Source of the DNA: Bacteroidota bacterium
Lineage (GTDB): Bacteria; Bacteroidota; Ignavibacteria; Ignavibacteriales; Melioribacteraceae
Direction of reading: 5' to 3'
Assembly: GCA_018829205.1 (NCBI GenBank)
Contig: JAHJUE010000035.1
Location: 124,001 to 188,000 of the forward strand
Length of the DNA stretch: 64,000 nucleotides
Shown one piece after another: positions 1 to 64,000 of this stretch (its first letter is position 1; the number at the start of each line of letters is the position of its first letter). A program made the position numbers and the translations under genes. The notes under the pieces were generated by a model. That model saw only the letters and a program-made list of their open reading frames with translations, was not told the origin of the DNA and searched no databases.

Positions 1-91
1 AATTTCCGATACTGTTTTGTCTGCGGAATTTACAATTTGCTAATTGTGAATGTTTGAATATCGCCATAAATGTTTTTCGGCTTTTGTAGGA

Positions 92-397
92 TTATTGCGG
101 AACTATAGCTTTTCCATCTTTTAAAATCGCTCCGTCGGCTTTTTTAGAATCAGTTTCGTTTTTAAATTCCGTTGTGAGGTTATAATCTTTATCGGGATTA
201 ATTTTGTAGCCGAGCACATCAACAAATATTTCACGGAGAAAACCTTCCTGGTAATTCTCCTCTTTAAGAAGTCTTATGTTTTCTATTCTTTCTGCTTCAC
301 CGTAAAACTTTTTGAACTTCTTAAATGCTATTTGAATTTCAATTTGGTCTAAGTTCTGAAGGTATTTGTTAATTACGGACTTTTGGAAAATTGACAT
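92..397 (-). pseudogene. Truncated N-terminus of a type IIG (Eco57I-like) restriction-modification enzyme
   Basis: A 101-residue frame resembles the start of large single-chain restriction-methylation proteins: a helical N-terminus, then a stretch reading KADGAILKDGKAI, which in this family is the first part of a PD-(D/E)XK nuclease motif. In intact relatives the next residues hold the catalytic ExK and lead into hundreds of residues of methylase and specificity domain. Here the frame runs into VPQ and a stop, and no frame in bases 1-91 restores the expected continuation. The ATG at 395-397 has the normal N-terminal context. I read it as a remnant cut by a deletion or insertion. An independent small protein cannot be excluded. 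The family assignment is from memory of motifs. Confidence 0.5.
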
Positions 398-624
398 GAG
401 GTTTCAAGAGTTTGTGAAAGTTGAATTGAATTTAACACAATCAAACTAAATAATAAAGATTCTAAATAAAATTATTGATTTTAGTTTTTTAATATGTTTT
501 CTACCAGCTCTGTACTAAATTTTTGCATTTATTTTTCTCTTTAAATCGTTTATTATTTATCAAGTTAATTTTGTTATAAATTTAATTCCGTATATGTAGA
601 ATAATTTATTATTGGGAGTATAAA

Positions 625-1458
625 ATGAAAATTCTAAAATCATTTCTGCTATTTGCTGTTTTTATTACTGTGTCATGCACAAATGATCCGGATATAAACA
701 GTATCGGCAAATCTTCAATCCGTCTTGTAAAAGGAGTAAATGACTCAACAACCGTAACGTTAAAATACGGCGATGAGACTGTTATAAATGAAATTATTAA
801 AATAAAATTTAAAGGCATTACGGAAGATTCCCGATGCCCTATGGACGCAATGTGTATTTGGGCAGGCAATGCCGCCGCCGAGCTGGAAATTTTAACACCG
901 GATGAGAATCTGACTGAAGTTTTGAATTCTAATGTGCTTCCGCAATCAATTTGGGTCAGCGGGATTATGATAAAATTAATTCAAGTCTCGCCTTATCCAT
1001 CAACACAAATAAAAATAAACCCTGAAGATTATATTATTACATTAGATATAAAACTTGCCGATGAAGCTCCTCAGGTAAATTACGTTAAACTTCTTGATGA
1101 TAACAACTTGGAAGTAATAAACAAAGACCCGCTTCAATTTAACAGTGCAGTTGTTGACGGCGATAAATTATCTATTAATTTAAGTTACAGCGGAGGATGC
1201 AGAACACACCAAATACAGCCTTATGCATTAACTTCAATTGAAAAGAGTAATCCGGCGAGAGTATTAATAATGTTATCACACCACGCGGATAATGATATGT
1301 GCGAAGCATATATTACAAAAGATTATGAATTTGATTTAAGCGCGTTAAAAAATTTTGCTATAAATCGGCATAACATTACAGATAAAGTTGTGCTCGTTTT
1401 TTACGATCCGGAAGGAAATAAAATTGATAAAACTTGCGAGTATCAATTCCCGCAATAA
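625..1458 (+). CDS. Two-domain lipoprotein with conserved cysteines, function unknown
   Basis: The 277-residue product starts with a lysine-containing, hydrophobic signal ending in ITVSC, so Cys18 is the likely lipidation site and the protein is probably anchored in an envelope membrane. Two parts follow. Residues about 50-140 carry DSRCPMDAMCIWAGNA, a cysteine-pair motif I associate with small uncharacterised Bacteroidota lipoproteins. Residues about 170-277 carry YSGGCRTH and a later HHADNDMC, a second Cys/His pattern. The start at 625 is supported by a GGGAG Shine-Dalgarno at 614-618. It is monocistronic, with a strong hairpin just downstream. No enzymatic function is recognisable; the cysteines could form disulfides or bind metal. 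Confidence 0.8.
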   Translation: MKILKSFLLFAVFITVSCTNDPDINSIGKSSIRLVKGVNDSTTVTLKYGDETVINEIIKIKFKGITEDSRCPMDAMCIWAGNAAAELEILTPDENLTEVLNSNVLPQSIWVSGIMIKLIQVSPYPSTQIKINPEDYIITLDIKLADEAPQVNYVKLLDDNNLEVINKDPLQFNSAVVDGDKLSINLSYSGGCRTHQIQPYALTSIEKSNPARVLIMLSHHADNDMCEAYITKDYEFDLSALKNFAINRHNITDKVVLVFYDPEGNKIDKTCEYQFPQ

Positions 1459-1494
1459 TTTTTTACCAATACTGTCTCAAATGAATTTAAAATC

Positions 1495-1525
1495 AAAAAG
1501 CCTCGTGAAAATCACCAGGCTTTTT
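1495..1525. terminator. Bidirectional Rho-independent terminator
   Basis: A nine-base perfect arm pair AAAAAGCCT / AGGCTTTTT encloses a loop that itself pairs GTG with CAC, followed by a T run on the plus strand and preceded by an A run. It lies between the convergent lipoprotein gene and tRNA-Pro, so it can end transcription from both sides. Confidence 0.85.
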
Positions 1526-1544
1526 TTGTTTTCGCTAAACTCTG

Positions 1545-1618
1545 TCGGAACGGCGGGATTTGAACCCGCGACCCCTTGAACCCCATTCAAGTACGCTACC
1601 GGACTGCGCCACGTTCCG
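1545..1618 (-). tRNA. tRNA-Pro (anticodon GGG)
   Basis: On the minus strand the sequence folds as a standard cloverleaf: acceptor arms CGGAACG / CGTTCCG with discriminator A, D-arm with GGTAGCG, anticodon arm CTTGA / TCAAG around loop ATGGGGT, which places GGG at positions 34-36, and T-arm GCGGG-TTCGAAT-CCCGC. The reader codon is CCC. The terminal CCA is not encoded (the next bases are CAG) and must be added enzymatically. Confidence 0.97.
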
Positions 1619-1627
1619 TTATCAAAT

Positions 1628-1732
1628 TGTCATTCATGCAATCCGCCGTGGCGGAATATGCCGGAATCTCTAACTTGAAACTTGGAAAATTCCCGCCCGT
1701 CTGCCTCCGGGCAGACAAACAATATGCGGGAA
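1628..1732. repeat. Dispersed intergenic repeat, copy 1, with nested hairpins
   Basis: This stretch aligns by eye with 24818-24876: both begin TGTCATTC, continue GCAATC, then TGCCGGAATC, TAACT and ATTCCCGC in the same order. Copy 1 additionally carries a small CCGCC/GGCGG hairpin in its first half. Its second half is a larger palindrome, ATTCCCGC ... GCGGGAAT, wrapped around a nested GTCTGCC-tccg-GGCAGAC hairpin. It lies between tRNA-Pro and the MerR gene with no coding potential. It looks like a member of a family of mobile or structured intergenic repeats. Confidence 0.7.
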
Positions 1733-1746
1733 TAGACAAATTAGTT

Positions 1747-2133
1747 CTATAATTTGGAATACAAATCTAATAAAAAACCCTTTACATCTTCAAGGTCTTT
1801 TTTCAGAGAGCGTACTTCTTCTTTTAATTGGTTTACTTTGGTAATGTTATTAGCGGTATTTACAGCCGCTGCTTCAGCGGAAATGGAGACCCCGTCATTT
1901 AAAATTCTTTTTGCTCCTTCAATTGTGTACTTTTCATCTCGAAGAAGTTTTTTAATTTTTAGAATAAGTTTTATATCTTTATTTGTGTATATCCTGTTGC
2001 CGGCTCTGTTTTTGGAAGGCTTTAACTGATCAAACTCTGTTTCCCAATACCTTAATATATATTGTTCTAAATCAGTAAGCTTACTAACTTCACTAATAGA
2101 ATAGTAAAGCTTTTTTAATCCAAAGTCTTTCAT
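1747..2133 (-). CDS. MerR-family transcriptional regulator
   Basis: The 128-residue protein has a MerR-type winged helix at residues about 8-80: the recognition region contains YSISEVSKLTDL, then YILRYWETEF and the wing residues AGNRIYTNKDI. A coiled-coil (about 95-128, LKEEVRSLKKDLEDV) provides dimerisation. There is no C-terminal effector domain and no metal-binding cysteine, so it belongs to the short MerR-like class common in Bacteroidota rather than the mercury or drug sensors. It is the last gene of a minus-strand run after the 90-aa protein, aroQ and the HAD phosphatase, separated by about 95 bases, so it may have its own promoter. The regulated genes are not evident. Confidence 0.85.
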   Translation of the reverse strand: MKDFGLKKLYYSISEVSKLTDLEQYILRYWETEFDQLKPSKNRAGNRIYTNKDIKLILKIKKLLRDEKYTIEGAKRILNDGVSISAEAAAVNTANNITKVNQLKEEVRSLKKDLEDVKGFLLDLYSKL

Positions 2134-2228
2134 AACACCTCTTGTGTCAATTACTTGAGCTAAAATAATTATTTACTTTTATAATAGCAACATTTATGAA
2201 GACTCTAAATATATACTTGAACAGTATT

Positions 2229-2912
2229 TTATAACTTGTTTATTTCTTTAACGATACTGACTAACTCACTGATGTCATTTAATTCATAATCGGCGCTATG
2301 TTCTTTTGTATCAAACGTATCGCCGTATTTAGCGAACGCTGTTTTCATGCCTACATTTGATGCTCCAACAATATCTCTTTCAGCCCAATCGCCGACCATC
2401 AATGATTCTTCAGGGGCAACGTCAAGTTTTTTAAGAATCGCTTTAAACGGAACCGGACTCGGTTTTCTTTCCCCGGTTTCGTCAAATGTAACTATCGCGT
2501 CAAATATATGATGAAAATTCAAATACGCTAATCTAAGCCATGCTTCCTTGCTTGGAGCATCGGATAAAATACCCAATTTTAATCCCATTTTTGAAAGCTG
2601 AATTAATGTGGGATATACATGCGGATAAGGCGTTAATTCAGCCTCACGCGCCTTCCTGTAAGCTACAATTCCTGCCGCCAGTACTTTATAGTCAACATCC
2701 TTTAAAACCTCTTCAAGAAGGAAATCAAAGACTTTCTGGAATTCAATTCCTTTTTCTTTATATATGGCGTCAATTTTTGACTGCGCTTCCTGTTTGGAGA
2801 TCTGAAGTCCGGCGTCAATCATAGCCGAAATCGCAGCGTCAATTGCGCGCCCTTTCATTTTCATAAAATCCATTAATGTATTGTCTAAATCAAATATAAT
2901 TCCTTTAATCAT
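2229..2912 (-). CDS. HAD-superfamily hydrolase (subclass IA phosphatase-like)
   Basis: All four HAD motifs are present in the 227-residue protein: FDLDNT with nucleophile Asp8 and acid/base Asp10, Ser117 in ILSDAPS, Lys150 in GERKPSP, and the acidic motif VGDWAERD with Asp175 and Asp180. Residues about 15-90 form the helical cap typical of the haloacid-dehalogenase / phosphoglycolate-phosphatase-like group. The substrate is not readable from sequence; small phosphate esters are likely. The ATG overlaps the stop of aroQ by four bases, implying translational coupling in the run 90-aa protein - aroQ - HAD. Confidence 0.88.
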   Translation of the reverse strand: MIKGIIFDLDNTLMDFMKMKGRAIDAAISAMIDAGLQISKQEAQSKIDAIYKEKGIEFQKVFDFLLEEVLKDVDYKVLAAGIVAYRKAREAELTPYPHVYPTLIQLSKMGLKLGILSDAPSKEAWLRLAYLNFHHIFDAIVTFDETGERKPSPVPFKAILKKLDVAPEESLMVGDWAERDIVGASNVGMKTAFAKYGDTFDTKEHSADYELNDISELVSIVKEINKL

Positions 2913-3340
2913 TTCTTATCCCGAATTTTAATTAACAAATATACGGCTGCCAGATAACCGTCTTCCTTAAAACCTGATATATAACCATTTGTTTTAGAAG
3001 CAGTTAAACTATGTTTTCTAAAATCTTCTCTATCCGCGAGATTCGATAAATGAACTTCTATTTTAGGTATTCGGCATAATTCAAGGGCATCGCGCAAAGC
3101 TACCGATGTATGCGAATATCCGCCGGGATTTATAATTAATCCGTCGAAATTATCCGCGGCTTTCTGAACTCGGTCAATTAGCTCACCTTCAATATTACTC
3201 TGAAAAAACTCAAACTTAAAATCGGGATATTCGGTTTTTAATAATTCTTCAATTCCGGCAAGCGTCATTTTACCGTATTGATTTTCATCGCGGGCGCCTA
3301 GCATATTTAAATTAGGTCCGTTTAATACAATAATTTTCAT
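2909..3340 (-). CDS. aroQ: Type II 3-dehydroquinate dehydratase
   Basis: The 143-residue enzyme catalyses dehydration of 3-dehydroquinate to 3-dehydroshikimate in the shikimate pathway. It shows the type II signature at the N-terminus (LNGPNLNMLGARDENQYG, with catalytic Arg17 and Tyr22), the NPGGYSHTSVALRDAL segment with His77, and the catalytic EVHLSN stretch with His97. Length matches the dodecameric type II family. It overlaps the upstream 90-aa gene and the downstream HAD gene by four bases each, so the three are co-translated. Confidence 0.96.
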   Translation of the reverse strand: MKIIVLNGPNLNMLGARDENQYGKMTLAGIEELLKTEYPDFKFEFFQSNIEGELIDRVQKAADNFDGLIINPGGYSHTSVALRDALELCRIPKIEVHLSNLADREDFRKHSLTASKTNGYISGFKEDGYLAAVYLLIKIRDKK

Positions 3341-3609
3341 AATGTGCCTTCCATTTCTTCAATTACTTCTCTTAATTTCGGAGGCATATAAACTTCATCA
3401 ATCCCTAATTCTTTTAATGCTGCGGCAAGCGTCATTACCTTCCTTTGAAAATTTGAAAGTTTATTAATTACGATTACCTTACTGTCTTTTATAATACAAT
3501 ACCCGCCCTTAAAATCACCCCTTTCAAAACGGACCTTTGCCCCCATTTGAGTGGCAAGTGATTTTAAATCTTGTAGTATAGCTTCAAATTCCTTTTCTTT
3601 AATTTTCAT
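3337..3609 (-). CDS. Conserved hypothetical protein upstream of aroQ
   Basis: A 90-residue protein without signal peptide or membrane segment. Predicted layout: amphipathic helix (1-20), a beta hairpin containing GGYCIIKDSKVIVINK, another helix, and a C-terminal PPKLREVIEEME. It is translated first in the aroQ unit, overlapping aroQ by four bases. I associate the GGxCxIKDxxVIVxNK plus PPxLRExIE pattern with short conserved proteins in Bacteroidota and Chlorobi but know no function. A helper role linked to aromatic biosynthesis would be a guess from position only. Confidence 0.8.
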   Translation of the reverse strand: MKIKEKEFEAILQDLKSLATQMGAKVRFERGDFKGGYCIIKDSKVIVINKLSNFQRKVMTLAAALKELGIDEVYMPPKLREVIEEMEGTL

Positions 3610-3731
3610 TTTTTATAAAACCTAAAAAGTAACTGACAAATAAAATAAATTTTTTAATTAAAGTTAAGTAAGTAATTTTTGATTTAATTTGAACCGTTAA
3701 TTAATTTCTGAAAATAAAATACCAAAAAAAT

Positions 3732-4661
3732 ATGATTGTTGCTTCAATTGATATAGGAACAAATACTGTTTTACTTTTAATAGCCGAGACGGAAAATAAT
3801 ACAGGTAAACTGAAAACTATTAATAATTTCTATAATATGCCCAGAATAGGCAAAGGTGTTACGTACGGAAAAAATATATCGCAAGATAAAATTGACCTTC
3901 TCTTAAAAATATTAAAAGAATATAAAAAAACAGCCGAGTTTTATAAGGCCGGCATAATTATTTTGACCGCGACTAACGCCCTTAGAATAGCGGCAAACGG
4001 AAAAGATATCGCACTTAAGATTAAAAAGGAATTGGATTTGGATATAAATATTATTGACGGCGATACTGAAGCAAAATTTTCGTATCTGGGCGCCGCTTTT
4101 TCAGGTAAATCGAAGAGTTTAAATCTTGTAATTGATATCGGCGGCGGGAGCACTGAAATTATATTCGGCCGGTATGATAATATTATATATAAAAAAAGTT
4201 TTCAAATCGGGGTTGTAACCTTAACCGAAAAATTTATCACTGAAAATCCCCCTTCTGTTAAAAATATATCGGAGATGAAATTATTTATTGAAGGGACATT
4301 TTATGAATTAAAGAAATATTCACATGAGAAGATAAATGCCGTGGCCGTAGCCGGAACCCCTACTACCCTTTCATGCATTAAACAGAATTTAAAAGAGTAT
4401 AACGACGACAAGGTTGAAGGATCAATTTTAACTAAAAACGATTTGGTAAAACTTTCAGGTGAAATTTCCGCGCAGACGAACGATAATATAAAAAAGAATT
4501 ACGGAAGCGTAGTAGAAGGAAGAGAGGATGTGCTTTTAAGCGGCACATTAATTCTAAAAATACTCGCTGATATTATAAATCTTGATGAAATAACAGTTAG
4601 TTCAAAAGGACTTAGATACGGCGCTGTTATTGATTATCTTAGTACCCGCATACAAAAATAA
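3732..4661 (+). CDS. ppx: Ppx/GppA-family exopolyphosphatase / pppGpp phosphatase
   Basis: The 309-residue protein has the ASKHA-fold phosphatase layout: phosphate-1 loop SIDIGTNTVLLLI at residues 5-17, a DGDTEAKFSYLGA segment with the catalytic glutamate Glu113, and the second phosphate loop VIDIGGGSTEIIFG at 133-146. It ends near VSSKGLRYGAV, matching the short form without the C-terminal HD-like domains of E. coli Ppx and GppA. Polyphosphate versus pppGpp preference cannot be told from sequence. It stands alone on the plus strand between two minus-strand runs and converges on the Yip1 gene. Confidence 0.92.
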   Translation: MIVASIDIGTNTVLLLIAETENNTGKLKTINNFYNMPRIGKGVTYGKNISQDKIDLLLKILKEYKKTAEFYKAGIIILTATNALRIAANGKDIALKIKKELDLDINIIDGDTEAKFSYLGAAFSGKSKSLNLVIDIGGGSTEIIFGRYDNIIYKKSFQIGVVTLTEKFITENPPSVKNISEMKLFIEGTFYELKKYSHEKINAVAVAGTPTTLSCIKQNLKEYNDDKVEGSILTKNDLVKLSGEISAQTNDNIKKNYGSVVEGREDVLLSGTLILKILADIINLDEITVSSKGLRYGAVIDYLSTRIQK

Positions 4662-4677
4662 TATCATGTGGAAAATA

Positions 4678-5382
4678 TTAAAACGGGAAATACGGGAAAT
4701 AAATCATTCCGTAAAAAAGAAATCCTATAAATACAATTCCAGTTAATATTGAGTATAAAATATTCCTTGTCTGTGTATATGTCGCAGTTACAGAAAGAAA
4801 CAAACTCCACAAAATCAGAAGTCCCTCTAGTCCGGCTGTTATATAAGCCACATTTTCTTTTAGAAGAAACGGAGAGGGATCAAATGTTAAAAAGTAATGA
4901 CCGAATAGCGCGTATTCAATCAAAAATAGAAACATCCCTCCTAAAATAATTGGGAACGCGGAATAAATATATATTGCTACATTATCTTTAAATCTGCTGC
5001 TGATTCCGGATAGTTTATTAAAAACGGTAACAATTAACGCGAATAGATGAATTATGATTATTACATATAAAATCGAAAGTCCGTAATTTAATGTTAGATA
5101 ATCTAATGTACCGGAATTAATTTTTAACGCGTTGGTAAGTATTAAGCTGTTTATGAAATATTTTATTGAAAAAAGAAGAAACAATACAATTACAAAATTC
5201 TTATGCTCGGAATGAATAATATTTGAGAACGCGGCTGAAGGTGATTCGATTAGTTTCCACAAGGTTGACCAAAAATCAATATTGATTATTCTATCCCTTA
5301 AATATGCCTTGCAGTTTTTACACGTTAATTTAAAGTAAGGATTTTCAGTTTCGCAGTTTTTACAGGTTATAACATTTTTCAT
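4678..5382 (-). CDS. Zinc-ribbon plus Yip1-domain integral membrane protein
   Basis: The 234-residue product opens with a CxxC...CxxC ribbon (Cys7, Cys10, Cys21, Cys24), followed by a cytosolic linker with FWSTLWKLIESPSAAFSNI, which is typical at the start of Yip1-type domains, and then five hydrophobic segments. The domain is common in bacteria but lacks an established function there. It is the last gene of the long minus-strand run that includes parA and parB, 13 bases after the DUF5683-like gene. Confidence 0.8.
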   Translation of the reverse strand: MKNVITCKNCETENPYFKLTCKNCKAYLRDRIINIDFWSTLWKLIESPSAAFSNIIHSEHKNFVIVLFLLFSIKYFINSLILTNALKINSGTLDYLTLNYGLSILYVIIIIHLFALIVTVFNKLSGISSRFKDNVAIYIYSAFPIILGGMFLFLIEYALFGHYFLTFDPSPFLLKENVAYITAGLEGLLILWSLFLSVTATYTQTRNILYSILTGIVFIGFLFYGMIYFPYFPF

Positions 5383-5395
5383 AAATTATTTTCTT

Positions 5396-5902
5396 TTATG
5401 GCAAAAAGAATTTCATATTTATTTGCGGAGAATGTGTAAAGGGATTTTCGGATACATCGAAATCAAACAAATGCGCGTCTACATAGGCGTCAACCAAATT
5501 AAGAAAATATGTAAGTCCGAAATAAACGGCAAAAAGATCTCTCTGGTCCTTGTAAAACTCCCTTACCCTTTTATAATTACTGTTTCCTAAAGCCGAACCT
5601 TCCAAACTTTCCGTATATTTATCCCTGTATTCAATATATAAATCGTTATTCCTATTATACCCGTATGAATAATAACCTATTAATCCGAGTACTATAGGAA
5701 TTTTCCAGTATGACTCATTGTAAAATTGTCCCCACCCAGGAATAACAGCGCTGCGAAGGACAGCTCCCCATGGTGATTTCTGCATAATAAACAACGAGTC
5801 GTTCATTTGGACGGAGTTCGTATCAGCCGGTTCCGTTTGAGCTGAAAGCGGAATGCATAATAATACGAGAAGGGACAGTATTTTAATAGTTTGATTTTTC
5901 AA
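5396..5902 (-). CDS. DUF5683-type membrane protein
   Basis: The 168-residue protein starts with a signal-like hydrophobic stretch ending at LSAQ, followed by SPWGAVLRSAVIPGWGQFYN, the hallmark of DUF5683 proteins of Bacteroidota and Chlorobi, a membrane-spanning segment (IPIVLGLIGYYSYGY) and a second hydrophobic stretch near the C-terminus. The likely initiator is TTG at 5900-5902; no ATG lies close to the signal peptide. The start lies inside the 3' end of parB (20-base overlap), a placement that suggests coupling to parAB. Function unknown. Confidence 0.82.
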   Translation of the reverse strand: MKNQTIKILSLLVLLCIPLSAQTEPADTNSVQMNDSLFIMQKSPWGAVLRSAVIPGWGQFYNESYWKIPIVLGLIGYYSYGYNRNNDLYIEYRDKYTESLEGSALGNSNYKRVREFYKDQRDLFAVYFGLTYFLNLVDAYVDAHLFDFDVSENPFTHSPQINMKFFLP

Positions 5903-6830
5903 TTAAACTAAATAAATCAAATAATCGTTCAAGTTCGTCGTTTGAATAAAACTCAATCTGAATTTCACCGGAACCGTCTTTTTTCTGTTTGCACATTACC
6001 TTGGTTCCGAATATACCTCTTAATTTATTTTCAACGTCATTTTGAGAAATAATATCCAACGTGCTTTTGTTATTGTCCTTTTGGTGTGATGATTTGGGCT
6101 GAGGACCTGCCAAATATTTTTTGACAATAGCTTCAACCTTACGGACGGATAAATTGTCCTTAATTATTTTGTGGAGCATGTCAATTTTTATGCTGTCGCT
6201 AGGAAGGTTAATTAGCGCTCTTGCGTGTCCGGCGCTTATTTCATTTTTAACAAGGCTTTCCTGTATATCTTTCGGAAGTTTCAGAAGTCTTATTGAGTTG
6301 GTAACGGTTGTTCTATCCTTCCCGACTTTATCGGCAACTTCTTCCTGCGACAAATTGCATTCTTCTATTAATCTTTTATAAGCTTCGGCGATTTCAATAG
6401 CGTTAAGTTTTTCTCTTTGAATATTTTCAATAAGAGCTAAAGCGAGCATCGCTTCTTTGTTTTCTACCTTTATAATATATCCGGGTATTTCCTTGTAACC
6501 AATATCCTTGCATGCCCGCAGTCTTCTTTCGCCGGAAATTAGCTGATATTTATTTTCAAATCTTCTTACGGTTATCGGCTGGATTAATCCGTTTTCCAGA
6601 ATCGATTTTTTTAATTCATCCAATGCTTTAGGATCAAAATCGGTCCTGGGCTGAAACGGATTAGGTGCAATATCGCCGACTGGGATCATCGCCAGTATAT
6701 CGTAAGATCTGCCGTCGTCTCTTGAGATAGCATCCGCTTTAACAGCTATCGGCCTTTCTTCATCTCTATCTGGATTCGGATTTATTAGTGCATCCAAACC
6801 TCTTCCTAATCCCGGTTTAAATTTGCTCAT
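5883..6830 (-). CDS. parB: Chromosome-partitioning protein ParB
   Basis: About 315 residues. The N-terminus [12 protein letters not shown] is the ParA-stimulating motif seen in chromosomal ParB proteins. The ParB/Srx-like CTPase domain follows, with NPFQPR and [13 protein letters not shown], then the helix-turn-helix ([20 protein letters not shown]) that reads parS, then a C-terminal dimerisation region. I choose ATG 6830 (MSKFKPG) over the in-frame GTG nine bases upstream because family members start with the short basic leader. The start overlaps parA by 14 bases. No parS-like 16-mer was noticed in the window, but a systematic search was not possible. Confidence 0.95.
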
Positions 6831-7605
6831 TTCTGTCACTGTTTTTTTCTTTATTGTTTTTATTAATTAGTTCATTTGCCAATGCCATATAGTTTAAAGC
6901 GCCTGTAGAAATTGAGTCATATAGAATTACAGGTTTCTGGTGACTGGGCGCTTCTGATATTCGTACGTTCCTGTGAATAATTGTCTCAAACACCTTCTCG
7001 CCGAAATATTTTCTAACTTCTTCAACCACCTGCTGAGAAAGTCTTAATCTCTGATCATACATTGTAAGCAGCACGCCTTCGATAAATAATCCCTGGTTAA
7101 GGTGTTTTTTAACTATGTTTATTGTATTTAAAAGCTGCCCCAAACCTTCGAGCGCGAAATATTCGCACTGTACCGGAATCAATACAGAATTGGACGCGGT
7201 AAGCGCGTTTAATGTTAGTAATCCCAGCGACGGCGGGCAGTCTATAAATACGTAATCATAATCATTTAATGTTTTTAATTCTTCGCGGAGTCTTGTTTCA
7301 CGGTTTTCCATATTTACAAGTTCTACTTCGGCTCCAACTAGATTAATATTAGCCGGAAGCACGTCAAGAAAAGGCATATATGAATTCTCAATACAATCTT
7401 TTAATGATTCCTGGCCGATTAAAACTTCATAAACTGAATTTCCCTTAGTATTAATTCCTAAACCTGATGAAGAATTTCCCTGCGGATCAATATCAATTAA
7501 TAATGTTTTTTTCTCAGCCGCAGCAATTGATGCTGAGAGATTTATTGCTGTACTTGTTTTTCCTACGCCCCCCTTTTGGTTGGCAACAGAAATTATTCTT
7601 GGCAT
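6817..7605 (-). CDS. parA: Chromosome-partitioning ATPase ParA (Soj)
   Basis: The 262-residue ATPase carries the deviant Walker A KGGVGKTS at residues 11-18 with the signature lysine, the A' motif [16 protein letters not shown], and Walker [18 protein letters not shown]. No N-terminal helix-turn-helix is present, so it is the chromosomal Soj type rather than a plasmid P1-type ParA. It acts with ParB to segregate and organise the replication origin region. It follows the UPF0173 hydrolase gene by 36 bases and overlaps parB. Confidence 0.96.
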
Positions 7606-7641
7606 TTTTTATTCCGAATTAGATTCTATTTGTAAGTATAA

Positions 7642-8319
7642 TTATAATTCTATCTCTTCACCGAATTCCATTACTTTGCACACCTTACCGATTTTATTCA
7701 CTTTTTCTTTAAATTCATTTGGATCTGCATTTATAACCGGGAATGTATTAAAATGCATCGGAATAGCGGTTCCCGGATTTGCAAACTCAACCGCTTTTAC
7801 GGCATCGTTTATTCCCATTGTAAAATTATCCCCTATCGGAAGCATCATATAATCTATTTTATTAAGCTCTCCAATAAGTTTCATATCGTAGAACAAACCC
7901 GTATCCCCGGTATGATAAATAACTTTTCCGTCAATTGTAAGCACAACGCCCGAAGGCTCGCCTGCGTAATATTCGTCCGGCGTCATTGATCCGTGATGAG
8001 CAATTGTAAATTTCACTCGACCGAAATCAAAATTATGCGCTCCGCCGATATGCATATTATGACTTTTAAAACCGTTTTTAATGCAGTAGTTTCCCAATTC
8101 GTTTACGCATATAAATGTTGAGCCGCATCTTTTCGCTATGCTGAATGCGTCGCCTATATGATCACCGTGTCCGTGCGTTAATATAATATAATCTGCTCTA
8201 ACATCATCCGCTTTTACCGGTGATGTAGGGTTGCCGTCAAGAAAAGGATCGATAAGAATAACCTTGCCTTCGTTTGTAGTAATTTGAAATGCCGAGTGCG
8301 AAAAATATCTTAGCTTCAT
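7642..8319 (-). CDS. UPF0173 metallo-beta-lactamase-fold hydrolase
   Basis: A 225-residue metal-dependent hydrolase of the metallo-beta-lactamase fold. The zinc motif HGHGDHIGD lies at residues 49-57, preceded by IDPFLDGNPTSP and followed by IAHHGSMTPD, GDTGLFYDM and the final histidine in AIPMHFNTFPVI. Length and motif order match UPF0173 (YtkL-like) proteins. The substrate is unknown. It sits between the CHAD gene (11-base gap) and parA. Confidence 0.9.
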   Translation of the reverse strand: MKLRYFSHSAFQITTNEGKVILIDPFLDGNPTSPVKADDVRADYIILTHGHGDHIGDAFSIAKRCGSTFICVNELGNYCIKNGFKSHNMHIGGAHNFDFGRVKFTIAHHGSMTPDEYYAGEPSGVVLTIDGKVIYHTGDTGLFYDMKLIGELNKIDYMMLPIGDNFTMGINDAVKAVEFANPGTAIPMHFNTFPVINADPNEFKEKVNKIGKVCKVMEFGEEIEL

Positions 8320-8330
8320 TTTACCACCTC

Positions 8331-8786
8331 TTAATTAATTAAAATACTATTAACTTTTTTATCGGATAGGAATTTAATCAATTCCAGCTTAATAATTTGA
8401 CGGGAAGCCAATCTTTTTTCATCAATCTTACTGAAAAAATATTTTGGAATTTTCGCCTTAGTTTCAAGAGCTATTTCTTCTACTTTTAATATCATAACAT
8501 CAAGGTCCCTGCAGCTGCCGATTAAATCCTGAAGAAATTTTATTTTTTTGTAAATATAATTAAATAGTTCTTTGTTATAACAAATATAAAATATCTCAAA
8601 AACATAGCGGAATTTTCTTAAAGCAATTCTAAGCGCGTGAATATTTTCAGGTTTATCGTCCTTAAAAAGCAAATCAATAAGTGAAAAGATTTCTTTTAGT
8701 TTAAGGCTCAATATTAATTTACCCGCTTCGCAGAAAGCCAGGTTGTCGCTTATCCCTTCAATTACATATTTTTTCTTTTTGGACAT
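8331..8786 (-). CDS. Short CHAD-domain protein
   Basis: The 151-residue protein is largely helical and basic, with the CHAD signatures IHALRIALRKFRYVFEIF and LQDLIGSCRDLDVM. CHAD domains bind inorganic polyphosphate through conserved basic residues and histidines. This copy is short (typical CHAD domains are about 200-300 residues) and ends soon after the second repeat, so it may be a half-domain that works as a dimer. It lies between the glycosyltransferase and UPF0173 genes; a ppx gene is present 4 kb away. The polyphosphate link is inference. Confidence 0.72.
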   Translation of the reverse strand: MSKKKKYVIEGISDNLAFCEAGKLILSLKLKEIFSLIDLLFKDDKPENIHALRIALRKFRYVFEIFYICYNKELFNYIYKKIKFLQDLIGSCRDLDVMILKVEEIALETKAKIPKYFFSKIDEKRLASRQIIKLELIKFLSDKKVNSILIN

Positions 8787-8790
8787 ATAA

Positions 8791-9477
8791 TTACATAAAC
8801 ATTATTTTCAAGAATCCTTTAATAGCCTGCAGCGCTTTCATCTTACTGTCATCATTCCCGTATATTACAGGTATATCTGTGAATCCGATTTTGTAATTGT
8901 TTCTTGCCGCTTTAACTATCATTTCGCTTTCGGCTTCAAAACCGGGAGATTCCGGAAGAATATTTTTCAGAACCGGAGTTTTAAATATCCTGTATCCGCA
9001 TTGCGAGTCAATAATATTTCTTCTTGTTTTTTTAGAAAGCAAAAATGAAGTTAACAAATTACTTAATCTTCTCTGAAGCGGCATATTTTTTAAATCATGA
9101 AGCCTGTTCCCGATAACAATATCATAATTAATAATTTTATCAATAAAATCCGGAATACATTTAGGACTATGCTGAAGATCTGCGTCAATTGTGATTGTAT
9201 ATTTTGAATTTAACTTTAAGCTTTCCGTAAAACCTTTTAATAATGCTTTGCCTTTTCCCAGATTAAAATCATTTTTCAAAATAATAACTTTATCAATATT
9301 TTTAATTTTATCATACGAACTATCGGAAGAACCGTCATTTACCGCAATTACAAAATCGACGAATCGTAATACCTCGTTTACAGTATCCTTTATTGTTTTT
9401 TCTTCATTAAAGAACGGAATTACGGCGCAGATTTTATTATCCGTATCAAACTTACTTGTGTTTAGAAAACTGTTCAA
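8791..9477 (-). CDS. Family 2 glycosyltransferase (dolichyl/polyprenyl-phosphate sugar synthase-like)
   Basis: The 228-residue GT-A protein shows AVIPFFNEEKTI, the VNDGSSDSS nucleotide-sugar loop, LNLGKGKALLKGF, and the metal-binding TIDADLQHSP (DxD-like). It lacks C-terminal membrane segments, so it resembles DPM1-type synthases that load a sugar on a polyprenyl phosphate. The probable start is TTG at 9475-9477, within the cdaA 3' end (26-base overlap), as no ATG occurs before the catalytic domain. Sugar donor and acceptor are not predictable. Confidence 0.85.
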   Translation of the reverse strand: MNSFLNTSKFDTDNKICAVIPFFNEEKTIKDTVNEVLRFVDFVIAVNDGSSDSSYDKIKNIDKVIILKNDFNLGKGKALLKGFTESLKLNSKYTITIDADLQHSPKCIPDFIDKIINYDIVIGNRLHDLKNMPLQRRLSNLLTSFLLSKKTRRNIIDSQCGYRIFKTPVLKNILPESPGFEAESEMIVKAARNNYKIGFTDIPVIYGNDDSKMKALQAIKGFLKIMFM

Positions 9478-10270
9478 ATAATCCTTTCCATCCCTTTTCT
9501 TTTGATACCTGCATGCTTGCCGTCAATTCGGCTTTTAATGATTCTTTTGAAAGTCCGCGCTTAAGTATTCCGTTTTGGGCAACAGAGATTCCCCCTGTTT
9601 CTTCGGATACAATCAAACTTATTACATCGGCGGTTTCAGTGATTCCAAGTCCGGCTCTATGCCTCATACCAAGAGCTTGACCTTTAATTACAGTTTCGGA
9701 TGAAAGAGGAAGAGTACATCTTGCGGCTTCAATAATTCCTCCTTTAATAATTACAGCTCCGTCGTGCATAGGAGACCTGGGGAAAAACAGAGAGCGGAGC
9801 AGGTTTTTATTTACCCTCGCATTAATAATTTCACCGGTTTCTACAACACCTCTTATACCCGCTGACTTAACAATTACAATCAACGCGCCGTGCTGATTTT
9901 GAGCCAATTCAAAAGCCGTATCAGTTAGAATATCTGCAATATTTTTTTCGTCGCTTTTCAGAAAAAGTCTTATAAGCGGGTTTCTTCCGAGAAGAATTAG
10001 CAGTCTTCTAATTTCGGGCTGAAATAATATTATAAACGCTATTACCCAAATATCGGAAACTAATTTTAGAAGCCATCCCAATGCTTTAAGACTAGCCGCC
10101 TGCGCTACAAATGACAGAAGCAGAACTATAATCAATCCAATAAATATCTGTGCTGCAATTGTTCCGCGGATAACGGTATAGAGTTTATAGATTATAAAAG
10201 CTACGAGTGCAATATCAATCAAATCTACAAACGTAAAGGTGAGGAATCCTATTTTAAATAATTCAATCAT
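9452..10270 (-). CDS. cdaA: Diadenylate cyclase CdaA
   Basis: The 272-residue enzyme makes cyclic di-AMP from two ATP. Three membrane helices occupy residues about 5-90, and the DAC domain follows with SPMHDGAVI (DGA at 170-172) and GMRHRAGLG (RHR at 203-205), the two catalytic motifs. Length and topology match CdaA (DacA, YbbP). No CdaR partner is present; the gene overlaps folP by eight bases, an arrangement I recall from Bacteroidota, and the glycosyltransferase gene downstream. Confidence 0.96.
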   Translation of the reverse strand: MIELFKIGFLTFTFVDLIDIALVAFIIYKLYTVIRGTIAAQIFIGLIIVLLLSFVAQAASLKALGWLLKLVSDIWVIAFIILFQPEIRRLLILLGRNPLIRLFLKSDEKNIADILTDTAFELAQNQHGALIVIVKSAGIRGVVETGEIINARVNKNLLRSLFFPRSPMHDGAVIIKGGIIEAARCTLPLSSETVIKGQALGMRHRAGLGITETADVISLIVSEETGGISVAQNGILKRGLSKESLKAELTASMQVSKEKGWKGLFEQFSKHK

Positions 10271-11441
10271 TAAAAAACTTTTCCGGGTTATTTACAAAGT
10301 TAATAATTTTTTTCGCTTCGGCCGCATTTTTTACATTATGAGTTCGAACAATTCTTGCTCCGTTGTTTACGGCAATTGTTTCGGCAACGGTTGTCGCGTT
10401 CTCCCTTTCATCAATATTATTACCAAGAGTTTTACCGAGAAATGATTTTCTTGACATTCCGATTAGAATCGGGTAGCCGATACTTTTAAATTCATTTAAT
10501 CTTTTAACCAGTTCAAAATTATCCTCAACTCTTTTCCCGAAACCAATACCCGGATCTATAAACAGGTTTTTAATTCCGTATTTTTCAGCTTCTTCGGCTT
10601 TTTCTGATAGGAAATCATAAACTTCCGAAACAACGTCTTCATAAAATGGATTATTCTGCATAACCTTCGGCGTGCCTTTTATATGCATAATTACCATAGC
10701 GGCTTTAAACTCACTAACCACATTTAATATATTTTTATCAAAAGTTCCGCCGCTTATATCATTAACAATTTTAGCACCGGAATTTAATGCTTCTTTAGCC
10801 ACGGCAGATTTTGTAGTATCAATAGAAATTATTGTCCCGGGCCTTTTACTTATTAATTTTTCTATTACGGGAATTACCCGTCTTAATTCTTCATCTGTTT
10901 CAACCTTTTCGGAACCGGGTCTGGTCGACTCGCCTCCGATATCAATAAAATCCGCTCCTTCGTCAATCATTTCAATTGCATGCCGTACCGCGTCATCAGT
11001 ATTAAAATATTTACCCCCGTCGGAAAATGAATCCGGGGTTACGTTAAGAATTCCCATTACATAAGAATTTGTCAACGGATAAATGAGCGAATCAATCTTA
11101 AAATATTTTTGGTCGTAATTTCTAATATTGCCGAATACTTTTGAAATCTTATAACCTAGATCTTCATTTCCGGCTGATAGAACAATTTTGGATAAATCTT
11201 TTAATACGCTGAACGAACCTAATGCGAGAAAGTCGGAACTATTATTTTCATTTTTTACCGAATAACATATTTCTTTATTATCAAGAAATATTCTTCTAAC
11301 TTTTTCGCTTAATTCCTGTTCGATATTTCTAATTTCGAGACCCAGCAGATCTTTTTCGTATAAATCTCTAAAAATATTATACTTGCCGCCGTATCTTTTA
11401 AATACATCATGGTAGGAAATATTGACTATTTGAATTGTCAA
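10263..11441 (-). CDS. folP: Dihydropteroate synthase, long form
   Basis: The TIM-barrel synthase begins at residue about 128 with VMGILNVTPDSFSDGGKY, followed by the pterin-binding DIGGESTRPGSE and later SIDTTK, NDISGG and MSRKSFLG; all are canonical for DHPS, which joins pABA to the pterin diphosphate. The protein is 392 residues, against about 280 for the E. coli enzyme, because of a 125-residue N-terminal domain of unknown role that I believe recurs in related phyla. Initiation appears to be TTG at 11439-11441; no ATG occurs before Met129. pabB-pabC for the pABA substrate lies at 48843-50687. Confidence 0.93.
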   Translation of the reverse strand: MTIQIVNISYHDVFKRYGGKYNIFRDLYEKDLLGLEIRNIEQELSEKVRRIFLDNKEICYSVKNENNSSDFLALGSFSVLKDLSKIVLSAGNEDLGYKISKVFGNIRNYDQKYFKIDSLIYPLTNSYVMGILNVTPDSFSDGGKYFNTDDAVRHAIEMIDEGADFIDIGGESTRPGSEKVETDEELRRVIPVIEKLISKRPGTIISIDTTKSAVAKEALNSGAKIVNDISGGTFDKNILNVVSEFKAAMVIMHIKGTPKVMQNNPFYEDVVSEVYDFLSEKAEEAEKYGIKNLFIDPGIGFGKRVEDNFELVKRLNEFKSIGYPILIGMSRKSFLGKTLGNNIDERENATTVAETIAVNNGARIVRTHNVKNAAEAKKIINFVNNPEKFFND

Positions 11442-11553
11442 TTAAAATATCCCATTTTATGACAAATTGAAATGAAAATATATAAAAGAAATGAATAAAT
11501 TGTAACGGATATCTTTTTTATATGAAACAATTTATATGTTAAGACTTATGGTA

Positions 11554-12213
11554 TTACTTGTTCAGCAGATTCTTTAATTCCATAGCAGCCGCTGAAATAT
11601 TATCCGCACCGAAAACCGAGGAACCCGCGACAAAAACATCGCATCCGGCCTCGGATATTTTATTTATATTATCGGGCCCTACTCCCCCGTCAATTTCGAT
11701 TAAATATTTATAACCTTTTTCATTACGGATTGAATCAAGAAATTTTATTTTATTCAAAGATGATTCAATGAACTTTTGACCTCCGAATCCCGGGTTAACG
11801 CTCATAATTAAAATCATATCGACAATATCTAATATTTCGGATAAAGTGCTGACAGGCGTAGACGGATTAAGCACAACACCGGCGTTGGCTCCTAGTTCTT
11901 TAATTCTATTTATGGTTCTGTTAAGGTGCACAACTTCTTCCTGATGCACCGTTATATAATCCGCGCCGGCATTTACAAATTCTACAAGAAAATCATCCGG
12001 CCGCTGAATCATCAAATGAACATCGACGGGAAGTTTTGTAATACCTTTAACCGTATTCACTATAATCGGTCCGAATGAAATATTAGGAACAAATTTGCCG
12101 TCCATAATATCGCAGTGTATCCAATCCGCGCCGCCCATTTCAGCCATACGTATCTGCTGAGCTAAATTAGAAAAATCGGCAGCCAGTATTGAGGGAGCAA
12201 GAATTTTATTCAT
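11554..12213 (-). CDS. rpe: Ribulose-phosphate 3-epimerase
   Basis: The 219-residue TIM barrel interconverts ribulose-5-P and xylulose-5-P in the pentose phosphate pathway. Motifs are complete: SILAADFSNL, the metal-site region IHCDIMDGKFVPNISFG, VDVHLMIQRPD, MSVNPGFGGQKF and EIDGGVGPDN. Length is normal. It follows the PASTA gene by 13 bases; 112 bases separate it from folP downstream. Confidence 0.96.
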   Translation of the reverse strand: MNKILAPSILAADFSNLAQQIRMAEMGGADWIHCDIMDGKFVPNISFGPIIVNTVKGITKLPVDVHLMIQRPDDFLVEFVNAGADYITVHQEEVVHLNRTINRIKELGANAGVVLNPSTPVSTLSEILDIVDMILIMSVNPGFGGQKFIESSLNKIKFLDSIRNEKGYKYLIEIDGGVGPDNINKISEAGCDVFVAGSSVFGADNISAAAMELKNLLNK

Positions 12214-12226
12214 ATTTTATTCACTA

Positions 12227-12955
12227 TTAATTGCTTTGAGTAATAGTTACGTCAACGCTGTCGCCGTAACTTAATAATTTATCTTCGCTTGGATATTGAT
12301 CAATAATTGTATTCGGCAGCAGATTAGGAGAACTTAAGTACACTTTCTGTCCGAACTTTAACGAATGCCTGTGCAGAATGTTTTCGGCTTCCTTCACAGA
12401 TTTGCCTAAAAGACTTGGCACGCGTATCATACCTACTTGTGGACCGACGCTGATTTTAAGGTTTATTATTGTTCCTTTAGGAAGTATTTCGCCTTCGTCA
12501 AATTCCTGTTCAATTATAGTATTTGCGGGGAATTCGGATCTTGTTTCTTCCAAATCACCTAACGACAGTCCTAATCTTTCAACCGTTACATTGGCGTCCC
12601 TTAATGTTTTACCTATAAGTTTGGGCATTCTAATCTGCGGTTCGCCACCGCTTATAAACAAGTATACACGCCGGTTCGTTTTTACATTAATTCCCGAACG
12701 CGGATTGTGATAAATCACATCATTTTTTTTATATCTTTCATCAAACCTAGGTTCTTCAACAATAGGATTTAATCCAATATTCTGAAGAATCTCAACTGCT
12801 TCATCTTTATTTTTTCCGACTAAATCGGGAACTGTAACTTCATCGGAGGCAACATACCACGGCAGAATAATATTGTCGGCTACTAGAACAAGGATTAAAA
12901 TTAATAATAATGCCGAAGCGGGAATAATAAATATTTTTTTCATGAATTTTTTCAT
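12227..12955 (-). CDS. Membrane-anchored protein with three PASTA domains
   Basis: Residues 8-27 form a single membrane anchor, and the rest is three tandem PASTA repeats (about 39-105, 110-172 and 177-241), each with the VPDLVGK / MPKLIGK / VPSLLGK opening. PASTA domains bind peptidoglycan fragments in serine/threonine kinases and penicillin-binding proteins. Here neither a kinase nor a transpeptidase domain is attached, so the protein is a stand-alone extracytoplasmic peptidoglycan-binding candidate. It heads the minus-strand run that leads to rpe. Confidence 0.87.
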   Translation of the reverse strand: MKKFMKKIFIIPASALLLILILVLVADNIILPWYVASDEVTVPDLVGKNKDEAVEILQNIGLNPIVEEPRFDERYKKNDVIYHNPRSGINVKTNRRVYLFISGGEPQIRMPKLIGKTLRDANVTVERLGLSLGDLEETRSEFPANTIIEQEFDEGEILPKGTIINLKISVGPQVGMIRVPSLLGKSVKEAENILHRHSLKFGQKVYLSSPNLLPNTIIDQYPSEDKLLSYGDSVDVTITQSN

Positions 12956-13279
12956 TGTATAAATATATTAAAAGCGTATTTGTATAACAAATTTTATCTT
13001 TTTGTCCCTTATATTTTATTTGTGAAAATAAGTTTCAAAGAAAATATTTTAAGAGAAATATTAAAGACTGTTTATCTTAATCTTTTTTTCATAATATCCG
13101 TCCGTATGTTTTTGGATTATATTTTTGATTTGTTATCTTTCATTCCAAAATTAATGGATTTACCTAAATCAGGAATTCATGAAATTAAATTCACATCATA
13201 ATTTAACTAACCATTCCCGGACTGCCTTTCGGCATTTACTTTTCGGGAATAGATTCGCTAATATCAATCAGGAGAGAAT
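12956..13279. other. Intergenic region without a convincing gene, between PASTA gene and POT transporter
   Basis: About 320 bases separate two divergent genes. It holds the promoters of both, presumably, and a hairpin described separately. A hydrophobic plus-strand frame (12980-13201; TTG start, or GTG at 13022) could encode a 59-73-residue membrane-like peptide, but it lacks a clear ribosome-binding site or recognisable family and is not called as a gene. Confidence 0.5.
13213..13250. repeat. Imperfect palindrome upstream of the POT transporter gene
   Basis: Arms ATTCCCG (13213-13219) and CGGGAAT (13244-13250) enclose an inner TGCC-tttc-GGCA hairpin. The outer arms resemble those of the dispersed repeat at 1690-1732. 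It ends 29 bases before the transporter start, so it may lie in the 5' leader; whether it is a repeat relic or a regulatory hairpin is open. Confidence 0.5.
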
Positions 13280-14782
13280 ATGTTTAAAGACCACCCAAGA
13301 GGACTAATAGTACTGTTCTTCACGGAAATGTGGGAAAGATTCGGATATTACACCATGCTCGCCATTTTCGTGTATTATCTTCAGGAAAATTTTGGATGGG
13401 ATCAGGCAACAGTAACAAACGTTTACGGTATATTTTTAGCCGGTGTTTATTTTACTCCAATTTTAGGAGGCTGGATAGCCGATAATTATTTAGGATACGG
13501 AAGAACAATTGTACTTGGAGCTATTGTCGTCGGAATAGGATACGCCATGATGGCAATACCTACCGATCAGTCAATTTTAGTCTTTGCGGCATTGTTTGTC
13601 GTGGCAATCGGCAACGGCTTATTTAAAGCAAATATTTCGGTATTAGTAGGCAATTTATACGGACATTCCGATAAATCATTAAAAGACGCAGGTTATAATA
13701 TTTTTTATATGGGTATTAACGTAGGCGCATTTTATGCCCCGTTTGCTGCGGCCGGTATAAAGAATTTTTTTATGGATTCTTTCGGAACTACTTTGGCTCA
13801 AGGTTATAACGCCGCGTTCGGTGTTGCTTCAATAGGTATGGTAATCTCACTTCTTATTTTTACATTTTTCAAAAAACATTATAAACTAGCCGATTACCAG
13901 TCAAAGAACGAAACCAATAATGAAAAAGATTTAGTATTGACACCTAAACAGGAAAAAGACAGGGTAATCGCTCTTTTAATTGTATTCGGAATTGTAATAT
14001 TTTTCTGGATGGCTTTTCATCAAAACGGTGCGGCTCTTTCTTTATTCGCAAGGGATTATACGCATCAGATTGTAGGAAAATTTACATTTCTGCTGTTTGA
14101 TGTAATTGCTCTTCATTCAATATTATTTATAATTTTAGGCGCATCGGCATCGTTAAAAAAATCATCCGGACCTAAAGGTAAAATAGTCGGAGCCGTTTTT
14201 GCAGTAATTGGATTGATAGTATTGATTTATAAAATTAATACAATGCCTGAAACAGGAACAATTTCACCTGAACAGTTCCAGGCTTTTAATCCAATGTTTA
14301 TTGTGCTGATGACCCCTGTAATTGTAGGAATGTTTTTATGGCTTAGCAACAGAGGAAAAGAGCCGTCGTCCCCCGCAAAAATTGGTATAGGAATGCTTAT
14401 AACAGCAATGGCTTATGTAGTAATGGTTGTCGCGTCAATTGGTCTAGCACCGGTTCATTCATTAAACGGCGCAACATCGGCTGTTACAGTTTCACCTTTT
14501 TATTTAATTTCCACATATTTTATGTTAACAATCGCAGAACTTCATTTAAGTCCGATGGGACTTTCATTTGTCTCAAAAGTAGCGCCTCCTAAAATGAAAG
14601 GTTTATTGATGGGCGGATGGTTCGGCGCAACCGCGGTAGGAAATTATCTTGCCGGATTTGTAGGGCGTTTCTACCAGGAATGGGAATTATGGCAGTTCTT
14701 TTTAATTCTGATTATATGCGCATCTCTTGCCGCTTTAATGCTTTTAGCGGTGCTTAAAAAATTAAAAAAAGCGATTGAATAA
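13280..14782 (+). CDS. Proton-dependent oligopeptide transporter (POT/PTR family)
   Basis: The 500-residue MFS-fold carrier imports di- and tripeptides with protons. The first helix holds the ExxER motif in FTEMWERFGYY (Glu16, Glu19, Arg20) that couples proton and peptide, and the PTR signature region is visible at GIFLAGVYFTPILGGWIAD. About 14 hydrophobic segments are present. The ATG at 13280 follows a GGAGAG Shine-Dalgarno. It is monocistronic, closed by a strong terminator at 14805. Confidence 0.94.
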   Translation: MFKDHPRGLIVLFFTEMWERFGYYTMLAIFVYYLQENFGWDQATVTNVYGIFLAGVYFTPILGGWIADNYLGYGRTIVLGAIVVGIGYAMMAIPTDQSILVFAALFVVAIGNGLFKANISVLVGNLYGHSDKSLKDAGYNIFYMGINVGAFYAPFAAAGIKNFFMDSFGTTLAQGYNAAFGVASIGMVISLLIFTFFKKHYKLADYQSKNETNNEKDLVLTPKQEKDRVIALLIVFGIVIFFWMAFHQNGAALSLFARDYTHQIVGKFTFLLFDVIALHSILFIILGASASLKKSSGPKGKIVGAVFAVIGLIVLIYKINTMPETGTISPEQFQAFNPMFIVLMTPVIVGMFLWLSNRGKEPSSPAKIGIGMLITAMAYVVMVVASIGLAPVHSLNGATSAVTVSPFYLISTYFMLTIAELHLSPMGLSFVSKVAPPKMKGLLMGGWFGATAVGNYLAGFVGRFYQEWELWQFFLILIICASLAALMLLAVLKKLKKAIE

Positions 14783-14804
14783 ATTAAGCAATAAGAAAAT
14801 AATT

Positions 14805-14834
14805 AAAGGCGTTATTTTTATAACGCCTTTTTTG
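14805..14834 (+). terminator. Rho-independent terminator after the POT transporter gene
   Basis: Perfect ten-base arms AAAGGCGTTA / TAACGCCTTT with a six-base loop, followed by further T residues, 22 bases after the transporter stop and about 40 bases before the next ATG. Confidence 0.92.
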
Positions 14835-14871
14835 TTATTTTAAACCAACCAGAATAAAACAAGGCAGATAA

Positions 14872-16131
14872 ATGATAAAAAACATTTGCATTGTTGAAGA
14901 CGAGAAGTTTGAAAATCTATTACCTCTTGTTTACATGCGCCCGGTTTATGACCTCAGATGCGGGATATTAACTATCAAAGAAAAGATATTAAATTCATTC
15001 CCTTCGGCAAACATATTTTTGCATTGCCGTAAATATCTTGAAGAGAAAGTAAAAGAGAGTAATAAGAATTTGTCAGTGAATGATTTAGGAAATATTGATT
15101 CTTGCCTTTTCGTTAACGGACGCGTACTGCTTAATACAAAAACAATCTCAATGATATTTAAAAAAGGCGACGCACTTTATTATTCGGGTGATACATTTGC
15201 CGCAGCCAAATTAAGCGGTATTCACTTCGAAAAAATTAAAGCAAATTTTCATAATGTAATTACTTCTTCCCTTTTTGACGGAATTAAAAAAACTGAGTGT
15301 GATTCAACTGTAATTAATTATCCATGGGATTTGGCAGCAAACAACGGAGAACAAATTGTTGAAGATTTTGTTTTCCATAAGGCGGAAAGAAAAAATATTA
15401 AAGGCAAGATTTATGACGGTGCGGTTTTAATAAATGAAAAGAATATTATAATTGGTGAGGATTCCGTTATTAAACCGGGTGTTGTAATCGACGCCAGTGA
15501 AGGTCCGGTTTATATCGGAGAAAATGTTGAGATAATGCCGAACGCCGTTATTATAGGTCCATGTTTTATAGGAAATAATTCTAAAATAAAAATTTCGGCA
15601 AAGATTTATGAAAATACGAGTATCGGCGAATACTGTAAAGTCGGAGGCGAAGTTGAAAATTCGATTATACATTCTTTTGCAAATAAGCAGCATGACGGTT
15701 TTCTAGGACATTCATATATTTCACCCTGGTGTAATTTGGGCGCGGATACTAACAACAGCGACTTAAAAAACAATTACGGAAATATAAAGGTTGTAATAAA
15801 CGACAAACTAATTGATTCCGGCAATATGTTTGTCGGGCTTACAATGGGCGACCATTCTAAAACATCTATCAATACAATGTTTAACACCGGCACCGTATGC
15901 GGTGTAGCGGCAAATATATTCGGTTCCGGTTTCCCGCCAAAATATGTTCCCTCTTTTGCCTGGGGCGGATCAGATTCCATGACCACTTATAAACTTGAAA
16001 ACGGAATTGAAGTAGCAAAAAAGGTAATGGCAAGACGAAATGTTCAATTTACCGAAACTGACAAGAATTTATTAACAGCTGTATTTGATTTAACAAAGGA
16101 AGAAAGAAAACGGAGAGATATGCCTGATTAA
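14872..16131 (+). CDS. GlmU-family sugar nucleotidyltransferase / acyltransferase-like protein
   Basis: The 419-residue protein starts with a divergent nucleotidyltransferase half (MRPVYDLRCGILTIKEKI replaces the classic GlmU LAAGxGTRM loop). After about residue 185 it continues into a left-handed beta-helix of hexapeptide repeats (VIKPGVVID, VEIMPNAVIIGPCFIG, IGEYCKVGGEVENSII). It ends with GLTMGDHSKTSINTMFNTGTV, as in GlmU-like proteins of Bacteroidota. It probably handles hexose- or N-acetylglucosamine-1-phosphate; the substrate is not established. nagB follows 32 bases later, supporting amino-sugar metabolism. Confidence 0.85.
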   Translation: MIKNICIVEDEKFENLLPLVYMRPVYDLRCGILTIKEKILNSFPSANIFLHCRKYLEEKVKESNKNLSVNDLGNIDSCLFVNGRVLLNTKTISMIFKKGDALYYSGDTFAAAKLSGIHFEKIKANFHNVITSSLFDGIKKTECDSTVINYPWDLAANNGEQIVEDFVFHKAERKNIKGKIYDGAVLINEKNIIIGEDSVIKPGVVIDASEGPVYIGENVEIMPNAVIIGPCFIGNNSKIKISAKIYENTSIGEYCKVGGEVENSIIHSFANKQHDGFLGHSYISPWCNLGADTNNSDLKNNYGNIKVVINDKLIDSGNMFVGLTMGDHSKTSINTMFNTGTVCGVAANIFGSGFPPKYVPSFAWGGSDSMTTYKLENGIEVAKKVMARRNVQFTETDKNLLTAVFDLTKEERKRRDMPD

Positions 16132-16163
16132 ATTTTAATTTTATATAAACCGTCGGAGTTAAT

Positions 16164-16976
16164 ATGAGATTACTAATTCAGCCTAATTACCAATTCGTTT
16201 CTAAATGGGCAGCCAATTATGTTGCCGCATCATTGTTGAATTTCAAACCCACAAAAACAAAACCTTTTATTTTAGGATTGCCCACAGGTTCCTCGCCGTT
16301 AGGAATGTACAAAGAACTTATAAAACTTTTTAAGAAAGGAATCATTTCATTTAAGAATGTTATTACTTTTAATATGGATGAATATGTTGGTCTTCCCGAA
16401 ACCCATCCCGAAAGTTATCATTTCTATATGTGGAGTAATTTTTTTAAACATATTGATATCGGCAAAAACAATGTTAATATATTAAACGTAAACGCTCATA
16501 ACCTTGAAAAAGAATGTTTGTTATACGAGAATAAAATAAAAAAATTAGGAGGAATAAATTTATTCATTGGCGGAATTGGTCACGACGGTCATATTGCATT
16601 TAACGAACCAGGATCATCCATAAGTTCGCAAACGCGTGTAAAGACACTTATGCATGATACCGTATTAGCTAATTCAAGATTCTTCCAAAATAATATAAAT
16701 ATGGTACCTAAAACGGCATTAACCGTAGGCGTAAAAACAGTATTGGACGCGCATGAAGTACTTATTATTATATCCGGTCATAATAAAGCACGAGCGCTTC
16801 ACAAAGCGGTTGAAGAAGGAGTAAATCATATGTGGACCGTAAGCGCGCTTCAGCTTCACCCAAAAGCACTAATTGTATGCGACGATGAAGCTACGGTTGA
16901 ACTTAAGGTCGGAACCGTTAATTATTTTAAAATCATTGAAGCGGATAATTTAAATCCGGATACATTGTTAAATTAA
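16164..16976 (+). CDS. nagB: Glucosamine-6-phosphate deaminase
   Basis: The 270-residue enzyme converts glucosamine-6-P to fructose-6-P and ammonia. Catalytic residues are all visible: FNMDEYVGL with Asp72 and [16 protein letters not shown] with Asp141, His143 and Glu148, matching the E. coli numbering. The phosphate loop [11 protein letters not shown] lies at 39-49. A CGGAG Shine-Dalgarno precedes ATG 16164. It is co-directional with the GlmU-family gene. Confidence 0.95.
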
Positions 16977-17059
16977 TCTTTTTAATAATTTCTAAATATA
17001 AAACTAAAAATGACGGGTATAATATTTATATTAAGCCTTCATTATATTTAATTTATTAC

Positions 17060-18712
17060 ATGTTTAGAAATTATTTCTATATAAACAGAGCGGTTACCGA
17101 GCTGAATAATATTCTGCCCGGCTTAAGAATTGATGAAATATTCACACAGGATAAGAATAAATTATATTTCGCAATCGGAAATAAAGAGTTTCCATACAGG
17201 CATCTAATAATTTCAACCGACCAGAACATTCCATACTTCCAGATTAAAAACGAACATTATAAAGCGAAAAAAAATTCTGCTTCTTTTTTCAACAATCTTC
17301 TGCCGGATGAAATTATTAATGTTGAAATAGCGGAAAACGACAGAATAATTAGGATAAATCTAAAATCGGCAGGAGTATATTTTACAATCAGAGGCCGTGA
17401 TACAAATATTATAATAATAAATTCCGATAGGAATTATGAGTCATTTAAAAAGATTTTATGTAATGAAGAAGAAATTATAAACGATTTGTTAAATTCAACT
17501 TATTCAGCTAACGCGGTTATCCCCGACTTAAGCGAGTTTGGTTTTTCGGGACTTCAATATCCCGAGCTTAGAAAATTATTTTCCAGAATTCCAAAAGATA
17601 TGTTTATTGAAGCTAAAGCAAGAACTCACTCCGATTCAAATGAAGAATTCAAAAATAATTTATATGCCGTAATCTTAGAAGTATTCTCAGAGAATATTTC
17701 AGTGTTTTATGATGAAGCTGAAAACAAAATGTTCTTTCTCCCCGCCTCTTTCCTTAAATCCAAAGAAAATAATAAAGCCGAAAGAGCGGAGAATTATTTA
17801 AACGCAATAAATAAATATATATCGTTAAAGTATAAAAATGAGAGTTCATCGAGTATTAGAGATGAAATTTCGAAATATCTCGATAAGGAACTATATAAAC
17901 TTTCCGGTAAATTAAATAGTCTTAGAAAAAGAATTGATGAAGGTTCAAAAGAAGAAATTTATAAAAACTTCGGAAATTTATTACTGACAAATATCCATCT
18001 TCTCGACGAATCATTATTTAAAGGTGAAAACAGAAAAGATGAACTTGTACTTAACGATTATGAAACCGGAAATGATATCACAGTTAAATTAAATACAAAA
18101 ATTCAGCCCAAACAAAATATTGATTATTATTTCGACAAGTCACGTGATGAAAGAATTAATTACAGTAAATCAATTGAACTTTTTGAAGAATCGGAAAAAT
18201 CATATAATTATTTATTAAAAATAAAAACGGAATTTGAAAAATCGTCGACTTTGGATGAATTAAACGCGGTTAAAAGCAAACTTAAAATAAAAACGGATAA
18301 ACAGCCCGGTAAAAAAATGGAAGATCAGATAAAATTCAGACATTACTTAATTGAGGATAAGTATCACGTTTATATCGGAAGAGATAGTAAAAGCAATGAT
18401 CTGCTGTCAACGAAGTTCGCAAAACAGAATGATTACTGGTTTCACGCCCGCGGACTGCCGGGTTCACATGTAATACTAAGAGTAGATAATTCCAAAGAAG
18501 TCGTGCCAAAAAATGTGATTAAAGACGTTGCTTCAATTGCAGCATTTTTCAGTAAAGCAAAAACCGCCGGCACAGCGCCGGTAGCTTATACATTCGCCAA
18601 ATTCGTTTACAAGAAAAAAGGAATGGAACCGGGACAAGTAATTGTGCAGAAAGAAAAAGTAATTCTTGTAAAACCCGGAATCCCCGCAAATTGTGCGGTG
18701 CTTGAGGATTAA
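17060..18712 (+). CDS. rqcH: NFACT family protein, RqcH-like ribosome quality control factor
   Basis: The 550-residue protein has the NFACT layout: an N-terminal nuclease-like fold (about 1-230, with NRAVTELNNILPGLRIDEIF), a long coiled-coil middle (about 270-420) and a C-terminal NFACT-R domain with FRHYLIEDKYHVYIGRD and YWFHARGLPGSHVILRV. In other bacteria RqcH binds stalled 50S subunits and recruits tRNA-Ala to add alanine tails. The stop codon directly abuts the stop of the convergent SDR gene, with no spacer. Confidence 0.9.
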   Translation: MFRNYFYINRAVTELNNILPGLRIDEIFTQDKNKLYFAIGNKEFPYRHLIISTDQNIPYFQIKNEHYKAKKNSASFFNNLLPDEIINVEIAENDRIIRINLKSAGVYFTIRGRDTNIIIINSDRNYESFKKILCNEEEIINDLLNSTYSANAVIPDLSEFGFSGLQYPELRKLFSRIPKDMFIEAKARTHSDSNEEFKNNLYAVILEVFSENISVFYDEAENKMFFLPASFLKSKENNKAERAENYLNAINKYISLKYKNESSSSIRDEISKYLDKELYKLSGKLNSLRKRIDEGSKEEIYKNFGNLLLTNIHLLDESLFKGENRKDELVLNDYETGNDITVKLNTKIQPKQNIDYYFDKSRDERINYSKSIELFEESEKSYNYLLKIKTEFEKSSTLDELNAVKSKLKIKTDKQPGKKMEDQIKFRHYLIEDKYHVYIGRDSKSNDLLSTKFAKQNDYWFHARGLPGSHVILRVDNSKEVVPKNVIKDVASIAAFFSKAKTAGTAPVAYTFAKFVYKKKGMEPGQVIVQKEKVILVKPGIPANCAVLED

Positions 18713-19534
18713 CTAATTTCTTCCCTTCCAGGAACGCATGCTTTGCGGCACACCCATTAAAATTAAAATTGCCTGAAATAATTTATCAGGCATAATTCCT
18801 CTTAATAGAATTGCGATTTTTAATGTGCGGGGACGAAACATTATGTTTTTATCTTTTTTGATTGCTTTAATTATTGCTTTTGCAATTACGTCGTGACTTT
18901 TTAATAACGGAACAATTAAATTTCCCAACATACCTAATTTAGCTCCAGCAAATAGACCGGTCTGTATATAGCTAGGATGTATCGACACCCATCTTACATT
19001 TTTCCCGGCGTTCATTGATTCAAAACGCATGGATTCTGTAAGTCCCCAAACAGCCCATTTGGTTGCCGTATAAATTGATAAACCTGGAACACCTAACGCG
19101 CTTGACGCGGATGATATATTTATGACAAATCCTGAATTTCTTTTATTCATTGACGGGAGAAAAGCCCTTATTGTGTATATAAATGAGCGTAAGTTTACAT
19201 CGATAGTTTTTTCCCATTCTTCATCCGGCTGATCAAGAAAATCTCCTCCTTTTACATATCCCGCGTTGTTAATTAATATATCAATAGCGCCGAATTCATT
19301 TTCAATTATTTTTGCAGAATCATATACTTCATTTTTATTTGTTACATCTGTTTTCTTAACAAATACTTTTACCTTAGAAATCTTCTCAAGTTTTAATTTA
19401 GCTTCGGTTAATTCATTTTCAAATAAATCCAATAGAACAATATTGCATCCTTCATTTGCCAATCTTACGGCTGTCGCGAAACCAATTCCTTTTGCTCCAC
19501 CTGTTATTAATGCATTTTTCTCTTTTAATTTCAT
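18713..19534 (-). CDS. Short-chain dehydrogenase/reductase
   Basis: A classical SDR of 273 residues: cofactor loop TGGAKGIG at 11-18, NNAG at 89-92, Ser141/Ser142, and the catalytic Tyr155-x3-Lys159 in SIYTATKWAVWG. The acidic residue in LLDLFEN at the end of strand 2 favours NAD(H). A C-terminal basic tail (KKDKNIMFRPRTLKIAILL) resembles SDRs acting on lipophilic substrates such as 3-oxoacyl derivatives. The substrate is not determined. It is monocistronic on the minus strand. Confidence 0.9.
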   Translation of the reverse strand: MKLKEKNALITGGAKGIGFATAVRLANEGCNIVLLDLFENELTEAKLKLEKISKVKVFVKKTDVTNKNEVYDSAKIIENEFGAIDILINNAGYVKGGDFLDQPDEEWEKTIDVNLRSFIYTIRAFLPSMNKRNSGFVINISSASSALGVPGLSIYTATKWAVWGLTESMRFESMNAGKNVRWVSIHPSYIQTGLFAGAKLGMLGNLIVPLLKSHDVIAKAIIKAIKKDKNIMFRPRTLKIAILLRGIMPDKLFQAILILMGVPQSMRSWKGRN

Positions 19535-19611
19535 TTTAATTTCTCTTCATTTATAATTACTTTTATAAGTTAAAAATTTTGACGAACTAATTAACGAAAA
19601 CTATTAAGCAT

Positions 19612-20112
19612 TTGAAACCTGATTACAGAAAAATATTTATTATTGTTTTAGTTTCTTTCGCGCTGGGTTTTATATATAATTTCCTCTCGCAAAACGGAAT
19701 TTCAATAATTAGACAAGAAACCGAAATTATTTATGATGAAACCATAAATTACGACGGTAATAAAGATGATATAAAAATAAATGAAATCCGGGCCTTAAAC
19801 ACAGCCCAGGTTTACGAGATATTCACAAATAAAGAAGCAGTATTTGTTGACGCTAGAGACAGTTGGGATTTTTCCGACGGACATATACCCGGAGCGGTTA
19901 ACATACCTGAATATAAATTTACTCCGGATGATCCGAATATTAAATATTTAGATAAAAATCGCAAAATCATTGTCTATTGCGAAGGAGATCAATGCGAAGT
20001 AAGTCAACGTCTCGCAGTTGAACTACAAAAATTAGGTTATAAAAAAGTATGGATTTATTTTGGCGGTTGGAAGGAATGGTTTGAAAATAATCTTCCTGCC
20101 GAAAAACTATAG
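19612..20112 (+). CDS. Membrane-anchored rhodanese-like protein
   Basis: The 166-residue protein has an N-terminal membrane segment (FIIVLVSFALGFIYNFL) and a single rhodanese domain with VDARDSWDFSDGHIPGAVNI and the catalytic loop IVYCEGDQCEVS, where Cys123 would carry persulfide. Initiation is apparently at TTG 19612: an in-frame stop lies just upstream and no ATG is near. The next gene encodes a MauE/DoxX-type membrane protein with a CxC motif, a combination suggesting envelope thiol or sulfur chemistry. Confidence 0.83.
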   Translation: MKPDYRKIFIIVLVSFALGFIYNFLSQNGISIIRQETEIIYDETINYDGNKDDIKINEIRALNTAQVYEIFTNKEAVFVDARDSWDFSDGHIPGAVNIPEYKFTPDDPNIKYLDKNRKIIVYCEGDQCEVSQRLAVELQKLGYKKVWIYFGGWKEWFENNLPAEKL

Positions 20113-20194
20113 TCATATTATTCAGGTAAAACTTATTTCATTAATAGTTCATTTTATACAATACGGCTGTTTTGTCAAATAAAACAAAAACATT

Positions 20195-20635
20195 ATGAAA
20201 GATATTCTAAGAAATAAATACTTGCTCTTAGTTTCGCGAATCATTCTTGCACTCATTTTTGTGTTTGCCGGCATTGAGAAAATATCTAATCCTGAGCAAT
20301 TTGCCGTGTCAATTTCTAATTACAGAATATTTCCTGTAATTTCTCTTAATATAATCGCAATAACTCTCCCCTGGCTTGAGGTAATAACCGGAGTATTATT
20401 GCTTTTCGGAGTCGCCGTAAAGGAAAATTCGGCGGTAATCGGAACTCTAATGATTCTTTTTACAGTTTTTGTATTTACAGCTATGCTCCGTGGTTTGGAT
20501 ATCGACTGCGGATGTTTTGCAACTTCGGACGGTCAGAAAGTCGGATTGATTAAAATATTAGAAAACATAGGATTAATATTACTATCTATTCATGTCTATT
20601 TTTTCCATCACAAATTATTTTCTATTGAGAACTAA
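20195..20635 (+). CDS. MauE/DoxX-family redox-associated membrane protein
   Basis: The 146-residue protein has four membrane helices, with the first-helix motif ILALIFVFAGIEKISNPEQF typical of MauE/DoxX proteins and a loop Asp-Cys-Gly-Cys-Phe after helix 3, which gives a redox-capable CxC pair. Relatives pass electrons across the membrane to periplasmic disulfide or sulfur proteins. It follows the rhodanese gene by 82 bases and precedes the GT9 genes by three bases. Confidence 0.82.
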   Translation: MKDILRNKYLLLVSRIILALIFVFAGIEKISNPEQFAVSISNYRIFPVISLNIIAITLPWLEVITGVLLLFGVAVKENSAVIGTLMILFTVFVFTAMLRGLDIDCGCFATSDGQKVGLIKILENIGLILLSIHVYFFHHKLFSIEN

Positions 20636-20638
20636 CTA

Positions 20639-21691
20639 ATGCTCCCAATAAATAAAGAAAAAGTAAATAAAATACTCATCATTAAATTGCGCGGTATTGG
20701 TGATGTAATACTTTCCACAGTTGTTTTTGATAATCTTAGAAAAGATTTCCCGAACTCGCAAATAGATTTTCTGACTGAAAAACCGAGTAAAAATGCGCTG
20801 CAAGATCTAAAAATAATTGATAATATTCTGATCTTTGACAGAAAAAGCACATGGAATAGATTCAAACAAATATTTGAAATTAGAAGAAAAAAGTACAATT
20901 TAGTTCTTGATTTCTTTTCGAATCCTAGTACTGCATTAATTACATTTTTTAGCGGAGCATCGTACAGGGTAGGATTCCCTTATGAAGGTAGAAAATACGC
21001 CTATAATATCTTCGGGCCGAAAGAAAGAGATAAATTCCACGCCGCTCAGCTTCATATTGAGTTTTTAAAGAGAATCGGCTTAAGCTCCGATTCATTAGAG
21101 CTTTATTTCGGTTTGTCTGATTCTGATAAGACATTTTCTTATAACTATTTATCTTCAAACACTTCAAATGATAAATTGGTTGTTGGAATATCTCCTAGCG
21201 GAGGATGGGATTCTAAAAAATGCGATCCGGTAAAATTTGCCGAAATAGCTGATAACATTGCAGAAAAATATGATGCTCAGATATTATTGCTTTGGGGTCC
21301 GGACGATAAAGTAGATGCTCTTCAAATTCATAATATAATGAAACATAAATCAATTCTTGCTCCCGATACTGATATAAAAAAAATGGCCGCATTACTTAGC
21401 GGATGTGATTTTGTTGTGGCAAATGATAGCGGACCAATGCATATCTGTACCGCTGTTGGAACCCCGGTTTTAAGTCTGCATGGACCTACAAATCCTTATC
21501 TTCAAGGCCCTTTTGGAGATAAGCATGAATGGATACGTATTGATGAATTAGAATGTATTGAATGTAATCTATTAAAATGTCCTAAAAAACATGAATGTTT
21601 CCTAGATTTACCGATTGAAAGGGTTATGAAGAAAATAGATTCTTTAATAAAAAAGAACAGTTTATTAGAGCGCTTAAATGAAAAAAATTGA
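20639..21691 (+). CDS. Family 9 glycosyltransferase (heptosyltransferase-like), copy 1
   Basis: The 350-residue GT-B enzyme opens with KILIIKLRGIGDVILSTVVF, the GT9 nucleotide-sugar signature, and continues with VVGISPSGGWDSKKC and the donor-binding VANDSGPMHICTAVGTPVLSLHGPT. The C-terminal Cys pattern (CIECNLLKCPKKHEC) is common in GT9. Such enzymes transfer heptose or related sugars onto lipopolysaccharide core in the cytoplasm. It is the first of three consecutive GT9 genes and overlaps the next by 14 bases. The exact sugar is unknown. Confidence 0.9.
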   Translation: MLPINKEKVNKILIIKLRGIGDVILSTVVFDNLRKDFPNSQIDFLTEKPSKNALQDLKIIDNILIFDRKSTWNRFKQIFEIRRKKYNLVLDFFSNPSTALITFFSGASYRVGFPYEGRKYAYNIFGPKERDKFHAAQLHIEFLKRIGLSSDSLELYFGLSDSDKTFSYNYLSSNTSNDKLVVGISPSGGWDSKKCDPVKFAEIADNIAEKYDAQILLLWGPDDKVDALQIHNIMKHKSILAPDTDIKKMAALLSGCDFVVANDSGPMHICTAVGTPVLSLHGPTNPYLQGPFGDKHEWIRIDELECIECNLLKCPKKHECFLDLPIERVMKKIDSLIKKNSLLERLNEKN

Positions 21692-22763
21692 ATTTGCTCT
21701 AAAAAATGTTCTATTAAGAATTATGCTTCATTTTAATTCGGTGAATAAAAAAAACGAATCAATTAAGCTTGCTCCCGATTCAACTATTTTATTTATCAGA
21801 CTTAATAAAATCGGGGATGCCCTTGTAACTACGCCGCTAATTAAATTGATAAAGGAAAAGACCGGCTGCCGTGTAACAATTCTTGCGGATAGAAAAAATC
21901 ATTTCATTTTTAATGACCCGGATTTATACGATGAAATATTTATATTTCAAAAAGGATTCGGCGCCTTTAAAAAACTTGTAAAAAAATTAAACGCTTTAAA
22001 ATTTGACGCGGTGATTGATCTTCATGATGATGTTTCAACTACAGTAAGTTTTTTAATAGCTTCCATACATGCTCCGGTTAAAATAGGACTTCAAAAAGGA
22101 AATGAAAATATCTATACCTATATTGTGAATAAACTTGCTCCGGACTCAAATCATGTAGTATTAAGAATTTTGGAATTCGCAAAAGTATTCGATATAAAAT
22201 ATAATTTGGAGAATATAAATATTCATTTCCCGCTAAATGAAAGTTCTTTAAATAAGATCAACAAATTCATTAAAAGTAATTATAATGGTAATTTTGATAA
22301 TAAATTTCTTGCAGGCGTTAATATTTCAGCTGGAAGCGACGCCCGCTTTTGGGGCGTTAATAGATTTAAGAAAATAATAAGTTTTCTGGAAAACTATGAT
22401 CTTAATATTCTTATTATTTCGACAGAGAATGAAAAACATTTAGCCGATAAAATTTCAGATAATAAATATCCGGTTTTTACAACGCCTGATTTTAACGAAT
22501 TTGCGGCCGCTGTTTCAAAACTTAATTTTTTATTTACACCAGATACTTCAATAGTACATTTGGCTTCCGCATATGAAATTCCTATGTTTGGAATATATGT
22601 AAAATATAATACTCCAGATATGATCTGGTCCCCTTTCAAATCGGATTTTGATTGTGTAATTACTGAAGAACCGAATTTTAAGAACTTAGATTACGATCAA
22701 GTAAAAGAAAAATTTAAAACCTTTTTTGAGAAAATTTATGAGCAAAGAAATACCAAAATGTAA
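21678..22763 (+). CDS. Family 9 glycosyltransferase (heptosyltransferase-like), copy 2
   Basis: 361 residues. The GT9 start lies at residues about 30-55 (ILFIRLNKIGDALVTTPLIK). Later segments include FLAGVNISAGSDARFWG and FTPDTSIVHLASAYEIPMFGIY; the last aligns with the donor-binding loop of GT9 enzymes, but with TS where the first copy has SG before the P/I-hinge. It lacks the C-terminal cysteine cluster of copies 1 and 3. It overlaps both neighbours, so all three are translated from one message. Confidence 0.88.
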   Translation: MKKIEFALKNVLLRIMLHFNSVNKKNESIKLAPDSTILFIRLNKIGDALVTTPLIKLIKEKTGCRVTILADRKNHFIFNDPDLYDEIFIFQKGFGAFKKLVKKLNALKFDAVIDLHDDVSTTVSFLIASIHAPVKIGLQKGNENIYTYIVNKLAPDSNHVVLRILEFAKVFDIKYNLENINIHFPLNESSLNKINKFIKSNYNGNFDNKFLAGVNISAGSDARFWGVNRFKKIISFLENYDLNILIISTENEKHLADKISDNKYPVFTTPDFNEFAAAVSKLNFLFTPDTSIVHLASAYEIPMFGIYVKYNTPDMIWSPFKSDFDCVITEEPNFKNLDYDQVKEKFKTFFEKIYEQRNTKM

Positions 22764-23862
22764 AAAATTCACAGGTTATAAACCTTGTTACCCAGATCAT
22801 AATTGCTGGGAAGACGGATGTAAAGATAATTTGGCAATAGGCACCAAAATATTAATAATTAACCTCGATGCTATGGGCGATGTTTTAATGAGTACAGCCC
22901 AGCTTCCGGGATTAAAAAGAAAATTCCCAGTTTCAACAATATATTGGATAACGTTAAAAAATGCGGTTGGATTGTTAAAACATAATCCCCTGATTGATAA
23001 AGTTTTTCCTTACGACTTTGAATCAATCTCCGTATTAAATGAACTTAAATTTGATTATGTAATGAATGTGGACAAATCCCAGAGGTCCGGTGCCTTGGCA
23101 ATGTCAATAAAAGCCGATAAAAAATTAGGATTCGGCGTTAACGAAGACGGTAAAATAATTCCTTTAAACGAAGGCGCGTATTATAATTATCGTTTAGGAA
23201 TGGATGACAATTTAAAATTCATGATAAATAATAGAACCGGTCAGGATTATTTATCTGAGACTTTTGAGAATGATTATAAAAATGATGAATATGTGTTTAA
23301 ATTTTCGGATGATGAACTTCTCTTTACAGCAGATTATAAAAATGAAGTTGGACTGACAGATAAGGATGAAATTATAGGATTTAATACCGGCTGTTCCGAA
23401 TTATTCCCCAATAAAAAAATGACACTCGAACAGCATGAAGTTCTTATTGAAAGATTTCTATCTTATAATAGATTTAAGATTGTTCTTTTAGGAGGACCCG
23501 AAGATACGGAACGAAATAATTATCTTGAAGAAACATTTAGGGGTAAAATTATAAGTACTCCGACAACAATGGGTGTAAGAAAAGGCGCTTGTTTTGAAAA
23601 TATTCCTCAACTTATTATAACAGGCGATACTTTCGGAATGCATTTGGCAATCGCTTTGAAAAAATATGTAATTGCCTGGTTTGGATTAAGCTGCTGGACC
23701 GAAATTGAACTATATAATCGCGGAGTTATATTATACCCTGCCGGACTTGATTGCGCTCCCTGCTGGAAAAAAGAATGTCCATATAATCTTGAATGCATTC
23801 AAATGATTGATCTCGAACGAATTGAAAATGAAACAGTAAAATATTTTGATTCCAAAAAATAA
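22738..23862 (+). CDS. Family 9 glycosyltransferase (heptosyltransferase-like), copy 3
   Basis: About 374 residues from ATG 22738; an in-frame TTG 12 bases upstream is less likely. An unusual cysteine-rich leader (CKKFTGYKPCYPDHNCWEDGC) precedes the GT9 signature ILIINLDAMGDVLMSTAQLP. The donor loop IITGDTFGMHLAIALKKYVI and a C-terminal cluster CAPCWKKECPYNLEC follow. The eight or so cysteines at the two ends could form a metal site. It overlaps copy 2 by 26 bases. Confidence 0.87.
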   Translation: MSKEIPKCKKFTGYKPCYPDHNCWEDGCKDNLAIGTKILIINLDAMGDVLMSTAQLPGLKRKFPVSTIYWITLKNAVGLLKHNPLIDKVFPYDFESISVLNELKFDYVMNVDKSQRSGALAMSIKADKKLGFGVNEDGKIIPLNEGAYYNYRLGMDDNLKFMINNRTGQDYLSETFENDYKNDEYVFKFSDDELLFTADYKNEVGLTDKDEIIGFNTGCSELFPNKKMTLEQHEVLIERFLSYNRFKIVLLGGPEDTERNNYLEETFRGKIISTPTTMGVRKGACFENIPQLIITGDTFGMHLAIALKKYVIAWFGLSCWTEIELYNRGVILYPAGLDCAPCWKKECPYNLECIQMIDLERIENETVKYFDSKK

Positions 23863-23908
23863 TTTTAAGATGTAGCGGACGAAGTTTTTGCTTTTACGGC
23901 AATAAAAA

Positions 23909-24793
23909 ATGAAAACGAAAAGAATTGACATAATACAAAGGTATAATGATTTAAATCGACCGTTAATTCTCGACGGCGCAATGGGCAGTTTACTTATTCA
24001 GCGCGGTATTGAATATGACCCTTTCCTTTGGACTTCAAAAGCAAATATTACTTCGCCTCAATTAGTTAAAGAGCTTCATAATAATTATATAAATTCTGGC
24101 GCTGATATTATTACAACAAATACATTCAGAACAAATCCCGCCGCTTATAAAAATACATATTTAAATATTTCTAATGAAACATTTGTAAATATGTCTGTAA
24201 GCCTTGCAATGGAAGCAAGGAAAGAAAAAGAAATAATTATAGCCGGTTCAAACGCTCCGGCCGAAGATTGTTATCAGGCTGAAAGGACAATTTCATTTAT
24301 TGAGCTTGAGTTTAATCACAAGTCGCATATTCAAATGCTTTGGGATTCAGGTGTAGACATAATATGGAATGAAACATTCAGCCACATGGATGAAATTAAA
24401 ATTGTCTGCGAGTATTGTTCCTCTAATAATATTCCTTTTGTTATAAATTTCTTTTTTAATGAAAATCTAAAATTATTATGCGGCGAGACTTTAATTAAAG
24501 CGGTTGATTATGTTTTGAGATATTATCCTGTAGCTATTGGATACAACTGTATTACGCCGAATATATTTTCAAAAAACCATTTCTTTAATTTTAATCATCC
24601 TTGGGGATTTTATCTTAACTGCGGTTCGGGAAAATATACAGATAAAACTATAAAGTGCGGTATTTCGCCGGAAGAATATTTAGCTTTTATTAAACCTTAT
24701 TTAAGGCAGAAGCCTTTATTTATTGGATCATGCTGCGGTTCAACCCCGGAACATACAAAAAATATTAAGGATTATATTAATAAAGAATATTGA
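23909..24793 (+). CDS. Homocysteine S-methyltransferase family protein
   Basis: The 294-residue barrel begins LILDGAMGSLLIQRG, as in MetH N-terminal and BHMT/MmuM enzymes, with TTNTFRTNPAAY and the zinc ligands in GYNC (Cys214) and GSCCGSTPEH (Cys275, Cys276). The three cysteines needed for zinc and homocysteine thiolate activation are present. Methyl donor is not evident; S-methylmethionine or another small donor is possible, since no cobalamin or folate domain is attached. It follows the GT9 cluster by 46 bases. Confidence 0.85.
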   Translation: MKTKRIDIIQRYNDLNRPLILDGAMGSLLIQRGIEYDPFLWTSKANITSPQLVKELHNNYINSGADIITTNTFRTNPAAYKNTYLNISNETFVNMSVSLAMEARKEKEIIIAGSNAPAEDCYQAERTISFIELEFNHKSHIQMLWDSGVDIIWNETFSHMDEIKIVCEYCSSNNIPFVINFFFNENLKLLCGETLIKAVDYVLRYYPVAIGYNCITPNIFSKNHFFNFNHPWGFYLNCGSGKYTDKTIKCGISPEEYLAFIKPYLRQKPLFIGSCCGSTPEHTKNIKDYINKEY

Positions 24794-24817
24794 AATAGTA
24801 TCGTGTATTATGTGTAT

Positions 24818-24876
24818 TGTCATTCCGGCAATCTTTTATGCCGGAATCCGCTAACTAAGAATTATAAGATTCCCGC
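24818..24876. repeat. Dispersed intergenic repeat, copy 2
   Basis: Shorter relative of 1628-1732: TGTCATTC, GCAATC, TGCCGGAATC, TAACT and ATTCCCGC occur in the same order. The first half is itself a hairpin (ATTCCGGCA / TGCCGGAAT). It lacks the nested insert hairpins of copy 1. It lies between the methyltransferase gene and ispE. Confidence 0.7.
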
Positions 24877-24912
24877 AAAATACATGTGGAAATTACAAAA
24901 GAAGAGAATTAA

Positions 24913-25752
24913 ATGAAATATATTGAGATAAAAGCTCCCGCTAAAATTAATTTTGGTTTGAACATTGTTTCAAAAAGAAGTGACGGCTTTCATAACCTTG
25001 AGACTATTTTTTATCCTATTAATGATTTTTTTGATGTTATAAAAATTGATAAGTCGGAACATTTTCTATTTACTTGCGATAATCCGGAATTAGAAAACGA
25101 TAAAAATAATCTTATACTAAAAGCCGTAAAACTTTTAGAAAAGATTTATTCAAAAATTTTTGCTGTAAATATTCATCTTGAAAAAAAAATACCGATTGGC
25201 GCGGGATTAGGAGGCGGAAGTTCCGATGCGGCAGCGGTTTTAATTTCATTAAACGAAATGTTCAAACTTGGAATTAAACATGAGCAAATGATTAATTTAG
25301 CTTTGGAATTAGGTTCAGATGTGCCTTTTTTTATTAAAGCAAAACCGTCAATTGGCACTTCGAGAGGCGAAATATTAAAACAGATTGATCTTGAATTGGA
25401 ATATCCCATACTTATTATAAATCCCGGAATTCATATCTCAACAAAAGAGGCTTTTCAGAATATAACTCCGAAACCATCGGCTTATAATTATCTCTCTAAT
25501 GGAATTAATAAGTTAGATGATTGGAGTATGATTAAAGAAAATATTAAAAATGACTTTGAAGATTATGTGTTCAGTAAATACCCTGAAGTAAAATATATAA
25601 AAGAAAAAATGTATGAATACGGCTCTTTGTTTTCATTGATGAGCGGCAGCGGTTCAACCGTATTTGGGATATTTGACACTATTGAAAAAGCAGAACTTGC
25701 ATACGAGTTGTTCCCTGGAAACTATCTTAAAGTAATATCGCGGAATGTATAA
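24913..25752 (+). CDS. ispE: 4-diphosphocytidyl-2-C-methyl-D-erythritol kinase
   Basis: The 279-residue GHMP kinase phosphorylates CDP-ME in the MEP isoprenoid pathway. It has the N-terminal APAKINFGLNI with Lys11, the glycine-rich ATP loop PIGAGLGGGSSDAAA around residues 94-108, catalytic Asp136 in LGSDVPFF, and the C-terminal MSGSGSTVFGIF. Length is standard. A GAAGAG ribosome-binding site precedes ATG 24913. Confidence 0.95.
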   Translation: MKYIEIKAPAKINFGLNIVSKRSDGFHNLETIFYPINDFFDVIKIDKSEHFLFTCDNPELENDKNNLILKAVKLLEKIYSKIFAVNIHLEKKIPIGAGLGGGSSDAAAVLISLNEMFKLGIKHEQMINLALELGSDVPFFIKAKPSIGTSRGEILKQIDLELEYPILIINPGIHISTKEAFQNITPKPSAYNYLSNGINKLDDWSMIKENIKNDFEDYVFSKYPEVKYIKEKMYEYGSLFSLMSGSGSTVFGIFDTIEKAELAYELFPGNYLKVISRNV

Positions 25753-25792
25753 ATTGTGATTTGTAATTTTTAGAAGAAGAATCTTCCAGTTA

Positions 25793-27220
25793 TTATATTT
25801 CGCTTATTATTTTTATTTTTCTTCTACGGCGCGCTCTTTTTTCGGTGCTTGGAAGAATTATTCTGAAACTTGTTCCCGGCCTGTCTGCTGTTCCGATTAT
25901 TGAAGGGCTATCGACTTCAACACGTCCTTTATGCCTTTCAAGAATTTCTTTTACAAGTGAGAGTCCCAATCCGCTTCCTTCTAGTTTCCCCCGTTTTATA
26001 TTTGATGCTCTATAAAATTGCAGGAATACGGACTGCTGTTCATTTTTAGGTATTCCAATTCCATTATCGCTTATTTCAATAACAAGTTCTTTATCTTTGT
26101 TATAAAGTGATATTTCAACAATTCCGTTTTCGGTGTTATATTTTATAGCATTGTTAACAATGTTTGAAATTGCAAGTTCGATTAACACCTTATCGGCTTT
26201 AATTAAATTGTTTGTTTCTCGGTTGTCGTTATATTTTATACTTATTTTTCTTGAAAGTGCGTTTTCACTAACTTTATCTATAATGCTTTGAATACTTTCG
26301 GTAATATCAAGCTCTTCCATATCAGTAAGGTTAAGCATTTTTAATTTCGAGATTCTTAAAATATCGTTAATCATTTCTATTGATTCTTCAGTTCTTCTTC
26401 TCGCTTTTTTTACTTTGTCTTCAACCTGTTCAGAAACCGGTCCAAGGAAATTCTGCAGAATTAAATCGAGAAAAGATTGAACCGCGGCTATAGGAGTTTT
26501 AATTTCATGTACAACTCCCATAATATATTTTTGTTTCTGCATTTCGGCTTCATTCAGCTGGTTTAACGTTTCTCTTAATTGCTGTTCCCTTTTATATAGT
26601 CTGCGAGCAATTGTATTTGTCAAATAAACAGTTACAAGCATCATTGCACTGAAAACAATAAGATACAAGATAACATATGTAAGATTATGTGTTTCAGGAT
26701 GAGTAATATAAAGTCCGCTTATGTAATGACTTTCAATCAAACTATAATGCTGCAGTATAACAAGCGCCGAATAAAGTAGTATTAAAATTACGGCAACGGT
26801 ATAAACCAAATATCCAAGAAGAATTAAGCTGCCAATTACAAATTGAAATATAAAAAACATATACAATGGAGAATAAATAGTACCGGTAAAATAAACCAGG
26901 ATGATAAGCGAAGCTAGATCCAAAAACATTTGCGCTAACGACAAATGCATTGCATTAAACTGTCCCGGTGTAATGCCTATATATTTTCTTGTTCTATGGA
27001 TAATAAGATTATATAAAAGAATAGAAAAATCTATTATTAATATAGCTGTAAGCTGAGTTTCTGAAAATTGAAAATCTAATAAATACTGACCGATAAGGAG
27101 AAATGCTAATAAAGAAATTACGGCGAAATAACGAAGTTTAATAAACCATAAATTTCGTCTTCTGATTGCCGCCCAAAATTCGTCGTAATGATGTGCCCAT
27201 GCCGGGACTAAGGTTATCAT
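25793..27220 (-). CDS. Membrane-bound sensor histidine kinase
   Basis: 475 residues: six hydrophobic segments between residues about 30 and 205, a short coiled-coil (about 208-232), HisKA with phospho-acceptor His238 (VVHEIKTPIAAVQ), and HATPase with N-box NIVNNAIKYN, G1 DNGIGIP and G2 GSGLGLSLV. The sensor is purely membrane-embedded with no extracytoplasmic domain, so it may sense membrane state or a lipophilic or gaseous cue. It lies just downstream of the hydrogenase operon but behind a hairpin. No cognate regulator is adjacent. Confidence 0.9.
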   Translation of the reverse strand: MITLVPAWAHHYDEFWAAIRRRNLWFIKLRYFAVISLLAFLLIGQYLLDFQFSETQLTAILIIDFSILLYNLIIHRTRKYIGITPGQFNAMHLSLAQMFLDLASLIILVYFTGTIYSPLYMFFIFQFVIGSLILLGYLVYTVAVILILLYSALVILQHYSLIESHYISGLYITHPETHNLTYVILYLIVFSAMMLVTVYLTNTIARRLYKREQQLRETLNQLNEAEMQKQKYIMGVVHEIKTPIAAVQSFLDLILQNFLGPVSEQVEDKVKKARRRTEESIEMINDILRISKLKMLNLTDMEELDITESIQSIIDKVSENALSRKISIKYNDNRETNNLIKADKVLIELAISNIVNNAIKYNTENGIVEISLYNKDKELVIEISDNGIGIPKNEQQSVFLQFYRASNIKRGKLEGSGLGLSLVKEILERHKGRVEVDSPSIIGTADRPGTSFRIILPSTEKRARRRRKIKIISEI

Positions 27221-27260
27221 ATATGAAATTAAACAATATTTTTGTGAAATTCTTTTAATA

Positions 27261-27289
27261 AATAAGAGCGGTATAAAACCGCTCTTATT
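27261..27289. terminator. Hairpin separating the hydrogenase operon from the histidine kinase gene
   Basis: Perfect twelve-base arms AATAAGAGCGGT / ACCGCTCTTATT around a five-base loop, 85 bases beyond the hydA stop on the minus strand. The T tract outside the stem is weak, but the A/T-rich stem base supplies U residues. It likely ends or attenuates the ten-gene hydrogenase transcript. Confidence 0.75.
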
Positions 27290-27373
27290 ATTCTGATATC
27301 AAGTCTTACTTTATTTTCATCTTACTAATAGTTCTAAAAAATAACACATTAAATAGTATTTTCTATTTTAGAA

Positions 27374-29290
27374 TTACGCAATATACTTTCCGCGTTTTGT
27401 ATAATGAGTATGAAGTAATTCATGCGATTTATGTCCGCATGGTCCGTCAGTCAAGAACTCTTTATAGATTTGAACAACAAATGGATTGTCGTGAGATTTA
27501 CGCAGTTCAAGAGATTCATCTTCCGCGTAAATTGCCTCGGCTCTTTTCTTACGAATTTCAGGAGTAGTTGGAATAGGCTGACCGCCTCCGCCGATACATC
27601 CGCCTGGACAAGCCATGAATTCTATAAAGTGACAGCTTGCTAATTCTCCGCCGGCAATTATATTTTCCATAACTTTCTTAGCGTTTGCCGTTCCATGAGC
27701 TACTGCAACTTTAAGTGTAGCGCCTTTTAACCAATCCCAATTCGGAACCAAGTGTTTAATTAATTCGGGCACAGGACCAACTTTATCCCCAATCGGAAGT
27801 TCAACAATCTTAACTCCCTCAAAGCCGCGGACAGGAAGTACGTTAGCTTTTTCAAAAATATCTTCCGCTTTTGCGCCTGTAACAAATTCAACAACAGATC
27901 TTATTGCAGCTTCCATAACACCGCCAGTTGCGCCGAAAATTAATCCCGCGCCGGAAGCATCGCCGAACGGACTGTCAAAATGCGATTTAGGCATTTCAGG
28001 TAAATGTATTCCAGCTTCTTTAATCATTTTTGCCAATTCACGAGTTGTTAAACCGTAATCAACATCTTTAAATCCGGAATCGTCCATTTCGGGTCTGTTA
28101 CATTCGAACTTTTTAGCCGAACATGGCATTACTGCAACAGATACAACATCTTTAGGATCAACGCCTATCTTATCGGCATAAAAAGTTTTAATGAGTGCGC
28201 CGAACATTTGCTGCGGTGATTTAGCGGAGCTCATGTTAGGCAAATATTCCGGATAAAAATGTTCGATATATTTTACCCATCCAGGAGAACATGAAGTAAA
28301 TTGCGGAAGCGAAACAGAATTATCTTTTTCGACAAGCGCTTTATATAATCTTAAAATTAATTCAGTGCCTTCTTCAATTATTGTTAAATCAGCAGTGAAA
28401 TTAGTATCAAAGACGGCATCGAATCCTATTCTTTTTAATGCCGTATTCATTTGACCAGTCATTGAATGCCCTGCAGGCAGACCGAATTCTTCACCAATAG
28501 CTGCACGAGGCGAAGGCGCGGTTTGAATTACAACATGTTTCGTAGGATCATCAATCACATTCCATATATCGTCCGAATCATCTTTTTCGTGCAGAGCGCC
28601 TGTTGGACAACGATTAATACACTGACCGCAGTTAATACATATTACATCAGCCAACGGTTTTTCCATAAATGTACTGATTGTAGTTTTATCTCCGCGGTTA
28701 ATAGCTTCCAAAACTCCTACTTCCTGCAAATCAATACATGTTCTTACACATCGTTTACAGAGAATACATTTATCCATATCTCGCACAACCGAATAAGAAG
28801 AATCATCAATCTGATGTTGTGATTCTTTAACATGTCCGAAAGTGTAACTATCAACTCCGTATTCATTAGCCAATTTTTGAAGTTCACAGTTATTGTTTCT
28901 GACGCATGAATAACATTCGCCGTAATGTTCGCTTAACATTAAATCAAGAATATGTCTTCTTGCTTTTCTTACCATTGGTGTCGATGTTTTAATTTTCATA
29001 GGCGACGTAATTGGATATGCGCAAGAAGCCTGTAAAGTTCTCATACCTTCAACTTCAACAACACATAATCGGCAAACGCCGGCAATGCATAAATCCTCAT
29101 GATGACATAAGGTAGGAATATGAATCTGATTTTCTCTGCAGGCCTCAAGTATTGTAGTGCCCATAGGAACTGTTATTTTCTTTTCATTTATTTCAACAGT
29201 TATTGAACCGCCTATATGTTCCGGGTGTGCAGGTTTTTCTACCATGTGCGGTTTTTGACTTATCGGTGCTCTGTTTTCTTTATTTTCCAT
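27374..29290 (-). CDS. hydA: [FeFe]-hydrogenase catalytic subunit HydA, set 1
   Basis: 638 residues with modules in order: plant-type 2Fe-2S domain (Cys62, 73, 76, 90), His-ligated 4Fe-4S (His122, Cys126, 129, 135), two 4Fe-4S clusters (Cys175/178/181/185 and 218/221/224/228), and the H-cluster domain with MPCSAKKFE (Cys390) and EFMACPGGCIGGGGQP (Cys561, Cys565). The first H-cluster loop reads TSCSPGW, with Ser335 where HydA2 (35365-37092) has a second cysteine. The architecture is the M3-type subunit of trimeric NAD(H)-linked, often bifurcating, hydrogenases. It overlaps the hydB gene by 11 bases and is the last gene of the operon. Confidence 0.93.
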   Translation of the reverse strand: MENKENRAPISQKPHMVEKPAHPEHIGGSITVEINEKKITVPMGTTILEACRENQIHIPTLCHHEDLCIAGVCRLCVVEVEGMRTLQASCAYPITSPMKIKTSTPMVRKARRHILDLMLSEHYGECYSCVRNNNCELQKLANEYGVDSYTFGHVKESQHQIDDSSYSVVRDMDKCILCKRCVRTCIDLQEVGVLEAINRGDKTTISTFMEKPLADVICINCGQCINRCPTGALHEKDDSDDIWNVIDDPTKHVVIQTAPSPRAAIGEEFGLPAGHSMTGQMNTALKRIGFDAVFDTNFTADLTIIEEGTELILRLYKALVEKDNSVSLPQFTSCSPGWVKYIEHFYPEYLPNMSSAKSPQQMFGALIKTFYADKIGVDPKDVVSVAVMPCSAKKFECNRPEMDDSGFKDVDYGLTTRELAKMIKEAGIHLPEMPKSHFDSPFGDASGAGLIFGATGGVMEAAIRSVVEFVTGAKAEDIFEKANVLPVRGFEGVKIVELPIGDKVGPVPELIKHLVPNWDWLKGATLKVAVAHGTANAKKVMENIIAGGELASCHFIEFMACPGGCIGGGGQPIPTTPEIRKKRAEAIYAEDESLELRKSHDNPFVVQIYKEFLTDGPCGHKSHELLHTHYTKRGKYIA

Positions 29291-30518
29291 TATTTCCTCC
29301 GTTCCCGAAACTGGTAGAATTTAATCCAGTGTTCAAAATCTCATCTTTAAAATTTTCCAAAATTGAAATAAATGAATTAGGACTTGACTGACCCAAACCG
29401 CATTTTGAAGCTACCTGCATTGTCGCTCCGAGTTCTTTTAATTTATTTATATAATTAAATGTAAACTCGTTTCTTTCAATCATTTTAACACCTTCCAGCA
29501 GTTTAACATTTCCAATACGACATGGCGTGCATTGTCCGCATGATTCTTCAACAAAAAATTCCATGAAATTTTTAAGTACTTTCAGCATATTGCGCGATTC
29601 GTTAAAGACAATAATTGAACCGCCCGTAGGCATATCTTCATAACCGAGAGTTCTATTAAATTGAGATTTATCCAAACAAATTCCTGATGCGCCTCCGACT
29701 TGAACTGCTTTTGTATTTTTTGCGCTAACAATTTTTAGAAGTTCCGATATTTTTGTGCCCCAAGGCAATTCATATACACCGGGTTTTTCACAATCCCCTG
29801 AAACAGAGAATAATTTGCTGCCTGTAGATTTATCTGTTCCGTGTTCCTGATACCATTTTCCGCTATTCTCGATAATCTTAGTAACCGCGGCCAATGTTTC
29901 AACATTATTAACTGTTGTAGGTTTACCTTTGAAACCTGAATTGACAGGAAAAGGAGGACGGTTTCTTGCTTCGCCTCTATGACCTTCAAGCGATTCAATC
30001 AACGCTGTTTCTTCTCCGCAAACATAAGCTCCGTTGCCTAAATGTATCCTTATATCGAAATCAAAACCTTCTTTAGATTTATCTTTTCCAAGAATGTTTT
30101 TACCAAGAAGATTTTCTTTGCGTATTACTTCAAGATATTCATTAAGAGAATCAAGCATATATTCGTATTCACCTCTTAAATAAACTATGCCTTCTTTGGC
30201 ACCGATTACATATCCCGCAATCACCATACCGTCGAAAACAAGATCGGGATATTCGCTTAAAAGAACTCTGTCTTTAAATGTTCCTGGTTCACCTTCATCT
30301 GCATTGCATATAACATATTTAACATCGCTTTTTGCTGCGGCAGTCAGCATCCATTTTGTTGAAGTCGGGAATCCGGCTCCGCCTCTGCCTTTTAATTTTG
30401 ATTCTTTTATTTCAAAAAGAACTTCTTCGCGGCTCATACTTAAAGCTTTTTTTATGGACCGGCCGCGGTTATAATCAGTAAACAATACTGCTCCCTTCCT
30501 ATTTTTTCTATTCTGCAT
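29280..30518 (-). CDS. hydB: NuoF-like FMN/NADH subunit HydB, set 1 (short form)
   Basis: 412 residues containing the core diaphorase: FMN loop GRGGAGFPTSTKW (44-56), NADH-site CNADEGEPGTFKDR, SLBB region and the 4Fe-4S ligands Cys327, 330, 333 and 373. It lacks the N-terminal thioredoxin-like 2Fe-2S domain and the C-terminal 2x4Fe-4S ferredoxin domain found in the other HydB (37113-39089). It should pass electrons between NAD(H), FMN and HydA. Its 3' end overlaps hydA. Confidence 0.92.
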   Translation of the reverse strand: MQNRKNRKGAVLFTDYNRGRSIKKALSMSREEVLFEIKESKLKGRGGAGFPTSTKWMLTAAAKSDVKYVICNADEGEPGTFKDRVLLSEYPDLVFDGMVIAGYVIGAKEGIVYLRGEYEYMLDSLNEYLEVIRKENLLGKNILGKDKSKEGFDFDIRIHLGNGAYVCGEETALIESLEGHRGEARNRPPFPVNSGFKGKPTTVNNVETLAAVTKIIENSGKWYQEHGTDKSTGSKLFSVSGDCEKPGVYELPWGTKISELLKIVSAKNTKAVQVGGASGICLDKSQFNRTLGYEDMPTGGSIIVFNESRNMLKVLKNFMEFFVEESCGQCTPCRIGNVKLLEGVKMIERNEFTFNYINKLKELGATMQVASKCGLGQSSPNSFISILENFKDEILNTGLNSTSFGNGGNNGK

Positions 30519-30527
30519 TTAATCCCC

Positions 30528-31001
30528 CTATTTTACACCGTTTAATATTTCAACTGCTTTCTCAGGAGTTAAACTGGTATATACTCTGTCGTTAACAGCC
30601 ATAGCGGGACCTTGATCGCATAAGCCGAGGCAGTTTGTATATTCTAAAGTAAATTTATTGTCTTTAGAAGTTTCCCCGAATTTAATTCCAATCTCTCTTT
30701 CAATAGCATTGCAGAGGTTATCTTTTCCTTTCATATCGCAGGAAATAGTCTGACACACTCTAACAATATTCCTTCCTTTCGGTTCAGCGTTTAGGAAAGA
30801 ATAAAAAGTAATTACACTAAAAACCTCAACCGGATGAATATCCAAAAGACGCGCAACTTCCTGCTGTGCAAAGTCGGGTATACATCTGTGTTTTTTCTGT
30901 AATAGATGCAGAATTTCGAGCAGGGCTGATCTGTCTTTTCCTAATTCTTCAACATATTTTTCAATTTCTTCTGTTAAAGAATTTTTTTCTTGAACTAACA
31001 T
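30528..31001 (-). CDS. hydC: NuoE-like 2Fe-2S subunit HydC, set 1
   Basis: 157 residues with an N-terminal helical bundle and the thioredoxin-like 2Fe-2S fold ligated by Cys83, Cys88, Cys124 and Cys128 (VCQTISC and NCLGLCDQGP). This is the small electron-transfer subunit partnering the NuoF-like protein. The first base of the start codon coincides with the last base of the upstream response-regulator gene; the next gene starts nine bases downstream. Confidence 0.92.
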   Translation of the reverse strand: MLVQEKNSLTEEIEKYVEELGKDRSALLEILHLLQKKHRCIPDFAQQEVARLLDIHPVEVFSVITFYSFLNAEPKGRNIVRVCQTISCDMKGKDNLCNAIEREIGIKFGETSKDNKFTLEYTNCLGLCDQGPAMAVNDRVYTSLTPEKAVEILNGVK

Positions 31002-31378
31002 TAAGCCTCCACCTTTTTTAGCAGCAATTTCACTTTTTCAATTAATTCTTCAGGTGAGATTGGTTTTTCAACGAAATCATCAACAGGCACCATTTCACCC
31101 TGACCGTATTCAAATCCAATTGTTTTAGAAACTGAAGTGTACATTAAAATAGGTGTTTTTACTTTGTCTCTTCTAAGCTTTTGCGCCATAAAGAATCCGT
31201 CATCGGGTTCATCCATCATAACATCGAGTATAATTAAATCCGGGTTATTCTCTTTGATTATCTTGTAGCCCTCATCTGGATTCGACGCTGTGCACACGCT
31301 GAATCCTCTTGATTTTAATACAAGACTTGTCGCTTCAATGATATCCGGATCATCATCAATAATTGCGATTAGTGACAT
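31001..31378 (-). CDS. Single-domain response regulator in hydrogenase operon
   Basis: 125 residues, receiver domain only: acidic pair IIDDD, phospho-acceptor Asp52 (LDVMMDEPDDGF), the signalling Thr/Ser in MYTSVSK and conserved Lys in VEKPIS. Compared with canonical receivers it has a longer loop after beta-4 (about 12 extra residues, GFEYGQGEMVPVDD) and DDGF after the Asp. No output domain is present, so it works as a phosphorelay intermediate or by protein contact. It overlaps the upstream hybrid kinase gene by 23 bases. Confidence 0.9.
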   Translation of the reverse strand: MSLIAIIDDDPDIIEATSLVLKSRGFSVCTASNPDEGYKIIKENNPDLIILDVMMDEPDDGFFMAQKLRRDKVKTPILMYTSVSKTIGFEYGQGEMVPVDDFVEKPISPEELIEKVKLLLKKVEA

Positions 31379-32897
31379 TTTGTACTCCTACGTAGTTTGT
31401 TGTGAGTTCACCTGCTTGGGGCAGGATAATTGGTAAATATATTGTAAATGTTGATCCAACATTATATTCCGATTCCACATCAATTTTTCCGTAATATGAA
31501 TCAATTATTCTTTTAACGATACTTAAACCCAAACCGGTACCGCTTATATTTTGTGTAAATTTATTTTTTGCCCTAAAAAATTCGTTAAACATACGATCTT
31601 TATCTTCGGGCCTCATTCCTATACCGGTGTCCGATATCTTAATCTTTAAATAATTTTTATCGATAGATAGACTTACCTTAATGCTGCCGTCGGTTCTATT
31701 ATATTTAATTGCGTTGGAAAATATATTTGTAAATAATCTTGTTATTTCGTTTTGATCAGCTTTTAGTGATGGGATATTATCTTCAAAATTTATATCAACC
31801 TTAATATTTTTATTTTTTATATCAATTTCAAGAAACTGAAGTGTATTTAATATTATTTCTTTTATATCTAAATCTTCAATTTCCCTTTGTTTTGTTTTGG
31901 TTTCCATTCTAGATATATCAAGCAGATCGTTTACCAAATCAAGCAGGCCGTTTAATCTTACACCCGATCTTCTTAAATAATCTTCCTGCTGTTCATTTGA
32001 TATATTAAAGCTTTTATCCAATATTAATTTTATAAACCCTGAAACAGCTGCAACCGGAGCTTTTAATTCATGAGCAACCATTGAAACAAATTGATTTTTT
32101 ATAAATTCTATTTTTTTGAATTCGGTAATATTCTTTAATACTATCACAACGCCGGCAAAACTTCCGTCAGTATGAAGAACCGGAGAACAAACGGCTTCAA
32201 TAAACACCTGAGAATTGTGATTAAGTTCTATTTGAACAGTACGCGACTTATTTACAACACTGTCCGGCTGTAAATATCTATTAATTTTTTCATTAATTTC
32301 TTCAGGAAGATTTCCTAAGATCTGCTGTCCAATTTTAATTTCATCAAAGCCTAACAATTTTAATGAAGCATTATTGTAATAAACCACTTCGCCCGATTTA
32401 TTTACAACAAGCACACCGTCTGAAATTGATTCGAGTATTGTTTTTAACCTGCTCTTTTCACTTGCTATTTCAAGAAGACTTTCTTCTTTCTCCTTTTTAA
32501 GCCGTTCGGATTCAAGAAGAAGTTTTCTGTGTTTATAACCCTTTTCAATTTGATAAATAAGTTCTTCCGGAGTGAAAGGTTTGGGGATATAACCGTAAGC
32601 ACCAATTCTTGTTGCTTCGATTGCGGTATCATAACTGGCAAACGCTGTAGCGATAAAACAAACAGTAAAAGGAAAAACTTTCTTTATTTTCTGCAGTACT
32701 TCAAGCCCGTCTACATCGGGCATCTTTAAATCGATTATTGCTAGGTCGAATTCTCTTTCTGTGCCGTATTTAATTCCGGTTAAACCATTTTCCGCAGACT
32801 GCACAATATAACCTTCAGATTCCAAAAGTCTATGTGTGCCGACTCTTAATCCTTTCTCATCATCAACTATAAGAATATGTGGTTTAGAATTTTGCAC
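31356..32897 (-). CDS. Hybrid receiver-PAS-histidine kinase
   Basis: 513 residues: N-terminal receiver (Asp56, Lys106), coiled-coil linker (about 122-150), PAS domain (about 148-258, SISDGVLVVNKSGEVVYYNN), HisKA with His276 (MVAHELKAPVAAV), and HATPase with NIFSNAIKYN and GTGLGLSIV. The start is GTG at 32895-32897. An N-terminal receiver lets another kinase control its activity; the neighbouring hydrogenase-domain kinase is the obvious candidate. Cofactor of the PAS domain is unknown. Confidence 0.92.
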   Translation of the reverse strand: MQNSKPHILIVDDEKGLRVGTHRLLESEGYIVQSAENGLTGIKYGTEREFDLAIIDLKMPDVDGLEVLQKIKKVFPFTVCFIATAFASYDTAIEATRIGAYGYIPKPFTPEELIYQIEKGYKHRKLLLESERLKKEKEESLLEIASEKSRLKTILESISDGVLVVNKSGEVVYYNNASLKLLGFDEIKIGQQILGNLPEEINEKINRYLQPDSVVNKSRTVQIELNHNSQVFIEAVCSPVLHTDGSFAGVVIVLKNITEFKKIEFIKNQFVSMVAHELKAPVAAVSGFIKLILDKSFNISNEQQEDYLRRSGVRLNGLLDLVNDLLDISRMETKTKQREIEDLDIKEIILNTLQFLEIDIKNKNIKVDINFEDNIPSLKADQNEITRLFTNIFSNAIKYNRTDGSIKVSLSIDKNYLKIKISDTGIGMRPEDKDRMFNEFFRAKNKFTQNISGTGLGLSIVKRIIDSYYGKIDVESEYNVGSTFTIYLPIILPQAGELTTNYVGVQNVTNRNY

Positions 32898-32944
32898 CTG
32901 AATTTATTTCCCTTTTCTTATAGAATAATTACTTAATATGTTTT

Positions 32945-33352
32945 CTAATTTTCGTAATAGCTTTCCATTTTAGACAATAATTCATCGATAACAACAGGTT
33001 TATTTAATATGCCGTCGCATTTTATCCATTCCTTTTCTTCTTTAGTAGTAACGCCAAATTTAAAACCGGTATCGTATGTAGCCGAAGTTAGAATATAAGT
33101 TGGAATATTTTTCCCGTGCTCGCTTCTTTTAATTTTATGACAGAGAACGAATCCCGAGTCATGGTGCTCCATAATTAAATCTGCAATTACCGCATCCGGT
33201 TTTATTTCCTGAAAAGTTTTCCAGGCTTCTTCACCTGATTCGGCGGTAATTACTTTAAAACCTTTAGATTCGATAATAATTTTATTCTGTTCTAATAAAT
33301 CGATATCATCATCAACAAGTAAAATTAATTTTATTTTTTCGTGAACTGCCAT
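32945..33352 (-). CDS. Single-domain response regulator next to hydrogenase-domain kinase
   Basis: 135 residues, receiver only: VDDDIDL, phospho-acceptor Asp58 (IADLIMEHHDSGF), LTSATYD and conserved Lys in LNKPVV. Like the regulator at 31001-31378 it has an enlarged beta-4/alpha-4 loop (FGVTTKEEKEWIKCD), so the two form a distinct pair. It starts 13 bases after the hydrogenase-domain kinase gene and is the most likely first phospho-acceptor. Confidence 0.9.
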   Translation of the reverse strand: MAVHEKIKLILLVDDDIDLLEQNKIIIESKGFKVITAESGEEAWKTFQEIKPDAVIADLIMEHHDSGFVLCHKIKRSEHGKNIPTYILTSATYDTGFKFGVTTKEEKEWIKCDGILNKPVVIDELLSKMESYYEN

Positions 33353-33365
33353 TTTACAACTCTCC

Positions 33366-35354
33366 TCAATTCAAAATATTTGAACCGTTTAATTTATAAG
33401 GCATGGTAATTTTGAAAGTAGTTCCTTCTTCCAAAACACTATGTGCCTTTATATCACCCTTATGCATTTTAATTATACCGTATGTTATTGCCAGACCGAG
33501 TCCGGTCCCCTTTCCAATCTTTTTTGTCGTAAAAAACGGAGTGAATAATTTTTTAATATTCTCTTCAGGAATACCGCACCCGTTATCGCAGATTTCAATA
33601 ACTAAATTATTATCACCGTTATTAATGTTAATTGAAACCATTTTGTTTTTAGATTCTTCCAGAGCTTCGCAAGCATTATTAATTAAATTCAGGAATACTT
33701 GTTTTAACTGATCTTTATCGCCTTCGATAAATTTATTATTTGAATTATCGGCAATTTTTAAAACAACGCCTTCAAACGCAGGCTTATATTTTAATTCCTT
33801 TATAACATCATAAATTATGTCGGCAGGTTTTAATGTTGTTATTTTTAATTTACTTTGCCGTGCAAAATCAAGAAGGTTTGCAACAATAGATTTACATCTG
33901 TTCGCTTCTTCTATTATTAAGTTGAGATCTTCCTTTGTCTGCCTGTCAACCGACTTTTTCGATAGATCGTTTTTTAATATTGATGAATACATCATTATAG
34001 TGCCGAGGGGGTTGTTTATTTCGTGCGCTACGCCCGCGGCAAGCTGACCTACGGATGCAAGTTTCTCTGCATGATGAAGCTGTTCCTGAGCGTTTTTTAA
34101 TTCTGAATATGCTTTTTCAATTTTATCAATTAAAAAAGGCAGGCACATATCTTCTTCTGCAAGATCCTTAGCAATTGCAACTGCATAAGCTCTGCATGTA
34201 GGATATCCGCATGCACCGCAGTTTAATTCGTCTTTCTTTAAAATTTTGTTAGTACGTGCCAGAATTTCTTTTATCTTTTCTTCCGAAGGCATAGGTCTGC
34301 GCTGATTTTTCGGTGAAAAGTTTCTTTCAAGTTTTAAGTTACGGCTGTTATATAATTCACTTTTCCAAACGTTCTTATCAACGTTATGAATTTTCGCGTC
34401 TATATAATTTATTACTTTTTCCCTACGCGAATAATAATTTAAATCGGATTCAATCGCCGGTCCGTTAATACATCCTTCACAAAATAAAATATCTACAAAT
34501 TTAGATTTTATTTTATTTTTTGATATGTCTTGAATAATTTCTTCAACTTTTTCTTTTCCATCGACTACGATTACTTTTTTAGCCAGTACATCTCCGGGAA
34601 TATTAGCTGTCTTAAGCAGCCCTCCCGTTAAAGGAAAAGATTTGCCTAGGTTTGCCAAAGGAGCGTCAAACTCAACCTCATTAAAAGAGTTAATATCAAT
34701 TTCATTATCATGAAATATTTTATTCAACTCAGTGAATGTTAGTACCGCGTCAACGGCATCATTTACTTCATCATCGGTGTACTCACTTTTTTTGGCAACG
34801 CAAGGGCCAATAAATACTACCTTAGTAGTCTCACCCAGAGTTTCCTTTAAATATCTTCCCATTGCTATCATAGGGGACACAATAGGAGCGATATTAGGCA
34901 CCAGTTCAGTATAATATTTCTCGATATAATTATAAATTGCCGGGCAAGGAGAAGATATAATTGTTTTACCGTTTAACTTTTCGAATAATTCTTCGTACAA
35001 AGGACTTATTAAATCAGCGCCGAATGCAGCTTCCGTAACCCTGCTAAAACCGATAGATTTAAGAGCGGATGGAAGTTTTAAGTAATTATCAGGAAACGAA
35101 GCGGCAAATGAAGGCGCAACCATGGCCACTGCTTTGCCTGTAGGTATAAGATTTAATAAAACTTTATCTATGTCGCTTGAAATTTCTTTAGCGTGCTGTG
35201 AGCATACTTTTACACAATGACCGCAGCTTATACATCTTTCGGTAATTACAAATGCTTGTCCGTTTACGACACGAATAGCAGTCGCCGGGCATTCTCGAAT
35301 GCATGAAAAACATCTTTTACATTTCTGCCCAATTGTACTTACAATACCGGCCAT
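33366..35354 (-). CDS. Ferredoxin - hydrogenase H-cluster domain - histidine kinase fusion (putative H2/redox sensor)
   Basis: 662 residues in order: two 4Fe-4S ferredoxin motifs (Cys12/15/18/22, Cys41/44/47/51); a [FeFe]-hydrogenase-like domain (about 70-320) with loops SSPCPAI (Cys137), GPCVAKKSE (Cys185) and CEGCINGP (Cys292, Cys295); a further Fe-S motif CGACGYPTC...C (Cys379/382/387/404); then HisKA with His444 (GVAHEINNPLG) and HATPase (DNGCGIP, GTGLGLAI). All four H-cluster cubane cysteines have counterparts, but the proton-relay cysteine of TSCCP is Pro136, and the last pair is CxxC instead of CxxxC. This fits a sensory rather than turnover role, as known for HydS-type proteins. No transmembrane segment. 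Confidence 0.9.
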   Translation of the reverse strand: MAGIVSTIGQKCKRCFSCIRECPATAIRVVNGQAFVITERCISCGHCVKVCSQHAKEISSDIDKVLLNLIPTGKAVAMVAPSFAASFPDNYLKLPSALKSIGFSRVTEAAFGADLISPLYEELFEKLNGKTIISSPCPAIYNYIEKYYTELVPNIAPIVSPMIAMGRYLKETLGETTKVVFIGPCVAKKSEYTDDEVNDAVDAVLTFTELNKIFHDNEIDINSFNEVEFDAPLANLGKSFPLTGGLLKTANIPGDVLAKKVIVVDGKEKVEEIIQDISKNKIKSKFVDILFCEGCINGPAIESDLNYYSRREKVINYIDAKIHNVDKNVWKSELYNSRNLKLERNFSPKNQRRPMPSEEKIKEILARTNKILKKDELNCGACGYPTCRAYAVAIAKDLAEEDMCLPFLIDKIEKAYSELKNAQEQLHHAEKLASVGQLAAGVAHEINNPLGTIMMYSSILKNDLSKKSVDRQTKEDLNLIIEEANRCKSIVANLLDFARQSKLKITTLKPADIIYDVIKELKYKPAFEGVVLKIADNSNNKFIEGDKDQLKQVFLNLINNACEALEESKNKMVSININNGDNNLVIEICDNGCGIPEENIKKLFTPFFTTKKIGKGTGLGLAITYGIIKMHKGDIKAHSVLEEGTTFKITMPYKLNGSNILN

Positions 35355-35364
35355 TTAATACTTC

Positions 35365-37092
35365 TTATTTTTTCAATAATTCTTTTCTGTTCACATATGT
35401 CGTATGCAGAATATCATGCGCTTTATAACTGTTCGGCTCCCCGAAAAATTCGTTATAAATTTTCTTTACCGACTCATTTTCATGTGATCTTCTGTTTTTT
35501 GCGTTTTCATCTATTTCATAAAGCACCTTAACGCGCTTCATAACTTTTTCGGATTTTTGATGAATCGGCTGTCCGCCGCCGTTAATGCATCCGCCCGGAC
35601 ATGCCATAACTTCTATAAAATGGTATTCGGATTTCCCGCTTTCAATCTGATCAAGTACAATTCCCACATTCCCAATGCCGTTAACTACAGCAACCTTAAT
35701 ATCCGTTCCATTAATATTTATTGTACTTTCTTTTACACCCACATTACCGCGAATATCATTTAGTTGAAGATTTTCAAGTTCATTTCCGGTTAACTTAAAA
35801 TACGCAGTTCTCAATGCGGCTTCCATTACTCCGCCTGAAGTTCCGAATATAGCTGCCGCTCCTGTAGATTCACCTAGCGGGTTATCAAAACTGTCTTCAG
35901 GAAGATCATTAAAATCTATTCCCGCCATTTTGAATAATCTGACTAATTCTCTTGTAGTTAATACGGCATCAACATCCTGCATTTTATCATTCATTAATTC
36001 GGCTCTGTCGGATTCAAATTTTTTAACAGTACACGGCATTATTGAAACGACAAATATATCGGCAGGCGTTAATCCCATTTTTTTTGCATAATATGATTTT
36101 AAAACGGCGCCTTCCATTTCATGAGGTGATTTACAAGTGGACAAATGATCTAATAATTGAGGCCTGTTTTGTTCAATATATTTTACCCACCCAGGACAGC
36201 AGCTTGTAAACATAGGAAGTTTTCCGCCATTTTTAATTCTTCCAATTAGTTCTGTACCTTCTTCCATAATTGTTAAATCTGCCGCGAAATTTGTATCAAA
36301 GACTTTTTTAAAACCTAGTCTTCTTAAACCTGTAACTAATTGACCGGTAACATTAGTACCTAACGGTAAATTATATTCTTCGCCAATAGAAGCTCTTACC
36401 GCAGGGGCAATTTGCACTACCGTAAATTTATTTTTATCATTTAACGCCGATATAACTTCCTTGGAATGACTTTTTTCTCTTAATGCGGCAGTTGGACAAA
36501 CAAGTATACATTGTCCGCATAGTATGCAATCACTTACATTTAATCCCTTATTAAAAGGAGTCGTAACATTGCTGCTGAATCCTCTGTTAGTAAAGTCAAT
36601 TGCGCCAACTTTCTGAATTTCATTGCAAGTTCTTACGCATCTGCCGCATAAAATACATTTAGCAGGATCGCGTTCCATCGAAGCGCTTGAAATATCAATT
36701 GCGTGATCCTTTTTTTCGCCGACAAATCTATGTTCTCTTAATGAGTATTGTTCCGATAAATCCTGAAGCTCACAGTTTTTATTTCGTACGCATATAAGAC
36801 AATCGTCGGGATGATTTTCAACCAGTAATTCAACTATTGTTTTTCTTGCTTGTCTTACTCTTGGTGAATTAGTTTGTACTTTCATACCATCAGATACAGG
36901 ATAAGCGCAGCTGGGAGTTAATCCTCTCATTCCTTCTACTTCAACAACACAAATTCTGCACGCGCCGGTGGGGAATAAATCTTTCATGTGGCATAAAGTC
37001 GGGACATGAATACCAACCGATTTCGCCGCGTCAAGAATAGTCATGCCCTCTTCGGCTTTTACATTTATATTATTTATTTTTAGCTCAATCAT
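35365..37092 (-). CDS. hydA: [FeFe]-hydrogenase catalytic subunit HydA, set 2
   Basis: 575 residues: plant-type 2Fe-2S (Cys34, 45, 48, 62), His-ligated 4Fe-4S (His94, Cys98, 101, 107), two 4Fe-4S (Cys146/149/152/156 and 189/192/195/199), then an H-cluster domain with canonical TSCCPGW (Cys298, Cys299), MPCTVKKFE (Cys354) and EVMACPGGCINGGGQP (Cys498, Cys502). The layout is almost superimposable on clostridial CpI. The full motif set implies an active H2-evolving or -consuming enzyme. Gaps of 20 and 10 bases link it to hydB upstream and the sensor fusion downstream. Confidence 0.95.
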   Translation of the reverse strand: MIELKINNINVKAEEGMTILDAAKSVGIHVPTLCHMKDLFPTGACRICVVEVEGMRGLTPSCAYPVSDGMKVQTNSPRVRQARKTIVELLVENHPDDCLICVRNKNCELQDLSEQYSLREHRFVGEKKDHAIDISSASMERDPAKCILCGRCVRTCNEIQKVGAIDFTNRGFSSNVTTPFNKGLNVSDCILCGQCILVCPTAALREKSHSKEVISALNDKNKFTVVQIAPAVRASIGEEYNLPLGTNVTGQLVTGLRRLGFKKVFDTNFAADLTIMEEGTELIGRIKNGGKLPMFTSCCPGWVKYIEQNRPQLLDHLSTCKSPHEMEGAVLKSYYAKKMGLTPADIFVVSIMPCTVKKFESDRAELMNDKMQDVDAVLTTRELVRLFKMAGIDFNDLPEDSFDNPLGESTGAAAIFGTSGGVMEAALRTAYFKLTGNELENLQLNDIRGNVGVKESTININGTDIKVAVVNGIGNVGIVLDQIESGKSEYHFIEVMACPGGCINGGGQPIHQKSEKVMKRVKVLYEIDENAKNRRSHENESVKKIYNEFFGEPNSYKAHDILHTTYVNRKELLKK

Positions 37093-37112
37093 TTTTTCTC
37101 CGTAAGCAAAAT

Positions 37113-39089
37113 TTAATTAACAGAAATTGCGTTTTTTCTGCAGGCTTCATAACACATACCGCATTTAATACATTTATCTTCAATAATGTAATGCGCATGT
37201 TTCTTTTCGCCTAATATTGCGTTCACACCGCATTTCATTGAACAAAGTCCGCATCCGTTGCACAGTTCAGGATCAATTTTATATGTCAATAATTCTTTGC
37301 AAACTCCGGCCGGACAGTTTCTATCGTAAATATGTTCTTCATATTCAGTTCTGAAATATCTTAATCCTGACATAACAGGATTAGGCGCGCTTTGACCAAG
37401 TCCACACAGCGAAGTATCTCTAATAACGTTTCCCAATCTTTCCAAATACAGAACGCCTTTAAATCTTAATAGATCATCTTTTCCTTCACCGTTTTTCGAA
37501 TAATTTCTAGTAAGCCTTTCAATAATCTCAAGCATTCTTTTTGTACCTTCGCGGCAGGGCACGCATTTGCCGCATGATTCATTTTGAATAAATGTCAGAA
37601 AATATTTTGCGACGTCCACCATACATGTATCTTCATCCATTACAACAAATCCACCCGAGCCCATCATCGCGCCTACGGTTTTTAAGGATTCATAATCAAC
37701 AGGAGTATCCATAACACTTTTAGGCAAACAGCCTCCTGACGGTCCGCCGATCTGTACAGCTTTAAATTTTTTACCGTCAGGAATTCCACCGCCTATATTA
37801 AAAACTACTTCGCCTAGAGTAATTCCCATTGGCACTTCAACCAATCCGCTGTTTTCAATTTTACCGCTTAAAGCGAAAACTTTTGTGCCTTTGCTTGTTT
37901 CCGTTCCAATTGAAGAATACCATTTTGAACCTCTGTTGATAATTGCAGAAACATTAGCAAAGGTTTCAACATTATTGATTACCGTAGGTTTTGCCCAAAG
38001 CCCGGAAATTGAAGGATAAGGCGGCCTTGGTTTAGGCATACCTCTTTTCCCTTCAATAGAAGCAATCAAAGCTGTTTCTTCGCCGCATACAAAGGCTCCA
38101 GCGCCTTTTTTAATCTTCAGTTCAAAATTAAAACCGCTATTAAGAATATTTTTTCCGAGAAGTCCGTAATCATTACATTGTTTTATTGTTTTTTGTAATC
38201 GTGCAATTGCAAGCGGATATTCTGCCCGGCAGTAAATATAACCGTAAGAAGCTCCCATAGCATATGCGGCAATTATCATACCTTCAACAAGTTTAAATGG
38301 ATCACTTTCCAAAACCGATCGATCCATAAACGCGCCCGGATCCCCCTCATCGGCGTTACAGATCAGATATTTAATTTCCGATTTTTGATTATAGGCAAGC
38401 TCCCATTTTTTAGCGGCAGGAAAACCTCCGCCGCCTCTGCCTCTCAGTCCGGCATCCAATACTTCTTTTACTACTGTTTCGGGAGTCATTAAACGCAAAG
38501 CTTTATCAAGACCTTTAAACCCGCCGGCAGCAATGTATTCATCAATTGATTCCGGATTTATAATTCCGCAGTTTTCAAGTACTATACGCAATTGTTCTTT
38601 AAAAAACGGAATTTCATTTATATTGGTTACAACTTCATTTGTTTCACCATAAGTCGCGAATGCTTTTTTAACATAAATTTCTTTCTTTATCAATGTAGAT
38701 TTTAATAATTCATGAATATCTTTTACGCTTATTTGAGAATATATAATCCTGTCTTTTCCGGGAAGTTTTATATCAACAAAAGGTTCGAAAGTACCGAATC
38801 CAATTCCGCCTGTTTCAACTATTTGAGCGTCAATTTTTTGTATCTCTAATTCCTTAATAATCTCTTCTTTAATTTTATTCGCTCCGGAAGCCAAGCTGCT
38901 GGTATCCATACCGATAAATATTATAGGTTTTTCGTGAAGTTCATATTTAAGTCTTTTATTGAATTCATTAATTTCATTTTCCTGTCCGGGAGTAAGCGCT
39001 CCGTCGGTGCAGTGAGCTATGAATTCTTCTTTTGGCGATTCCGGAGTATGTAGTCCGTCTTTAAATTTTATATCTAAAAAAGATTTCAT
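37113..39089 (-). CDS. hydB: NuoF-like FMN/NADH subunit HydB, set 2 (long form)
   Basis: 658 residues: N-terminal thioredoxin-like domain (about 50-135), FMN loop GRGGGGFPAAKKW (217-229), NADH site NADEGDPGAFMDR, 4Fe-4S Cys506/509/512/562, and a C-terminal ferredoxin domain with Cys610/613/616/620 and Cys640/643/646/650. The layout is that of HydB in trimeric bifurcating hydrogenases. Oddly, the N-terminal thioredoxin-like domain has none of its four 2Fe-2S cysteines: the usual GTGC and TGCxGxC positions read GMDTSS and ETGGIGFG. It overlaps hydC by four bases. Confidence 0.93.
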   Translation of the reverse strand: MKSFLDIKFKDGLHTPESPKEEFIAHCTDGALTPGQENEINEFNKRLKYELHEKPIIFIGMDTSSLASGANKIKEEIIKELEIQKIDAQIVETGGIGFGTFEPFVDIKLPGKDRIIYSQISVKDIHELLKSTLIKKEIYVKKAFATYGETNEVVTNINEIPFFKEQLRIVLENCGIINPESIDEYIAAGGFKGLDKALRLMTPETVVKEVLDAGLRGRGGGGFPAAKKWELAYNQKSEIKYLICNADEGDPGAFMDRSVLESDPFKLVEGMIIAAYAMGASYGYIYCRAEYPLAIARLQKTIKQCNDYGLLGKNILNSGFNFELKIKKGAGAFVCGEETALIASIEGKRGMPKPRPPYPSISGLWAKPTVINNVETFANVSAIINRGSKWYSSIGTETSKGTKVFALSGKIENSGLVEVPMGITLGEVVFNIGGGIPDGKKFKAVQIGGPSGGCLPKSVMDTPVDYESLKTVGAMMGSGGFVVMDEDTCMVDVAKYFLTFIQNESCGKCVPCREGTKRMLEIIERLTRNYSKNGEGKDDLLRFKGVLYLERLGNVIRDTSLCGLGQSAPNPVMSGLRYFRTEYEEHIYDRNCPAGVCKELLTYKIDPELCNGCGLCSMKCGVNAILGEKKHAHYIIEDKCIKCGMCYEACRKNAISVN

Positions 39090-39580
39090 TCTGCGCTCTC
39101 TTCAATTTTTTCAAATGCATTTTCTTTTTTCATTTCGTTTTTATATTTCTTAATAATTTTCGGAATTTCTTTAACCGTAATTCTTCCGTAATATTCATCG
39201 TTTATATTTATTACAGGGGCAATACTGCAAGCGCCAATACACGCTACTGTTTCAATAGTAAATAGTTTATCGCGGGTAGTTTCGCCGGCTTTAATTTCAA
39301 GTTCCGCTTCAAGCGCCGTTAGAATATTAGCAGAGTTTTTAACGTGACAGGCTGTGCCGCGGCAGACTCTTATTACATTTTTGCCCAATGGTATTAAACG
39401 AAACTGATTATAGAATGTCGCAACTCCGTATACGCTGCACTGCGGAATGCCAACAAATTCAGATACTTCGCTTATTGCATTTTCGGGCAGATATCCGAAT
39501 TCATCCTGAATATCTTGAAGAATTGCGATTAAATTGCTTCTATCATTTTTAGGGTATTTTTCAAAAATATTATCGTGCAT
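39086..39580 (-). CDS. hydC: NuoE-like 2Fe-2S subunit HydC, set 2
   Basis: 164 residues with the helical N-terminus and thioredoxin-like 2Fe-2S fold (Cys73, Cys78, Cys114, Cys118 in VCRGTAC and ACIGAC), as in NuoE and HydC. An AAGGATAAG Shine-Dalgarno precedes ATG 39580. It is the first gene of the ten-gene operon, 32 bases downstream of a sigma-54-like element. A lysine/glutamate-rich tail follows the domain. Confidence 0.93.
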   Translation of the reverse strand: MHDNIFEKYPKNDRSNLIAILQDIQDEFGYLPENAISEVSEFVGIPQCSVYGVATFYNQFRLIPLGKNVIRVCRGTACHVKNSANILTALEAELEIKAGETTRDKLFTIETVACIGACSIAPVININDEYYGRITVKEIPKIIKKYKNEMKKENAFEKIEESAE

Positions 39581-39611
39581 TTCTTATCCTTATCATGATT
39601 TGTATATAAAA

Positions 39612-39627
39612 TTCAATTTATATGCCA
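39612..39627 (-). promoter_or_regulatory. Candidate sigma-54 promoter of hydrogenase operon
   Basis: Minus-strand TGGCATATAAATTGAA has the -24 GG and TTG of the -12 element at consensus spacing; the usual -12 GC is GA here. The predicted start would leave about 20 bases before the hydC ATG. Matches similar elements at 45152 and 55983. Not experimentally supported. Confidence 0.45.
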
Positions 39628-39844
39628 ATGTCTTTTATTAACTTAAAATTCTAATTCCAATCAATTATTAATTTATTTCCCTTTTTTGATTATATCTTTC
39701 CTAAGTGTAAGAAAATTGTTTGAAAATTAACTGTTTTCGAAGATTTTAATTGGATAACGGGACTCTAATTCTTTTTATTTTATTTATAAAATTTTTTAAC
39801 AGTTATTTTTTTCCGTAAGTTACAAATGTAATTTTTTGAGATAT

Positions 39845-40843
39845 ATGATTAATCAGAATAATTCCTTAAAGAAAAAAGCCGCATTAATTTCTATGATTGT
39901 CGGACTCGGAATGTTCGCGGCAAAAATCACAGCTTATTTGCTTACCGGATCCAGCGCAATTTTTTCTGACGCCGCCGAATCTGTTGTGCATGTTCTTGCT
40001 ACTGGAATGGCTTTATATAGTATAATCCTAAGCGCTAAACCAGCTGATAAATCACATTTATACGGTCACGGCAACATAGAATATTTTTCCGCAGGAGTTG
40101 AAGGATTGTTAATTGTACTTGCCGCTATGGTTATTATTTACAGTTCCGTATCAGATTTAATTACAGGATTTAGACCGGAAAAACTTGATATAGGAACAAT
40201 AATAGTCGGGATTGCGGGAGCGGTAAATTTATGGCTTGGACTGTATTTAATAAAAAAAGGAAAACAGACTAAATCGCTGGCTCTTGTTGCCGATGGAAAA
40301 CACGTACTAACTGATTCATATACAAGTATTGGCGTTGTAATAGGGTTGATACTCGTTCTAATAACCGGATTTTATATAATCGATCCGTTAATGGCAATTT
40401 TTGTAGCGTTAAATATTTTATATACGGGTTATAAACTAGTCCGCGAATCAATTGGCGGACTAATGAATGAAACAGACGAAGATACATTATCAGGAATTGT
40501 AGAGACTTTAAATTCCATTCGGAAAATTAGCTGGATTGATATTCATCACCTTAAATTTTGGAAATCAAGCAATAAAATATTTGTCGATTTTCACCTGATA
40601 CTTCCCTACTATTTTACAATTCAGCAATCGCATTTAGAAGAAAATTTCATTGAAGAATCATTTAACGAAAAATTAGGGGAAGCTCAGGTAAGAATTCATA
40701 TGGATTACTGCAGCACCAATTTGTGCAAATATTGTGATTATATTGATTGTACTGTTCGTCTTGAAGATAAATCAATAAATATAAATTGGGATCAGGAAAA
40801 AATGATCGGCGAGCCGGTTGTTGTAAGCGGACATATCACTTAA
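39845..40843 (+). CDS. Cation diffusion facilitator (CDF) transporter
   Basis: About 332 residues from ATG 39845; an in-frame TTG lies nine bases upstream. Six membrane helices occupy the first about 205 residues, then a cytosolic domain. CDF hallmarks include YGHGNIEYFSAGVEG and the helix-5 site HVLTDSYTSIG. In helix 2 the usual Asp-x3-Asp/His pattern reads SDAAESVVH, with Glu and His at the metal-ligand positions. The C-terminal region has a cysteine cluster (CSTNLCKYCDYIDC) that may bind metal. It exports a divalent cation such as Zn, Fe or Mn; which one is unclear. Confidence 0.9.
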   Translation: MINQNNSLKKKAALISMIVGLGMFAAKITAYLLTGSSAIFSDAAESVVHVLATGMALYSIILSAKPADKSHLYGHGNIEYFSAGVEGLLIVLAAMVIIYSSVSDLITGFRPEKLDIGTIIVGIAGAVNLWLGLYLIKKGKQTKSLALVADGKHVLTDSYTSIGVVIGLILVLITGFYIIDPLMAIFVALNILYTGYKLVRESIGGLMNETDEDTLSGIVETLNSIRKISWIDIHHLKFWKSSNKIFVDFHLILPYYFTIQQSHLEENFIEESFNEKLGEAQVRIHMDYCSTNLCKYCDYIDCTVRLEDKSININWDQEKMIGEPVVVSGHIT

Positions 40844-40933
40844 TTTCAAATTAATTCTTAACATGCAATTCTAATTTTTCCAATCAATTTTACTTATATT
40901 GTCACTCAATTTATAAATATTTTTGTGGGTTTA

Positions 40934-42820
40934 ATGTCGATTAATGTAAGTCCGGTTGTTTTAACAGCATCTGATCTTGAAGTTCATTTCGGCGAGCAGA
41001 TCATTTTAGATAAAGCATCTCTCTCAATTCATGAAGGCGACAGAATTGGTCTCGTTGGCAGAAACGGTGCGGGCAAGTCTACATTTCTGAAAATTATCTC
41101 GGGAATAATGCAGCAGGACAATGGCAGTATCGCTAAAAAGAAAGAATTAATTATTACTTCCCTCCCGCAGGAATTTATTTTAAATGACAATAAGAATGTA
41201 TTGGGCAATATTCTGGAAGGCGCAGATAATATTCTTTCGATAATAAAAGAATATGAAGATACACCATTTGAATCGCCAATTAAGCACGCACTTGAACAAA
41301 AAATATTAGAAATTGACGGCTGGAATTTAGAAAAGAACATCGATATTTTGTTAAAATCATTAAGCGCCCCGGATAAAGAAAGAGAAATTTATACCCTTTC
41401 AGGCGGTGAAAAAAGAAGAGTCGCATTATGCCGGGCGCTTATTTCCAAACCTGATCTTTTAATTCTTGACGAGCCGACAAATCACCTTGATACTGATTCG
41501 ATAGAATGGATAGAAAACTTTTTAGCTCAATATAAAGGCACTTGTATTTTTGTAACTCACGACCGTTATTTTCTTGATAGAATAGCAAACAGAATAGTTG
41601 AATTATCAAACGGAGTATTTTATTCACATCAAGGCAATTACACCGAATATTTAATTAATAAAGCCGAAAGACAGGCAATAAAAGAAGTAGAGGAAAATAA
41701 ACGTCAAAGTTTTTTAAAACGTGAATTAGAATGGGTGCGTCGTGGTCCAAGGGCAAGAAGAACAAAATCAAAAAGCAGACTTGATAATTTTTACGAATTA
41801 TCTGAACAGAAAAACGATGAAATTGAACTAGACGTTGAACTCATTATACCCACTCCAGAAAGATTAGGCAATAAGGTTCTCGAATTAAAAAACATTTCCG
41901 TACAGCTTAGCGGTAAAACATTAATTGACGGATTAAGTTTTATGTTTGAAGAAGGACGGAAACTCGGAATTGTAGGTCCGAACGGTTCCGGTAAAACTAC
42001 GCTTCTAAGAGCAATTCTTGGTGATATAAATCTTTTCGCAGGCAAAATTGATATTGGTGAAAAAACTTCTTTTAATTATGTGGATCAATCTAGATTAATT
42101 TTAAATGACAATGATACTGTTTTTAATGCGATAAGCGAAGGAAACGAATTTATAAGTTTCGGCAAACAGAAAATGAATGTTTATACATATCTGCGCCGGT
42201 TCCTTTTTACAGATGAAAGAATCAACACCTTGGTTGGGCGGCTTTCCGGCGGTGAAAGAAGCCGTGTTACATTAGCCCGCATTTTAAAAAACGGCGGCAA
42301 CTTTTTAATGCTGGATGAACCTACCAACGACCTTGATCTACCGACTTTAAGAATTTTAGAGGAAGCATTACTAAATTTTGAAGGATGCGTAATTGTAGTA
42401 AGTCACGACAGATATTTTTTAAATAGAATCTGTAATGGGATATTGTCTTTTGAGGGTAACGGAAATGTATATTTCAGCGAAGGCGATTACGATTATTACG
42501 CGGAAAAAAGAAAATCAAGAGTTAAAGAATCAGCTGAAGAACAGACAAAAATAAAAAAAGAAGATACTCGCAATAAAGATAAAACTAGAAAGCTTACTTG
42601 GAAGGAAAAGAAAGAGCTTGAGACTATTGAAGAAGATATTATAAAAGCCGAAGAAGAAGTAAAAAAAATAGAAAACATTTTTACTTCACCCGACTTTTAT
42701 GAAAAGTATGCTACACAAACAAACGAATTAAATAAAGAACTAGAATCGGCAAAGGATAAAGTTAAGAAGCTTTTTCTGCGATGGGAAGAACTTGAAGAAA
42801 TTAAAAACAGTTGTATATAA
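40934..42820 (+). CDS. uup: ABC-F family ATPase, Uup-like
   Basis: About 628 residues from ATG 40934; an in-frame GTG is nine bases upstream. Two ABC domains: GRNGAGKS, LSGGEKRRVALCRAL, LILDEPTNHLD; then GPNGSGKTTLL, LSGGERSRVTLARIL, FLMLDEPTNDLD. The linker holds LEWVRRGPRARRTKSKSR, characteristic of Uup, and a C-terminal coiled-coil (about 545-625) follows. No membrane domain. ABC-F proteins act on ribosomes or, for Uup, in DNA-intermediate handling. Two bases separate its stop from the convergent nudC stop. Confidence 0.93.
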   Translation: MSINVSPVVLTASDLEVHFGEQIILDKASLSIHEGDRIGLVGRNGAGKSTFLKIISGIMQQDNGSIAKKKELIITSLPQEFILNDNKNVLGNILEGADNILSIIKEYEDTPFESPIKHALEQKILEIDGWNLEKNIDILLKSLSAPDKEREIYTLSGGEKRRVALCRALISKPDLLILDEPTNHLDTDSIEWIENFLAQYKGTCIFVTHDRYFLDRIANRIVELSNGVFYSHQGNYTEYLINKAERQAIKEVEENKRQSFLKRELEWVRRGPRARRTKSKSRLDNFYELSEQKNDEIELDVELIIPTPERLGNKVLELKNISVQLSGKTLIDGLSFMFEEGRKLGIVGPNGSGKTTLLRAILGDINLFAGKIDIGEKTSFNYVDQSRLILNDNDTVFNAISEGNEFISFGKQKMNVYTYLRRFLFTDERINTLVGRLSGGERSRVTLARILKNGGNFLMLDEPTNDLDLPTLRILEEALLNFEGCVIVVSHDRYFLNRICNGILSFEGNGNVYFSEGDYDYYAEKRKSRVKESAEEQTKIKKEDTRNKDKTRKLTWKEKKELETIEEDIIKAEEEVKKIENIFTSPDFYEKYATQTNELNKELESAKDKVKKLFLRWEELEEIKNSCI

Positions 42821-42822
42821 AA

Positions 42823-43752
42823 TTAGTCATAATTACTAATATCAGATAATTTGCCTAATCCCCCTTTATCAAACCAATTACTTATAAGCTTAAAAGCGAT
42901 GGATATTCTTGTCGGCATTTTTATGGTTTTATCGATAAGTCGTTTTTTTATTTCTTCTCTTGTGAACCAATCCGCATGTTCTAATTCATTTTTATCAATT
43001 TGGATTTTATCGTTTACCGCTTCGGCTGTAAATCCCAGCATCAAAGAACTCGGGAATGGCCATGGTTGAGAAGAATAATATTTTATATTTTTAACAATAA
43101 TACCGCTTTCTTCAAATACTTCTCTGATCACTGCGTCTTCTAAAGTCTCACCCGGTTCAACGAATCCGGCTAATGTAGAATACCTGTTTGACGGCCATGA
43201 ACTATTATGTCCAAGCAGACATTTATCATCTTTTGTTACATGAACAATAACGGCCGGATCAGTCCTCGGGAAATGAGATTGACCGCATTTATTATTGGAA
43301 CACTTCAACAGAGTACCTGCTGACATATTAATGTTGGGACTGCCGCAGTTACCGCAAAATTTATGTCGGGAGAACCAATAAAACATAGCGCGTGAATAAA
43401 GTAGAATATTTCTATCAAATTCATTTAAATTTGGGAGAGTTTTTCGTAGTTCGGAAAATTCACCATAATCTTTTAATAAATCTTTTTCATTATCCAATAT
43501 TTCAAAGAGAAAATATGATACATTATTTGAGATTCCTAAAAAGATCAAATTGTTTATTGTAATTTTATTGTATGTAATTTCTTTTTTAGATAAGTAAACC
43601 GGGGTAAAATTTTTAATAGAATTAAATAATAGAAGTGAATTAAAAACTGGGATAAACAACGAGCTGTTGTCATTAACCTTAGTTTTTATCCAGTCTTCAT
43701 CATTTCTTTTTTCGGATAATCTATTAATATTATAATTAATATTTTCGTGCAT
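42823..43752 (-). CDS. nudC: NAD(+) diphosphatase (NADH pyrophosphatase)
   Basis: 309 residues: an N-terminal NudC-specific domain, zinc ribbon with FCGNCGS and CSNNKCG (two CxxC-like pairs), then the Nudix box GFVEPGETLEDAVIREVFEE followed by the NudC hallmark SQPWPFPSSLM, which distinguishes NAD(H) pyrophosphatases from other Nudix enzymes. It hydrolyses NAD(H) to NMN(H) and AMP and can remove NAD caps from RNA. It is monocistronic. Confidence 0.95.
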   Translation of the reverse strand: MHENINYNINRLSEKRNDEDWIKTKVNDNSSLFIPVFNSLLLFNSIKNFTPVYLSKKEITYNKITINNLIFLGISNNVSYFLFEILDNEKDLLKDYGEFSELRKTLPNLNEFDRNILLYSRAMFYWFSRHKFCGNCGSPNINMSAGTLLKCSNNKCGQSHFPRTDPAVIVHVTKDDKCLLGHNSSWPSNRYSTLAGFVEPGETLEDAVIREVFEESGIIVKNIKYYSSQPWPFPSSLMLGFTAEAVNDKIQIDKNELEHADWFTREEIKKRLIDKTIKMPTRISIAFKLISNWFDKGGLGKLSDISNYD

Positions 43753-43877
43753 ATTAAATCAACTGTATTTTTAAACAACCAATATAAAAAGCCATACAAT
43801 TTAGCGGATTTTATTAACATCGCATAATTATTTTTAAATATATGTTAGCCCGTAAAAATATACAAGAAACTTAATCC

Positions 43878-44987
43878 TCAGTTCTTCTTCTCTACCTCAA
43901 TAGTCCATGTATCAGAAAAAGTTTTGCCTTTATCCTTGGTTTGAATACTGTGCCAGCTATAATCATTTTCACTTAGATTATAGAAAATAAAATAATTGTA
44001 GGCTGGCGAAGAAACATCGGTTTCAAAACCGTGAAGTACTATTTTATCTTCTTCTTTAACTCCGCCAAAGTAATAATTAGCGTTATTCCTGTTCGATAAA
44101 AATAAACATTCCCAACGGCGCATTGCTCTATTATAAATTCTAATTAATGATGTACCGGCATCCGTTACTCCCTGCCTGGCGTCAAACCAGTCGTGTTCCA
44201 TAATCGCATTTCCATTCATTGTGTAAACAGCTGTTGTGGTTGAACTATATTTTATGTGATTTCCGTTGGGCAAGAATAGTTCGTGACTGGCGTCCCATTC
44301 TCCTATCAGAAAATCAAACTGACGCGCCTCCTCGGGAAGACTATTGTTATATGAGCCAAAGGAATCATTTTCAAAAATAATATTCAGACTGTTCTTTACT
44401 TTTTTATATTGCTTTTGCTGAATCAATACCCACTCATTAGAATCATCAATGGACAGTTCAACAGTAATTTCGAAATTGACATTACTAATATTTTTTAAAC
44501 TGTATTTATACCTGTGAATATTCAGCCAGCCTCCTTTCCTTATCGAATTAAACAAAATTAAATCTTCATCGCTGGTTTTGCCGGTAAACATAACTATGTT
44601 TTCTTTATAACTATCGGCTAGTCCAATATTCCAAATTTTATTTTGAGAATTATACGCTATAAATGAAAGTGTATTAAGTTCGTCGCCTTTCCCCGTAAAA
44701 TCGTCACAATAAAATTTTTCCATAATTGAATGTCCTCGGTTAAGATAACTGAATCTTGAAATACCTGAAGAGGTGTGATATGTTGAATCGCCGGTTTTGC
44801 TTTTTATTATTACATTCCATTCTCCTATTAAAGGTGAAAGTTTTCTTAATTCCTCAGGCGCATTTGGACTTTGTTCGTTAAGCTCAATACCTTTGTCAAA
44901 TATTTTGCCGTCTCTTAATTGAATTCTTGATTTCTCCTGCGGAAGTATTGTTATATATAAAAAAAGTAAACAAACTATAATTTTCAT
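43878..44987 (-). CDS. Secreted protein with two tandem DUF1579-like domains
   Basis: 369 residues with a short signal peptide (KIIVCLLFLYITIL). Two similar halves follow: around residue 50, LSPLIGEWNVIIKSKTGDSTYH; around 222, FDFLIGEWDASHELFLPNGNH. Both continue with a GxSIMEKF / GNAIMEHDW strand and a segment describing change of response (SFIAYNSQNKIWNIG and LIRIYNRAMRRWECLF), as in DUF1579-type beta-barrel domains. Function unknown; lipocalin-like ligand binding is a structural guess. The gene is divergent from the SNF2-like unit and shares its upstream region. Confidence 0.72.
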   Translation of the reverse strand: MKIIVCLLFLYITILPQEKSRIQLRDGKIFDKGIELNEQSPNAPEELRKLSPLIGEWNVIIKSKTGDSTYHTSSGISRFSYLNRGHSIMEKFYCDDFTGKGDELNTLSFIAYNSQNKIWNIGLADSYKENIVMFTGKTSDEDLILFNSIRKGGWLNIHRYKYSLKNISNVNFEITVELSIDDSNEWVLIQQKQYKKVKNSLNIIFENDSFGSYNNSLPEEARQFDFLIGEWDASHELFLPNGNHIKYSSTTTAVYTMNGNAIMEHDWFDARQGVTDAGTSLIRIYNRAMRRWECLFLSNRNNANYYFGGVKEEDKIVLHGFETDVSSPAYNYFIFYNLSENDYSWHSIQTKDKGKTFSDTWTIEVEKKN

Positions 44988-45073
44988 ATTACCACCTTTT
45001 GTTAAAATGTTGTGATAGTTTGAAGTATATAATCTTTTAATTTAACAAACAATACATTTATCCAGTGTCAAAT

Positions 45074-45092
45074 ACAGGTAATAATTTCCTGT
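45074..45092. promoter_or_regulatory. Near-perfect 19-base dyad in divergent intergenic region
   Basis: ACAGGTAATAATTTCCTGT pairs at eight of nine positions around a central A (only one T-T mismatch). It lies about 75 bases upstream of the candidate sigma-54 promoter at 45152 and could be an activator site for either divergent gene. Confidence 0.45.
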
Positions 45093-45110
45093 TTTTTTTC
45101 ATTATAATTT

Positions 45111-45120
45111 CGCAATTGCG
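45111..45120. promoter_or_regulatory. Ten-base palindrome CGCAATTGCG
   Basis: A perfect GC-flanked palindrome in AT-rich intergenic DNA, 31 bases upstream of the candidate sigma-54 element for the SNF2-like unit. Possible operator; no regulator is known. Confidence 0.35.
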
Positions 45121-45151
45121 CAGTAAAAGCTAAATTCGAATACTTTTTACG

Positions 45152-45167
45152 TGGCATACATATTGTT
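45152..45167 (+). promoter_or_regulatory. Candidate sigma-54 promoter of SNF2-like unit
   Basis: TGGCATACATATTGTT has -24 GG and TTG at consensus spacing, with GT in place of the -12 GC. The predicted start leaves about 20 bases before ATG 45201, with CGGAAG as ribosome-binding site. The last eight bases are identical to those of the element at 55983. Confidence 0.45.
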
Positions 45168-45200
45168 GAATATATTTATTTATATAATAACGGAAGTAAT

Positions 45201-45725
45201 ATGGAAATAAAAAAAATGGCATTTCTAGGCACCTACAACAGTGATGATTCTATTATGGGTGTTATTATGGTCACGGATTCTGAAACAAAACCTGTAGAAT
45301 TCAGGGTTACTTCATCAATTAAACCGACGAATTTTCAGAAAATATTATACGGCAATGTTCTCAAAGAACATATACTAGTGGAACTGGTAGCGCTACCATT
45401 ATTAAATGCTTTAAGTGAACAGCCGGACATCATATTAGTTAACGATCCCTTTTTTTTAGGGGCAAATTCAAAAGTAGATACAAGGGTTGTAAGAGTACTA
45501 TCCAAAAACCAGCAGAACGGGAATAAAGCTGCGAAACTGGAACTAAAATCATTGAATTCAAAGAATGAAACGATTTACATTGAATCGCCGGAAGAATTTG
45601 AAGATGAATTGCCCGGTATTTCGGAAGCAATAAATAAAATATCTTTGTACAGAGATATAATGGAACCGTTTGAAAGACTATCACTTGCCTGTGAACAGGT
45701 TCATTTAAAAAAGACTAAAGAATAA
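45201..45725 (+). CDS. Conserved hypothetical protein paired with degenerate SNF2-like protein
   Basis: 174 residues, cytosolic, mixed alpha/beta. The central stretch PVEFRVTSSIKPTNFQKILYG, followed by a helix HILVELVALPLLNALS and the strand-turn PDIILVNDPFFLG, looks like a conserved small domain, but I do not recognise a named family. There are no catalytic triads or metal motifs that I can identify. The CDS ends three bases before the 845-residue gene begins, so the two are surely co-expressed and probably functional partners. Confidence 0.82.
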   Translation: MEIKKMAFLGTYNSDDSIMGVIMVTDSETKPVEFRVTSSIKPTNFQKILYGNVLKEHILVELVALPLLNALSEQPDIILVNDPFFLGANSKVDTRVVRVLSKNQQNGNKAAKLELKSLNSKNETIYIESPEEFEDELPGISEAINKISLYRDIMEPFERLSLACEQVHLKKTKE

Positions 45726-45728
45726 TTT

Positions 45729-48266
45729 ATGTCTTCTAATTTAAGAGTTAAAGCTGCTCGAATTATTTCTAAAATTGGGCAGCCTGAGTCTTATTTGCTG
45801 AATCGTTTCCTGCATTCAATAAAAGAAAAACGAATTGAAATTGAAGGCATTATCTCCTATGTGCCTGATCCTCCGATAAATGATTTAAGTATTGAAAAGT
45901 CATCAATTGAATATGTCTTTTATTTTACAAAAGGCATCAGTAATAATAATATTTCTTATATAAGTTATTCCGATGTAAAGGTATTAATCCGTTTTTTTGA
46001 ATTTAAAAGAACGGAAACAGATATATACGAATGGAGCGGATTAAAAGCGGAATACTTTAATTTTCAAAGCGATATATTCCCAAGTGTAAAAGTCTTTGAA
46101 TTAAAACATTCGATTTTATCTTCAACCACAGAATCCTTCTCTTTATCTGAGAATAATACTAATATAGAATTAATTAATACCGAAATATCACCGCCGGATA
46201 TTTCAGATTATCTTTCAGAATTTGTTCCTGTAATTGAAAAAATTGAATTGTTAAATTCAAACGATTTGTTAAATAATATTTTCATTTCAGATTTAAACTT
46301 ATATTCCGGTAATTTGGATTTTAAAATTCTTGATATTCTTAAACTAAATGCAATTCAGATTACAAATGATTTTCCAATGATGGATTATCAGAATTTCGAC
46401 ATTACTACTTCTGCCGTCTGCTCTGTAAATATTGAACTTCCCGTAATTAATAAACCTGAAAAAGATTTAGTAAGCAAACCGAAGAATCATATTACTTATA
46501 ATTCTAAAACTGATTACAAAAATATTTTTGAACCAACGGATAAAAAGTTTGAAGAACTTTTAAACGAGATATTATCATATGTACCCGGCAGTATGCATGA
46601 AGGAATTAAATATTTAGTCCGCACCAATTATGCGTTATTTTACAATAATTTAAAGAATGACAAAGAGCTTCAAATAGTAATTGCTCTTAAAGTTCTTCTA
46701 GGTATGAAAGAAGTAAGAAACGTACTTATCATAACAAGCAATTATCAGGAAATGAATTGCAGTTATAGCGGCGGTCTGCAATATGAAAATGTCTGGCAAT
46801 CTAACATCAATAAATATTTAAGCGGATATATTTATAAAAATGAAAATAAATTCGACCGTACATTTGAAAAAGACGGCTTCAATAATAATATTATCAGCTG
46901 TATAAGTTATAATAAACTTGAAGAAGGCTGCATAACCGGAACTATTACAAATGAAATGCTGAATTCATTTGATTTAGTTATACTTGATGATTTTTATAAA
47001 GATGTGTATAGTCTTGACTCATTAAAACTTATAAACCATGATAATAATCTAAAATATTTATGGATATTAAGTAATACTTCAACCGAAAGCATGATTGAAA
47101 TATCTAATAAAATCTGGCCTGAAATAAATTTTAAATATTTAGATGAAGAAGTTAATCTATTGAATAGGTATGAATCAGATTATTTTCTTGATGTAAATAG
47201 TCATGTTGCAAATATAATAAATGAATGTTTTGAGAAAGGACAGAAAAAACTTGATGATTTAATACAGTTCGGAAGTCTTCTAAGATTTCAGCCGAATGTT
47301 TTTCAAATTATACACGATATACAAAAACAAGGGAATGTAATTTCAGGAAATACAGATGTTTCAAAAATAGATATCTTAATTTACCATGCTAATAAAATAT
47401 TTCTGAACACAAATAGGTTGCTCATTTATTCACAGTTTGACAAATCCGGATTGGAAGAAATTAAAACAGCTTTAGATGAAAATGGGATTAAAAATATTTC
47501 ATTCAAACAAAATGATTCTGAAAAGGATATAAATGATAAATTAAAACTATGCCATAATTATGACGGAAACTTGGTTTATTTAACAAACATAAGGCCAAAC
47601 GGAATTAGATTCAGGTTTCCAAATGTTTCGTATTTATTAAATTATGACAATTGGTGGAATCCGGCAACACGCTGGTCGCTCGAAAACCGTTTAGATAAAA
47701 TGAATTCTCCGTTAACCGTAATAAATTATTACATAAACAATTCTCATGAACAAAGACTGCACTATCAATTAAATAAGTTGGGATTGATAAACAAAAATAT
47801 TTTTGAAGTTATTCCGCCTGACAAATTTTATAATATTTTTGATGATAAATGCTGGGGCAATTTCTTTGATTTATCTTATGATATGTTTGTTAATAAAGAG
47901 TATCAAAATTATTCGATCATAAATATGATCGATTTAACGAACAAAGTTAAATTGTTTCTGCTTTATTTAGGTTATAAAGAAATAGAATTGAACGCGGGAT
48001 ATGATACCAATACTTATAATATTTCAGCATCGTTATCTTTAAGCGGAGAAAAAATAAAACTTTTTGTAAAATGTATTTATTCAAATCATATTAATTCTGA
48101 ATTAATTAATTCTTTATTAACGGAAAATAAAAAACAGGCAGACAAATATTTTATAATAACCAGCGGAAATATCTCGCATTCAAATTTAATTATACCGGAA
48201 AATGTAAGTCTTATTGACGGCGAACAGCTTAAAACCTATCTCAGTTTATTTAAAGTAGTTTTGTAA
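45729..48266 (+). CDS. Degenerate SNF2-helicase-like protein with Mrr-like C-terminal domain
   Basis: 845 residues. The N-terminal 270 are unrecognised. Residues 285-320 align with the SNF2 opening: MHEGIKYLVRTNYALF equals the Q-motif region, but the Walker A (usually GLGKT) reads KNDKE at 309-313. DLVILDDFYKD (415-425) sits at the DEAH box. Lobe 2 is clear: LLIYSQF (564-570) and YDNWWNPATRWSLENRLDK (639-657), where SNF2 proteins have DxWWNPAxxxQxxDRxHR; only the first arginine remains. Residues 735-845 resemble an Mrr-type nuclease: FIITSGNISHSN and LIDGEQL match, but catalytic Asp and Gln/Glu positions read Asn763 and Phe779, with Lys781 kept. Probably an inactive ATPase and nuclease. Codon use and AT content look like the neighbours. 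Confidence 0.85.
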   Translation: MSSNLRVKAARIISKIGQPESYLLNRFLHSIKEKRIEIEGIISYVPDPPINDLSIEKSSIEYVFYFTKGISNNNISYISYSDVKVLIRFFEFKRTETDIYEWSGLKAEYFNFQSDIFPSVKVFELKHSILSSTTESFSLSENNTNIELINTEISPPDISDYLSEFVPVIEKIELLNSNDLLNNIFISDLNLYSGNLDFKILDILKLNAIQITNDFPMMDYQNFDITTSAVCSVNIELPVINKPEKDLVSKPKNHITYNSKTDYKNIFEPTDKKFEELLNEILSYVPGSMHEGIKYLVRTNYALFYNNLKNDKELQIVIALKVLLGMKEVRNVLIITSNYQEMNCSYSGGLQYENVWQSNINKYLSGYIYKNENKFDRTFEKDGFNNNIISCISYNKLEEGCITGTITNEMLNSFDLVILDDFYKDVYSLDSLKLINHDNNLKYLWILSNTSTESMIEISNKIWPEINFKYLDEEVNLLNRYESDYFLDVNSHVANIINECFEKGQKKLDDLIQFGSLLRFQPNVFQIIHDIQKQGNVISGNTDVSKIDILIYHANKIFLNTNRLLIYSQFDKSGLEEIKTALDENGIKNISFKQNDSEKDINDKLKLCHNYDGNLVYLTNIRPNGIRFRFPNVSYLLNYDNWWNPATRWSLENRLDKMNSPLTVINYYINNSHEQRLHYQLNKLGLINKNIFEVIPPDKFYNIFDDKCWGNFFDLSYDMFVNKEYQNYSIINMIDLTNKVKLFLLYLGYKEIELNAGYDTNTYNISASLSLSGEKIKLFVKCIYSNHINSELINSLLTENKKQADKYFIITSGNISHSNLIIPENVSLIDGEQLKTYLSLFKVVL

Positions 48267-48270
48267 TTTT

Positions 48271-48825
48271 CTATTTTTTATTATTAAAAAGCGCGTAATA
48301 GAGAACGTCAAAATATTTACCCTGCGCGTAATCATTCTGTTTGAGAGTACCTTCTACCTCAAAACCGAATTTTTCAACCGTTCTTTTAGAAGCAAGATTT
48401 TCAGGATCAATTAATGCGAATATTTTATTAAGTTTTAATTCATTGAACCCGTAATCGATAAGAGTTTTTACGGCTTCTGAGACAAATCCTTTTCCCCAAT
48501 ACTCCTCTAGAATTATGTAGCCAATTTCTCCTTTATTTGCTGAATGTGAAATATTAAACAGTCCGCCGTAACCGACGGGTTTATTATCATTTTTATTAAT
48601 AAATTTAAACATCAAGCAAGTTTTTTCGGAAAACCAAGTAGAGTAATCTTTTACTTTTTTTTCGGCTTCTTCAATTTTTGTAAACGGATCACGCGCGATA
48701 TATTTTAAGGAAGATAATGTAGAGTTCCCCTTAAAAACAATTATTGCGTCTTCAAGGCTGATCTCTTGTAATAAAAGCCGTTCTGTTTCTAACTTAGGAA
48801 ATTTTTCAAATACTTTTAAATTCAT
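48271..48825 (-). CDS. GNAT-family N-acetyltransferase (RimJ/RimL-like)
   Basis: 184 residues with the RimJ/RimL arrangement: LETERLLLQEISLEDA at the start, VGYGGLFNIS, and the acetyl-CoA loop EYWGKGFVSEAVKTLIDYGF, then NLASKRTVEKFGFEVEGTL. Substrate is probably a protein N-terminus or a small amine; unknown. The stop is four bases from that of the convergent SNF2-like gene. 17 bases separate it from pabBC upstream, so these two may be co-transcribed. Confidence 0.9.
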   Translation of the reverse strand: MNLKVFEKFPKLETERLLLQEISLEDAIIVFKGNSTLSSLKYIARDPFTKIEEAEKKVKDYSTWFSEKTCLMFKFINKNDNKPVGYGGLFNISHSANKGEIGYIILEEYWGKGFVSEAVKTLIDYGFNELKLNKIFALIDPENLASKRTVEKFGFEVEGTLKQNDYAQGKYFDVLYYALFNNKK

Positions 48826-48842
48826 CCGTGCCTCAATTACAT

Positions 48843-50687
48843 TTAATTAAATTCTTTAATTATTTTACCTTCATACCACAACTGATTAACCCTTACTGAT
48901 TTTCTTACTGAATTTACGAGAATGATTTCATCTGCGTTTAATAATAAATTCATATTAATCCGATCTTCTGAATAATCTTTATTTTCATCTAATAATTTCT
49001 TCCGATAAACACCATTTAATATTCCGCAGTTAATTGACGGGGTTATCCATTTGTTTTTATAAACGGCAAATATATTTGTAAAACTACCTTCTGCAATTTC
49101 ATCTTTTTCATTTAAATATATAACTTCATAAAATCCTTTGTCACCGTATTTTTTGAGTTCATCATCATAGATATTTCTATTTGTAGTTTTAAAATATTGG
49201 AATTTATTTTTTGAGTTTATTCGTTCTTGGGAAACAACTATTTTTATAAAAGTATTATTCGTTTCGACAAACGATTTTTGTATTTCAATTTGTCCCCATT
49301 TATCCAGTATAATTTTCAGTTTATAGTTTTTGTCTTTACCTGATCTATCAATAAAATCAAATATACTACTATAAATTTGACTGTAATCGAAATTAAACAA
49401 GAAATAATCGGAGGCTTCTTTTAATCTCTGCAGATGTTCTTCAAGTAAAAAAGGAATACCGTTTTCAACCAATATCGATTCAAGTAGTTTAAAATAAACA
49501 GACGGCTGAGTAAAAAATTTTGATTTTAATATTGTCTCTTGATATTCTTCTTCCGGATTGCTGTCCCAAACTATTCCGCTCCCTAATCCAATCTCCCCTT
49601 TTCCATTCTCTAATAATTTGATTGTTCTTATCGGCACATTAAATTTATAATTATTTTTATTGACTATACCAATAGCGCCGGTATAAATTCCCCGTTCTTG
49701 ATTTTCAAGTTGACTGATAATCTCCATTGTTCTGATTTTCGGCGCACCGGTAATTGATCCGCACGGGAATAGACTTTTAATAATATCGGGAAAGCTGTTT
49801 GTTTTTAATTGTGCTTTTACCGTAGATGTCATTTGAAACAAAGATTCATACTTTTCAATATTATAGTATGATTTTACATTTACACTGTTAAACTCTGATA
49901 TTTTACCAAGATCATTTCTAAGCAAATCCAATATCATTACATTTTCTGCACGGTCTTTTTTACTGTTGAATAATAAATCCGTTTTTAACTTATCTTCAAT
50001 TACATTTATTCCTCTTTTCACTGTTCCTTTCATTGGTTTAACCGTAACAGTATAATCTGAAACATCAAAGAATAATTCAGGTGATATTGAAATAATAAAT
50101 TCAGTTCCGTTATTTATTAGAGCAGAATATTCGGCGGATTGATTAAAAATTAAACTGAGGAATAATGATTGAGGATTGCCTTTAAAATCAAATTCCCCTT
50201 TAACTGTATAATTAACCTGATAGGTGTCTCCTTCTTTTATAAAATCGCGTATTCGATTTATATTATTTATATATGTTTTTTTATCGTCGCTTAACTTGAA
50301 ATTATCAATTAAATAATTGTTGTTTACGATAACCGTTTCAATATCTTTATATTCAATTTCAGTATTCTCAAATATTTTCACCTGATTGTTTTCAAAAAAG
50401 TAGAAAGTCATAATTGAAGAATCATTTTCATTAAATAAGCAATTGAGTTTATTTTCCAATAAGTACCCGGCTTCATAATTAATTAATCCGTATCCGGTTA
50501 AACCACTATCAAGCAAATTGCTAATAATGTTCAGCATTTCATAAAATTCAGTTTTATTTTTCGCTTCTATTGTTTTAACAGGTTTGTTAAATAGAATTGA
50601 TTTCCCGTTTTTATAAATTAATGGAGTATAAAAAAATGCGGAACCTCTGTTAGTATTAACAGAGTTTATTATATCTGTAATTTTCAT
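48843..50687 (-). CDS. pabB: Bifunctional aminodeoxychorismate synthase component I / 4-amino-4-deoxychorismate lyase (PabB-PabC fusion)
   Basis: 614 residues. The first about 375 are a chorismate-binding domain with VKPMKGTVKRG (PabB-type Lys), LDLLRNDLGKI and GSITGAPKIRTMEII. Residues about 390-614 are a class IV aminotransferase fold (PabC) with HLQRLKEASDYF, the PLP-lysine region FKTTNRNIYDD and DEIAEGSFTNIFAV. Together they make p-aminobenzoate, which feeds the folP product. The glutamine amidotransferase PabA is not in the window. Confidence 0.93.
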   Translation of the reverse strand: MKITDIINSVNTNRGSAFFYTPLIYKNGKSILFNKPVKTIEAKNKTEFYEMLNIISNLLDSGLTGYGLINYEAGYLLENKLNCLFNENDSSIMTFYFFENNQVKIFENTEIEYKDIETVIVNNNYLIDNFKLSDDKKTYINNINRIRDFIKEGDTYQVNYTVKGEFDFKGNPQSLFLSLIFNQSAEYSALINNGTEFIISISPELFFDVSDYTVTVKPMKGTVKRGINVIEDKLKTDLLFNSKKDRAENVMILDLLRNDLGKISEFNSVNVKSYYNIEKYESLFQMTSTVKAQLKTNSFPDIIKSLFPCGSITGAPKIRTMEIISQLENQERGIYTGAIGIVNKNNYKFNVPIRTIKLLENGKGEIGLGSGIVWDSNPEEEYQETILKSKFFTQPSVYFKLLESILVENGIPFLLEEHLQRLKEASDYFLFNFDYSQIYSSIFDFIDRSGKDKNYKLKIILDKWGQIEIQKSFVETNNTFIKIVVSQERINSKNKFQYFKTTNRNIYDDELKKYGDKGFYEVIYLNEKDEIAEGSFTNIFAVYKNKWITPSINCGILNGVYRKKLLDENKDYSEDRINMNLLLNADEIILVNSVRKSVRVNQLWYEGKIIKEFN

Positions 50688-50865
50688 ATTCGATTGATAA
50701 AAGAATTATCAGTATTAATTGGAAGTTTCAATTAAATATTGTCAAATTATTGCCGTAAAAAATACAAATATTCCCATATAAAAAACTATCTATTAATGTA
50801 GTAACTAATGTGAAATATATTTTTCATTTTTGTTTTTTTATTTCCTACCATACCAAGGGTCTAAT

Positions 50866-52365
50866 ATGCAAAAACCACGATTAAGTTTTTGGCAAATCTG
50901 GAATATGAGTTTCGGATTTTTAGGAATTCAATTCGGCTTCGCTTTACAGAATGCAAACGTAAGCAGAATATTTGAAACACTAGGCGCCAACATCGATGAA
51001 ATTCCTATTCTTTGGATTGCCGCTCCGGTTACAGGTTTAATAATACAGCCTATTATTGGGCATATGAGTGATAAAACATGGAACCGCTTGGGCAGAAGAA
51101 GGCCTTATTTTCTCATCGGAGCTATATTAGCCTCTCTGGCGATTTTAATTATGCCGAACTCTCCGGCATTGTGGTTTGCCGCCGGCATGTTGTGGATAAT
51201 GGATGCATCAATAAATATTTCAATGGAGCCTTTCAGAGCTTTCGTAGGCGATATGCTTCCCGCCGAACAGCGAACAATGGGTTTTTCAATGCAGAGTTTT
51301 TTCATTGGTACAGGCGCAATTATAGCATCAGCTTTACCTTATATGATGACCAACTGGTTCGGCATCAGTAATACGGCGCCGGCCGGTGAAATCCCTTCCT
51401 CGGTTAAATTCTCATTTTATATTGGAGGACTTGTTTTCTTTTTAGCGGTTCTTTGGACAATCTTTAGTACTAAAGAATATTCACCGGAAAAGTTAAAGGA
51501 ATTTGAAGAAAGCGAGAATAATAATATATCATCAAAACGATATAACGAATCATTAATTGAATCTTCAATATTTTATAGATTCGGAATTATATGGCTATTA
51601 ATCAGCGTGTGCCTTTTTTTGATTTTTGATTTGTTTATTTATATGGACTACGGGCTTGCTGTATTTTTCGGAGGCGGAGCAATTTTCGGATTTATTCAAA
51701 TACTTACGGGGTATTTACAAAATAAGAAGAATACTCAATCCGGGTTTGTTACAGTTATTAATGATTTATATAAAATGCCTAAGACCATGATTCAGCTTTC
51801 ATACGTTCAATTTTTTTCATGGTTTGCCCTTTTTGCAATGTGGATTTACACTACGCCAGCTGTAACACATCATATTTACAATGCGTCCGACCCATCATCC
51901 GCAATTTATAATGAAGGTGCCGATTGGGTTGGAGTTTTGATGTCCGTTTACAACGGCTTTGCAGCTGTAATGGCTTTCTTTTTAATATGGCTTGCTGGTA
52001 AAACCAGCCGTAAAATTGTTCATGCCATAAGTCTTATCTGCGGAGGCCTAGGATTAATTTCTTTTTATGTTATAAAGGATCCTAATTTATTACTTGTATC
52101 TGAATTAGGAATTGGGCTTGCATGGGCTTCAATATTAGCAATGCCTTACGCAATATTAACAGGCTCTCTCCCATCTAATAAAATGGGTGTTTATATGGGA
52201 ATATTTAATTTCTTTATAGTTATTCCGCAAATAACCGCCGCGGCAATTTTAGGATTTTTTGTAAGAAGTCTTTTCGGTGGTGAAGCGATTTATGCATTAA
52301 TTTTAGGCGGGGTTTCAATGTTTATAGCCGCACTAATGGTGATGTTTGTTGATGATGTTGATTAA
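50866..52365 (+). CDS. MFS transporter, sugar-porter-like (SLC45/GPH-type)
   Basis: About 499 residues from ATG 50866, chosen over an upstream in-frame TTG because an AAGGG Shine-Dalgarno lies at 50855-50859. Twelve membrane segments. The N-terminus (SFGFLGIQFGFALQNANVSRIFETLG) and the A-loop GHMSDKTWNRLGRRRPYFLIG resemble bacterial relatives of sucrose and maltose carriers of the SLC45 type. The real substrate is unknown. It is monocistronic. Confidence 0.88.
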   Translation: MQKPRLSFWQIWNMSFGFLGIQFGFALQNANVSRIFETLGANIDEIPILWIAAPVTGLIIQPIIGHMSDKTWNRLGRRRPYFLIGAILASLAILIMPNSPALWFAAGMLWIMDASINISMEPFRAFVGDMLPAEQRTMGFSMQSFFIGTGAIIASALPYMMTNWFGISNTAPAGEIPSSVKFSFYIGGLVFFLAVLWTIFSTKEYSPEKLKEFEESENNNISSKRYNESLIESSIFYRFGIIWLLISVCLFLIFDLFIYMDYGLAVFFGGGAIFGFIQILTGYLQNKKNTQSGFVTVINDLYKMPKTMIQLSYVQFFSWFALFAMWIYTTPAVTHHIYNASDPSSAIYNEGADWVGVLMSVYNGFAAVMAFFLIWLAGKTSRKIVHAISLICGGLGLISFYVIKDPNLLLVSELGIGLAWASILAMPYAILTGSLPSNKMGVYMGIFNFFIVIPQITAAAILGFFVRSLFGGEAIYALILGGVSMFIAALMVMFVDDVD

Positions 52366-52436
52366 ACATCAGACTATGCCTATGTGACCCGCGAATAAAT
52401 ATTTACTGATGCAGATAAAAAAGGATAATTGCTTTA

Positions 52437-53426
52437 TTATTCTATCACTTTTTCTATCAATTCATTTTTTTGAGTATGGGGAATTTTATATTCAGCAATA
52501 TCCATATTTAATTCTATCTTTTTGTCGTTGTACTTTACCCATAGAATTGTTAAAAATATTCCTAAGATAAATGAAAGTATCCCGATCAAACCGGCTTCGG
52601 GACCAAATGAACCACCGGTCCAAATGTCCGGTCCGCCCTGTTCAATAATAATGATAGAAGCTGAAGAAGTATTTCCGCTGACAGGAAATCCGAAAACATA
52701 ACCTTGAAAAAAATTCCATGAAATATGAAAGCCAATAGGAATTGCCAGTCTGCCAGTAATTAAATAACCGGACGCCAATAAAATTCCTGCAAGTGATATT
52801 GATATTGAACTGACCAATGTAGCGTTCGGATTTGAAGCGTGGCCAAAACCGAAAATCAAGGAGCTTATTAAAACAGCAATCAATATTCCCCTTTTAGGAT
52901 CATTCTTAAGATTAAAACCTTCAGATAAATTTTTCAGCAAATAACCGCGTACCTGCATCTCTTCATAAAATCCAACACACAAAAACATAAAACCGCTGCT
53001 AATTATTGCGTAACTAAAACTATAATCATCATTAGCTGTCTGGAAACTGCCTGTTATTGTTATCCACCCGGCTAAATACTCTGTTGTAAATATTGCAGAT
53101 ATCAGAATGATTCCCATAATTAATCCGGCAGATAAATCAGAAATCCATTTCTTATCAATATGAAAACCGAATTCCGACATTTTCCTTTTATCGAGATACT
53201 TTGCAGTTATCAGCATGCTCAGAAAAATCGCCATAAAAAGTTCTAAAGGCTGAAAGAAGGAGTAATTGGGTATTGATGGGTTAGAAGGAAGATATTCTTT
53301 GAAATATTTATCAGCATATACAAAAACATTTGTAAATACGGCAACCAATATTAATTGACTGATTATGCGCCAGCCTGCGCGGACTCTGAATTCTTCATTA
53401 TTCCAAAAAATATATTTTACGCCCAT
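52437..53426 (-). CDS. CPBP-family intramembrane metalloprotease
   Basis: 329 residues with eight or so membrane segments and the three CPBP (Abi/Rce1-like) motifs: FYEEMQVRGYLL with Glu155, Glu156 and Arg160, FGFGHASNP with a catalytic His, and GFHISWNFFQG with His and Asn. Relatives cleave prenylated or membrane peptides or serve in bacteriocin self-immunity. There is no bacteriocin-like gene near. It is followed on the same strand by the FtsX permease gene upstream in transcription, 107 bases away. Confidence 0.9.
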   Translation of the reverse strand: MGVKYIFWNNEEFRVRAGWRIISQLILVAVFTNVFVYADKYFKEYLPSNPSIPNYSFFQPLELFMAIFLSMLITAKYLDKRKMSEFGFHIDKKWISDLSAGLIMGIILISAIFTTEYLAGWITITGSFQTANDDYSFSYAIISSGFMFLCVGFYEEMQVRGYLLKNLSEGFNLKNDPKRGILIAVLISSLIFGFGHASNPNATLVSSISISLAGILLASGYLITGRLAIPIGFHISWNFFQGYVFGFPVSGNTSSASIIIIEQGGPDIWTGGSFGPEAGLIGILSFILGIFLTILWVKYNDKKIELNMDIAEYKIPHTQKNELIEKVIE

Positions 53427-53532
53427 CTATTCCTCTTGATAATTTTCCTCAAAATTAAAATCAATATTAATTCAAATTATTATTATTTCCAATAAAAACA
53501 TCAAAAGGAAATTAAAACTTTATTTTATACTT

Positions 53533-55950
53533 TTACTCATATCTTAATGATTTAATTGGATTTGCCACAGCGGCTTTAATTGACTGAAAACTTACTGTAA
53601 GCATAGCAATTAATAATGTTACTAACCCGGCAAGTAGAAAGTATAAAAGATTTATTTCAATTCTATAAACAAAATCTTCAAGCCATTTATTCATAATATA
53701 ATACGCTATTGGCCAGGCAATTATATTTGAAATTATTACCCATCTTACAAATTCCTGAGATAATAAAAATATTATCTGAGATATTGAAGATCCTAATACT
53801 TTGCGGATACCTATTTCTTTGGTTCTTTGCTCCGCAGTAAAAGCCGCCAAACCAAATAAACCCAGACACGCGATAATAATAGTCAATACTGCAAAAACTG
53901 TAAATACTTTACCAGCTCGTATTTCCAAACGGTACATATCATCAAAGCTATCATCAAAAAAAGTATATTCCAGCGGTTTGCTTTGTCCGAACTCTTTCCA
54001 TTTATCTGAAATATATTTTATTGAATTTTCAATATGTCTTGTAGTAAGCTTTACAGACAAATAATTTGCTTTATGTCTATTCAACAGCATAAATGCTGCG
54101 GGGCGAATTTCATCTTTAAGCGATTGTATATTAAAATCCTTTACAACTCCTATAATCGTCAATTTAGGAGTATTGGCTTCTTCACCGATATTTATATGTA
54201 ACTTTTCATTTATCGGGTCGTTATAACCCAATTTTTTAACTGCCACTTCATTTAGTATAATGCCCAATGTATCACCGCTAATTTCTCTTGAAAAAAAACG
54301 CCCAGATTTCATCTGCAGTTTATATGTATCCAAATAATTATAATCAACTTCAATTGTAACAAGTGTATGGCTAGTATTACTTTCCTTTTCTTTCCTGTAA
54401 ACATCTGCAGATAGATCATGAACCGGCAGTCCCCATGACAATGAAGCGTTAATAACATCCGTATTTTCTTTTATTGAATTTACAAAAGCGATTTGCTGTT
54501 CTCCAAGGTCCGATACATTCTGCACAACAAGAATTTGATCTTTATTATATCCTAAATTCTTGTTTTTCATGTATTCCATCTGATTATAAATTATAAATGT
54601 GCTTATAAAAAGAACAATTGAGGTAGTAAACTGAAATACTACCAGCCCTCTTCTCAACCTGCTTTTTTTTGTGTTTCTAAAAATCTTTCCTTTTAGAACA
54701 GCAACAGGTTTATAAGAAGCAAGAATAATTGAAGGATATATTCCCGAAACAAAACCAAGCGACAATGTAAAAACAAGTAAAAACATTATTGTATAATAAT
54801 TTCCAAAGTAATCCATACCTAAATTTTTCTGCGTTAATTCGTTAAAATATGGGAGAGCAATTTCAACAATCATCGCGGAAATTAAAACAGAGATAAAACA
54901 TAATATTACAGACTCTGATAAAAATTGTTTTATTAATTGCCCTTTATTTGAACCTAGCACCTTTCTAACGCCGACTTCATTAGCTCGTCTGGTAGATTTT
55001 GCCGTAGCAAGATTAATAAAATTTATGCATGCAATTAATAAAATAAAAATCGCAATAGCGGAAAATATGTAAACAGTGTTTATATCGCCTGTTTCTTTTA
55101 ATTCATTAAAAACTGTTGAATAAAGATGAATCTTTTTTAAAGGCACAAATACAAAACTAAAGTCATTCCCGTTATTTATGAATTCCTGGTAGCTTACTCC
55201 AAATGCTCCTTTAAATATTGGGCCAACATGTTTTTCGGTTACTTGAAATATTTTATCGTTTAATTCTTTTTCGGTTACAATCCTATTAGTTAAAACATAG
55301 GTATGTACAAATTCACCGAACCAATGAATTTCTGAGCTTTCTTTTAGAGAGTTATATGAAGCAATAAAATCAAACTCTATATGCGAGTTTTTGGGAAAAG
55401 GTTTTACAACTCCTGTTACGAGCATTACCATTCCGTTTGAAAGAATAAGTCTTTCACCCATAGGATTTTTTCCCGCAAAATATTTCTCTGCCATTTCATC
55501 AGTTATTACAACTGAATTTGGTTGTGTTAACGCAGTTTTATAATTTCCTTCAATAAATTCCGCGGTAAATATTTCAAACATGGTTGAATCGGCATAAAAG
55601 AATTCCAATTCTTTTATATATTCATCACCTTTTTTTATATATATAGTTTCTCTATTGGTCAAGCGAACGGATTTTTCTATTTCAGGGTATTCATCCACAA
55701 GTACATTCCCGAGCGGGACAGGTGAATTAGCCATATTAAATCTATTATCACCTATTTTGTAATGCGCATTTACTCTAAAGATTCTTTCCGCGTTTTTATT
55801 AAAATTATCGTATGTTATTTCATCCTTAACAAATAAAGAAATAAGAATAAAACATGAAACTCCCACCGCTAATCCGAAAATATTTATAAAGGTATAGACT
55901 TTATTGTTCACTAAATTTCTTATTGTCAGCTTTAAATAATTACTTAGCAT
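53533..55950 (-). CDS. MacB-like ABC transporter permease (FtsX family)
   Basis: 805 residues with the eight-helix double-FtsX topology: N-terminal helix (KVYTFINIFGLAVGVSCFILIS), a periplasmic MacB-type domain (about 45-280), FtsX helices with VYIFSAIAIFILLIACINFI and RRANEVGVRKVLGSNKGQL, and a second half repeating the pattern (about 420-805; EQRTKEIGIRKVLGSS). No ATPase domain is attached and none is adjacent, so it must recruit one encoded elsewhere. A sigma-54-like element lies upstream. Bacteroidota use such permeases for lipoprotein or stress-molecule export; the substrate is unknown. Confidence 0.92.
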   Translation of the reverse strand: MLSNYLKLTIRNLVNNKVYTFINIFGLAVGVSCFILISLFVKDEITYDNFNKNAERIFRVNAHYKIGDNRFNMANSPVPLGNVLVDEYPEIEKSVRLTNRETIYIKKGDEYIKELEFFYADSTMFEIFTAEFIEGNYKTALTQPNSVVITDEMAEKYFAGKNPMGERLILSNGMVMLVTGVVKPFPKNSHIEFDFIASYNSLKESSEIHWFGEFVHTYVLTNRIVTEKELNDKIFQVTEKHVGPIFKGAFGVSYQEFINNGNDFSFVFVPLKKIHLYSTVFNELKETGDINTVYIFSAIAIFILLIACINFINLATAKSTRRANEVGVRKVLGSNKGQLIKQFLSESVILCFISVLISAMIVEIALPYFNELTQKNLGMDYFGNYYTIMFLLVFTLSLGFVSGIYPSIILASYKPVAVLKGKIFRNTKKSRLRRGLVVFQFTTSIVLFISTFIIYNQMEYMKNKNLGYNKDQILVVQNVSDLGEQQIAFVNSIKENTDVINASLSWGLPVHDLSADVYRKEKESNTSHTLVTIEVDYNYLDTYKLQMKSGRFFSREISGDTLGIILNEVAVKKLGYNDPINEKLHINIGEEANTPKLTIIGVVKDFNIQSLKDEIRPAAFMLLNRHKANYLSVKLTTRHIENSIKYISDKWKEFGQSKPLEYTFFDDSFDDMYRLEIRAGKVFTVFAVLTIIIACLGLFGLAAFTAEQRTKEIGIRKVLGSSISQIIFLLSQEFVRWVIISNIIAWPIAYYIMNKWLEDFVYRIEINLLYFLLAGLVTLLIAMLTVSFQSIKAAVANPIKSLRYE

Positions 55951-55982
55951 AAAATCTCCGGATTTCTATAAATAATAGACTT

Positions 55983-55998
55983 AACAATATATGTGCCA
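55983..55998 (-). promoter_or_regulatory. Candidate sigma-54 promoter of FtsX permease gene
   Basis: Minus-strand TGGCACATATATTGTT has the full TGGCAC -24 element and TTG at consensus spacing, with GT instead of the -12 GC. It would place the transcript start about 22 bases before the permease ATG. It is the best of the three similar elements. Confidence 0.5.
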
Positions 55999-56094
55999 CT
56001 AAAAACATTAAAATATTGTAAGTTATTAGAGATATGAATAAAATCATTGTGCGAATAAGTACTTGGATGTCCGTTTACGTACAATTGAAAGATT

Positions 56095-56952
56095 CTATAA
56101 GGATTTATCTTGAAAGAAATTAAATATTATTTCAGAAGTGTTTATTTCATCGTTCATATACCAGCGGTGACCTCCGCCTTCAATTGAGATTAACTTTGTT
56201 TCATAAGGATGATCACAGTTTACGAAATTATCAATTCTTATTTTCAAATAATCTATTCCATTATCAGGCATGTAAGTAGTCTCTGATGGAGAAGCACATC
56301 CGTTTACAGAAGCCCAATACTGAATTGATTCCATACCTGAAAACTTACCGCAGTCGCCGACTGTTCCTTCATAGTTAACTGAATCGTCTTTTGTACCAAG
56401 TATAATTAAAACAGATAATTTATTAGGAGTTTCGTATTTAGAAATAAATCTAGGCATAGTAGCCGCAACAGGAGCAATTGCTGCTATACTTCCCTTCAGC
56501 TTTTCAGCCAAATAATAAGTGAAGTATCCGCCCATTGAAAAACCGGTTATAAATATTTTTTTCTGATCAACATTATAATTTTTTATTACTTCATCAATAA
56601 TATACTTTATAAAGTGAAGATCATCAGGTCTTTCGGGGAATGCCATACCGCACTCCTCGCCGAAATTCCAGAATCCTTGAAATGCGTCCGGATATACAAT
56701 AATAAATTTCTCCTCACCGGCAATTAAATTAAAATTAGTAGCTTGTATCATTGAGGCTGCCGAACTTCCGGCACCGTGAAGCACAATTAATAGAGGTCTT
56801 GGATTTTGGTAATTTGTATCATAACCCGCCATTACTTCATATTTCCTGTCGGAAAAATCATAAACTTCTGCTTCGGAAATATTTTCAGTATTATCCTTAC
56901 AGGAAATTAAAAGAATAAAAATAGAAAATATTAGTAATGTTTTTGTATGCAT
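56095..56952 (-). CDS. Lipoprotein esterase of LpqC / PHB-depolymerase-like family
   Basis: 285 residues. Signal peptide ends in LLISC, making Cys18 the lipidated residue. The alpha/beta-hydrolase fold shows the oxyanion region LLIVLHGAGSSAAS, nucleophile Ser139 in GFSMGGYFTYYLA, and C-terminal GGGHRWYMN with the catalytic His. A Cys-rich insertion (GDCGKF, NGCAS) is typical of this group. The substrate is probably an ester such as feruloyl or polyester; unknown. Four bases follow the 283-aa gene on the same strand. Confidence 0.88.
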   Translation of the reverse strand: MHTKTLLIFSIFILLISCKDNTENISEAEVYDFSDRKYEVMAGYDTNYQNPRPLLIVLHGAGSSAASMIQATNFNLIAGEEKFIIVYPDAFQGFWNFGEECGMAFPERPDDLHFIKYIIDEVIKNYNVDQKKIFITGFSMGGYFTYYLAEKLKGSIAAIAPVAATMPRFISKYETPNKLSVLIILGTKDDSVNYEGTVGDCGKFSGMESIQYWASVNGCASPSETTYMPDNGIDYLKIRIDNFVNCDHPYETKLISIEGGGHRWYMNDEINTSEIIFNFFQDKSL

Positions 56953-56956
56953 AAAA

Positions 56957-57796
56957 TTATTTTATAACTCCAAATTCCAAACTTACTTCATAAGTGTTAA
57001 CAGTATCTTTATTTTCTTTTAAAAATATTTTTATGTTCTTCTTTATTTCTTTTTCAATTGTTGCGAATAAATACTCTTTAGTTATTGAATTAGAGTTGGT
57101 TTTCTGTTGATCTTTTGAATTAGTAACCCAGCTACTTCCAAGACAGAGTTTGGTTTCTTCCACAATATTTGCATAAAATGAATCGGCGTTTTCCCTGCTT
57201 TTAGTATTTAATAATACCGAAGAATATCGGCTGATTTTATTTTTATTTTCAAATATTCTATTACTTATTGAATTGCTGAAATTAATATTAGATTCCCAAA
57301 TTTTATCATCCCCTTCAATTCTGGATTTTTTCATAAAAGAGAAATTTGAATTAGAATGTTCCAGTAAAAATTTTAGAGTAGTACAATATCCTGCATCAGC
57401 TGGAATTGTAATAGAGTTTGCGGACATATAATTTGCTGCTAAATCATAATGCCCAAAATCAGAGCTGTCGGCAGCAATTGATAAATACCAGGTACCTGAT
57501 TCGTTAATAGTCTGAATATAATCCGTAATGCTGCTTCCATCTTTAGTATATTCAACAAAATATTTTTCGGAAGGCGCAACCAGCGCGATAAAAGGAGGAA
57601 AATCCGACTTAAGTGAAATACTAATTACATCCCCTTTGTTTAAGTATAATTCAACAGCATCAAACCTTCCGAAATTTGGATCATAAGGGTCATCCTGAGT
57701 TAATTCACCGCTTATTGAAATAACTTCAACCCTGTATTGAGCATTTATTATATTTGTGACGACTAATAATAAAATTATAATAATTTGTTTATACAT
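56957..57796 (-). CDS. Secreted protein with PPC-like beta-sandwich domain
   Basis: About 279 residues from ATG 57796, preferred over an in-frame TTG 12 bases upstream because it gives a clean signal peptide (YKQIIIILLLVVTNIINAQ). Residues about 20-125 look like a bacterial pre-peptidase C-terminal-type domain: VELYLNKGDVISISLKSD, LVAPSEKYFVEY, SGTWYLSIAADSSDFGHYDL. The C-terminal half is unrecognised. It is directly upstream of the lipoprotein esterase gene, so both likely function in the envelope together. Confidence 0.78.
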   Translation of the reverse strand: MYKQIIIILLLVVTNIINAQYRVEVISISGELTQDDPYDPNFGRFDAVELYLNKGDVISISLKSDFPPFIALVAPSEKYFVEYTKDGSSITDYIQTINESGTWYLSIAADSSDFGHYDLAANYMSANSITIPADAGYCTTLKFLLEHSNSNFSFMKKSRIEGDDKIWESNINFSNSISNRIFENKNKISRYSSVLLNTKSRENADSFYANIVEETKLCLGSSWVTNSKDQQKTNSNSITKEYLFATIEKEIKKNIKIFLKENKDTVNTYEVSLEFGVIK

Positions 57797-57972
57797 ATAA
57801 GTTCCCAATTATTTTACAACGTTAAAAATAAGACCTTTTGAATAAATAGTCTGGGTAATTATTTTTCTAAATCTAATACTATTAATGTATCATTCGGATT
57901 CTTTTTTTCATAATAATTAACCTAATATTATTATGATATTAATTTTTATAATGAATTTTTAAATAAACCAAT

Positions 57973-58623
57973 ATGAATACTTTTTTTCCAGCTTTATTAT
58001 TTATTTTCATGTTTTGTACACCTAAATCGGATGCACAGATTTTTAATAATCTTGATGAATCGTATCAGCATATAGTTGAATATATTATTTCTGACAGATT
58101 TCATGAAATAAAGAGAAATTCAGACGATTTAACTCAAATTGACTCAATTTATTTAGAAGCACTTAATATTTCTGAGAATGATATTTCAGAAGCCCTGCTT
58201 GTTTTAACTTTTGCTACACTTCCATTCGACAAAATGCCGGTTAAAATTCCGTTTATCGGGAATAATTTTGATTTAATACTTCAGGAAATTGATCCGGTTC
58301 TTTTAAAGAAAAAAAATAATAATCTTCCTTCAAAACTATTTTTTAATACTCCGCCGGGCGGTGACAAAGATAAACTCGCTCATTTTTTCGGGAACGCTTT
58401 TTTAGCTTACAATATATCGTTTTTTAATATTTCCAAAATATTAGGTATATTTGTTGAACTTTTTGAAGAATCTTTTAAAGTAAGCGGCGGATTGGATTAC
58501 CGCGATATTGAAGCAAACAACTTTGGTGAGTTTTTCGGAATTATGCTTAATAAAAACAGGAAGATTCTTCCTTCGGAAGTTTTATCATTTTATATTCTCC
58601 ACCAGCTAAAATTTTATAATTAA
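57973..58623 (+). CDS. Secreted or membrane-associated hypothetical protein (YfiM/DUF2279-like ending)
   Basis: 216 residues with a signal peptide (FFPALLFIFMFCTPKSDAQ) and a C-terminal region DKLAHFFGNAFLAY followed by EESFKVSGGLDYRDIEANNFGEFFGIML. The DKLAHF...G...D.AN..G pattern recalls YfiM/DUF2279-type lipoproteins and VanZ-like proteins, where the aspartates and histidine are conserved, but I cannot assign a function. It is followed by the NtrC-type regulator 12 bases later, so it may belong to its regulon or signalling unit. Confidence 0.7.
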   Translation: MNTFFPALLFIFMFCTPKSDAQIFNNLDESYQHIVEYIISDRFHEIKRNSDDLTQIDSIYLEALNISENDISEALLVLTFATLPFDKMPVKIPFIGNNFDLILQEIDPVLLKKKNNNLPSKLFFNTPPGGDKDKLAHFFGNAFLAYNISFFNISKILGIFVELFEESFKVSGGLDYRDIEANNFGEFFGIMLNKNRKILPSEVLSFYILHQLKFYN

Positions 58624-58635
58624 ATAAGAATACTT

Positions 58636-59994
58636 ATGAAATCTATTTTAGTAATTGATGATGAAAAAGAAATTTGCGAAAGCATTAAAATGATTCTTGA
58701 ATACGAAGATTATAATGTTGATTATACTTCAATTGTATCTGAAGGTTTGAAGAAACTGGAATACGGAGATTTTGACGCGATGCTTTTAGATATTCAGATG
58801 CCGGATATGAACGGATTCGAAGTCTTAAAGTATATTACTGATAATAATATTAATGTAGGCGTAATAATGATATCGGCTTTCAGTTCACTTGAGAATGCGG
58901 TAAAAGCTACAAAACTCGGAGCTTTTGATTTTCTTGAAAAACCAATTGACCGCGATAAACTTCTTATAAGCGTGCGTAACGCATTATCGCATAACAAACT
59001 TTTAAGAGAAAATAAAAAATTAAAAGATGATTTAGGCACTCCTGATATAATAATCGGTGAAAGCAAAAGTATAAAGGACATATTAAACACAGTCGAAAAA
59101 GTTGCTAAGACTGAAGCAAGAATTTTGATAACCGGTGAAAACGGCACAGGAAAAGAGCTTGTTGCCAGAGCTATTCATAAAGGAAGCTCCAGGAACGATA
59201 AGGATTTGGTAGAAGTAAACTGCGCCGCAATTCCAACCGAATTGATTGAATCTGAATTATTCGGGCATGAAAAAGGTTCATTTACTGGCGCGGTAAAACA
59301 AAGAATTGGCAAATTCGAACAAGCAAATAACGGGACATTATTTCTTGATGAAATCGGTGATATGAGTCTGCAGGCACAAGCTAAGGTTCTTCGCGCTCTT
59401 GAAGACGGCAAGATAGAACGTGTGGGAGGTACTGAAAAAATAAGTGTAAATGTAAGAGTGATTGCTGCAACAAATAAAATTTTGGCCGATGAAATCAAGG
59501 CTGGTAATTTCAGAGAGGATTTATTCCATCGTTTAAATGTAATTCCAATTAATGTTCCTCCGCTTCGTGAACGCAAGGATGATATTCCTCTTTTAATAAA
59601 ATTCTTTACAAATGATATCTGCAGAAAAAATAAGTTCTCAATTAAGAATTTTACCGATAACGCGATTAAAGCAATGTCCAAAATGGAATGGAGCGGAAAT
59701 ATAAGAGAACTTAAAAATTTTATTGAACGGGTTGTTATCATGATCCCAAATGATGAAGTTACCGAAGATGATATATACAGTCTTTCTCCAGGCTCAAATT
59801 CTAAGTTTGACGATATTTTAAATGTTTCAAATTCTTTCCAGGATTTTAAGGAAAAAGCTGAACGGGCGTTTATTTTGAAACAGCTGAATTTAAATGACTG
59901 GAACATCAGTAAAACTGCAGATATACTAGAAATTCAAAGAAGTCATCTTTATAGTAAAATTAAAAAATACGATATTAGTAGGTCTGATTGCTAG
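58636..59994 (+). CDS. NtrC-family sigma-54-dependent response regulator
   Basis: 452 residues: receiver (1-120) with phospho-acceptor Asp52 and Lys102, AAA+ domain with Walker A GENGTGKE (167-174), sigma-54-contact loop GSFTGA (214-219), Walker B TLFLDEIGDM and arginine-finger region, and a Fis-type helix-turn-helix (about 410-445). The last four codons and stop (Arg-Ser-Asp-Cys-stop) lie in the palindrome at 59981-60004, which suggests the native end was replaced by the repeat. It activates sigma-54 promoters; the elements at 55983 and 45152 are candidate targets. No cognate kinase is adjacent. Confidence 0.94.
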   Translation: MKSILVIDDEKEICESIKMILEYEDYNVDYTSIVSEGLKKLEYGDFDAMLLDIQMPDMNGFEVLKYITDNNINVGVIMISAFSSLENAVKATKLGAFDFLEKPIDRDKLLISVRNALSHNKLLRENKKLKDDLGTPDIIIGESKSIKDILNTVEKVAKTEARILITGENGTGKELVARAIHKGSSRNDKDLVEVNCAAIPTELIESELFGHEKGSFTGAVKQRIGKFEQANNGTLFLDEIGDMSLQAQAKVLRALEDGKIERVGGTEKISVNVRVIAATNKILADEIKAGNFREDLFHRLNVIPINVPPLRERKDDIPLLIKFFTNDICRKNKFSIKNFTDNAIKAMSKMEWSGNIRELKNFIERVVIMIPNDEVTEDDIYSLSPGSNSKFDDILNVSNSFQDFKEKAERAFILKQLNLNDWNISKTADILEIQRSHLYSKIKKYDISRSDC

Positions 59995-60004
59995 CAATCA
60001 GACC
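59981..60004. repeat. REP-like palindrome A (RAYT-associated)
   Basis: Perfect ten-base arms GGTCTGATTG / CAATCAGACC with loop ctag. It overlaps the stop of the NtrC-type gene and can also act as its terminator-like hairpin. Its arms are identical to those of palindrome B at 60066. Confidence 0.85.
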
Positions 60005-60065
60005 GAATGTTACTAACAAAGACAATAACATTCCTTTCGATAGAATAAAAAATTACTTAAATATT

Positions 60066-60093
60066 TAGGTCTGATTGTAAACAATCAGACCTA
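60066..60093. repeat. REP-like palindrome B (RAYT-associated)
   Basis: Perfect twelve-base arms TAGGTCTGATTG / CAATCAGACCTA around loop taaa, ending nine bases before the RAYT start codon. Core identical to palindrome A. Confidence 0.88.
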
Positions 60094-60101
60094 CTAAAAT
60101 T

Positions 60102-60731
60102 ATGCAAGAGCCTCACTTTCATAGACGACACTTACCACACATATATTTACCCGAACGAACTTACTTTGTTACATTCCGACTTAAAGGTTCTTTGCCGGTT
60201 TCTAAAATAAAAGAACTGAAAAACCGAAAAGAATTTACTGTAATTCCAAAAACTAAAGAAGAAAAGTACAAACAGGACAGTAAATTCTTACTTGAATACG
60301 ATAAATTACTTCATGCAAATAATAGAATAAATTACCTTAAACAACCAAAGATTGCAGCCATTGTGGAGTACCAGCTAAAAAAACTAGATGGAAAAGATTA
60401 TAAACTTATTACGTATATAGTTATGCCAAATCATGTGCATTTAGTTTTTAACAAACTCGAAAATGCCAGGAGTATTGATAAAATTATGCAAGAAATAAAA
60501 CGTATGAGTGCATATTACGCAAATAAAGAATTGAATAAATCCGGCTATTTTTGGCAAGGTGAAAGTTATGATCACATTGTAAGAAGTGAAGACGAACTTT
60601 ATAAAATAATTAAATATGTTTTAAAGAACCCCGTAAAAGCTGGATTAGTAAAATTTTGGCATGAATGGAAATATACTTATCTTGCACCTGAATTCAGTTG
60701 GTCAGATTGCTTGCAATCTGACAAAACATAA
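60102..60731 (+). CDS. REP-associated tyrosine transposase (RAYT, Y1 HUH)
   Basis: 209 residues of the Y1 transposase type: YFVTFRLKGSLPVSKI at the start, HUH motif MPNHVHLVF with His111 and His113, YFWQGESYDHIVRSEDEL, and the catalytic tyrosine region KYVLKNPVKAGLV with Tyr172. Such proteins are domesticated single-strand nucleases that move or maintain REP palindromes. Matching palindromes lie before the start, at the preceding gene end and within the C-terminus; the final residues Ser-Asp-Cys-Leu-Gln-Ser-Asp are encoded by palindrome C. No IS200/IS605 ends or TnpB are present. Confidence 0.92.
   Translation: MQEPHFHRRHLPHIYLPERTYFVTFRLKGSLPVSKIKELKNRKEFTVIPKTKEEKYKQDSKFLLEYDKLLHANNRINYLKQPKIAAIVEYQLKKLDGKDYKLITYIVMPNHVHLVFNKLENARSIDKIMQEIKRMSAYYANKELNKSGYFWQGESYDHIVRSEDELYKIIKYVLKNPVKAGLVKFWHEWKYTYLAPEFSWSDCLQSDKT
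60701..60722. repeat. REP-like palindrome C (RAYT-associated)
   Basis: Ten-base arms GTCAGATTGC / GCAATCTGAC with a two-base loop, inside the 3' end of the RAYT gene. It differs from palindromes A and B by a single compensated change (GTCAGATTG versus GTCTGATTG). An imperfect fourth hairpin, CTGATTG-taag-CAACCAG, follows at 60741-60758. Confidence 0.8.
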
Positions 60732-60773
60732 ACTAATCAACTGATTGTAAGCAACCAGAGTAACGAGATTAAT

Positions 60774-61115
60774 ATGACAATATTTACAAAAATTATTAAC
60801 AAAGAAATACCGGCGGATATTGTTTATGAAAGCGATTCTGTTTTAGCATTCAGAGATATCAATCCGCAAGCGCCGATTCATATTTTAATAATTCCAAAAA
60901 TTGCAATACCTTCTGCCCGCGAAATCAAAGGTCCAGAGCACGCCGAGCTTTTAGGTGAGATGATTGACGCGGCAAATAAAATAGCGAAAGAAGAAGGAAT
61001 TTTTGAAGACGGATTCAGGTTAGTTTTTAATGCCGGAACTAACGGCGGACAAGATGTTTATCATTTGCATATGCATCTATTAGGCGGCAGAAAAATGAAA
61101 TGGCCTCCGGGTTAA
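60774..61115 (+). CDS. HIT-family nucleotide hydrolase (HinT-like)
   Basis: 113 residues: the histidine triad HLHMHLLGG with His97, His99 and His101, upstream RDINPQAPIHILIIPK. Length and motif match HinT-type purine nucleoside phosphoramidases. It follows the RAYT element by about 40 bases and converges on purD across a perfect inverted repeat. Confidence 0.94.
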   Translation: MTIFTKIINKEIPADIVYESDSVLAFRDINPQAPIHILIIPKIAIPSAREIKGPEHAELLGEMIDAANKIAKEEGIFEDGFRLVFNAGTNGGQDVYHLHMHLLGGRKMKWPPG

Positions 61116-61139
61116 AGAGAGTGGAAAGTTATAAAGTAG

Positions 61140-61172
61140 AAAGTTTGTAAAGTTTTATACTTTACAAACTTT
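61140..61172. terminator. Bidirectional hairpin terminator between HIT and purD
   Basis: Fourteen-base perfect arms AAAGTTTGTAAAGT / ACTTTACAAACTTT around a five-base loop, with T residues following on the plus strand and the purD stop touching its right edge. It separates convergent genes. Confidence 0.8.
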
Positions 61173-62443
61173 TAACGAAGCTTCGCTTTGTCTGAAATGT
61201 CTTTTCTATAAAACATTTTATTAAAATTAATTTTAGATATTCCTTCGTAAGCCTTTTGTTTAGCTAATTTTAGGTCATTCTCTTTAATCATAGAAGTTAT
61301 GCCTAAAACTCTACCGCCGTTTGTTAATATACTTCCTTTAACTTCTTTTGTACCCGCATGAAAAATCATGATTTCATTATCAGAAATATTAAGTCCGGTT
61401 ATTTCAAAACCTTTTTCATATTTATCCGGGTAACCGCCGGAAACGGCAACGACACAGACTGATGAACCGCCATTATATTTAACAGAAGATTTATCTATTT
61501 TTCCATTCGCTGCAGAGTATAATAATTCCAAGAAATCACCTTCTAATAAAGGCAATACTGCTTGTGTTTCCGGATCACCGAATCGGCAGTTAAACTCTAC
61601 TACTTTGGGTCCTTCTTCAGTTATCATTATACCGGCATATAAACAGCCGTTATAAATCATTTTCTCAGATTTCATCGCTGATAAAGTAGGCGAAATAATT
61701 TTTCCAGTAATTTCTTTTAATAATTTATCAGTTACTAACGGAGCGGGAGCATAAGCGCCCATTCCACCTGTATTTTTGCCCTTATCACCGTCGTAAATCC
61801 TTTTATGATCCTGTGCCGCAGGCAAAATCAGATAATCATTTCCATCCGTTACAGCAAATATAGAAGCTTCTTGTCCCACCATAAATTCTTCAATAATAAC
61901 TTTTTCTCCGGCATCGCCGAATGTATTATTTTTAAAACAATCGTTAAGCCCGGAAACTGCATCATCATAGTTTTCACAAATTAAAACACCTTTGCCTGCA
62001 GCCAGACCAAACGCTTTAATTACAACCGGGTAATTGTGTCTTTTTAAATACGTTAAAGCATTATTATAATCTGATTTATCAAATACTTCAAATGCAGCGG
62101 TAGGGATATTGTATTTCTTCATTAATGATTTAGAAAAAGATTTATCCCCTTCAATTTGCGCAGCTAATTTTGAAGGACCAAAAACGCTAATTTTATTTTC
62201 TCTTAAAATATCGGCAAGTCCCTCAACTAAAGGCTGTTCAGGTCCAATTACAACTAAATCAATATTATTTGCTATACAGAATTCCAGTATGTTTTCGTTT
62301 CCGGAAATATCAATATTTTCGCCCAAATTTGACGTACCCGGATTACCGGGCAGGCAATATAATTTTTCTAATTTAAAACTTTCAGTTATTTTAAAGGCAA
62401 GCGCGTGCTCCCTACCGCCGGAACCAATTAAAACTACATTCAT
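61172..62443 (-). CDS. purD: Phosphoribosylamine-glycine ligase
   Basis: 423 residues of the ATP-grasp GAR synthetase: NVVLIGSGGREHALAFKI at the N-terminus, GPEQPLVEGLADIL, FGPSKLAAQIEGDKSFSK, KAFGLAAGKGVLI, GGMGAYAPAP, and VVEFNCRFGDPETQAVLP. It catalyses the second step of purine synthesis. Length is normal. The start overlaps the glycosyltransferase gene upstream by four bases. Confidence 0.96.
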   Translation of the reverse strand: MNVVLIGSGGREHALAFKITESFKLEKLYCLPGNPGTSNLGENIDISGNENILEFCIANNIDLVVIGPEQPLVEGLADILRENKISVFGPSKLAAQIEGDKSFSKSLMKKYNIPTAAFEVFDKSDYNNALTYLKRHNYPVVIKAFGLAAGKGVLICENYDDAVSGLNDCFKNNTFGDAGEKVIIEEFMVGQEASIFAVTDGNDYLILPAAQDHKRIYDGDKGKNTGGMGAYAPAPLVTDKLLKEITGKIISPTLSAMKSEKMIYNGCLYAGIMITEEGPKVVEFNCRFGDPETQAVLPLLEGDFLELLYSAANGKIDKSSVKYNGGSSVCVVAVSGGYPDKYEKGFEITGLNISDNEIMIFHAGTKEVKGSILTNGGRVLGITSMIKENDLKLAKQKAYEGISKINFNKMFYRKDISDKAKLR

Positions 62444-63723
62444 ATTTCTGCCTTTAAAAAGAATTGAAATTGTTTCGTTAAAACTTCCGTAAGCGCTTTC
62501 CTTTCATGCTTTTCAATATATTCCATTTCAGGCACGGGGAGTTTGCCTGTTTTATATAGATCGTGAACATGAATCAGCGTATTTTTAATTTCAACAACAT
62601 CATACGGTTTTGTAATAAAGGAGGCCTTATATTCTTCCATTGAGGTTTTAGCTGCTCCGTCAGGAACACAAGCAATTATAGGTTTTTGAGAACCTACATA
62701 TTCATAAACTTTGCCCGGAAGTATTGCTTCAATATTTTTCTTTTTGCCAACCATAAACCATAAAACATGACTCGATACAATTTTCTTGATTACTTCGTTA
62801 TGGTCCATGTATCCGTGATGTTTAATATATTCTTCCAGTTTTAGATTTTTAATCATTTTTAAGTGATCTTTACCAAGCAATCCTATAAAATTTAACTCAA
62901 TATTGGAAGCTATATCTGGTCTTTCAAGAGCAAGCAATTTAAACGCTTCCAGAAAATATTTCGGTGTGCAGTATTCGACAAATATACCGGAGTATGTTAA
63001 TATCATTTTATTATGTTCTTGGGGAATAGGCTGCACATTTTCAAAATCTTTTGCGTCGTAACCATGTCTTATAATCAATATATCATCGAATGATAAAAAC
63101 TGATAATTGTTCAGGAGCTTTTCTTTAATTTGCCTGTTTGTTACAATTATTTTATCGCTTGCTTTAAGACTATTATACTCAAGTTTTTTATGTATTGACC
63201 GATGAAACGGAGTTAAATAAAATGAGAAGTAGCTGTCAAACCACAAATCCCGATAATCAACAAAAATTGGAACATCAAATTTCTTCTTTAATTCAGCTAT
63301 TGCAACAAAGGAAGAAAACGGAGGGCATGTAACAAAGATTGCATCAAAATTTTCTTTTGATAGAATATCTTCGGCGATTTTAGCCGCTTTTTTTGACCAT
63401 GAAATTTTATTATCCGGTATAAAAAATGTTTGGCTTATTCTATTAAATAATTTTCTTACACTTTCTCTCGGAAGTTTTATGGTTCCGAATTTAGACAACA
63501 TAGAATTTGGATCTTTCGCTTCGGTTCTAATAATTTTTATTCCGGCTTCTTCAGCTTCCTTCATCAAAGAATTGTCATGAGCGAAATAACCTGTGTTTCC
63601 TGAAGTTATAACCGTAGGTTCCCAGTTATAATCCTTCATATACTTTGTAAATTTTAGAGTCCTTTGGACTCCGCTTAAACCCATTGGGGGAAAATAATAT
63701 GCAATAACAAGTACTTTGAACAT
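62440..63723 (-). CDS. Glycosyltransferase (GT-B, family 4-like)
   Basis: 427 residues, two Rossmann-like halves. The N-terminus VLVIAYYFPPMGLSGVQRTLKF is typical of GT4-like enzymes acting in exopolysaccharide or lipopolysaccharide synthesis; FDAIFVTCPPFSSFVAIAE is a helix-strand acceptor region and LTYSGIFVEYCTPKYFLEAF starts the donor domain. The GT4 Ex7E region near the C-terminus is weak (VYEYVGSQKPIIACVPDG). Substrate unknown. It overlaps purD by four bases and lies 21 bases after the guaB end. Confidence 0.85.
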   Translation of the reverse strand: MFKVLVIAYYFPPMGLSGVQRTLKFTKYMKDYNWEPTVITSGNTGYFAHDNSLMKEAEEAGIKIIRTEAKDPNSMLSKFGTIKLPRESVRKLFNRISQTFFIPDNKISWSKKAAKIAEDILSKENFDAIFVTCPPFSSFVAIAELKKKFDVPIFVDYRDLWFDSYFSFYLTPFHRSIHKKLEYNSLKASDKIIVTNRQIKEKLLNNYQFLSFDDILIIRHGYDAKDFENVQPIPQEHNKMILTYSGIFVEYCTPKYFLEAFKLLALERPDIASNIELNFIGLLGKDHLKMIKNLKLEEYIKHHGYMDHNEVIKKIVSSHVLWFMVGKKKNIEAILPGKVYEYVGSQKPIIACVPDGAAKTSMEEYKASFITKPYDVVEIKNTLIHVHDLYKTGKLPVPEMEYIEKHERKALTEVLTKQFQFFLKAEI

Positions 63724-63744
63724 TTTTGCCTTCTGAAACTATAT

Positions 63745-64000
<256 letters not shown>

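Follow-up and report, generated by a model that had tools for sequence, protein, structure and literature searches.

Two adjacent genes of Ignavibacteria encode proteins with predicted RNase H-like and SNF2 folds, the latter with eroded ATPase motifs

Two intact open reading frames lie on the plus strand between positions 45201 and 48266 of the window, by which we mean the whole analysed stretch of 64,000 nucleotides. The first (45201..45725) encodes a protein of 174 residues and the second (45729..48266) one of 845 residues, with an intergenic gap of 3 bp (TAA-ttt-ATG). A first-pass annotation made from the letters had given these coordinates and this spacing correctly, and every sequence string that it quoted was found. 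Scanning the locus for promoters and terminators yielded counts at or near chance.

The large protein can be divided into four parts, all encoded on the plus strand: an N-terminal tail with low model confidence and little conservation (residues 1-270, 45729..46538), SNF2 lobe 1 with eroded ATP-binding motifs (residues 271-475, 46539..47153), SNF2 lobe 2, which contains YDNWWNPA and is the best conserved domain (residues 476-715, 47154..47873), and a C-terminal Mrr-like domain (residues 716-845, 47874..48263). The SNF2 shape, already recognized in the first-pass annotation, was borne out by a profile of 17 Ignavibacterial big proteins, none of them with a complete motif set, which matched SNF2 structures at 5e-34. 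Structure prediction, which the annotation had proposed as a check, led to the same assignment: an AF2 model built on a 40-row alignment was mostly confident over residues 271-845 (the N-terminal 270 residues being mostly below a pLDDT of 50), contained both RecA-like lobes and matched the Sulfolobus SWI2/SNF2 core (1z63) with a Z of 26.0 and an rmsd of 4.3 over 401 residues. The protein is therefore predicted to adopt a two-lobed SNF2 fold. Pfam gave no significant match to it, Helicase_C staying below threshold, and PADLOC gave a weak DpdE match across lobe 2; among 40 members of the big-protein family, Helicase_C was matched in 37 and SNF2-rel_dom in 20.

Alignment with intact relatives confirmed the loss of Walker A and of the DEAH box, as well as the single remaining arginine of motif VI, all of which had been noted from the sequence. 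KNDKE (residues 309-313, 46653..46667) replaces GxGKT at Walker A, LDDF (residues 419-422, 46983..46994) replaces hDEA/DEAH at Walker B, and SNTS stands where the intact relatives have TGTP in motif III. In motif VI, WSLENRLDK (residues 649-657, 47673..47699) replaces QAEDRxHRIGQ, the first of the two arginines being kept and the second absent. None of the functional ATPase motifs I, II, III and VI is present in the 845-residue protein. Its C-terminus was modelled as an alpha-beta-beta-beta-alpha-beta core, a topology compatible with Mrr, and Pfam Mrr_cat matched 8 of the 40 family members (best E 1e-6), though not the window protein; the annotated Mrr-like end thus draws its support from relatives. 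The catalytic D...(D/E/Q)xK of Mrr is also missing from the window protein, which has N and FxK at these positions, as the annotation had noted; inspection by eye revealed a complete Asp plus (Q/E)xK set in no Ignavibacterial copy.

The partner had been described as an unfamiliar conserved domain three bases upstream. It is indeed conserved, with 49-78% identity to other Ignavibacterial copies, and a fold can now be predicted for it. The AF2 model (pLDDT 87.6, pTM 0.85) is RNase H-like, of the endonuclease V / Endo_dU type. The top VIA match was endonuclease V 3ga2 (Z 13.3 over 163 of the 174 residues, rmsd 3.1), followed by A. fulgidus 2qh9 (Z 12.8, 145 residues) and by Argonaute PIWI and UvrC at about Z 10. 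HerA-NurA chain 7f6d_G gave Z 9.0, and Foldseek was concordant (6ozi at 2.6e-5). Yet no sequence similarity to endonuclease V (PF04493) was detectable with hhalign against 33 EndoV-like sequences (probability 1.3%), and Pfam matched none of 34 small-protein members, PF01949 (DUF99) included; the link to endonuclease V is thus one of predicted fold only. Matches to citD and MTase_II were discarded as chance, being weak and not shared across the family.

In the small-protein alignment, the position of the first catalytic Asp, in strand 1, is occupied by Leu or Ile (Leu in the window protein), so that the tetrad is incomplete, unlike that of endonuclease V. E61 and E155 do not vary, and D82 hardly does; the topology of the model would place these three at tetrad positions. 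Endo_dU/DUF99 resembles the small protein in size (178 aa), fold and incomplete DEDD tetrad: 2qh9 is a member of this group and is reported to cut dU-containing DNA despite the incomplete tetrad (PMC11585767). It differs in that Pfam DUF99 does not match our protein and in that no pairing with SNF2 appeared in the passages of PMC11585767 consulted. The small protein could act by binding alone or as a nuclease of an unconventional kind. Distant homologues with no adjoining SNF2 gene were seen in small genomes of the cyanobacterial-phylum sample (L157, L158, L159 and L161), flanked by a sigma-factor-like gene and a gene of about 280-300 aa. Separately, 3 of 29 genomes of the order hold endonuclease-V-like proteins of 168-170 aa with apparently intact catalytic strings (L199, L200 and L201), a type absent from the window genome.

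The two genes belong together, as had been proposed. The small protein was found in 17 of the 58 genomes of the order, and the identical 17 hold the big protein at E<1e-20; in each of the 16 relatives examined, the small gene immediately precedes the big one. A scan of GTDB contigs widened the set to 47 loci (38 Ignavibacterial-type, 5 cyanobacterial and 4 of Persephonella), in which the genes adjoin apart from two loci of Persephonella and one remnant in Nostoc. In the two Persephonella genomes without linkage, an SNF2 protein of that subfamily, with 55-66% identity to the linked one, is encoded elsewhere. Among 136 Aquificota genomes, 30 have the small protein, 31 the SNF2 subfamily and 29 both, counts which are not independent trials because the genomes are related. 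The genes are on separate contigs in three Aquificota genomes with both; in the exceptional genomes, the match is partial, either on a short frame or at the edge of a contig. Within Ignavibacteriales, the genes occur patchily, in 14 of the 50 good genomes. Three loci deserve separate mention: an Ignavibacterial-type copy on a contig labelled Gammaproteobacteria, probably mis-binned (L062); a small-protein frame split in two in a Persephonella MAG, by true mutation or assembly error (L092:7998-8533); and a Nostoc mirabile ORF in which part of the small protein is fused to a fragment of SNF2 lobe 2, apparently a deletion remnant of the pair (L090:8097-8648).

Relatives that have the same partner and a fully intact motor had not been foreseen by the first-pass annotation. 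GTGKT, DEA(H/Q), (S/T)GTP and DRxHRIGQ are all present in the 24 of 24 full-length SNF2 proteins examined from Aquificota and cyanobacteria. By contrast, regular expressions applied without alignment, and the alignment itself, revealed (S/T)GTP or R.GQ in 0 of 35 Ignavibacterial big proteins, so the motif loss, whose conservation the annotation had advised checking, is conserved for motif III and the end of motif VI; 11 of the 35 keep GxGK(S/T). Parsimony on the small-protein tree indicated that motif III changed once and Walker A at least 5 times, the latter figure being approximate since some inner branches of this quickly built tree are weak. Walker A is absent in the window, L048 and L049 and present in the nearby L050. 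Because the Aquificota and cyanobacterial relatives with the same partner are intact, the loss is a derived state of one clade. Inactivation of the motor, as predicted from the motifs, is clade-wide in Ignavibacteria and was followed by repeated loss of Walker A, which we read as a single ancestral loss of the coupling motifs and then a relaxed constraint on ATP binding.

The copies that keep Walker A though all 35 have lost motif III and the end of motif VI raised the possibility of a regulated switch, in which the pseudo-SNF2 would act as an ATP-bound clamp that does not hydrolyse the nucleotide, binding being kept in part of the family and the window protein having gone one step further. 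We consider this distinctly unlikely, since Walker A has gone at least five times with the gene retained, which indicates that nucleotide binding is dispensable in those lineages.

Is the window copy simply decaying? The loss of catalytic residues and the fused remnant of Nostoc mirabile would fit a pseudogene pair, but Ignavibacterial full-length copies have open frames, dN/dS is well below 1 and the motif loss is common to a deep clade, and we regard decay as almost certainly wrong. In a Nelson-Gojobori-type estimate, in which more distant pairs were saturated, dN/dS was 0.07-0.15 for the big and 0.02-0.04 for the small protein in four close pairs (L077/L081, L071/L073, L065/L079 and L069/L070), and 0.10 and 0.05, respectively, in L069/L083; these ratios, rough because dS is partly well above 1, indicate purifying selection on both. 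Mean pairwise identity of the big protein was 34.5% in lobe 2, 26.7% in lobe 1, 21.9% in the tail and 22.5% in the C-terminus, and evolution is fast outside the core. The big protein is maintained, most strongly in the half without Walker A and B. Clade-wide motif loss together with the dN/dS of 0.07-0.15 argues for a pseudo-ATPase under selection rather than a decaying gene; the annotation had proposed as much, and we hold this view with great confidence on the basis of the sequences.

The genes around the pair in the window are of a housekeeping kind: complex I, cation efflux, ABC-F, NUDIX, a chorismate-binding/aminotransferase fusion, MFS and MacB/FtsX. The fusion (48843-50687) joins a chorismate-binding enzyme to a class IV aminotransferase and is pabB-pabC-like. 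In Ignavibacteriaceae, up to 17 loci share neighbours named by eye as a FeoB-like GTPase, a Fur-like regulator and a metallo-beta-lactamase-like protein, and a divergent dnaK is a common neighbour at many Aquificota loci. A look for defence genes nearby, as the annotation had advised, turned up no defence system among the ten neighbours scanned (37-56 kb of the window). A defence island was dismissed, as just two neighbours gave matches, an ABC-F type ATPase and a NUDIX protein, and these came from generic ATPase or NUDIX domains; cargo of a mobile element or phage was likewise dismissed, plasmids, phages and IMG/VR giving no matches.

These data bear on an anti-phage or conflict system, in which the SNF2-fold protein would detect foreign or modified DNA as a guard, with the exchangeable C-terminal domains as effectors. 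The C-terminal domains are clade-specific, being Mrr-like in Ignavibacteria and PNP_UDP_1 in three cyanobacteria, with none seen in Aquificota, and the phosphorylase superfamily is described as a signal-generating domain of conflict systems (PMC7159879); since the cyanobacterial phosphorylase domain of L086 also matches PADLOC effector models, a conflict role is conceivable. The patchy distribution would fit as well, as would the fact that ZorD and DpdE are the nearest PADLOC models of the intact SNF2 proteins. This similarity is, however, that of a common SNF2 core. ZorD of type I Zorya shares this core and, in PADLOC's description, an Mrr-like domain, but the window pair has another partner gene, its active sites are gone, that of the Mrr-like domain included, and no ZorA, ZorB or ZorC was found among the ten neighbours. 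Furthermore, the small protein is highly conserved (dN/dS 0.02-0.05), and the pair sits at conserved chromosomal sites next to feoB/fur-like or dnaK genes. The annotation's anti-phage guard has only indirect support, and neither defence neighbours nor relatives in phages, plasmids or IMG/VR turned up, and we judge it unlikely. The phosphorylase fusions themselves (L086:8544-11336, L088:8518-11349 and L089:8717-11353) are followed by a conserved gene of 184-196 aa; the SNF2 protein of L087 has a different C-terminal extension.

The stable chromosomal context might also suit an SNF2 factor that acts on RNA polymerase or chromosome proteins rather than on DNA structures or lesions, RapA being among the bacterial SNF2 proteins of known function (PMC8501970). 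Yet no RapA-specific domains were matched and a partner with an RNase H fold suggests nucleic acid rather than polymerase as the target, so that we give such a transcription-linked role little credence.

We favour, with a confidence just short of even, the view that the products of the two genes form a chromosomal complex, in which an ATP-independent DNA-binding scaffold carries an RNase-H-fold subunit for surveillance or repair of chromosomal DNA. The small subunit would have the endonuclease V / Endo_dU type of fold, and the large one would be an SNF2 motor turned pseudo-ATPase in Ignavibacteria only, motifs III and VI having presumably been lost once in the ancestor of the Ignavibacterial copies, and Walker A later in several independent events, one of them in the window's lineage. 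The two-lobed fold, which is kept, would most likely serve as an ATP-independent clamp or scaffold on duplex DNA, placing the small subunit and the catalytically eroded Mrr-like domain there, and the unit would act in chromosome surveillance or repair. That the dead motor is kept intact beside a much better conserved partner suggests such a DNA-binding scaffold. Linkage and co-occurrence, the split between clades in motor state, selection, lobe 2 conservation, the predicted small-protein fold and the housekeeping-like neighbourhoods speak for the complex. Against it stand the patchy Ignavibacteriales distribution, unusual for a core repair system, the endonuclease V link through predicted fold only, the fast evolution of the big protein outside its core and the cyanobacterial phosphorylase domain, often seen as an effector. 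In a possible though less probable variant, the small protein would belong to a new family of RNase-H-fold nucleases that, like Endo_dU, need no DEDD tetrad, and the SNF2 subunit would direct it to DNA, using ATP in Aquificota and Cyanobacteria but acting as a passive, ATP-independent scaffold in Ignavibacteria.

HerA-NurA offers a parallel to the pair, as it likewise combines a translocase with a small RNase H-fold subunit, but the class of ATPase differs and the motor of the pair appears dead in the window's clade. Known SNF2 ATPases (1z63; bacterial ZorD, DpdE, DrmD and RapA) have two RecA-like lobes alike, and all their motifs are found in the pair's intact relatives; unlike them, the window protein has lost Walker A, Walker B, motif III and the end of motif VI, and has a dedicated RNase-H-fold partner. 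Bacterial pseudo-helicases are known, e.g. Deinococcus PriA (PMC4504706). For an SNF2 pseudo-ATPase that extends over a clade beside a dedicated RNase-H-fold partner, with intact versions in other phyla, searches of the open-licence literature gave no relevant description, in line with the annotation, and the pair of small partner and SNF2 protein appears to be undescribed.

If the nuclease variant is true, the pair would represent a new kind of two-subunit machine for DNA processing and, throughout a clade, the conversion of a DNA motor into a scaffold. The natural series from an intact motor to one lost stepwise, with the same partner throughout, makes it possible to ask which SNF2 functions need no ATP. 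The small proteins form a conserved RNase-H-fold family (by prediction) that has no Pfam entry and accompanies SNF2 proteins in three phyla, and they may lead to a DNA-maintenance or conflict system not yet studied.

Finally, the N-terminal tails of intact SNF2 proteins of Aquificota and cyanobacteria (e.g. L163, L086 and L091) contain a recurrent [V/I]S-x-NL, often followed by P-x-[V/I]. It was observed 26 times against 0.5 expected from shuffling in Aquificota and 8 times against 0.2 in cyanobacteria, for a pattern picked post hoc in related sequences. The motif is a candidate for the site at which the small protein docks.
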